DNA of 29,690 nt from a virus: IMG/VR virus record IMGVR_UViG_3300000117_000157, positions 1-29,690 of that record; one strand, written 5' to 3'. The position numbers were made by a program, and so were the translations under genes. The stretch's first letter is position 1. Each line of letters begins with the position of its first letter. The notes under the pieces were generated by a model. It saw only the letters and a program-made list of their open reading frames with translations. It was not told where the DNA came from and did not search any database. Shown here in pieces: positions 1 to 29,690 of the stretch.

Positions 1-928
1 GTGGGGTATAAGGAGTAGAATATGATTTACCTACTTCCACTTGTAAATCTGCCATATCAACATAATAAGGTTGACTATCCGCAAGAGGGTAAAAATATTG
101 ATAAAAATTATAAGTAACACTAGCAGTCCATGTATATGTGATTAATTGCCATTCAGGTGTTAAAGTTCTAGTCGCACTAAAAGCTGAATTTCCACTACCA
201 AAATAAGTACTATACGTAAAGCTTCTGGAGCTTAAATTAGGACTACATCTTGCCCAATAACTTACCATTATAGTATCCCCTTGAGTTACTGGAGTATATA
301 CTCCATATGCCATGCCTCCATCAACCCCAACGGTTCTAGTGACATGTATACGCATGCAGTTTGTCCCTTTAACATATCCACCACCCTCAACAATTTCTTT
401 TACGTGACATGTATTAGGTAAATGTGCCTGTCCATGCCACATAGTAGGGAAATTTGTTGAATTAATAGATACTCTTGTATCTGTAGCTATACTTTCATGT
501 ACCTGATGGTAGCCGTCTGACCTAACATAACCTTGACTACCGTCTTGACTACTATTATATGCGTGTATACTAAAAGTTGTATCACTTATTTTTTTAATAA
601 AATAATTAGTGTAAGCTGATATTCCACCCCCTGTGGTGTTAGCTTTTACAGCGTCAAAAGTTCTAAACGGGTGATTAGAAGAAGTTGTAACAATATTATT
701 AGACACAGAAGAGATTGTACCTATACTAAAATATTGATTACTATTGTATTGATTAGTATTATAAGTTCCCCAAGCGTTAGTAGTAGTAAATCTACTATTA
801 CCGTCTCCGCCACTAGCTAAAGGTATTAAGTTTGTAGTAGGCTCACCAGCATACGACTTAGCATCGTGTGCATCCAAACACAATACTAATCCATCAGTAA
901 CTATTTTTCCACCATATCTTTGAGCCAT
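1..928 (-). CDS. Tail fibre / LamG-like structural protein, 5' part (runs off window)
   Basis: The reading frame is open from the ATG at 928 down to base 1 (309 codons) and continues out of the window. The N-terminus, MAQRYGGKIVTDGLVLCLDA, is of the type that starts concanavalin A/LamG-like phage structural proteins. Residues about 75-120 resemble the short beta domain (HPFRTFDAV..YFIKKISDTTF) often repeated in phage fibres. Residues about 180-309 look like a carbohydrate-binding jelly roll (TIMVSYWARCS, TPEWQLITYTWT, ADLQVEVGKSYSTPY). The likely role is host-surface recognition or virion decoration at the tail tip. It has its own promoter-like element and is separated by a terminator from the outer-membrane-type gene upstream. 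I see the domain signatures; the receptor is unknown. Confidence 0.75.
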   Translation of the reverse strand, partial: MAQRYGGKIVTDGLVLCLDAHDAKSYAGEPTTNLIPLASGGDGNSRFTTTNAWGTYNTNQYNSNQYFSIGTISSVSNNIVTTSSNHPFRTFDAVKANTTGGGISAYTNYFIKKISDTTFSIHAYNSSQDGSQGYVRSDGYHQVHESIATDTRVSINSTNFPTMWHGQAHLPNTCHVKEIVEGGGYVKGTNCMRIHVTRTVGVDGGMAYGVYTPVTQGDTIMVSYWARCSPNLSSRSFTYSTYFGSGNSAFSATRTLTPEWQLITYTWTASVTYNFYQYFYPLADSQPYYVDMADLQVEVGKSYSTPYTP

Positions 929-930
929 AT

Positions 931-950
931 CTTATTATATATTACACTTT
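931..950 (-). promoter_or_regulatory. GTGTA-type promoter-like element of the fibre gene
   Basis: Read on the minus strand, AAAGTGTAATATATAATAAG lies directly upstream of the fibre start. The first G of GTGTA is 19 bases from the ATG. The same element precedes eight other genes in the window. There is no Shine-Dalgarno sequence between it and the ATG. A promoter role is inferred from the recurrence and fixed spacing. Confidence 0.55.
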
Positions 951-976
951 TATTCTTTTTTTTTTACTGGCAACAT

Positions 977-1011
977 AAAAAAAGCGGCCCCCGCTACGCA
1001 GTGACCGCTTT
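977..1011 (-). terminator. Rho-independent terminator after the outer-membrane-type gene
   Basis: On the minus strand a 7-bp stem AAAGCGG/CCGCTTT (1011-1005 with 987-981) encloses a GC-rich 17-base loop and runs into seven T's. It begins 24 bases after the stop codon of the minus-strand gene ending at 1035 and lies just before the promoter-like element of the next gene, as expected for a unit boundary. Confidence 0.8.
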
Positions 1012-1034
1012 ATAGTTTTACTCCTTATTTCTAA

Positions 1035-1742
1035 TTAGAAATTCCATCGAACACCAGCAGAAGCGGCCACGTCTCCCACGAACTGTTCTGTTGCGAAGTT
1101 ATAATTGACAACATCAAAATTATTGTCAAACCAGCCTACTTGGCCAAAAACTTCTAATTTGTCCCAAAGTACCTTTGAGGCGTCCAGCTTTACGCTAGCA
1201 GTTTCATAATCAGTCATCTGGCCATACTCAACAGAAGGGGTTAATTTAAGAACCCCAAAAACATCAAAACTCTTTTTTAACCCAACAATATAACCTCTTT
1301 GAGAATACCCTGCATTAGCTACGTCTAAATCGTAAGTGCCAACTACATAAGGGGTGATATATTTATTATTTAAAGAAAGAGTTAACCTGCCTTCTGTGGA
1401 GTTTGCTCCTGCTGCGACTTGATGTTGAAAAATTTGAACGTCGCCTTTTAAAGAAAAACTTTCAAAAAGCTCGATGCTTTTCCCTACGCCCACGTTCGCA
1501 TGCAATTCATCAAGTCCGGAGCCAGCGTCTAAAACCGTAGCGCCTACATAAGTATCAACCCCATGATACTGAGACCCAATGTCAAAACCTGCGAAAGCTT
1601 GAGAGCCAGTTTTTGCTAGACCGTTAACAATATAGTTAGATGTGTAACCTGTGTTTACGCTAGCCTTAAGGTTAGATCCTTTTTCAGCCATAATATTCGC
1701 TGAAATAACAATGCTTAGTAATGATAAAATGAATTTCTTCAT
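1035..1742 (-). CDS. Secreted outer-membrane beta-barrel-type protein (TorF/porin-like)
   Basis: The 235-residue product starts with a classic signal peptide: MKK, a hydrophobic core (FILSLLSIVISANI), then a cleavage-like MAEKG. The mature part is alternating hydrophobic/polar beta strands rich in G, Y and V. It ends in WNF, the aromatic C-terminal signature that the BAM machinery recognises. The first strand pair (TGYTSNYIVNGLAKT..AFAGFDIGSQYHG) resembles the TorF-type porin pattern, but that family match is tentative. A longer start exists at 1751. I chose 1742 because the promoter-like element GTGTAATATA occupies 1760-1751, abutting the upstream ATG, and the 18-base spacing to 1742 matches the other units. 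It is probably exported to the host outer membrane; receptor masking or uptake are possible roles. A terminator follows. Confidence 0.75.
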   Translation of the reverse strand: MKKFILSLLSIVISANIMAEKGSNLKASVNTGYTSNYIVNGLAKTGSQAFAGFDIGSQYHGVDTYVGATVLDAGSGLDELHANVGVGKSIELFESFSLKGDVQIFQHQVAAGANSTEGRLTLSLNNKYITPYVVGTYDLDVANAGYSQRGYIVGLKKSFDVFGVLKLTPSVEYGQMTDYETASVKLDASKVLWDKLEVFGQVGWFDNNFDVVNYNFATEQFVGDVAASAGVRWNF

Positions 1743-1761
1743 ACGTTTCATATATTACACC
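1743..1761 (-). promoter_or_regulatory. GTGTA-type promoter-like element; decides the start of the barrel gene
   Basis: On the minus strand GTGTAATATATGAAACGT ends immediately before the ATG at 1742, an 18-base spacing from the first G. The upstream in-frame ATG at 1751 overlaps the A/T part of the element, which argues against its use. Confidence 0.5.
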
Positions 1762-1794
1762 ACTTTATCTTTGTTTCAATATTTAATTTAAAAA

Positions 1795-2463
1795 TTGAAA
1801 TTGTATCGTAATATTAGTATGGGTCAATTAAACGCAAACACTCCATACATCGAATGCTACATACGGCACAAATATATTTATGGCCCCCAAGAGAAAGGTT
1901 TGACTGAAGGTTATATATTTGGAGCGAAATCGATGTTAAATAGACCTATGCATTTTCATTTTCAATCTTGTGAGGGTGCTATATTTTGGATGATGCCAAT
2001 ATCTGCATTTTGCCATAAAGAAGATTACGACGAAATATCTAATGATGAGCATAAAAGACTATCTATATTGCAAACTTGGGACTGCCAATCAAATAATATT
2101 GGGGTTACTACATTTGCATTTTTACAAAACAAGCGGGTGGATGTTCACTGCAGGGATGACAAATGGAGAAGTGGTAATTATATCTTTACTATTGATGATT
2201 ATGAAGGCGACTTAAACGAATTAAATGTTGGTTATTCAAATGATCAAGATAGTAAGTGTTATCATTTTATATGTTTAGACGATGGGAATATATGCATTCC
2301 ACCAAATAATTTACTACGATGGCATAATCCTGATTTTATCACTCCTTACGACAAAAAAAATCCCCCGAAGTATAAGATCTTTAAAGATCAAATGTCTTCA
2401 GAGGATATTGATATGACTTATGCTAAAAGCCCTTATTTATTTTATACTCAACATAAAGAATAA
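1795..2463 (+). CDS. Conserved-type phage protein of unknown function
   Basis: This encodes 222 residues from a TTG at 1795, or 214 from the ATG at 1819. I do not recognise a catalytic family. It is a soluble, aromatic-rich, probably beta-rich protein with many His, Cys and Trp (ECYIRHKYIYG, HFHFQSCEGAIFWMMPISAF, LQTWDCQSNNIG, CYHFICLDDGNICIPPNN, LLRWHNPDF). The style resembles uncharacterised proteins of marine myoviruses, but I could not search. The TTG start gives MKLYRNIS; the ATG start lies 18 bases after a weak element (TTGTATCGTAATATTAG) and may be the true start. It is divergent from the barrel gene, with only 43-76 bases between the starts, and convergent with the small minus-strand genes, whose end is 4 bases away. 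Confidence 0.75.
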   Translation: MKLYRNISMGQLNANTPYIECYIRHKYIYGPQEKGLTEGYIFGAKSMLNRPMHFHFQSCEGAIFWMMPISAFCHKEDYDEISNDEHKRLSILQTWDCQSNNIGVTTFAFLQNKRVDVHCRDDKWRSGNYIFTIDDYEGDLNELNVGYSNDQDSKCYHFICLDDGNICIPPNNLLRWHNPDFITPYDKKNPPKYKIFKDQMSSEDIDMTYAKSPYLFYTQHKE

Positions 2464-2467
2464 GGTG

Positions 2468-2650
2468 CTATGGTGAATCAATAAACCCAATGCCGCTTCC
2501 GCCTCTTTGAATTGAAGAGGCGTCAAAAAGAATTTCAATAGCAGTGAAAACCTCCTCTATTGAAACTTCACTTTTATCAATTGTGACATTAATATCAGGA
2601 ATAAAACTGCCTGAAAAATCTGGAGGCAAGGAATGGCTAAAATTATACAT
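2468..2650 (-). CDS. Small unknown protein (60 aa)
   Basis: A 60-residue acidic product (MYNFSHSLPPDFSG..DINVTIDKSEVSIEEVF..FIDSP) with no signal peptide or membrane segment. Its ATG lies 4 bases after the stop of the 128-aa gene upstream, so the two are probably co-transcribed and translationally coupled. A perfect 8-bp inverted repeat (CGCCTCTT/AAGAGGCG, 2500-2522) lies inside its 3' end. The function is unknown. The tight packing between neighbours supports it as real, but its size leaves doubt. Confidence 0.5.
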   Translation of the reverse strand: MYNFSHSLPPDFSGSFIPDINVTIDKSEVSIEEVFTAIEILFDASSIQRGGSGIGFIDSP

Positions 2651-2654
2651 ATGA

Positions 2655-3041
2655 TTAAATAACTATATCCTCATGTCCATGAGGAGGTTCTGGGACAGGG
2701 TCTCCACTAACAGGGAACGGAAAATCTGATATAACAACAGGGTGATCAATGCGCCCTGAAACACTATTTTTTAAACTTTCCCACCATCCCTGACCTGAAG
2801 CGTACGTATTGCAAATCTCTGTTAAATTGCCCGTCAAGTAATCGTAGGCGATTGGCTCTGTCCAACCTGTAGACCCGTCTACATACTGGGACTCTGTAAT
2901 AGGGCTATCGTAAGAATCTATACCTGAAAATGTACAATTTAAGCCTATCACTAGTGAATTGACACCTGTTTGCAGAGAGTTATCCCATGAGGGATCAAGC
3001 CTGACGAAAGAATAATTGAAATCTCCTGAAATGTGCGACAT
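2655..3041 (-). CDS. Unknown phage protein (128 aa)
   Basis: The product begins MSHISGDFNYSFVRLDPSWD and has a Ser/Thr/Asp-rich, probably beta-structured body. It ends in a Pro-rich acidic tail (FPVSGDPVPEPPHGHEDIVI). I see no signal peptide, membrane helix or catalytic motif. It is the first gene of a two-gene minus-strand unit, with a GTGTA-type element 23 bases upstream of the ATG, the longest spacing of the set. The composition would fit a small virion-associated or tail-tip protein, but this is only a guess from style and location. Confidence 0.6.
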   Translation of the reverse strand: MSHISGDFNYSFVRLDPSWDNSLQTGVNSLVIGLNCTFSGIDSYDSPITESQYVDGSTGWTEPIAYDYLTGNLTEICNTYASGQGWWESLKNSVSGRIDHPVVISDFPFPVSGDPVPEPPHGHEDIVI

Positions 3042-3066
3042 AATATTTGTTAATTATTTTACACTA
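3042..3066 (-). promoter_or_regulatory. GTGTA-type promoter-like element of the 128-aa gene
   Basis: On the minus strand TTAGTGTAAAATAATTAAC follows a long T run just after the glycosyltransferase stop. The first G of GTGTA is 23 bases before the ATG at 3041. No Shine-Dalgarno sequence is present. Confidence 0.45.
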
Positions 3067-3080
3067 AAAAAAAAAATTTT

Positions 3081-4190
3081 CTACTTGTTTACCAAGACAA
3101 AATTAAATTTAGATGTGAATTTGCAATTTTCGTAAACCGTGTTTTGGCCAAGCACTAAGTGTTCAAAATAATTTTCGTAATACTTATAAATTCTTTCTGG
3201 GTCAAAGTTTTGTGTGGCATACGCTCTTGCTGTACGAGGGTTAATTTTGTCGGAAAGCAATACGGCATGATAAAATTCATTTATAGACTTACATCTGAAT
3301 CCTGTTACCCCGTGAAGATTATATTCTGCCATGCCGCCCCAATCTGTAGATATAACTGGAGTCCCACATAGCATAGCTTCGATCATTGTCCAGCCGCAAG
3401 GTTCAGAATACAAAGAGGGCATTAACATGGCTTTAGCTTTTGAAAGCAGTTTTGCTCGTTCTTCGAAACTTACAGTATGTATAAATTCGCTATACTTACA
3501 ATCTTTATCTAGCGAATTGCGCATGTTCTGCGGTCCTACAAATTTTATTTTAGTTTTTAGTATTTGAGCTAATTTTTGAGCCACCAAAACACCTTTAGTG
3601 TCTACCATTCTTCCTAAATAAATTAGGTAATCGTCTTTTTTTTCGCTAAGAGGAAAATCATCTTTATCAAAAGAAGGGGGGATGACTTGATCAGTCCATT
3701 TAGGGCATTTTTCTCCATATTTTTGCAAGATGGTGTGCATATGAGTGTAGCTTTCAAAAACCCTATTGGGAGCAAAACAAGAATCGTATCCGATACTAGG
3801 CTCCACAATGTACCCCTTATTGATTTTTTCTGTCGTTTTTTTGTGCCCGAAACCCCAAAACGCTAAAATCATATCGTTTTCATTTTGAAATGTTTGATTT
3901 ATGAATTTGACAGCATTTTGATTGAACTCTTCGTGGGTTTTATTTTCAACATCTTCCGAATTAAACTCTTTCCATGTTTGATGCCCGTAATCTTTTTCAT
4001 AAGTAGCCCTTGAAACAACATCAAAATGCTGCGTGCAATTCACTTCGGAATCTGGATGACCGTAGTGATATACGGTATGACCTCTTTTTGTCATGTGCTC
4101 ACAAAACCTGTAAACCTTTTGAACGAACGGTGAAATCGTAATTTCCTTACGGGTGGGGTAAGATGGAATTGAGAGGGCATGAAAAACCAT
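3081..4190 (-). CDS. GT4-family (GT-B fold) glycosyltransferase
   Basis: The 369-residue product matches retaining GT-B glycosyltransferases of family GT4. The N-terminal acceptor half begins with MVFHALSIPSYPT and a helix ending in HMTKRGHTVYHYG. The C-terminal nucleotide-sugar half has YLGRMVDTKG (191-200), KFVGP (217-220) and the EX7E signature EPCGWTMIE with E263 and E271. This is followed by AMLCGTPVISTDWGGMAEY, the usual donor-binding loop. Reaction: transfer of a sugar from a nucleotide-sugar donor. The acceptor is unknown; it could be host surface polysaccharide, a virion protein or modified DNA bases. It is a single gene divergent from phoH, and its leader lacks a good GTGTA element (weak match TGATAATAT). 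It has no signal peptide, so it is cytoplasmic. Confidence 0.88.
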   Translation of the reverse strand: MVFHALSIPSYPTRKEITISPFVQKVYRFCEHMTKRGHTVYHYGHPDSEVNCTQHFDVVSRATYEKDYGHQTWKEFNSEDVENKTHEEFNQNAVKFINQTFQNENDMILAFWGFGHKKTTEKINKGYIVEPSIGYDSCFAPNRVFESYTHMHTILQKYGEKCPKWTDQVIPPSFDKDDFPLSEKKDDYLIYLGRMVDTKGVLVAQKLAQILKTKIKFVGPQNMRNSLDKDCKYSEFIHTVSFEERAKLLSKAKAMLMPSLYSEPCGWTMIEAMLCGTPVISTDWGGMAEYNLHGVTGFRCKSINEFYHAVLLSDKINPRTARAYATQNFDPERIYKYYENYFEHLVLGQNTVYENCKFTSKFNFVLVNK

Positions 4191-4223
4191 ATATCAATAT
4201 TATCAGGTTAAAATGCATTATCA

Positions 4224-4242
4224 AGTGTAATATATATCAAAT
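4224..4242 (+). promoter_or_regulatory. GTGTA-type promoter-like element of the PhoH-terminase operon
   Basis: AGTGTAATATATATCAAAT directly precedes the phoH ATG; the first G of GTGTA is 18 bases from it. It is one of the best matches to the shared element and heads the six-gene operon. Confidence 0.6.
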
Positions 4243-4959
4243 ATGAGTAAACGGAAAAGGCCAGCAGATTCAGCTGCTGATGATTCGGTTTTAGAGATTA
4301 AATATAAATTCAAACTTTTATTTGAAAAATTTAACTTAACAAAAAAACAAAAAGACTTTTTAAAATTAGCGTTTGACGACGACACTAAAATCGTCTTTTT
4401 ACTGGGGCCAGCGGGGAGCAGTAAGACTTTTATAGCCACTTATGCAGCTTTACAGCTGTTCAGCATGAACAATGAGTATGATATTTTTTATGTCAGAACT
4501 ATAGCTGAAAGTGCAGAAAGAAGCTTGGGTTCTTTGCCGGGGGATGTAGAAGAAAAATTCGACCCTTTCATGATGCCTTTAAGGGAGAAGCTTCAAGAAA
4601 TATTAAAAATGCAAAGCGTGAAATCATTGTTTAACGAAGGGGTCATAAGCTGCGCACCGATTAATTACTTAAGGGGAGCAAGCTGGAAAAATAAATTACT
4701 CATTTGTGATGAAGCTCAGAATTTTACACGCAAAGAATTAGTAACACTAATCACAAGGATAGGAGATAATTGTAAATATTTCATATGCGGAGATTTAATG
4801 CAATCGGATATTAACGGGAAGAGCGGGTTAGCACCTATATCTTCAATTTTTGCAGATAGCGAATCTGCAAAAAACGGCATACATGTTTTTGAATTCGGCA
4901 AAGAAGATATATTAAGAAGTGAAATTCTTAAATTTATCATAAGTAGACTTGAAAATTAA
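4243..4959 (+). CDS. phoH: PhoH-like P-loop ATPase
   Basis: A 238-residue PhoH-family protein. It has Walker A GPAGSSKT (55-62, K61), the VRTIAESAERSLGSLPGD segment typical of PhoH, an INYLRG segment near 140, Walker B LLICDEAQN (D156, E157) and the sensor-like FICGDLMQSD. The family has ATPase activity and is widespread in phages, where it is linked to RNA metabolism or phosphate stress, though its role remains unsettled. The glycine before the catalytic Lys is replaced by Ser (GSSKT instead of GTGKT); terL shows the same substitution. A short charged N-terminal extension precedes the domain. It is the first gene of the operon that ends with the large terminase. Confidence 0.93.
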   Translation: MSKRKRPADSAADDSVLEIKYKFKLLFEKFNLTKKQKDFLKLAFDDDTKIVFLLGPAGSSKTFIATYAALQLFSMNNEYDIFYVRTIAESAERSLGSLPGDVEEKFDPFMMPLREKLQEILKMQSVKSLFNEGVISCAPINYLRGASWKNKLLICDEAQNFTRKELVTLITRIGDNCKYFICGDLMQSDINGKSGLAPISSIFADSESAKNGIHVFEFGKEDILRSEILKFIISRLEN

Positions 4960-4965
4960 TAAAAC

Positions 4966-4972
4966 AGAAAGA
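4966..4972 (+). promoter_or_regulatory. Ribosome binding site AGAAAGA of the zinc-ribbon gene
   Basis: AGAAAGA lies 9 bases before the ATG at 4982. The same heptamer type precedes the major capsid gene and one tube gene, none of which has a GTGTA element next to its start. Confidence 0.5.
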
Positions 4973-4981
4973 TAATAAACA

Positions 4982-5353
4982 ATGGCACATTTATTCTGTA
5001 GCGAATGCGGCAGCAAAAATATTTATACCTTATCAAAACCTAAGTTTTGTCAGTCTTGCGGCAATTCTTTTGTTATGGCTTCGCACGTAAAAAAGGCAAA
5101 GGCATCTTTCGGTAATTCTAACGAGCAAGCTGAAGAATCTTTACCTGATATTACGAAACTACAATATGAAATTAATGTAGGGAAAAATAATGTTAATTTA
5201 GGGTCTTTGTTGGATAATCCCATGAACCCTGATGATGTAAGCTACAATAAAGGTAACATTGAGTTTAAAAAAATATCACAGAATGAATATTTAAGTTTAT
5301 CTACATCAGAGTGTGCTTCCAGCAAAACTGTTAAACACATTGAGGGTGAATAA
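4982..5353 (+). CDS. Zinc-ribbon protein
   Basis: A 123-residue protein. It has an N-terminal four-Cys zinc ribbon, CSEC (C6, C9) and CQSC (C23, C26), followed by a basic linker (HVKKAKASFG) and an acidic, probably extended C-terminal half. There is no enzymatic motif. Zinc ribbons of this kind bind nucleic acid or mediate protein contacts. Lying 22 bases after phoH and overlapping the sigma-like gene, it could be a transcription or packaging accessory factor, but no function can be assigned. Confidence 0.78.
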   Translation: MAHLFCSECGSKNIYTLSKPKFCQSCGNSFVMASHVKKAKASFGNSNEQAEESLPDITKLQYEINVGKNNVNLGSLLDNPMNPDDVSYNKGNIEFKKISQNEYLSLSTSECASSKTVKHIEGE

Positions 5354-6047
5354 GCAAAAATATACATATGTAGATAAAACTGATATTATTGACAACGAAA
5401 TAAGAAAAAGGTTCTATAAGTGGCATTTAAAAGCTTTAGCTTGGCTGGATTTTGAAGATGTTTCGCAGATAATCCGTTTTCATATATATAAAAAATGGGA
5501 ACAATGGGACCAAAGTCGCCCCATAGAACCTTGGGCTAATAAGATTATATCTAACCAATTAAAGAATATACTTCGTAATTACTACGCTAGTTTTGCTCGC
5601 CCATGTCTAAATTGCAAACATAACCAAGCGTATTCAGATGCTGACCATAGTTTGTGTGGTTTTACTCCTAGCGGATTTCAAGATTCAGGATGCGAAGATT
5701 ATGCAAAGTGGGAAAAAAGTAAAAAGAACGCATACGATATTAAGATCCCTGTTTCTTTAGAAAACGTAACCTATAAAAAAACTTCTCAATTCTCCGATCA
5801 TATCTCAATGTACGCAGCAGAAGACAAACTTCATGAGGCTATGCGTAAAAATTTAAACAGTAGGCATTTTTTTATATACAAGATGCTGTTTATTGACTGT
5901 GTTGATGAAGAACAGGTTGCTGAAATACTGGGCTACAAAACGAATGAAAAAGGCCGAAAAGCCGGGTACAAACAAATAAAAAACTTAAAAAATATGTATA
6001 AAAATATGGCCAAAAAATTTATTATAAAATACGACATATTCTTATGA
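5346..6047 (+). CDS. Sigma-factor-like protein with four-Cys insertion
   Basis: A product of about 233 residues that looks like a divergent phage sigma factor. Residues about 33-80 (LAWLDFEDVSQIIRFHIYKK..PIEPWANKIISNQLKN) match the pattern of sigma region 2, with aromatic residues and a WA.KII..Q helix. Residues about 177-219 (FIYKMLFIDCVDEEQVAEIL..GRKAGYKQIK) resemble a region 4 helix-turn-helix. Between them sits CLNC-x13-C-x11-C (C87, C90, C104, C116), a likely zinc site. The start is uncertain: GTG at 5346 overlaps the upstream gene by 8 bases, and GTG at 5313 would overlap by 41. There is no in-frame ATG near. It may direct host RNA polymerase to phage promoters, possibly the GTGTA elements. 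The family call is by eye. Confidence 0.7.
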   Translation: MNKQKYTYVDKTDIIDNEIRKRFYKWHLKALAWLDFEDVSQIIRFHIYKKWEQWDQSRPIEPWANKIISNQLKNILRNYYASFARPCLNCKHNQAYSDADHSLCGFTPSGFQDSGCEDYAKWEKSKKNAYDIKIPVSLENVTYKKTSQFSDHISMYAAEDKLHEAMRKNLNSRHFFIYKMLFIDCVDEEQVAEILGYKTNEKGRKAGYKQIKNLKNMYKNMAKKFIIKYDIFL

Positions 6048-7150
6048 AAGACCCAACTTCAACTTATTATGTTTTATCGAAAGAAGAAAAATCAAAAAGT
6101 TTAGAGCTTTTTAAAAAACACGATGGCAATTTGCTTTTATGCATTAGGGAACTGTTCAATAACCCTAAAGAGCGGGGCACAACTAGCAAAGGTAGGGCTG
6201 TCAGAGAATTTTGGATTGAGAAAGGCTTAAGCTACAGAACTAAAGTGAGAGGGGGAGCTTCTGCGCCATCTTCAATACCTAAAAGTAAAATGGTTTTGAC
6301 TCCTGAAGAGGAATCTTTTATAAAAAAGCATTACACTCCCGAGTTGACAAAAAAAGAGGTTGCAAAAATCATTTGGCCTGACGAGAGTAAAAAAAGAAAC
6401 TTTTTTGATGGTCAAAAATTCGCTTTGATGTCTGATTTTGTTAATAAAGAGTTTTCTTCAATGAATCTCAGGGATGATGCTATAACCGAAAGGTATTCCC
6501 CTCCTAGGATTTTATCGGCGCTCATCAAGAGGGTCAGTAAAATAATAATGAAAGAGTTTGATCCTGATAAGTTATCTATGCAGGACAAAAAGCATTTAGA
6601 AAAACTTTTAACTTACTTGGCTGCCCCTAGATTTAATCAAGTTATTAATTCATACGCCACTAAAGAGTCTAGAGATTTATTTGAGTCAGAGTATATCAGG
6701 AGTACGTGGGACAAGCCCGATTTAACATCCGACGAATTAAACCTATATATAAACGTTTGCATGGATTATGTAAACCTAAGAGAAATTGAAATTCAGAAAC
6801 AGAAACTGAATCAAATGTTTGACGAAACCGAAGGTCAGAATGATTTAACAATGAGGTTGACCGAGATGTTAAAGACCAAGGCCGAAGAGTATAATCAGTG
6901 CACAAATCGCATAGATAAAATGCTGGCTAAATTAAACGGAGAAAGATCCAAGAGAATACAAAATCAAAATCAACGAAATGCGTCTATTCTCTCTCTTGTT
7001 CAATTATTTCAAGACGAACAGGAGCGTAAATTAATGATTCAGATGGCTGATATGCAAAAAAAAATCGTTTACGAGGAAGCCGATCAAATCGAAAAGATGT
7101 CCGAATGGAAAGCTAGAGTTTTAGGAATCAGTAAAAATGACGCAATATGA
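6044..7150 (+). CDS. Coiled-coil protein, candidate small terminase subunit
   Basis: A 368-residue protein whose ATG overlaps the previous stop by 4 bases. The N-terminal third is basic with helix-turn-helix-like stretches (LSKEEKSKSLELFKKHDGN, LTPEEESFIKKHYTPELTK). The C-terminal half is a long charged coiled coil (about residues 225-365). I find no enzymatic motif. Placement two genes before the large terminase, with a DNA-binding-like N-terminus and an oligomerising coiled coil, fits a small terminase subunit, although it is about twice the usual length. It could equally be another DNA-binding protein. Confidence 0.6.
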   Translation: MKDPTSTYYVLSKEEKSKSLELFKKHDGNLLLCIRELFNNPKERGTTSKGRAVREFWIEKGLSYRTKVRGGASAPSSIPKSKMVLTPEEESFIKKHYTPELTKKEVAKIIWPDESKKRNFFDGQKFALMSDFVNKEFSSMNLRDDAITERYSPPRILSALIKRVSKIIMKEFDPDKLSMQDKKHLEKLLTYLAAPRFNQVINSYATKESRDLFESEYIRSTWDKPDLTSDELNLYINVCMDYVNLREIEIQKQKLNQMFDETEGQNDLTMRLTEMLKTKAEEYNQCTNRIDKMLAKLNGERSKRIQNQNQRNASILSLVQLFQDEQERKLMIQMADMQKKIVYEEADQIEKMSEWKARVLGISKNDAI

Positions 7151-8099
7151 TTTAAAATGTAGAGTCTGCGAAAAAGGTTTCAGCAAGTTAGCTTCTTTGC
7201 ATAAGCATATTAAGCAGCACAGTATGCATTTAGCAGAGTACTATGTTAAATTCTTTGCAAGAAAAAATTTGCTTACCGGTGAACTTTTGCCTTTCAAGGA
7301 TATCGAATCTTATTTTAATAAAGATTTCACAAATAGAACTCAAATGAACAAATGGTTGAGGCAAGCAGGAGAGGCGAAAGCCAAAGAATATGTACAATCA
7401 AATATATTAAAAAGAGTTTACGATAAAAACCGAGATTACCTGCCCTTTCACTTAGAAATGGAGCACTGTTTTTTACCCAAGCTGGATATCGTTAGAGATT
7501 TATTCGGAAGTTACTCTAACTTCGCAGATGGGTGTGGTATAGAATTAATGTTTAACAAGCCGTTGGTTAAAGGCTTTTTTAGTCAAGATTTACCAGAAAA
7601 TCTAGAAATATTCATAGACACAAGAGAGCAAAAACCACTCCATTTTAATTTTAGGACTAAAAGTCATAAATTATCTTTTGGGGATTACGCTGCAGCAGGA
7701 GATCACTATGATTACACTTTTGTCGACAGAAAATCTGCTAGCGATTTTTGTGGAACATTGTCTAGCGGCAATCTCGATAGGTTCAAAAGAGAGCTAAAAC
7801 TTACAGAGGATATGGATTCATGTATGTTTGTTGTTGTCGAGTCAACGATACAAAAAATAATAGCTCAACAAAAATTTTTCAAAAGAAAAGCTACCATAGA
7901 TTACTTGTTAAAAAACTTAAGGGATATAATGTATGAATTTCCAAAAAGGTGTCAATTTATTTTCACAGGTACTAGGAAAAATTCGGAATTTATTATCCCG
8001 AGAATTTTATACTTTGGTAAACAATTATGGGAAACCGATTTACAATACTTTATAGATTATGAGCTGGACAGAAGGAAGTCAAACAAGGCAAAAGTCTAA
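7137..8099 (+). CDS. C2H2 zinc finger / ERCC4-type nuclease fusion
   Basis: This is a 320-residue fusion. Residues 8-28 form a C2H2 finger (C8, C11, H24, H28: CRVCEKGFSKLASLHKHIKQH) followed by the HLAEYYVKFF extension seen after fingers in some phage nucleases. Residues about 157-300 carry the XPF/Mus81 (ERCC4) nuclease core: IDTREQKP (D161, R163, E164), FGDY (D183), VDRKS (D197, R198, K199) and FKREL. The family cuts branched DNA such as flaps, forks or Holliday junctions with a divalent metal. It overlaps the upstream gene by 14 bases and terL by 41 bases. That suggests stoichiometric co-expression with the packaging motor and a role in resolving branched DNA before packaging, or in DNA cutting. 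The packaging link is inference. Confidence 0.85.
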   Translation: MTQYDLKCRVCEKGFSKLASLHKHIKQHSMHLAEYYVKFFARKNLLTGELLPFKDIESYFNKDFTNRTQMNKWLRQAGEAKAKEYVQSNILKRVYDKNRDYLPFHLEMEHCFLPKLDIVRDLFGSYSNFADGCGIELMFNKPLVKGFFSQDLPENLEIFIDTREQKPLHFNFRTKSHKLSFGDYAAAGDHYDYTFVDRKSASDFCGTLSSGNLDRFKRELKLTEDMDSCMFVVVESTIQKIIAQQKFFKRKATIDYLLKNLRDIMYEFPKRCQFIFTGTRKNSEFIIPRILYFGKQLWETDLQYFIDYELDRRKSNKAKV

Positions 8100-9924
8100 T
8101 ATTAGAGGTAATCAAAAACTTTTAGATTTAGATGGGTTTTTGGAGGAGGATCAAGCTAAGATAGCCTTGTATGAATTTTTGAGAGGCAATATAACATTTG
8201 CTTCGGATTTACTGCTGGGCATTAAGCTCTTTCCATTTCAACATATGGCCGTCAAGTCAATGTTTGAAACTGATTATTTTCTTGGCGTATGGAGCCGTGG
8301 AATGTCCAAATCATTTACAACCGGCATTTACGCTGCACTTGACGCTGTTTTGAATCAAGGTGTAGAGATAGGAATCCTGTCTAAATCCTTTAGGCAGGCG
8401 AAAATGATATTTAAAAAAATAGAAGATATAGCTGCCAAGCCAGAAGCTGCTTTTTTTAAACAGTGTATAACCAAGGTCTCTAAAAATAATGACGAGTGGC
8501 TAATGGAGATCGGCAGAAGTAGGATTAGAGCCTTACCTTTAGGCGATGGAGAAAAGCTTCGTGGTTTTCGCTTTCAGAGGATTATTATTGACGAGTTTTT
8601 ATTGATGCCCGAAAGAATTTACAACGAGGTTATAGTTCCTTTTTTGTCTGTCGTAGAAAACCCAACTCAACGGCAAGAACTTTATGGGTTGGAGACCATG
8701 CTTATAGAACAGGGTAAAATGAAAGAAGAGGATAGGCACTCTTGGCCAAACAATAAATTAATAGCACTTTCTTCAGCTTCTTACAAGTTTGAATACCTTT
8801 ATAAACTTTACAATCAGTTTGATTTTTTAATAACGCAAAAAAACGATCAGGACAAAGCTTCAAGGTGCATCATGCAGTATAGTTATGATTGCGCCCCAAG
8901 CCAGTTATATGATCAAAATTTGGTTAATCAAGCTAAAGCTACAATGAGCCAGTCTCAGTTTGACAGGGAATTTGGGGCTATGTTTACTGACGATAGTTCA
9001 GGGTATTTTAAAACCAGTAAGATGGCAGATTGTACCATTTTAGATGGAGAGCTGCCCTGTGTAGAAGTTAAAGGGGACCCTTCCGCAGAATACATATTAG
9101 CTTTTGACCCTTCTTGGTCCCAAACTGAAAGTTCTGACGATTTTGCGATACAGATATTAAAACTTCATACTGAAAATGAAAAATCTACATTGGTTCACAG
9201 CTACGCCTTGTCTGGGACATCCCTTAAACATCATATCAATTATTTTTTGTATTGTTTGGATAATTTTAACATTGTGGCTGTCGTTGGCGATTATAATGGC
9301 GGGGTTCAATTCCTTCAATCCTGCAATGAGAGCGAAGTGTTTCAATCTAGGAAATTAAAATTAAAAACTATAGATATCGCCTTTGAAAATCCAGAGGAAT
9401 ATAAAAATGATTTAAGGTCATTTAAAATAGAGTACAACAAAAGTAATGATAAAATCGTTTATTTGAGGAAGCCGACTAGCAAATGGATCAGGAAGGCAAA
9501 TGAGCTTCTTCAATCTAATTTTGACCACAAGAAACTGTATTTTGCGTCTAGAGCTATAGACGACTTTTATGGGCAACAAAAAAGAAAAAGTATACCTATA
9601 GAAGATTTGAAATTCTTAAAAACCAGCGAAGAAAGCAAGCAGAGCCCTGCGGCTAAAATGATAGATTTTATTGAGCATCAATCTGACATGATCGACTTAA
9701 CTAAAAATGAGTGCGCTTTAATACAGATAACAACCACAGCTCAAGGGACTCAGACATTTGATCTGCCGCCTAATCTAAGAAGACAGTCAGGCCCTGATAA
9801 AGCAAGAAAGGATTCGTATTCAGCGTTGATACTAGGGAATTGGATGGCTAAAATATATTTCGATAGTAAAAGTAAAGATATAGAAGAGGTTTTTGAAACC
9901 TTTACTCCAACTTTTATAAATTAA
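8059..9924 (+). CDS. terL: Terminase large subunit (packaging ATPase-nuclease)
   Basis: A 621-residue large terminase. The ATPase half has an adenine-motif-like FPFQ (58-61), a deviant Walker A WSRGMSKS (78-85, K84), Walker B RIIIDEF (D178, E179) and a coupling motif LIALSSAS (near 234-241). The RNase H-like nuclease half has ILAFDPSWS (D350), VVGDYNGG (D411) and a late acidic residue in KDSYSALILGNW (about D585). It packages DNA into the prohead through the portal and cuts it. The usual Gly before the Walker A Lys is Ser. The ATG at 8059 overlaps the nuclease gene by 41 bases. It is the last gene of the operon; a weak A/T hairpin and the portal promoter element follow. Confidence 0.95.
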   Translation: MSWTEGSQTRQKSNIRGNQKLLDLDGFLEEDQAKIALYEFLRGNITFASDLLLGIKLFPFQHMAVKSMFETDYFLGVWSRGMSKSFTTGIYAALDAVLNQGVEIGILSKSFRQAKMIFKKIEDIAAKPEAAFFKQCITKVSKNNDEWLMEIGRSRIRALPLGDGEKLRGFRFQRIIIDEFLLMPERIYNEVIVPFLSVVENPTQRQELYGLETMLIEQGKMKEEDRHSWPNNKLIALSSASYKFEYLYKLYNQFDFLITQKNDQDKASRCIMQYSYDCAPSQLYDQNLVNQAKATMSQSQFDREFGAMFTDDSSGYFKTSKMADCTILDGELPCVEVKGDPSAEYILAFDPSWSQTESSDDFAIQILKLHTENEKSTLVHSYALSGTSLKHHINYFLYCLDNFNIVAVVGDYNGGVQFLQSCNESEVFQSRKLKLKTIDIAFENPEEYKNDLRSFKIEYNKSNDKIVYLRKPTSKWIRKANELLQSNFDHKKLYFASRAIDDFYGQQKRKSIPIEDLKFLKTSEESKQSPAAKMIDFIEHQSDMIDLTKNECALIQITTTAQGTQTFDLPPNLRRQSGPDKARKDSYSALILGNWMAKIYFDSKSKDIEEVFETFTPTFIN

Positions 9925-9981
9925 AGTTAGAAAAGTCACTTTCAACTTTTAATATACTTTTGACGGAAACTTTTTATAACT

Positions 9982-9997
9982 TGTGTAATAATTATAA
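9982..9997 (+). promoter_or_regulatory. GTGTA-type promoter-like element of the portal gene
   Basis: TGTGTAATAATTATAA directly precedes the ATG at 9998 with the shortest spacing (15 bases). Upstream, TTGACG at 9959-9964 could serve as a -35 box 18 bases before TGTAAT, suggesting the element may act as a -10 box, at least here. Confidence 0.5.
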
Positions 9998-11968
9998 ATG
10001 TCTAAAAGAAAATATACCAAAAGATCTGATTATTGGAATAAGTTCAAGTCTCAACATGAGGCTTCCCTTTCGGAGATGTTTACATCTGAAGCTTCTGAAA
10101 ATTATGAGCCTCAGTTGATGGGGGACCCGTTTTATGCATACGAGTCTAAAGCTTATTCTAGATCCTCATTGAATGACAATACTGGTTTATCCCGAAGAAA
10201 TCAAATCTCTGTGTCCCCTAAGGTATTCGGATATGCTAATATAAGAGGCGGCCTTTTGCCTTATCACTACGGTATAGATGGTGTAAATATTAGAGATGCC
10301 ATAGAACTTTGCCAAAAAGCTTACTGCAATATCGCCATATTCAGAAACTCTATAGACATGATGGCAGATTTCGCTAATTCCAATGTTTATCTAGAAGGAG
10401 GGAGCGCTAAATCTAGAGACTTTATAAATTCGTGGTTTAAAAAAATTAAAATTTGGAACCTAAAAGATCAATTTTTTCGTGAATTTTACAGAAGCGGAAA
10501 TGTTTTTTTGTATACGATAAATGGTAAATTTAATTTAGATGACTTTGCTAAAATACGAGATCTGGGCATTCTTGGCAAAGTGAATAAAATACCTATTCGG
10601 TATATTCTGTTAAACCCGTTTGACATGACAGCTAAAAGATCAACCTCTTTTGAGAATGGTCTTTATGAAAAAATACTGAGTGAGTATGAACTGGAAAGGC
10701 TGCAAAACCCAAAAACAGATGAGGATAAGGAATTATTTAATTCTTTGACTCCTGACATGCAAAAAAGAATAAGCAAAGGAGGCTATTATACGGATGGTAT
10801 GAAGGTAGCCCTTGATCCCGAAAAACTCCGCTACACATTTTACAAAAAACAAGATTACGAACCTTTTGGAGTTCCTTTCGGCTTCGGTGTTTTAGATGAC
10901 ATAAACTTCAAGCTGGAAATGAAGAAGATTGACCAGTCAATCTGCAGAACTATAGAAAATGTCGTCTTGCTTATCACTATGGGGACTGCCCCGAAAGACG
11001 GAGGTATAAACCCTAAAAATATAGGGGCAATGCAAAAACTTTTCCAAAACCAAAGTGTAGGTAGGGTTTTGGTAAGTGATTACACCACTAAAGCAGAGTT
11101 TATAATTCCCGATTTGCAAAAAGTGATTGGCCCGTCAAAGTATGAAGTGGTAAATCAAGATATTAAAGAAGGCTTGCAAAACATTATACTTAACCAAGAA
11201 AAGTTCGCCAGCACAGAGATAAAGGCTCAAATGTTTCTGCAGAGGTTGAGTGAGGCTAGAGACGCATTTTTAAATAATTTTCTTCAGCCGGAAATAAAAC
11301 AATTATGTAAAAATTTCGGCTTGAGGGACGTTCCCACTGCTAAATTCGAAACCATTGATCTTAAAGATTCAGCGCAAGTACAGAGAGTCATAACTCGTAT
11401 GATGGAATTAGGAATTTTGCCTCCGGAAGAAGGAATCAAGGTTATCGAAACCGGCGTATTCCCTAAGCAGAATGACTTAAGAAAGGCTCAAGAAAGGTTT
11501 ATTGAAGACAGAAAAAAAGGTTTTTACAATCCTATCGTAGGAGGAGTGCCATTTTATGAGAGTGCAGAAGAAGAGGTTGATACAAAAGCCAAGGCTGCTC
11601 CTCGTCAAGTTGGTCGCCCAAATGGCGCAAAATCTTTTGCAAAAAGAAATTACTCTGTTGATACAATTAAGCAAACGGTAGAAAAAACTGTTGACTTATA
11701 TAATGTTTTAATATCAGAGGCAAAGAAAGCCTATAAAAAGAAAAGGTTAAACAAAGACCAAAAAGAAATACTAGGTAGGGTTTGCGAGTCTATTGTCATC
11801 GGGTGTGAGCATTCTGATTGGGAAAGCAAGGCGATAGGTTGCCTACAAGATAATAAAAAAATGATGGAAATAGGCATACTGGAAGGCGTAAATAAAATTA
11901 GCGATGAACATGTATTAGACACTTATGCGTCAGCCATCTTGTATCACAGTAATAAAATTTCTTTTTAG
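9998..11968 (+). CDS. Portal protein
   Basis: The 656-residue product lies directly after terL and before the prohead protease, the standard portal position, and its length is in the portal range. The N-terminal part has the typical run of helices and FYRSGNVFLYTINGKF (a common portal strand pattern), followed by PIRYILLNPFDM. The middle contains long helices (DINFKLEMKKIDQSICRTIENV) and the C-terminal third is Lys/Glu-rich. It should form the dodecameric ring at the packaging vertex and bind terminase and neck proteins. The C-terminal extension (about 540-656, lysine-rich) is longer than a minimal portal and is of unknown use. Confidence 0.88.
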   Translation: MSKRKYTKRSDYWNKFKSQHEASLSEMFTSEASENYEPQLMGDPFYAYESKAYSRSSLNDNTGLSRRNQISVSPKVFGYANIRGGLLPYHYGIDGVNIRDAIELCQKAYCNIAIFRNSIDMMADFANSNVYLEGGSAKSRDFINSWFKKIKIWNLKDQFFREFYRSGNVFLYTINGKFNLDDFAKIRDLGILGKVNKIPIRYILLNPFDMTAKRSTSFENGLYEKILSEYELERLQNPKTDEDKELFNSLTPDMQKRISKGGYYTDGMKVALDPEKLRYTFYKKQDYEPFGVPFGFGVLDDINFKLEMKKIDQSICRTIENVVLLITMGTAPKDGGINPKNIGAMQKLFQNQSVGRVLVSDYTTKAEFIIPDLQKVIGPSKYEVVNQDIKEGLQNIILNQEKFASTEIKAQMFLQRLSEARDAFLNNFLQPEIKQLCKNFGLRDVPTAKFETIDLKDSAQVQRVITRMMELGILPPEEGIKVIETGVFPKQNDLRKAQERFIEDRKKGFYNPIVGGVPFYESAEEEVDTKAKAAPRQVGRPNGAKSFAKRNYSVDTIKQTVEKTVDLYNVLISEAKKAYKKKRLNKDQKEILGRVCESIVIGCEHSDWESKAIGCLQDNKKMMEIGILEGVNKISDEHVLDTYASAILYHSNKISF

Positions 11969-11977
11969 TCAATAAAT

Positions 11978-11994
11978 AGTGTATTTTATATTAA
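11978..11994 (+). promoter_or_regulatory. GTGTA-type promoter-like element of the protease-scaffold gene
   Basis: AGTGTATTTTATATTAA ends at the ATG at 11995; spacing from the first G of GTGTA is 16 bases. No Shine-Dalgarno site is present. Confidence 0.5.
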
Positions 11995-13611
11995 ATGAGC
12001 GAACCAGAAAAAGAGTACAAATATAAAACTCAGTTTGACTTTAGTATCTATGCCACTAATGACTTAGAAAATGATCTGAGCATTAGCATCGCTTCTTTGG
12101 AGAACCTAAAGCCTTTAATACCTAAGTCTGTAGACCTAAAGAAGAATATCGATTTAGTGGGCGTTGCTTTTAATGCTGCGGTAGTAAACAAGTTCAATAA
12201 AAACGGAGACGGTATTGATTCTTACACTGCAAAAGAAATAGTTAAGTATTTTATCAACAAACCAACTAATATAGAGCATAAAAAAGAAAAAGTCGTAGGC
12301 CATATTGTTAATGCTGGATTTACAGATTTAGAAAATTCAGAGGTTTTAACTTCCACCGAAGCTTTAAAAAAAGAAGATCCGTATTTTTTATCTTTAGCAG
12401 CTGTAGTTTACAAAACTGTTAACCCGGATTTTGCTAACGCACTTCTTCAGTCTAGCGATTCTGAAAGCAGCCTGTTTAAATCTATATCTGCAAGTTGGGA
12501 GCTTGGTTTTAATGATTATAGCATAGCTGTAGGCTCTCAAGATTTGAATGAGGCCAGAATTATATCTGAGCCTGAAGAGGTGGAAAAATTTAAACATTAT
12601 TTAAAAAGTTTCGGCGGATCAGGTAAGCTAGAAAATGGTCAACCAGTTTATCGTTTAGTTACAGGCGAGGTTTTTCCTCTAGGTATCGGCTTCACCACAA
12701 ACCCTGCTGCAGACGTTAAAGGCGTTTATATCGAAAAAAACCAAGATATAAAAATAAATAAAGAAGACAACTCTTCTAGTAAAAATAAAAAACAAGAAAT
12801 TGTTGATAATAATTCTTTAAAAATTTCACAAAACAGTGAAAATGATGTAAAATCACATAACAGTATATCTATCATGAACATAAAAGAAATCACAGATGAG
12901 TTCGCAAAAATTCTTGATAGCAAGCTTTCCGAGAAAGCTGAGTTCTCTCAAGAGGCTGTTGCTAGCGTATCTTCTTTTGTCGCTGACAAAATTAGAGAAA
13001 AAGATGTCGAGTTCCAAAAGGAGCGTGAAGAGATCGAGCAGCAAAAGGCTTTGGCGGCAGAACAGGCAGAACAGGCAAAAGCTTCTATCGTGGAGTTACA
13101 AGAGCAATTGAAAGAGGCGCAAGAGAAGATTAATTCTCTTGAGTCTACTATGGCTTCAGCCAAGGCAGAAGAGCTGTTTAACAGCAGAATGGAAGCCTTG
13201 GATGAAGGTTTCGACCTTAATGATGCTGATCGTGCCGTCATCGCCAAAGAAGTTCAGGCTTTGGATAGCGCTGAAGCTTCATTCGACTCTTATCAAGAAA
13301 AACTTAACACCCTTCTTCACCATAAAAGTAAAGCTTTTAAATTGGAGCAGGAAAAAGTTATCGAAGATAGGGTTTCAACTGAGGTTGAAAAAAGAATCGC
13401 TTCTTTGGACAACAAGGAAGAGGGCGCACCTGTTGCGCAAACAGTGGAAACGGCTGAAGCTTCCAAGACTGATGTCGAAGAAGTTTTAGATCGTGTGGAG
13501 GCTTCAGAAGAGGCTCCCGTTAACAATAATGGAGCTTCTGCTCATGAAGAGTCTCTTTATGACAAATTTAGCAAAGCTTTTAACAAAGACAACATTCAAA
13601 TTAAATACTAA
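11995..13611 (+). CDS. Prohead protease-scaffold fusion
   Basis: This 538-residue protein has two parts. Residues about 1-250 resemble prohead serine proteases: NIEHKK..VVGHI (H95, candidate catalytic His) and KSISASWEL (S163-S167 region, candidate catalytic Ser). They are followed by a PLGIGFTTNPAAD segment where substrate-type strands are expected. A Lys/Asn-rich linker (about 255-290) leads to an acidic coiled-coil C-terminal half (about 294-538), typical of a scaffold. The expected role is to nucleate prohead assembly, cleave the scaffold and mature the head. An internal ATG at codon 294 could give scaffold alone. It ends 2 bases before the decoration gene. The catalytic residues are assigned by pattern only. 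Confidence 0.82.
   Translation: MSEPEKEYKYKTQFDFSIYATNDLENDLSISIASLENLKPLIPKSVDLKKNIDLVGVAFNAAVVNKFNKNGDGIDSYTAKEIVKYFINKPTNIEHKKEKVVGHIVNAGFTDLENSEVLTSTEALKKEDPYFLSLAAVVYKTVNPDFANALLQSSDSESSLFKSISASWELGFNDYSIAVGSQDLNEARIISEPEEVEKFKHYLKSFGGSGKLENGQPVYRLVTGEVFPLGIGFTTNPAADVKGVYIEKNQDIKINKEDNSSSKNKKQEIVDNNSLKISQNSENDVKSHNSISIMNIKEITDEFAKILDSKLSEKAEFSQEAVASVSSFVADKIREKDVEFQKEREEIEQQKALAAEQAEQAKASIVELQEQLKEAQEKINSLESTMASAKAEELFNSRMEALDEGFDLNDADRAVIAKEVQALDSAEASFDSYQEKLNTLLHHKSKAFKLEQEKVIEDRVSTEVEKRIASLDNKEEGAPVAQTVETAEASKTDVEEVLDRVEASEEAPVNNNGASAHEESLYDKFSKAFNKDNIQIKY
12874..13611 (+). CDS. Candidate nested scaffold protein (internal in-frame start)
   Basis: The in-frame ATG at codon 294 of the protease-scaffold gene begins MNIKEITDEFAKILDSKLSE, exactly at the switch from the Lys/Asn-rich linker to the coiled-coil scaffold. 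The upstream DNA changes to very A/T-rich sequence and includes CAGTATATCTATC just before the ATG, similar to the leaders of the GTGTA units. The arrangement parallels lambda C/Nu3, where scaffold is made from an internal start. Predicted product: 245 residues. No Shine-Dalgarno site is visible, so use of the start is not proven. Confidence 0.4.
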   Translation: MNIKEITDEFAKILDSKLSEKAEFSQEAVASVSSFVADKIREKDVEFQKEREEIEQQKALAAEQAEQAKASIVELQEQLKEAQEKINSLESTMASAKAEELFNSRMEALDEGFDLNDADRAVIAKEVQALDSAEASFDSYQEKLNTLLHHKSKAFKLEQEKVIEDRVSTEVEKRIASLDNKEEGAPVAQTVETAEASKTDVEEVLDRVEASEEAPVNNNGASAHEESLYDKFSKAFNKDNIQIKY

Positions 13612-13613
13612 CC

Positions 13614-14273
13614 ATGGCACTTAGATTATTACCTTTCAGACAATATTCTGACAACGATGTAGTCAACTTGTTTGCAAACCAGACAGTTGATTCTGCGCCT
13701 AGCACTAACGGAAACGGTAGTGCTGGAGTTATGGTCAAAGTACTAAGCGGAAACCTTAATAAAGATGTTATTGATTTAATCGATAGCAGCTACCTTGGAA
13801 AGACTGATTATCCATTTTTGGGTGCAGACAAATATCCTACCGTAGCATTAAGGGTTACAGCCGCCACCGCAGACTCTTCAGTCTTAGGTGTTACTTTGAG
13901 ACAAACCCTAGAAACCGATGAAAACGGAGAGAAACTCATTTACAACCCTATTAAGCGTGATGAGTTGCAGACTGTTCTTAGTGGACAAGCTGTTCCTGTA
14001 GCAACTAAAGGTTTATTCACCTTCTCTGAGGATGCTTATGAGAAAGATGCAAACTTTGCTCCGGGTAATCTTACCGTTATTTCTGCAACCGCTGGTAAGC
14101 TATCAGGTGTCGCATGGGCGAACACTTCTGGCGAAACCGTTGTCGGGACCATCTTAGGAACTGGAAACAGAACTTCTCAGAATGGTCAGTCTGATCAATT
14201 CGCAGGCACTGGTACTGCTCAGTATGCGCTTGTTCAGTTGGATTGTTCAATTAGTAACACTTACACTGCTTAA
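13614..14273 (+). CDS. Probable head decoration/stabilisation protein
   Basis: The 219-residue product lies between the scaffold and major capsid genes, the position of lambda gpD-type decoration proteins. It is a soluble, beta-rich, Gly/Ser/Thr-rich protein without signal or membrane segments (LSGNLNKDVIDLIDSSYLGK, SGQAVPVATKGLFTFSED, TVISATAGKLSGVAWANTSG, ALVQLDCSIS). Its codon use and Ala/Thr/Gly composition resemble the adjacent capsid gene, suggesting high expression. There are only 2 bases between it and the previous stop, so translation is probably coupled. The assignment is by position and composition. Confidence 0.65.
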   Translation: MALRLLPFRQYSDNDVVNLFANQTVDSAPSTNGNGSAGVMVKVLSGNLNKDVIDLIDSSYLGKTDYPFLGADKYPTVALRVTAATADSSVLGVTLRQTLETDENGEKLIYNPIKRDELQTVLSGQAVPVATKGLFTFSEDAYEKDANFAPGNLTVISATAGKLSGVAWANTSGETVVGTILGTGNRTSQNGQSDQFAGTGTAQYALVQLDCSISNTYTA

Positions 14274-14278
14274 TAAGT

Positions 14279-14286
14279 AGAAAGGA
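14279..14286 (+). promoter_or_regulatory. Strong ribosome binding site of the major capsid gene
   Basis: AGAAAGGA lies 9 bases before the ATG at 14296. It is the clearest Shine-Dalgarno site in the window and precedes what should be its most abundant protein. Confidence 0.7.
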
Positions 14287-14295
14287 TTTATAGAA

Positions 14296-15450
14296 ATGAA
14301 TATTACCCTTAAAAGAACCGATGAACAAGTCGAATTAATCAAAGCTATGGCTTCTCGCAACAGAGATGTTGCTTACGCTGCCCAAGTTGCTTTGGCCGAA
14401 TTTATTGGTCCAGTTTTAGCAGAGGTTATCAACAATGCGCCGACGATTAGTAATTTATTTACTCCTCTTCAGTATAATTCTGATGACAATCCGTCTATTC
14501 CTTTGGATCTTTATCACGACATTTTTGACGAGGACTATATCAAAGTTTACAGTCAGTCTGTGGCTGGTGGTCTTCCTACTAACTATGTGCAGCCAACTGC
14601 TGCCGAGTTAAAGTTTACCACTTACACCTTAGACTCCGCTGTCTCTTTTGATCGCAGATACGCTTCTCGTTCTCGTTTAGATGTAGTTGGAAAAACTTTC
14701 ACTAGAGTAGCACAGGAAGTTTTATTGAAACAGGAAAGAACTTCTGCTAATTTAGTCTTAACTGCCGCAGCTAATGCTGCAACTGGTAGTGACTCTTATA
14801 GTGCGAAGAATCGTCATATTTTCCGTACAGCTCAGGCTAATAGATTATTATTGGATGATTTAAATAAGTTATTCACTAAAGCTAAAAGAATTAATGCCTC
14901 ATTTGTTGGTGGTACTCCTAGCGGAGCTCGCCGTGGCATAACTGATCTTTTGGTTTCTCCTGAGGTTGTGGAAAGCATTCGTGCTATGGCTTACAACCCA
15001 ATCAATACTTCAGCACCTAATGGTGCCGCTGTTCAGGCCACCTCTCAGCCTATTGCTTTGAGTGATAACGTAAGATCTCAGATCTTCTCACAAAGTGGGT
15101 TGACTGAATTTTATGGTGTTTCTATCATGGAAGTGTTAGAAATGGGTATCGGCAAGAGATTTAATACGATCTTTGATACTGTCGCTGGAACTACGGATTA
15201 TTTAGATCATGGGTCTACTACAGCCTCTAGCGCTTTCAATGGTGCAACTGAAGAGGTTATTATTGGACTTGATCGTAGTCGTGACGCAATGGTTCGTGCT
15301 ATTGCAGTTGATTCAGATACTGGTTCTGAGTTTAACTTGGTCGCTGATGATCAATTCTCCTCTAGACAGCAACGTATAGGTTACTATGGAGCTTTAGAAG
15401 AGGGCCGCATGGTTCTCGACAATAGAGCTTTAGTTGGCTTAATTATGTAA
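14296..15450 (+). CDS. Major capsid protein
   Basis: A 384-residue protein following protease-scaffold and decoration genes, with the strongest ribosome binding site in the window and its own strong terminator. The sequence has features of HK97-fold coat proteins: a helical N-terminal arm (QVALAEFIGPVLAEVINNAP, TISNLFTPLQYNSDDNPSIP), a long spine helix (VGKTFTRVAQEVLLKQERTS), and a PSGARRGITDLLVSPEVVES..RAMAY stretch typical of the A domain. There is no long N-terminal delta domain, which fits scaffold supplied by the separate upstream gene. Identification rests on context, size and fold pattern together. Confidence 0.87.
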   Translation: MNITLKRTDEQVELIKAMASRNRDVAYAAQVALAEFIGPVLAEVINNAPTISNLFTPLQYNSDDNPSIPLDLYHDIFDEDYIKVYSQSVAGGLPTNYVQPTAAELKFTTYTLDSAVSFDRRYASRSRLDVVGKTFTRVAQEVLLKQERTSANLVLTAAANAATGSDSYSAKNRHIFRTAQANRLLLDDLNKLFTKAKRINASFVGGTPSGARRGITDLLVSPEVVESIRAMAYNPINTSAPNGAAVQATSQPIALSDNVRSQIFSQSGLTEFYGVSIMEVLEMGIGKRFNTIFDTVAGTTDYLDHGSTTASSAFNGATEEVIIGLDRSRDAMVRAIAVDSDTGSEFNLVADDQFSSRQQRIGYYGALEEGRMVLDNRALVGLIM

Positions 15451-15477
15451 CCGCACTAACCAAATTCATTATGAATA

Positions 15478-15508
15478 CCTCGCCTCCATCTGGGGGCGAG
15501 GTTTTTTA
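15478..15508 (+). terminator. Rho-independent terminator after the major capsid gene
   Basis: A 7-bp stem CCTCGCC/GGCGAGG (15478-15484 with 15495-15501) with a 10-base loop is followed by six T's. It lies 27 bases after the capsid stop codon. Confidence 0.93.
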
Positions 15509-15525
15509 TTGAAAAAACCCAATAA

Positions 15526-15543
15526 AGTTTATTATATACAGAC
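15526..15543 (+). promoter_or_regulatory. Variant of the GTGTA-type promoter-like element
   Basis: AGTTTATTATATACAGAC lies directly before the ATG at 15544 with the usual 17-base spacing. It has T in place of G at the third position of GTGTA. It follows the capsid terminator, where a new promoter is expected. Confidence 0.35.
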
Positions 15544-15942
15544 ATGACTCAACGCAAAAAGAAAACCAGAAAAAAGGTCGCCAACCTTGATGAGCTTGAA
15601 AATTTTTCAAGCGGCAAAATAGAAGACGAATCTATTAAGAAAACAAAGGAGCTAGAAGAGGTAATGGGGCTCAAAACGATGAATCATTTTGGCACAAATG
15701 ACCCTGATGTTTTTGAGCAAAAATTATCGGATTGCAATTTAGCAGATTTACAAAGATTATGCCAAAAGGTTGGCATTTTCCCTAGTCATGATAAGAGCAG
15801 GTTAAAGGAGCAGCTTAGACAAACATTCAAAAGGACGACAAAGGGTTCGAGAAGTGTAGTGTTGCAGCAGGAAGTGGATATTCTGCATCCTGATCATCCT
15901 GATCATGCGAAGGTTAAAAGAATTCTTACAGACGGATTTTAA
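15544..15942 (+). CDS. Small SAP-like protein of unknown function
   Basis: A 132-residue protein with a strongly basic N-terminus (TQRKKKTRKKV) and an acidic/charged middle. Residues about 60-97 (LSDCNLADLQRLCQKVGI..SRLKEQLRQTF) have the two-helix pattern of SAP or LEM-like nucleic-acid-binding motifs. A basic stretch and a small HPDHPDHA repeat follow. Lying after the capsid terminator and before the inverted neck/tube block, it may be a head-associated or DNA-binding protein. No family is assigned firmly. Confidence 0.65.
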   Translation: MTQRKKKTRKKVANLDELENFSSGKIEDESIKKTKELEEVMGLKTMNHFGTNDPDVFEQKLSDCNLADLQRLCQKVGIFPSHDKSRLKEQLRQTFKRTTKGSRSVVLQQEVDILHPDHPDHAKVKRILTDGF

Positions 15943-16003
15943 GTTGGTTAAATAGGGTTTAGCGGATGTTTAACCTATCTTGCAGGGATACTGTAAACCA
16001 ACT
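15942..16003 (+). other. Candidate 62-base structured RNA (three-way junction)
   Basis: A perfect 8-bp outer stem AGTTGGTT/AACCAACT (15942-15949 with 15996-16003) encloses two smaller hairpins: ATAGG/CCTAT, and TGCAG/CTGTA with a GGATA loop (one G-T pair). The second joins the outer stem without spacer bases. It starts in the stop codon of the SAP-like gene and precedes the bidirectional terminator. It is too short for a tRNA and has no T-loop. It may be a 3' UTR stabiliser, a processed small RNA or a protein-binding site. Confidence 0.3.
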
Positions 16004-16018
16004 AAATTTAACAACAAA

Positions 16019-16046
16019 AAAGCCCCCTTTCGGGGGCTTTTCTTTT
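16019..16046. terminator. Bidirectional terminator between convergent blocks
   Basis: A 9-bp stem AAAGCCCCC/GGGGGCTTT (16019-16027 with 16032-16040) with a TTTC loop has T's after it on the + strand (CTTTTTT) and an A run before it, so it can work on both strands. It sits between the + strand head block and the - strand tube gene ending at 16060. Confidence 0.93.
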
Positions 16047-16059
16047 TTATGTTAATTGT

Positions 16060-17487
16060 TTATGTCGAGGGCGTAATTCCTGCGGCCAATTGGCTCAGTT
16101 TATTTTCACCTAGAGGGTAGGATCTTATACACCTAAATAAGTTATAGCTTCCGTTCATTATAAGGCCGCTATTGGTATCATTAGCTCCACCGATTTGAAA
16201 CGAGAATGTCAAATCTGCTGTTTGGTTATCTCCAATAGCATTAGAAATACTTTGACTCTCTAGTCTCGCCCCTTTGATTTGGAACTGAACATCGAATGCT
16301 CCTGCCCCAGTGACCGCTGATCCAGTAGATGGGTTGCAAGCATACAAGCTCAATGTCATATTGAGTGTTTCAGCGTGACACAGTTTATCAAATAAGTTGA
16401 TCTTATTATACTCAGAAACAATAGTTGATACTGTAACCTCACCGTTTAAAGGTAAGTCAACAACCCTTGCATAACCAAAGGTGTTGCCTAGTCGGCCTAG
16501 TACAGTGCGAGACATAGGCACATTCAAGGTGAAACTTTGTATATGAGCTTTTCCATCTCCGTTTGTGACAACGATACCGTCATTACTATTTGGAATCTCC
16601 AAGCTTATATCTCCCGGGCGCAAAGCCGAAGGAGTACCATTTGTCCCGGTGGTATTTATAGCTAAAGTACTGTTCGCATCTTCTTCTCCTTGAATAATGA
16701 ATTGTGGTGCTGTGCTAGGGGAAGAACCGTCTCCCGTAGAGTATAGACCTGCCGATGTAACCGAGGGTACAAACGGAGCGAAATGACTGCTATTTGTAGG
16801 AGGGTAAGTGCTATTGACAGCTGCGCCGGATATAACATTGTCGACTTTCATATTGAAAGCTTCAACGGTTACAGACGCCGTAGGGATAGCCCCAACAGAG
16901 GCCTCTACCGTGTAGTCGCTTATAAATCCGTTTCCGATACCAATAACATTAAATATTCCGCTTGAAGCTGTTTTGTCAGAATTATGAAGATCTAATCCAT
17001 CTTCATTAGTTACAATTAGATAATTGTTACCTTGGTTATCTTCGATTAACCCAGATAAAGCGCTAACCCCAGTGTAGCAGGCGTCGCTAGAATTATACAA
17101 GGCCGAATCCCTGTTCGCTATTTTGTTAGTGGGTATATTGAAACCCATTTTTCTTTCGTTCCCTCCGTCAGTTAAGTAATAACTAAAATCTAAACCAACA
17201 GTGGGCGACTCCATTGCTATAGAATCAATTCTAGCTAATTTGCCAAATTCATTAATATCAGTTCTGTTGATTGCAAAGTTGAAATTAGCATTTTGGACCC
17301 TAGAGATGGGCATCGTCAAAGACCTTAAATTATAATTTGAAGTTAAGTCTTCCAATCCTGTTATATTGCTCCAAGTTACATCTGTAGTAGAGTCATTGCC
17401 GCCGTTGCTTTCTTGAAGGCAGCAGCCAGTTGACCCCGGAGAAATAAACAGCGCTTCACTTTGATAAATTATTCTGTTTCTTGCCAT
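16060..17487 (-). CDS. Tail tube-like protein, paralogue 2
   Basis: A 475-residue close paralogue of the next gene upstream (17527-18927). Both start MARNRIIYQSEALF and share NFNFAINRTDINEFGKLAR, YYLTDGGNERK, GNGFISDYT, PMSRTVL.RLGNTFGYARV and SNAIGDN. Two halves of the protein resemble each other: R..I..FGKLAR..SI and GFISDYTVEASVG in the first, R..L.RLGNTFGYARV and ARLESQSISNAIG in the second. This suggests two fused tail-tube domains, as in T5 pb6. A C-terminal SYNLFR..RSYPLGENK segment is common to both. AGAAAGA 7 bases upstream is a ribosome binding site. It is the last gene of the minus-strand cassette. The tube assignment is by pattern and gene order. Confidence 0.72.
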   Translation of the reverse strand: MARNRIIYQSEALFISPGSTGCCLQESNGGNDSTTDVTWSNITGLEDLTSNYNLRSLTMPISRVQNANFNFAINRTDINEFGKLARIDSIAMESPTVGLDFSYYLTDGGNERKMGFNIPTNKIANRDSALYNSSDACYTGVSALSGLIEDNQGNNYLIVTNEDGLDLHNSDKTASSGIFNVIGIGNGFISDYTVEASVGAIPTASVTVEAFNMKVDNVISGAAVNSTYPPTNSSHFAPFVPSVTSAGLYSTGDGSSPSTAPQFIIQGEEDANSTLAINTTGTNGTPSALRPGDISLEIPNSNDGIVVTNGDGKAHIQSFTLNVPMSRTVLGRLGNTFGYARVVDLPLNGEVTVSTIVSEYNKINLFDKLCHAETLNMTLSLYACNPSTGSAVTGAGAFDVQFQIKGARLESQSISNAIGDNQTADLTFSFQIGGANDTNSGLIMNGSYNLFRCIRSYPLGENKLSQLAAGITPST

Positions 17488-17494
17488 TTTGTAT

Positions 17495-17501
17495 TCTTTC
17501 T
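17495..17501 (-). promoter_or_regulatory. Ribosome binding site AGAAAGA of tube paralogue 2
   Basis: On the minus strand AGAAAGA lies 7 bases before the ATG at 17487. It belongs to the same class as the sites before the capsid and zinc-ribbon genes. Confidence 0.5.
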
Positions 17502-17526
17502 ATTTTAAATTTTACAGTTATTAACC

Positions 17527-18927
17527 TTAACCTGTGTAGGACCCGTCTATACCCTTGTTTTTCCCTAATGGGTAAAAAGGCAATGTCCTAAATAAAGGGT
17601 AACTTCCGTATATAAACAACCCATTGGCTGTGTCTTTTGCTCCTCCAAGTTGGCAGCTAAAAGTCATATCCACAGTTTCATTATCTCCTATAGCGTTAGA
17701 AAAAGTTTCGCTATCTAATCTAGCGTTTTTTATTTCAAATTTAATCTTACTTGACCCTGCTTGACCTGTGCTGTGATTGCAGTCTTTAAGATCAAGAGTA
17801 AAAGTATGTTTTTGCGTGTGGCAAAGATTATCGTACAAGTTAAATGCGTTATTTAATTCTGAAACGATTGCAGAGATAGATACTTCTATATTTAAAGGTA
17901 AGTCTATAACCCTTGCGTAGCCAAAAGTATTACCTAACCTTTGCAGGACTGTTCTAGACATTGGTACAGATATCGTCATACTTTGGATATGAGCTTGGCC
18001 GTCGCCATTTAAATCAGCGATACCGTCATAAGCGTTTGCGTCACCTATAGTTAAAGTTATATCTCCCGGACGTAAGGCTGCAACATTACTTGCTCCTGAT
18101 ATATTTAAAGGGTTGCCTACAGCTTCAGATCCTTGAATGAAATATTCCTGTGTCGAATTAATAGAGCCATTTTCGATGTTGACCCAAGGTGATATAGGCG
18201 ATGTGCTTGCGTTTCCTGAAGCGGTATCTTCAACTTTAATGTTGAAAGCTTCAACAGTAGCTGATGCTGTAGGTATAGAGCCTACCGCAGCTTCAATTGT
18301 GTAATCTGATATAAACCCATTTCCAATAGAAACCACATCATATTCTGTTTGGTAATTACTGCTTTTCACAGAGTTTGATTGGACATCTTTACCTTCTTTT
18401 GTTACCAAAATAAAATAATTGTTTCCTTGGGGGTCTTCTATCAAACCCGAAAGTGCACTATACCCGGACAAAGCTAAATCTCCAGTACTGTAAGGGGTGC
18501 TATCACTGGTTCTTCCGCCGTCTTTGCCGTCCAAGGCTGACGTTGGGACATTGAAGCCTAACTTTCTTTCGTTACCCCCATCAGTCAAATAGTAATTGAA
18601 ATCTAACCCAACTGTCGGGGACTCCATTACGATAGAGTCTAATCTTGCCAACTTACCGAATTCATTAATATCTGTCCTATTAATTGCGAAATTAAAATTA
18701 GCAGACTGAATTCTTTCTAGTGGCATAGTTAAAGACCTTAATTTAGGTCCAGAAGTGTAATTGGGCGGTTCCCATTCTGTAATTCCCGTCCAAGTAGTAC
18801 AGCTATGATCATCTAATACTAATAGGGTATCAGCTCCATCGTCACCCCCTTTTTGCAAATGATAACCAGTTGAACTGGGGGAAACAAAAAGGGCCTCGCT
18901 TTGATAAATTATTCGATTTCTTGCCAT
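17527..18927 (-). CDS. Tail tube-like protein, paralogue 1
   Basis: A 466-residue paralogue of 16060-17487, arranged in tandem 39 bases apart, evidently from a gene duplication. Long identical blocks cover the N-terminus, the first tube-like core, the ALSGLIED.QGNNY loop and the second core. The divergence is concentrated at residues about 18-60 and in the linker between the two cores (about 230-290), where loops probably face outward. One paralogue may form the main tube and the other a distal or decorated form; which is which cannot be told. The leader has TTGTAAATTTAACATTT but no clear ribosome binding site or exact GTGTA element. Confidence 0.72.
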   Translation of the reverse strand: MARNRIIYQSEALFVSPSSTGYHLQKGGDDGADTLLVLDDHSCTTWTGITEWEPPNYTSGPKLRSLTMPLERIQSANFNFAINRTDINEFGKLARLDSIVMESPTVGLDFNYYLTDGGNERKLGFNVPTSALDGKDGGRTSDSTPYSTGDLALSGYSALSGLIEDPQGNNYFILVTKEGKDVQSNSVKSSNYQTEYDVVSIGNGFISDYTIEAAVGSIPTASATVEAFNIKVEDTASGNASTSPISPWVNIENGSINSTQEYFIQGSEAVGNPLNISGASNVAALRPGDITLTIGDANAYDGIADLNGDGQAHIQSMTISVPMSRTVLQRLGNTFGYARVIDLPLNIEVSISAIVSELNNAFNLYDNLCHTQKHTFTLDLKDCNHSTGQAGSSKIKFEIKNARLDSETFSNAIGDNETVDMTFSCQLGGAKDTANGLFIYGSYPLFRTLPFYPLGKNKGIDGSYTG

Positions 18928-18991
18928 AATATTTTAAATGTTAAATTTACAATAATTTACAGCTTTTGCTTACATTTGAGAAATTTTATAT

Positions 18992-19849
18992 TTATGATCT
19001 AGGAAACCTGTATTTATGAATTTCAAAATCTATAAACCCAACGTACAAAGATGGTTCTAAAACTTTTTTGATTCTGTCGGAAAACTTAGATACAACAGTA
19101 TTGTCTATTAAGTAAATGTCGTTTGGGTAATTGTTTGCTAAGCCAGTGTAATTATAGCCGTTAGGGTATTGAGCTGTTTTTATATCCCCGTATTCATCAA
19201 GAGGGACTCCTGTGAAAGGCACGTTAGCAAAAACTTCTTTATTAGAATCATTAAAAACGGATAAGATTCCATCAAGCTCGTACATATTTTCAGCAAAAGC
19301 AACAGCTTTACCTTGTGCAACAGTGTTATCTTCACCCCCTAAGGCGAAAGGTTGATTATTTAAGCTTTCGATAGATAAAAATGCAGCAGGGGTTACTTGA
19401 TCGTAAGGCTTTATGTAACTTAAGGTTTTAGTATACCTGCTATTACTTTCATATTTTCCCTCAAGTATTAATTGTTCTTCATTTTGATTTGATATATATG
19501 TGTTGAAGTTTTTTACGCTATATGTCCCACTTACGCTGGAACCAGTTGGGAACCCCTCGTCGAACAAAACTCTTCCGTTCTCATAATCTATAATTAAACC
19601 GCTTTGCCCTCTTGCATACTCAATTCCGTCACCGCTCACAGATTCAATCACAACAGCGCCGTCAATAGACTTATCAGTGACAAACTGTTTGTAAGGGCTA
19701 CCGAAAACAACCTTATCAGGGAACCTTGTATCTGGATAATAATAAAAGTTACTGGTGAAAGTTTCATATGCCTCGCCTTTTCTCATTAAGTATGAGTCAA
19801 ACCATAAATAAAAGCTACTAAGTAATTGATGTTGAAAAACAGGTTTCAT
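18992..19849 (-). CDS. Neck/tail completion protein, candidate tail terminator
   Basis: The 285-residue product begins MKPVFQHQLLSSFYLWFDSY and continues with beta-rich sequence (GQSGLIIDYENGRVLFDEGF, SGTYSVKNFNTYIS). Its ATG overlaps the stop of the 205-aa gene by 4 bases (ATGA), so translation is coupled. I do not recognise a family. Its place between the gp10-like protein and the tube genes is where siphoviruses encode the tail terminator/completion protein, though it is longer than most of those. Confidence 0.6.
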   Translation of the reverse strand: MKPVFQHQLLSSFYLWFDSYLMRKGEAYETFTSNFYYYPDTRFPDKVVFGSPYKQFVTDKSIDGAVVIESVSGDGIEYARGQSGLIIDYENGRVLFDEGFPTGSSVSGTYSVKNFNTYISNQNEEQLILEGKYESNSRYTKTLSYIKPYDQVTPAAFLSIESLNNQPFALGGEDNTVAQGKAVAFAENMYELDGILSVFNDSNKEVFANVPFTGVPLDEYGDIKTAQYPNGYNYTGLANNYPNDIYLIDNTVVSKFSDRIKKVLEPSLYVGFIDFEIHKYRFPRS

Positions 19850-20463
19850 TTTGAGTATTTATCTTCTAAATTTTTTATATTTTTATAATATTCTTGCAGT
19901 AAGGGCGATAGATAAGACGTATTTAAGAACTTGCTTGACCTTATTTTTCTTTTGGTCTGTATGCCTTCCCCGGATCTTGATTTTGCTGAATCAGAGGTTA
20001 TGTACATACCGAAACCCGCCAAACCCGTTTCCATCGCTTTAACCCAAGATCTCCCCCTAGCCCAAGGTAGCGGTGTTGCGTCGTATATTTCATCTTTTGT
20101 GGGGACTATTATCTTGACTGTCGTATAGCCTTTTCTGCTTATGATTTTTATTTCATATTCCATTAAAATTGCTTTTAGGATTTTGATAGGCCGCTCATTA
20201 TCGTAAAAACCTATAAAACCAAATAAATTAGAATACCCTAATAGTGTTCCGCTAAGATTGTACCCATCTGGCCCTAAGCTAATCTCTTTAGATATAGGAT
20301 GACTCAAAACAGCTTTTATGAATTTATTTCGAATAGAGGCCATTGACCTTTCAACTCTAGATCTTACTGTTTTTTTCCATTGGGTCGTCAAATGCAATTT
20401 ATTCAGCTCCGGCATTACATAGAGCTTCATTAAATCTCTTTTGTTGTAGATTCTTGGGGCCAT
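19846..20463 (-). CDS. Neck protein, candidate HK97 gp10-like
   Basis: A 205-residue basic protein (MAPRIYNKRDLMKLYVMPEL, KKTVRSRVERSMASIRNKF) ending in a helical tail (STSYL-like LNTSYLSPLLQEYYKNI). Mixed alpha/beta, no membrane segment. Its start codon shares one base with the stop of the 150-aa gene. It lies second in the cassette after a connector-sized protein, the position of HK97 gp10-like or head-closure proteins. The assignment is by position and size. Confidence 0.55.
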   Translation of the reverse strand: MAPRIYNKRDLMKLYVMPELNKLHLTTQWKKTVRSRVERSMASIRNKFIKAVLSHPISKEISLGPDGYNLSGTLLGYSNLFGFIGFYDNERPIKILKAILMEYEIKIISRKGYTTVKIIVPTKDEIYDATPLPWARGRSWVKAMETGLAGFGMYITSDSAKSRSGEGIQTKRKIRSSKFLNTSYLSPLLQEYYKNIKNLEDKYSK

Positions 20464-20915
20464 TATTGGGATGATTTAACAAAAAACGTATAAAATTGAA
20501 CATCAAATAAACCATGCCCACGAAAATCGCTATCGATAAAGTACACACCGTTATCGAACTCTAATCTTAAAGCGTCTTTTGCTACTTCATAATCATTAGC
20601 TTTTATTTTTAGCCTTATTTTTCCTTCTTGCATTTTTATTTTTAACTGAGAATCAGCTTCAGTATCTGAAAAGTAATCCTCATCAAAAGACTTGTTGTAC
20701 ATGATCCTAGCGTAAATTTGTGTTGATTGCGGAGTATAAATTATACTCGTTGTAGCACCTGCGTTACCATAAATAGAATTAAAAGATGCGCTTGGTGTTG
20801 ATATGGTTTCCTTGGCCCTTTTGTAAACAGTAACCAGCCTAGCAAAAGTATCATGCTGATCACTCATCACACTATTAAGCGCACTTTTTTCTGCTGATGT
20901 TATTAAGCTTGCCAT
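20463..20915 (-). CDS. Candidate head-tail connector/adaptor protein
   Basis: The 150-residue product has an N-terminal helix (LITSAEKSALNSVMSDQHDTFARLVTVYKRA) followed by beta strands (IYTPQSTQIYARIMYN, KIRLKIKANDYEVAKDALRLEFDNG, VYFIDSDFRGHGLFDVQFYTFFV). The size and the helix-then-beta layout fit head-closure or adaptor proteins. It is the first gene of the minus-strand neck/tube cassette, with a good GTGTA element 17 bases upstream. Confidence 0.6.
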   Translation of the reverse strand: MASLITSAEKSALNSVMSDQHDTFARLVTVYKRAKETISTPSASFNSIYGNAGATTSIIYTPQSTQIYARIMYNKSFDEDYFSDTEADSQLKIKMQEGKIRLKIKANDYEVAKDALRLEFDNGVYFIDSDFRGHGLFDVQFYTFFVKSSQ

Positions 20916-20934
20916 ATGAAAATAGTATACACTT
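20916..20934 (-). promoter_or_regulatory. GTGTA-type promoter-like element of the neck/tube cassette
   Basis: On the minus strand AAGTGTATACTATTTTCAT directly precedes the ATG at 20915; spacing from the first G of GTGTA is 17 bases. It lies in the 70-base divergent gap with the tail block. Confidence 0.55.
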
Positions 20935-20985
20935 TTTAAAGTTTTTTTAGAAAATTGCGATATTTTATTTAATATTTATAGCCAT

Positions 20986-21765
20986 ATGTTTAAACAAATT
21001 TATTCATTTACAATTCAAAGCGAAAAAGAAGTTGAAAAGATCACTAAAAAAGTCATGAAAAATGACGAGGGTGTGGAGGAAGAGGTGGAGGTTAAGAAGA
21101 AAGTGAAGGAAAAATACCCTATAGAATTCTTAGTTAAAAAGCCTTCCCGAAGGCAACTGGAGGAAGCTGACACTGAATATTCAATTGCAATGAGCCAATC
21201 CATCAAAAAGGGCATTTTGACAAAAGCTATGTTAGCTAAAAAGTATGCTGATTCAGGTGGAGCTTTAACAGAAAAAGATGCACAAGAATTATTAGATAAC
21301 TATAAGAAGCTGAGTGATTTAGAGCAAGAGGTTACAAGGATGGCTATATCAGGGTATGATGAAAAAGACATCGATCAAAAAACCAAAGCTAAAAAAATCA
21401 ATGATGAATTAGCCGTAGTTAAGCGGCAGATTGTGGATTTAGAAACTAATTATCAAACTATTTTTGCTCACACCGCAGATATTAAAGCTCAGCAAACTGC
21501 GGTTTTATGGTATTTACTTCACCTTACTTATGTTCAGTATGACTTAGGCGGTTCAGCCAGCCCAAGTTTATATTTCGAAGGCAAAACATTCCAAGATAAG
21601 CTGGATAACTACTATGAAAAAGATGAGGCTGCTGATGAGATATTTAATGAGGTTATAAACAAACTTACTACAATCATCAGCTATTGGTATTATAGCGGAG
21701 ATAATTTTGATGAAGCTCAAGTTGCCGCCTTGGTTAAATCTGATTTAGATGAAACAGAAGAGTGA
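20986..21765 (+). CDS. Tail assembly chaperone-position protein 1
   Basis: A 259-residue protein with a Lys/Glu-rich N-terminal region (VEEEVEVKKKVKEKYPIEF), long helices (SRRQLEEADTEYSIAMSQSI, KLSDLEQEVTRMA) and an acidic C-terminal end. Two such genes directly before the tape measure gene is the standard place for tail assembly chaperones (lambda gpG/gpGT). It overlaps the next gene by 17 bases. I see no slippery site of the usual -1 type. The leader has no exact GTGTA element (A/T-rich GATATTTTATTTAATATTTA). The function is by position only. Confidence 0.65.
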   Translation: MFKQIYSFTIQSEKEVEKITKKVMKNDEGVEEEVEVKKKVKEKYPIEFLVKKPSRRQLEEADTEYSIAMSQSIKKGILTKAMLAKKYADSGGALTEKDAQELLDNYKKLSDLEQEVTRMAISGYDEKDIDQKTKAKKINDELAVVKRQIVDLETNYQTIFAHTADIKAQQTAVLWYLLHLTYVQYDLGGSASPSLYFEGKTFQDKLDNYYEKDEAADEIFNEVINKLTTIISYWYYSGDNFDEAQVAALVKSDLDETEE

Positions 21766-22735
21766 TGTCAACTACAGGGAAATGTTTAGAGATATTGTTT
21801 TCGGATATTCTGAAATAGAATTCCAAAATAAAACATTATTCATTAAGCATTTGTCTGTTTTTGATCAAATACATATTGACGAATTACGAAACAAATTTTT
21901 ATCTGCTGCAAAAAAAAGAGGTATCCCTACTGAAGAAGATTATTTAATCTATCTTAAGGAGAATGATATATGGACCTCACAAGATGAAAACGAATTAAAA
22001 GAAAAAAGTAAATTTTTAGAGTCTTTGCACGTAACCAAGAAAAGTTTATATTTATCTTCTGAGATTGATAATATCAACAAACAAATAACTGATGCTGAAA
22101 AAAACCTAATAAATGTAAGGTACAAAAAGCTTCAATTAATGACGGAAACTTGCGAGTCTTACGCAGACAAAAGAGTTTCTGAACATTATGTGTTTTTATC
22201 TTTCTACAAGGAAAAGGGCCTCATAAATAGAGAGTTTTGCGAAGAAGAAGTGGACGAGCTTTCGAAGAATGAAATGCTTGAACTCGTAAATAAGTATAAT
22301 TATAAATACGAAGTCTTCAACGATCTTAATATACAAAAATTAACATTGGAAGAATTTTTCTCAATGTACAGGCCGTTTTGCGAAAGTATCAGCGATTTTT
22401 ACAATAAAAGTATATTTTTATTATCTACTCACCAACTAAAACTTATAGTCTACTCAAGAATGTTTAAAAGCATTTTTGAAAATTACCCTAAGATCCCTGA
22501 CCAAATCAAAAAAGACCCTGATAAAATAATTGATTACGTTAACGCTCAAGATAAAGCTAAGACTACCTTGAAAAATGTAGATAGAGATGGAGCATCTACA
22601 ATTGTCGGGGCGAAAGAGTCTGATTACGATAATTTAGGTGTTGGAGCAAACAAATCTCAATCACTATCAGATATGTTAAAAAGCCACGGCGGCAAGATGG
22701 ATATGAAGGATTTAATGAAAGCAATGAATAAATAA
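21749..22735 (+). CDS. Tail assembly chaperone-position protein 2
   Basis: A 328-residue, mostly helical protein (MKQKSDVNYREMFRDIVFGY, SSEIDNINKQITDAEKNLIN) with an acidic/Lys-rich body. It ends in a low-complexity tail with SLSDMLKSHGGKMDMKDLMK. The ATG lies 17 bases inside the upstream gene, with a TAG in its own frame immediately before, so it is a separately initiated gene rather than a long frameshift product. Positioned just before the tape measure gene, it is probably a chaperone that keeps the tape measure soluble. Confidence 0.65.
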   Translation: MKQKSDVNYREMFRDIVFGYSEIEFQNKTLFIKHLSVFDQIHIDELRNKFLSAAKKRGIPTEEDYLIYLKENDIWTSQDENELKEKSKFLESLHVTKKSLYLSSEIDNINKQITDAEKNLINVRYKKLQLMTETCESYADKRVSEHYVFLSFYKEKGLINREFCEEEVDELSKNEMLELVNKYNYKYEVFNDLNIQKLTLEEFFSMYRPFCESISDFYNKSIFLLSTHQLKLIVYSRMFKSIFENYPKIPDQIKKDPDKIIDYVNAQDKAKTTLKNVDRDGASTIVGAKESDYDNLGVGANKSQSLSDMLKSHGGKMDMKDLMKAMNK

Positions 22736-22752
22736 TATTTTGGCATAAAAAA

Positions 22753-22772
22753 AGTGTATATTTTTAAAGAAT
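22753..22772 (+). promoter_or_regulatory. GTGTA-type promoter-like element of the tape measure gene
   Basis: AAGTGTATATTTTTAAAGAAT ends at the ATG at 22773, a 19-base spacing from the first G. It suggests the tape measure has its own promoter in addition to read-through from the chaperone genes. Confidence 0.5.
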
Positions 22773-25700
22773 ATGGCTATTAATATCCCTGCGAATATAG
22801 ACCTCAAGGTTAGCGGCTCTAGGCCGCTAGGTAAATTGAGTGGAGATTTGAATCAATTTGAAAGTTCGTTACGTGCTGCAAATGCCCGTGTATTAGCTTT
22901 CGGCGCCTCTACAGCCATTATCGCCAGTCTCACTAAATCCTTTAAAGATTTAGCCTCTACCACTATTCAAGTTCAAAAATCTTTTATTGATATTAATCGC
23001 ATTTTATCTGTAACAGATTCCACTTTTAGTAAATTCGGAGCGGATGTTTTCAAGATAGCTAAGCAAACTGCTACCGGTTTTGACGATGTAGCCAAGGCTG
23101 CTTTAGAATTTTCTCGTCAAGGTTTAAGCGTTGAGGAAGTATCCAGAAGAACCGCTGACGCCTTAACTCTAGTTCGATTGACTGGTATAGGTGCTGAAAA
23201 ATCAGTAAGCCTTTTGACTGCGACGGTAAACGCTTTTAATAACCTAGATACAACAAAAGCTGTTAGTAAATTTGTAGCGGTAGAAACCCAGTTCGCTGTT
23301 GCAGCATCTGACCTTGTTGAAGGTTTAAGTCGAGTAGGCTCAGCCGCCACTGATGCAAAAGTAAGCTTTGATGAGCTCAACGCCTTAGTTACTGCTGTAC
23401 AGCAAACAACCGGTAGGGGTGGGGCAGTGATTGGTAACGCTCTAAAAACTATATTTACCCGATTGCAGCGGCAAAGCACATTGGAGCAATTAGAAAGATT
23501 TAATATAGGTGTTCGAGATATAGAAGGTAATATTTTGCCTGCTGTTAGAATATTACAAAATTTTGCTAAAGCTTATGATGGTTTAGCTGATTCAACTCAA
23601 GCTTATTTAAGAGAGCAAGTCGCTGGAGTTTTTCAAGCGAACAATCTTTCTGCTATACTTAAAGATTTAAATAAAGAGCAATCTGTTACAGCTAAAGCTT
23701 TAGAAGTTTCAAAGAATGCTACCAATGAAGCTGCTTTAGCTAATGAAAAATTAAACAGAAGCTTAAGCGCATTATTAGCACAATCTTCTACGGAAGTAAC
23801 ACAATTACAAGCAAACATTGGTAAGATAACTTTTGAACCACTCGCAACAAGCATCACGAAAGCTTTTGTAGATAGCTTAGAGACGATCAATAAACTTATA
23901 TCTACTCCAACTAAAGAATTGGAAACGGGAGGGGAAAAGCTTGGCAGTACTTTGGGCAAAGGTGTACTGAAAGGCTTGTCTAATTTAGTTTTACCTGCTG
24001 CGGTGGGCATATTCGGCGTCTTAGCGGTAGTCGCAAAAAGATTTTTAGGGGACTTAAGGTCAGCTATACCGGCGTATTTAGGTTTGCAAACTCAAGCCGC
24101 AAAAAGATTAACTTTAGAAAAACAAATAGAGCAGACATTAAAGAGTCAATTATCCATAACGCAACAGCAAGCAACATCTAAAAAAGGAACTGCCTTTACT
24201 ATTCCTGCCGCAGGGATAATGGCATCAGATATGAGCGCCGAATCAGCGGCTCAAATAGCCTCTCAACGTGCAGCGCAAGAAATTCAAAAAAGAATATCGT
24301 TAGGCGGCGCAGGTTCTGACACTGGCATGGTTAGCACTTTTGGAAATGTTGCGGGCAGTAGAGTCGGCGGATCTATGAAAATGGACCCTTCTCAAATAGG
24401 AAACTTTAGAAATGAGGCTAACAATCTAGCTGCTCAATTTGCTGCGACTGGAGGAAATGTGACAGATTTTGGGAAAAAAGTAAAGACTATAGCCAAGAAG
24501 TTTGGGGTTAACGCTATAAAGTTAAATAGCGAAATAAGAAAAGCTGCACAGGTTGACTTATCAGGAGCTATAAGCAAGTCCAATAAGGAATTCAACGATA
24601 TTAAAAATAAAGCTCAGAAACTAGCTGGAAAAATTAGTTTAGGTGAGATGTCAGCAAAGCAGGGTGCATATGAGATGAGGGAGTTTGCTTTGAACTCTAA
24701 TCTTTCTGCCCAGCAAGCTGGCAAACTTGCAAATACAATGATGCAGGTTAATCAAGCCGCCAATCAGGCAAAAAGTAAAATGTCAAGACTGGGCAATTTT
24801 CTTTCCAGTGGTTTAGGGCAAGGACTAGCTTTAGGTCTGCCTATAGCTGCAGGAATTGCAGATCAAGTAATTTTTGGAGATAAACAAAGGACTGAACTCG
24901 GGCCAAACCAGAGAACCATCAAAGGCGCTTTGTCAAACACAAATCAGTATGCAGGTTCGGGGGGTGCGATTGGCGGGATGATAGGGTTTGGCGTAGGTGG
25001 TCCCGCCGGAGCAATGGCGGGAGCTGCAATAGGAACTGTGGCGGGAACTATAGCTGGTCTTGGGGCGGCTGTAATGAATGCTAATTTAAGTTTAGATGAA
25101 TTAGCTCAGGTAACAGACGAGTACACCAGCAAAACTAAAGAGGACGGTAGTTTAGCCAATCAGTACATAGAAGCGGTTAAAAAGTTGAACGATCCATCTT
25201 TAAGTGAGCATTCTAAAGTAGAAGCCCAAAGAAAATTTCAAGAACTTTTAGAGAAAGTTAGCAAAAGTGATTTGCCGGAGAGGTTTAAATCAGCAGGCAG
25301 GAATGTAACTGAGCTAGCTAGCTCGCTTAAGTTTTATGAAAAAGAACGCCGCAGAGGAGAAGTGGTTCGGGGGTTGGGAATCAAAGGGAGTCAACTGGAA
25401 TTGCAAGAAACTTTTGCAACAACATCTTCTATGGGGGCTGGCACAGGATCGGCAGCGCCACCAGTTGTAACTTCGAAAGCATTCACAGAAGAATCTTTTG
25501 ATTCTATAGTTCCGGCATTTGGGGAATTTTTTAGATATTTTGCTGATAAAAATGGTGAAATATCTAAAGAAACTCAGGAAAAATTAAATAAAATAATGGC
25601 GCAGGCCAATAGTTATATTTTTGGTTTCAATGAAACAGGTGCTGCAAGGGAAATACAGAAAGCTTTTCCAGATGCAATCGGGCTAGGAGATATCGAGATG

Positions 25701-28337
25701 CTAACTCAACAATTTAAAAAATTCGAGAACGATGAATTGCTGGAGTTATTTCGAAAAGCATCCAAAATAGTCGAAGAATACAATGTTCTTTTGTATGGGG
25801 AAGCTCCACAGGCCGAAGCGTTACAAAGAAGTTTGATTAAAACTAAGCAGCGATTAACATCCATAACAAGGGAAAAAGGTGCGGCCTCTTTTGATCAGAA
25901 AATTAGAGATAGCTATAACGAAGTGTTATCGAGTATACAAGAGCAAATATCTGCAGATTTACAATTAACGTCAGAGCAACTTGTAAGAAATCGTTATTCA
26001 AATCAAGTATCTCAGCTAAGCCAAAAAAGATCTCAAGCAGAAGCCTCATTTAGTCTTAAGAATATTTCCGGATTGTTGGGCGCTTTTGATCAGGCGAAAT
26101 TTACTCAGAGCGACCCTGCATTACAATCTTACGGTAGTGCAATGACGGATTTTATATTGAACCCGGACCAAGCTTTAGCTGATCTAAGAGAAGATTTATC
26201 CAAAGGCATTTTTACTGGTGAAGATATAACTAAATTAGAAAATTTTGTTGCAGACCTGTCTGAAACAAGGAGGCAAGAGTTAGAAAACTTAAATTACGAA
26301 GAAGCAGTTTTAAAGGCTAGACATGAAGTAGAGCTTCAAAGAGCGAAAAACAACGATAGATTGGCTACTCTAACCTTCCAAGAAAAATCTAAGCAATTCA
26401 ACCTACGCAAATCTCAATTGGAGCAAGCAAGACCTTTACAGAGAGAATTATCTATACTTGCAAGTGAAAAATCTTTGGTTTCAGGGTCCCGTACTCTTGG
26501 TGAAACCGAAAAATTTAGAGAGACTCAAAGATTAAACAACGAGATGTTTGAGAAACAAAAGCAAATAGACAAAGCCAATGAAGATTTTCAGCGAGGTATG
26601 TTTGATGCTGAGAAAAGCTACGAAAGGCAAAGATTGCAAGTCGAGTTGAGTATGGCAAATGCTCAAATAGAAGCGCAGAAAATTTTAACTAAAGCTTTAG
26701 GTAATCTAGCTGAAGTTATAGCTAATCCGTCTGCCATCATTGAGCAAGCTAAAATGAAAGCATTGGCTGATAGCGATACAAGATTTGCATCCGCTTTTAA
26801 ATCAGAAACAGATGATGATAAAAGAAAAGCCTTGAAAAAGGCGAAAAGAGAGGAGCAAAAATCAATAAAAGCTAGATATTCTGAGCTTCAAGAAACAACA
26901 GGTTTTTCTTTGTCTAAAAACAATTCATCTGGCGTAGCCTCTGGATTCAAAAGTATTTCTATTGATATAAGCGAGGCCTCTTTGGAGATGCAGAGGTTCA
27001 ACATTTTGACGGAGCAAGAAAGGAAATTGCTTGTGCAAACTTTCGGTGAAGATGGGACAGACGCTTTGCAAAAATTCGTGATCACCGCAAAACAACTAGA
27101 AGATGCATTTTACCAAGTAAGGGGAGAAGGGTCGCTCACAAGAGGTTTAGAATCTGGCTTCAAAACCATAAGGGATGATGTTGATACATTTAGATTTGAA
27201 TTAGGGGATCGAGTTCCCACTCTTTTTGCCGACAATATGACTAACGCTCTTAATCAAGCTATGGATGGCGCTGAAAGTTTAGGCGATGCTTTAAGAGGGG
27301 CTGCTACAGGGTTTTTAACGGAAATAAGAAATCAATTAACAGCTAATTCTGTCAAAGGTTTAATGTCGGCTTTTTCAGGTAACACTATTAATGTTTCTGG
27401 GTCTACTAAACAAAAAGGAGGCTTTATTCATGCCCAAAATGGCATGTATATCTCTGGCACTAGAACAGGGGACCGTAATCCTGCGATGCTTGAAGACGGA
27501 GAGTATGTATTAAACAGGAATGCTGTTAAAGCTTTAGGCGGTCCAGCCTCAATAGATCAACTTAATTTCGGAATGGCTCCAAGGTTTCAATCTGGAGGGT
27601 CTGCATTTATAAACGAAAAAGTGGGAAGCTCAAGATTAAGCGGTTTATTTTATGCTTCTGACAGTCCTGAGCTTCAAGAGGCTAGAGACGCAGCAAGAGC
27701 AAGGGATCAAAAACGTGAAGCTAAAAAAGCGCAACGTAAACAGCTTAAGAATGCTCTAATAAGCACTTTGGTTATGGGTGCATTTAGTGGGGCAAGTGGG
27801 TATATAAGTAATAAAGGTGGTTTAGGGGAAATGTTTAAAAAGAATGGCAATCCCGTAGATGAAGGAGACTCCTTATACAATCCTTACTCTATAGATAAGG
27901 ATCAATCTGGAGGTTATATAGGCAGAGGGTTACGAAACGCAGATTCTATACCCGCTTTTATGTCCGGCGGGGAATTCGTGATGAATAATAAAGCTGTGCG
28001 TAAATATGGTTTAGGATTAATGAATAGATTGAACGGAGGATATATACCCGCTTATCAATCTGGAGGATCGGTTGCTGAATCTCCTGCGTCTACATTAGGC
28101 TCAATGGGTGGAGCAAATACTAATAACATTAGTATTAATATCAATATGGGTCAATCTGGAGGAAGCGCATCCGAAGGAGGGTCCACTTCGTCGCTTGGCA
28201 ATCGCCAAGATGGAGGGGATCAAAGCTCAAATGCAGAAGAATTTTCTAAGAGGATTGAGTCTGCAGTTGTGAAAGTCATACAAAAAGAACAAAGAGTTGG
28301 CGGACTTCTAACGGACGGCGGCAGAAAGAGTAATTGA
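22773..28337 (+). CDS. Tail tape measure protein
   Basis: The 1854-residue product is a tape measure protein. Residues about 1-320 match the phage tail tape measure domain (TQVQ-like helices, FDDVAKAALEFSRQGLSVEEV, TGIGAEKSVSLLTATVNAF, TTGRGGAVIGNALKTIFTRL, LREQVAGVFQANNLSAILKD). A hydrophobic segment lies near 398-421 and a Gly/Ala-rich membrane-like stretch near 728-768. Long coiled coil covers about 1170-1320. The C-terminal 300 residues carry repeated glycine motifs: GGFIHAQNGMYISGT..AMLEDGEYVLNRNAV (about 1549), GGYIGRGLRNADSIPAFMSG (about 1713) and GGYIPAYQSGG (about 1755). It sets tail length and may reach the host inner membrane at DNA ejection. Confidence 0.93.
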   Translation: MAINIPANIDLKVSGSRPLGKLSGDLNQFESSLRAANARVLAFGASTAIIASLTKSFKDLASTTIQVQKSFIDINRILSVTDSTFSKFGADVFKIAKQTATGFDDVAKAALEFSRQGLSVEEVSRRTADALTLVRLTGIGAEKSVSLLTATVNAFNNLDTTKAVSKFVAVETQFAVAASDLVEGLSRVGSAATDAKVSFDELNALVTAVQQTTGRGGAVIGNALKTIFTRLQRQSTLEQLERFNIGVRDIEGNILPAVRILQNFAKAYDGLADSTQAYLREQVAGVFQANNLSAILKDLNKEQSVTAKALEVSKNATNEAALANEKLNRSLSALLAQSSTEVTQLQANIGKITFEPLATSITKAFVDSLETINKLISTPTKELETGGEKLGSTLGKGVLKGLSNLVLPAAVGIFGVLAVVAKRFLGDLRSAIPAYLGLQTQAAKRLTLEKQIEQTLKSQLSITQQQATSKKGTAFTIPAAGIMASDMSAESAAQIASQRAAQEIQKRISLGGAGSDTGMVSTFGNVAGSRVGGSMKMDPSQIGNFRNEANNLAAQFAATGGNVTDFGKKVKTIAKKFGVNAIKLNSEIRKAAQVDLSGAISKSNKEFNDIKNKAQKLAGKISLGEMSAKQGAYEMREFALNSNLSAQQAGKLANTMMQVNQAANQAKSKMSRLGNFLSSGLGQGLALGLPIAAGIADQVIFGDKQRTELGPNQRTIKGALSNTNQYAGSGGAIGGMIGFGVGGPAGAMAGAAIGTVAGTIAGLGAAVMNANLSLDELAQVTDEYTSKTKEDGSLANQYIEAVKKLNDPSLSEHSKVEAQRKFQELLEKVSKSDLPERFKSAGRNVTELASSLKFYEKERRRGEVVRGLGIKGSQLELQETFATTSSMGAGTGSAAPPVVTSKAFTEESFDSIVPAFGEFFRYFADKNGEISKETQEKLNKIMAQANSYIFGFNETGAAREIQKAFPDAIGLGDIEMLTQQFKKFENDELLELFRKASKIVEEYNVLLYGEAPQAEALQRSLIKTKQRLTSITREKGAASFDQKIRDSYNEVLSSIQEQISADLQLTSEQLVRNRYSNQVSQLSQKRSQAEASFSLKNISGLLGAFDQAKFTQSDPALQSYGSAMTDFILNPDQALADLREDLSKGIFTGEDITKLENFVADLSETRRQELENLNYEEAVLKARHEVELQRAKNNDRLATLTFQEKSKQFNLRKSQLEQARPLQRELSILASEKSLVSGSRTLGETEKFRETQRLNNEMFEKQKQIDKANEDFQRGMFDAEKSYERQRLQVELSMANAQIEAQKILTKALGNLAEVIANPSAIIEQAKMKALADSDTRFASAFKSETDDDKRKALKKAKREEQKSIKARYSELQETTGFSLSKNNSSGVASGFKSISIDISEASLEMQRFNILTEQERKLLVQTFGEDGTDALQKFVITAKQLEDAFYQVRGEGSLTRGLESGFKTIRDDVDTFRFELGDRVPTLFADNMTNALNQAMDGAESLGDALRGAATGFLTEIRNQLTANSVKGLMSAFSGNTINVSGSTKQKGGFIHAQNGMYISGTRTGDRNPAMLEDGEYVLNRNAVKALGGPASIDQLNFGMAPRFQSGGSAFINEKVGSSRLSGLFYASDSPELQEARDAARARDQKREAKKAQRKQLKNALISTLVMGAFSGASGYISNKGGLGEMFKKNGNPVDEGDSLYNPYSIDKDQSGGYIGRGLRNADSIPAFMSGGEFVMNNKAVRKYGLGLMNRLNGGYIPAYQSGGSVAESPASTLGSMGGANTNNISININMGQSGGSASEGGSTSSLGNRQDGGDQSSNAEEFSKRIESAVVKVIQKEQRVGGLLTDGGRKSN

Positions 28338-28339
28338 TT

Positions 28340-29263
28340 ATGTCAAAAAACGCATCACCAAGTTATGAGCACATTTTTTATGTTAATGGTACGGGAATCT
28401 CTGGTATAAGGGATTTAGATATCAGTTACAGTGTTTCTCGTAATCCTATCAGCGCATTAGGAGTTGGCCATATACAGCCTAGTTTGTCGGACGCTATACA
28501 AGGTGAGATTAGTTTTACTAGGGACTTAATCTACGAAGATCCACTGTTCGCTTTGACAGGTGACCAGATGGTCAATGGTACTTTGATTTATGCTGCAGAT
28601 TTAGAAGAGTCAAACGGTCAAGTGATAGGTTTCACCTCTGGTTATTTAACCAGTTATAATACAAGAGCAACCGTTGGAGATGTTCCTACAACGCAATGTA
28701 GTTTTGCAGTTTTCGGCCAATTAGGCAGTGGCGTAAGAGAAGGTGAATTGGATTATTCGGGTATTCACCCATTACCTTCAATTAAATTTATAAATCAGGG
28801 CTCTATAATTCTGAATGTGGATCAAAGCGAAACGAATAGAATAATGTCTTATGATCAACAATATACAATGGAAAGAGTTCCAATATATGACCTAAAAGAG
28901 AAAGCAAGTCAGGATTATTACGCACCTACTCAAGTTATAAGTAAAACCCCTATTTCTGTCACTACTAATTTCGTAGTAGAAGTCGATGATTTTCATACGG
29001 CAAACATGATGGACAATACTAGAAGCGGAGTGTACCGGGATTTAGATCTATATATTAGGCAAGTAGATAGATCAAATGAAGGGTTAAGAGATGAAACTGA
29101 AGCTTTTTTAAGAGATGACAATAACGAAATACTAGAAGATGCAGGAAGGGTAACCGTATTTTCATTTGACCCTATTTCTGGAAATTTAATATCAGAAAGT
29201 GTAACTACTTCTATAGACGGAGTGTTAACTGTAGCTTTAGGATTTCAAAACTATTTAAAATAA
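28340..29263 (+). CDS. Tail-tube-fold structural protein (distal tail-like)
   Basis: A 307-residue protein. The ATG at 28340 is preferred to the TTG at 28334, which lies inside the tape measure stop region. GYLTSYNTRATVGDVPTTQ matches GFISDYTVEASVGAIPTAS of the two tube paralogues, and VSRNPISALGVGHIQPSLSD matches their INRTDINEFGKLARIDS. A second, weaker pair (ERVPIYDLKEKASQ..PTQVISKTPISV and SGNLISESVTTSIDGVLTV) suggests a second tube domain. It follows the tape measure gene, the position of distal tail or tail-tip hub proteins. A role as a tube cap or distal ring is inferred. Confidence 0.65.
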   Translation: MSKNASPSYEHIFYVNGTGISGIRDLDISYSVSRNPISALGVGHIQPSLSDAIQGEISFTRDLIYEDPLFALTGDQMVNGTLIYAADLEESNGQVIGFTSGYLTSYNTRATVGDVPTTQCSFAVFGQLGSGVREGELDYSGIHPLPSIKFINQGSIILNVDQSETNRIMSYDQQYTMERVPIYDLKEKASQDYYAPTQVISKTPISVTTNFVVEVDDFHTANMMDNTRSGVYRDLDLYIRQVDRSNEGLRDETEAFLRDDNNEILEDAGRVTVFSFDPISGNLISESVTTSIDGVLTVALGFQNYLK

Positions 29264-29690
29264 TGGGAAAAATACTTTCATATGGCAATTTAGGCGGAGC
29301 AGCTGCCAGCGGAGATGCGCTATTTATTGGCGACATATCAACAAGTCCAACTAACCCTGAAATAAAATTTATTGTTACAAATGACCTTTTTAAGCGGTCA
29401 AATATCTGGGCTGCAGATGGTAACGGGTTAAGTTTATATGACGATAGCTCTACCTTAGGCGTTTTCATAAAAGACGGCGGGCATGTGGGGGTAGGCACAA
29501 GTTCTCCGACTTCTCCTTTGCACGTTTACGAAACTGCTGCAAATTCTATTTTAAAACTAGAAACTTCTGCCGATAGCTACGATTCGTACATAGATTTTAT
29601 TCAAGCTGGAACCAGCAAATTCAACGTAGGTTTTGACGATACAAACGATCAGCTTGTTATCACAAGAGCGATAGGAAGTAACAATGATAT
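29263..29690 (+). CDS. Tail fibre-like protein, 5' part (runs off window)
   Basis: The ATG shares one base with the upstream stop (TAATG) and the frame stays open to the window end (142 codons). The sequence MGKILSYGNLGGAAASGDAL is followed by the short beta repeat common in endosialidase-chaperone-type phage fibres: NGLSLYDDSSTLGVFIKDG, GHVGVGTSSPTSPLHVYE, SKFNVGFDDTNDQLVITRA. This gives trimeric beta-rich fibres with host-binding roles. The expected C-terminal chaperone domain lies outside the window. Confidence 0.78.
   Translation, partial: MGKILSYGNLGGAAASGDALFIGDISTSPTNPEIKFIVTNDLFKRSNIWAADGNGLSLYDDSSTLGVFIKDGGHVGVGTSSPTSPLHVYETAANSILKLETSADSYDSYIDFIQAGTSKFNVGFDDTNDQLVITRAIGSNND

Follow-up and report, generated by a model that had tools for sequence, protein, structure and literature searches.

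The stretch of DNA analysed here (the window) spans an entire IMG/VR viral contig, 29,690 bases long. Its left part carries, in order on the plus strand, PhoH, TerL, the portal, a protease, a decoration-position protein, the major capsid protein (MCP) and the conserved gene g15544. These are followed by a run of five minus-strand genes, TubeB, TubeA, g285, g205 and g150 (16060-20915), and the plus strand resumes with g259, g328, a 1854-aa tape measure and a 309-aa gene. The ORF listing agrees with the coordinates at which the initial annotation had placed five minus-strand genes inside a plus-strand late cluster. The features of the locus are:

14296-15450, plus strand: MCP, major capsid protein by position, head module, flank of the block
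15544-15942, plus strand: g15544, left neighbour of the block, conserved in relatives
16018-16041, no strand: putative bidirectional terminator hairpin AAAAGCCCCCTTTCGGGGGCTTTT at the convergent junction, with T-rich tails on both strands
16060-17487, minus strand: TubeB, 475 aa, second tail-tube paralogue by homology to TubeA, last gene of the block
17527-18927, minus strand: TubeA, 466 aa, tail tube protein with a T5 pb6-like fold (AlphaFold2 with Foldseek/VIA)
18992-19849, minus strand: g285, 285 aa, conserved neck-position protein, possibly a tail terminator (position only)
19846-20463, minus strand: g205, 205 aa, conserved neck-position protein, possibly a tail completion protein (position only)
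20463-20915, minus strand: g150, 150 aa, first gene of the block, possibly a head-closure or stopper protein (position only)
20916-20985, no strand: divergent intergenic region of 70 nt at the right breakpoint, which in the window's subclade holds no "small" gene
20922-20937, minus strand: late-promoter-like motif AAAAAGTGTATACTAT, a family motif reading into g150
20986-21765, plus strand: g259, chaperone-position gene, right neighbour of the block, conserved in relatives
21749-22735, plus strand: g328, chaperone-position gene, conserved in relatives
22773-28337, plus strand: TMP, tape measure protein (ORF and motif), with a late-promoter-like motif upstream at about 22752

No tRNAs or Rfam families were found within the window. 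A strong terminator-like hairpin lies between MCP and g15544 (15477-15502), and the left arm holds a phrog_3704 match annotated as ferredoxin (1795-2463), an outer-membrane-like protein (1035-1751) and a glycosyltransferase-like gene (3081-4190).

The two genes at the left end of the block had initially been read as tube proteins. For TubeA, this reading is supported by an AlphaFold2 model of moderate quality (pLDDT 66.8, pTM 0.74), which matches 9iny_A in Foldseek (E 3.9e-9) and reaches VIA Z scores of 16.7-17.1 against T5 and P74-26 tubes over residues 6-444. The predicted fold is thus of the T5 pb6 type over most of its length and resembles both T5 pb6 (PDB 9iny, 5ngj) and the P74-26 tube (8ed0), although identity to these tubes is at most 12%, the tubes here often occur as two tandem paralogues, and their relatives are uncultured. 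TubeB is 59% identical to TubeA and, by this homology, probably shares the fold. The number of tandem paralogues, one or two, differs among close genomes, and their middle regions are very variable (window 16060-18927 and relatives L012, L018 and L152). A short conserved segment links the 309-aa gene behind TMP (28334-29263) to the tube family (hhalign E 3e-4). The profile of this 309-aa gene instead hits a tube-adjacent gene in many canonical genomes. Four relatives (L152, L153, L155 and L156) carry an extra plus-strand tube-like gene upstream of PhoH, outside the late cluster, that is about 35% identical to TubeA.

The other three block proteins had been named connector, gp10-like and terminator-like, and neither sequence nor fold searches confirmed these names. 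The block proteins gave no usable match in Pfam, PHROGs or PDB sequences. A high-confidence AlphaFold2 model of g205 (pLDDT 87.9) found no significant counterpart in the PDB or BFVD; a few of its insignificant BFVD rows are named neck or HK97-gp10, at most a hint. In the g150 family search, one of 46 relatives matches phrog_161 head closure, at an E-value of only 0.038. The g285 protein is conserved in both gene arrangements described below and had no family or structure match. By position, g150 may act as a head-closure or stopper protein, g205 as a gp10-like tail completion protein and g285 as a tail terminator.

Comparison of gene order and strand among relatives, which the initial annotation had proposed as a check, returned two main arrangements, and that of the window recurs. 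Canonical relatives, which came from scans with the g205 and g285 profiles, carry on one strand TerL, portal, protease, decoration-position protein, MCP, g15544, med (an adaptor-position protein), g150, g205, g285, Tube, small, g259, g328 and TMP. The inverted order reads med(+), Tube(-), g285(-), g205(-), g150(-), small(+), g259(+), so that the flipped segment between med and small is exactly g150-g205-g285-Tube. The prediction that flipping the block back would restore the canonical order therefore holds: natural relatives show just that order. Since med and small have homologues in both states with unchanged orientation, the breakpoints fall between med and the block and between the block and small; they are identical in the main inverted clades. 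Relatives with identical gene content are collinear and the flanks are conserved, as an in-place inversion implies. The window's subclade lacks both med and small at the breakpoint positions; med was not found in the window or in seven nearby contigs, all of them fragments.

Among 77 dereplicated genomes, 45 are canonical, 30 are inverted and two (L206 and L325) show a third arrangement, med(+), g328(-), g259(-), small(-), g150(+), g205(+), g285(+), which equals the inverted state with block and chaperone genes flipped together. It occupies 6264-9387 in L206 and 7396-13334 in L325, on different head backgrounds. In L217 and L227 (contigs of 200 kb and 62 kb), the neck is flipped without the tube, and the tubes and med are relocated behind g328.

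The window is a single metagenomic contig, and an arrangement of this kind could in principle arise from misassembly or a chimera. The same arrangement occurs in at least three close contigs of other metagenomes and extends through a wide clade around them: contigs L001-L005, all from other metagenomes, share it locally at 83-95% protein identity, and relatives with an MCP identity of only about 60-75% still show it. Because independent contigs share the arrangement, we consider an assembly artefact to have a negligible chance of being the explanation. Hardly more credible is a phase-variable element flipped by a site-specific recombinase. The block does look like a discrete invertible unit and occurs in both orientations within the family, but orientation is uniform inside every close clade, and promoters and terminators are arranged differently in the two orientations. 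Paired inverted repeats, which the initial annotation had suggested looking for, were not found at the block ends in the window.

The signals concerned lie at the two junctions. At the left end, where a bidirectional terminator had been proposed, the hairpin at 16018-16041 has equivalents in other inverted genomes: a hairpin with a T-run on both strands occurs at 42 of 43 gapped convergent junctions, against none in shuffles, and its sequence varies among clades while its structure is kept. No terminator was found at the junction in nine inverted genomes in which the convergent genes abut or overlap (L018, L023, L024, L028, L029, L152, L155, L156 and L225).

At the right end, we relied on a motif of the family itself. 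Sigma-70 type consensus promoters were no commoner than in shuffles, so the family's own motif, RGTGTAWWW, which lies shortly upstream of many of its late genes (portal, protease, med, TMP), was used. Among 24 inverted genomes, 18 have it ahead of g150, versus none of 45 canonical ones, with expected counts below 0.5; the window's own copy ends in AC and falls outside the strict pattern. In canonical genomes, the g150 start lies mostly -4 to +18 nt from the med stop, a tight coupling with no regulatory remnants. The proposal of new regulatory sites is supported by the restriction of the g150 motif to inverted genomes together with the conserved junction terminator. The motif supports the divergent promoter gap of the initial annotation in one direction only: towards g150 the motif is frequent, but in the plus direction, towards g259 or small, it occurs in just 2 of 24 genomes. 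Degenerate plus-direction versions are visible by eye in the window's clade, and a promoter reading that way must presumably exist.

By its signals, the flipped block would form a separate transcription unit. The initial annotation had gone further and suggested independent control of head, tube and tail-tip production, a reading that we regard as only half supported. The signals agree with a unit of its own, but the motif before g150 is the same as that before portal, protease and TMP, and a motif common to several late genes gives no indication of separate timing.

To trace the history of the inversion, we compared trees of the head genes with those of the neck and tail genes, all inferred with quick or fast searches. 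The two sets disagree. For g150, g205, g285, the tube and the combined chaperone genes (g259 and g328), each tree requires just one change between states, and a concatenated neck tree splits inverted and third-kind genomes from canonical ones with an SH-aLRT of 100. The head-gene tree of the 77 dereplicated genomes needs five state changes; single-gene trees need three for MCP, four for portal and three for med, with AU p-values of 0.06, 0.05 and 0.06, respectively. Placing the three main inverted groups and L206 in one clade on the head tree is not rejected (AU p 0.39), whereas adding L192/L217 (AU p 0.011) or L325 (AU p 0.008) to the inverted clade is. With the head genes of L192/L217 and L325 outside the inverted clade, either recombination or independent inversions are needed.

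Several independent inversions, in the main clade, in L192/L217 and in L325, at junctions that tolerate or favour flips, would account for the three to five changes on the head trees and for the rejected groupings, and the tubes of L217 do lie outside the flipped block. We nevertheless find this account improbable, given that a single change divides the states on each of the neck, tube and chaperone gene trees, with strong support in the concatenated neck tree, and that the main clades share their breakpoints. One change on each of these trees argues for a single origin of the inverted necks. The best reading is a single inversion in the history of the neck and tail genes, probably followed by exchange between lineages of head modules that end with med; such later exchange would explain the few discordant genomes. 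The ancestral inversion put forward in the initial annotation is supported by these results, in that un-inverted relatives exist and the trees of neck, tube and chaperone genes each place the inverted state on one branch.

The direction of change was probably from canonical to inverted, because tail genes are generally collinear, the late regions of the isolates Stahl and MaeS are collinear, and midpoint rooting of the head tree puts a canonical clade at the root. A TerL tree rooted with isolate outgroups was discarded as unusable, with branch lengths near 10. It follows that no usable outgroup fixes the root, and state counts cannot separate gain from loss, which leaves some room for an inverted ancestor from which the collinear genomes arose by one re-inversion. 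We judge this very unlikely: collinear tail genes are the general rule (PMC9022992) and are also found in Stahl and MaeS, g150 is tightly coupled to med in canonical genomes without regulatory remnants, and a canonical clade lies at the midpoint root. In inverted genomes, the coding-strand GC skew of g150, g205 and g285 falls about 0.08-0.11 below the canonical values, with differences of at most about 0.05 in flanking genes; this drop fits long residence on the opposite strand and is confounded with phylogeny.

Taken together, we are confident, short of certainty, that the locus reflects a fixed, ancient in-place inversion of the g150-g205-g285-Tube operon, with regulatory signals gained, in aquatic tailed phages with T5-like tubes. 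Gene order in the ancestor would have been collinear, with g150 translated directly behind med. Inversion would have moved the operon to the opposite strand, where it needs its own transcription start and stop. The flipped operon would then have gained a late-class promoter before g150, and it and the oncoming head transcript would use one bidirectional terminator. Judging from the signals, transcription may proceed as three units, head (+), neck/tube (-) and chaperone/TMP (+), and the flipped operon is presumably transcribed from an active promoter.

A more speculative reading, to which we give limited credence, is that the inversion acts as a recombination barrier, much as chromosomal inversions do in animals and plants. 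Head modules would still pass between the two lineages, whereas neck, tube and chaperone genes would have diverged together as a locked block ever since the flip. Such a barrier would show itself in head trees that disagree with neck/tail trees.

The late gene order of tailed phages is often taken as near-invariant, and positional annotation builds on it. The family described here has a probably ancestral, a flipped and a rarer further-flipped state with matched genes. It thereby offers a natural experiment: does assembly depend on gene order, and which new regulation must an essential operon acquire once it is flipped? A strand switch within a structural cluster is by itself no evidence of misassembly. 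Alignments of both states are now available for a large uncultured lineage, including neck-position proteins without a known family.

Tail gene order has been described as conserved between phages (PMC9022992). Compared with the canonical siphophage late order (capsid, neck, tube, chaperones and TMP on one strand), the gene set and positions here are the same, but the neck/tube part runs on the other strand and has a promoter motif and a terminator of its own. We found no direct precedent for inverted structural modules in the open-access literature, which is weak evidence of novelty. The Microcystis siphophage Mic1, with structural genes in three regions (PMC7156551), is likewise a long-tailed phage whose structural genes do not form one run; its regions are dispersed, whereas here the inversion is in place and both states are known. 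Slashvirus Stahl and Microcystis phage MaeS are among the closest isolate relatives by TerL (26-27% identity), and unlike the window they have all late genes on one strand. TubeB, MCP, g205 and g285 had no match in isolate phages, and a TerL identity of 26% over only 58%, with no shared structural genes, does not place the window among Slashvirus or SPbeta-like phages. The inversion is real, fixed and old, with acquired regulatory signals, in a lineage that has no cultured relatives in the collections searched. By binning only, contigs of four relatives (L322, L323, L324 and L325) are associated with Verrucomicrobiales, Halobacteriovorax, Flavobacteriaceae and Neomarinimicrobiota MAGs.
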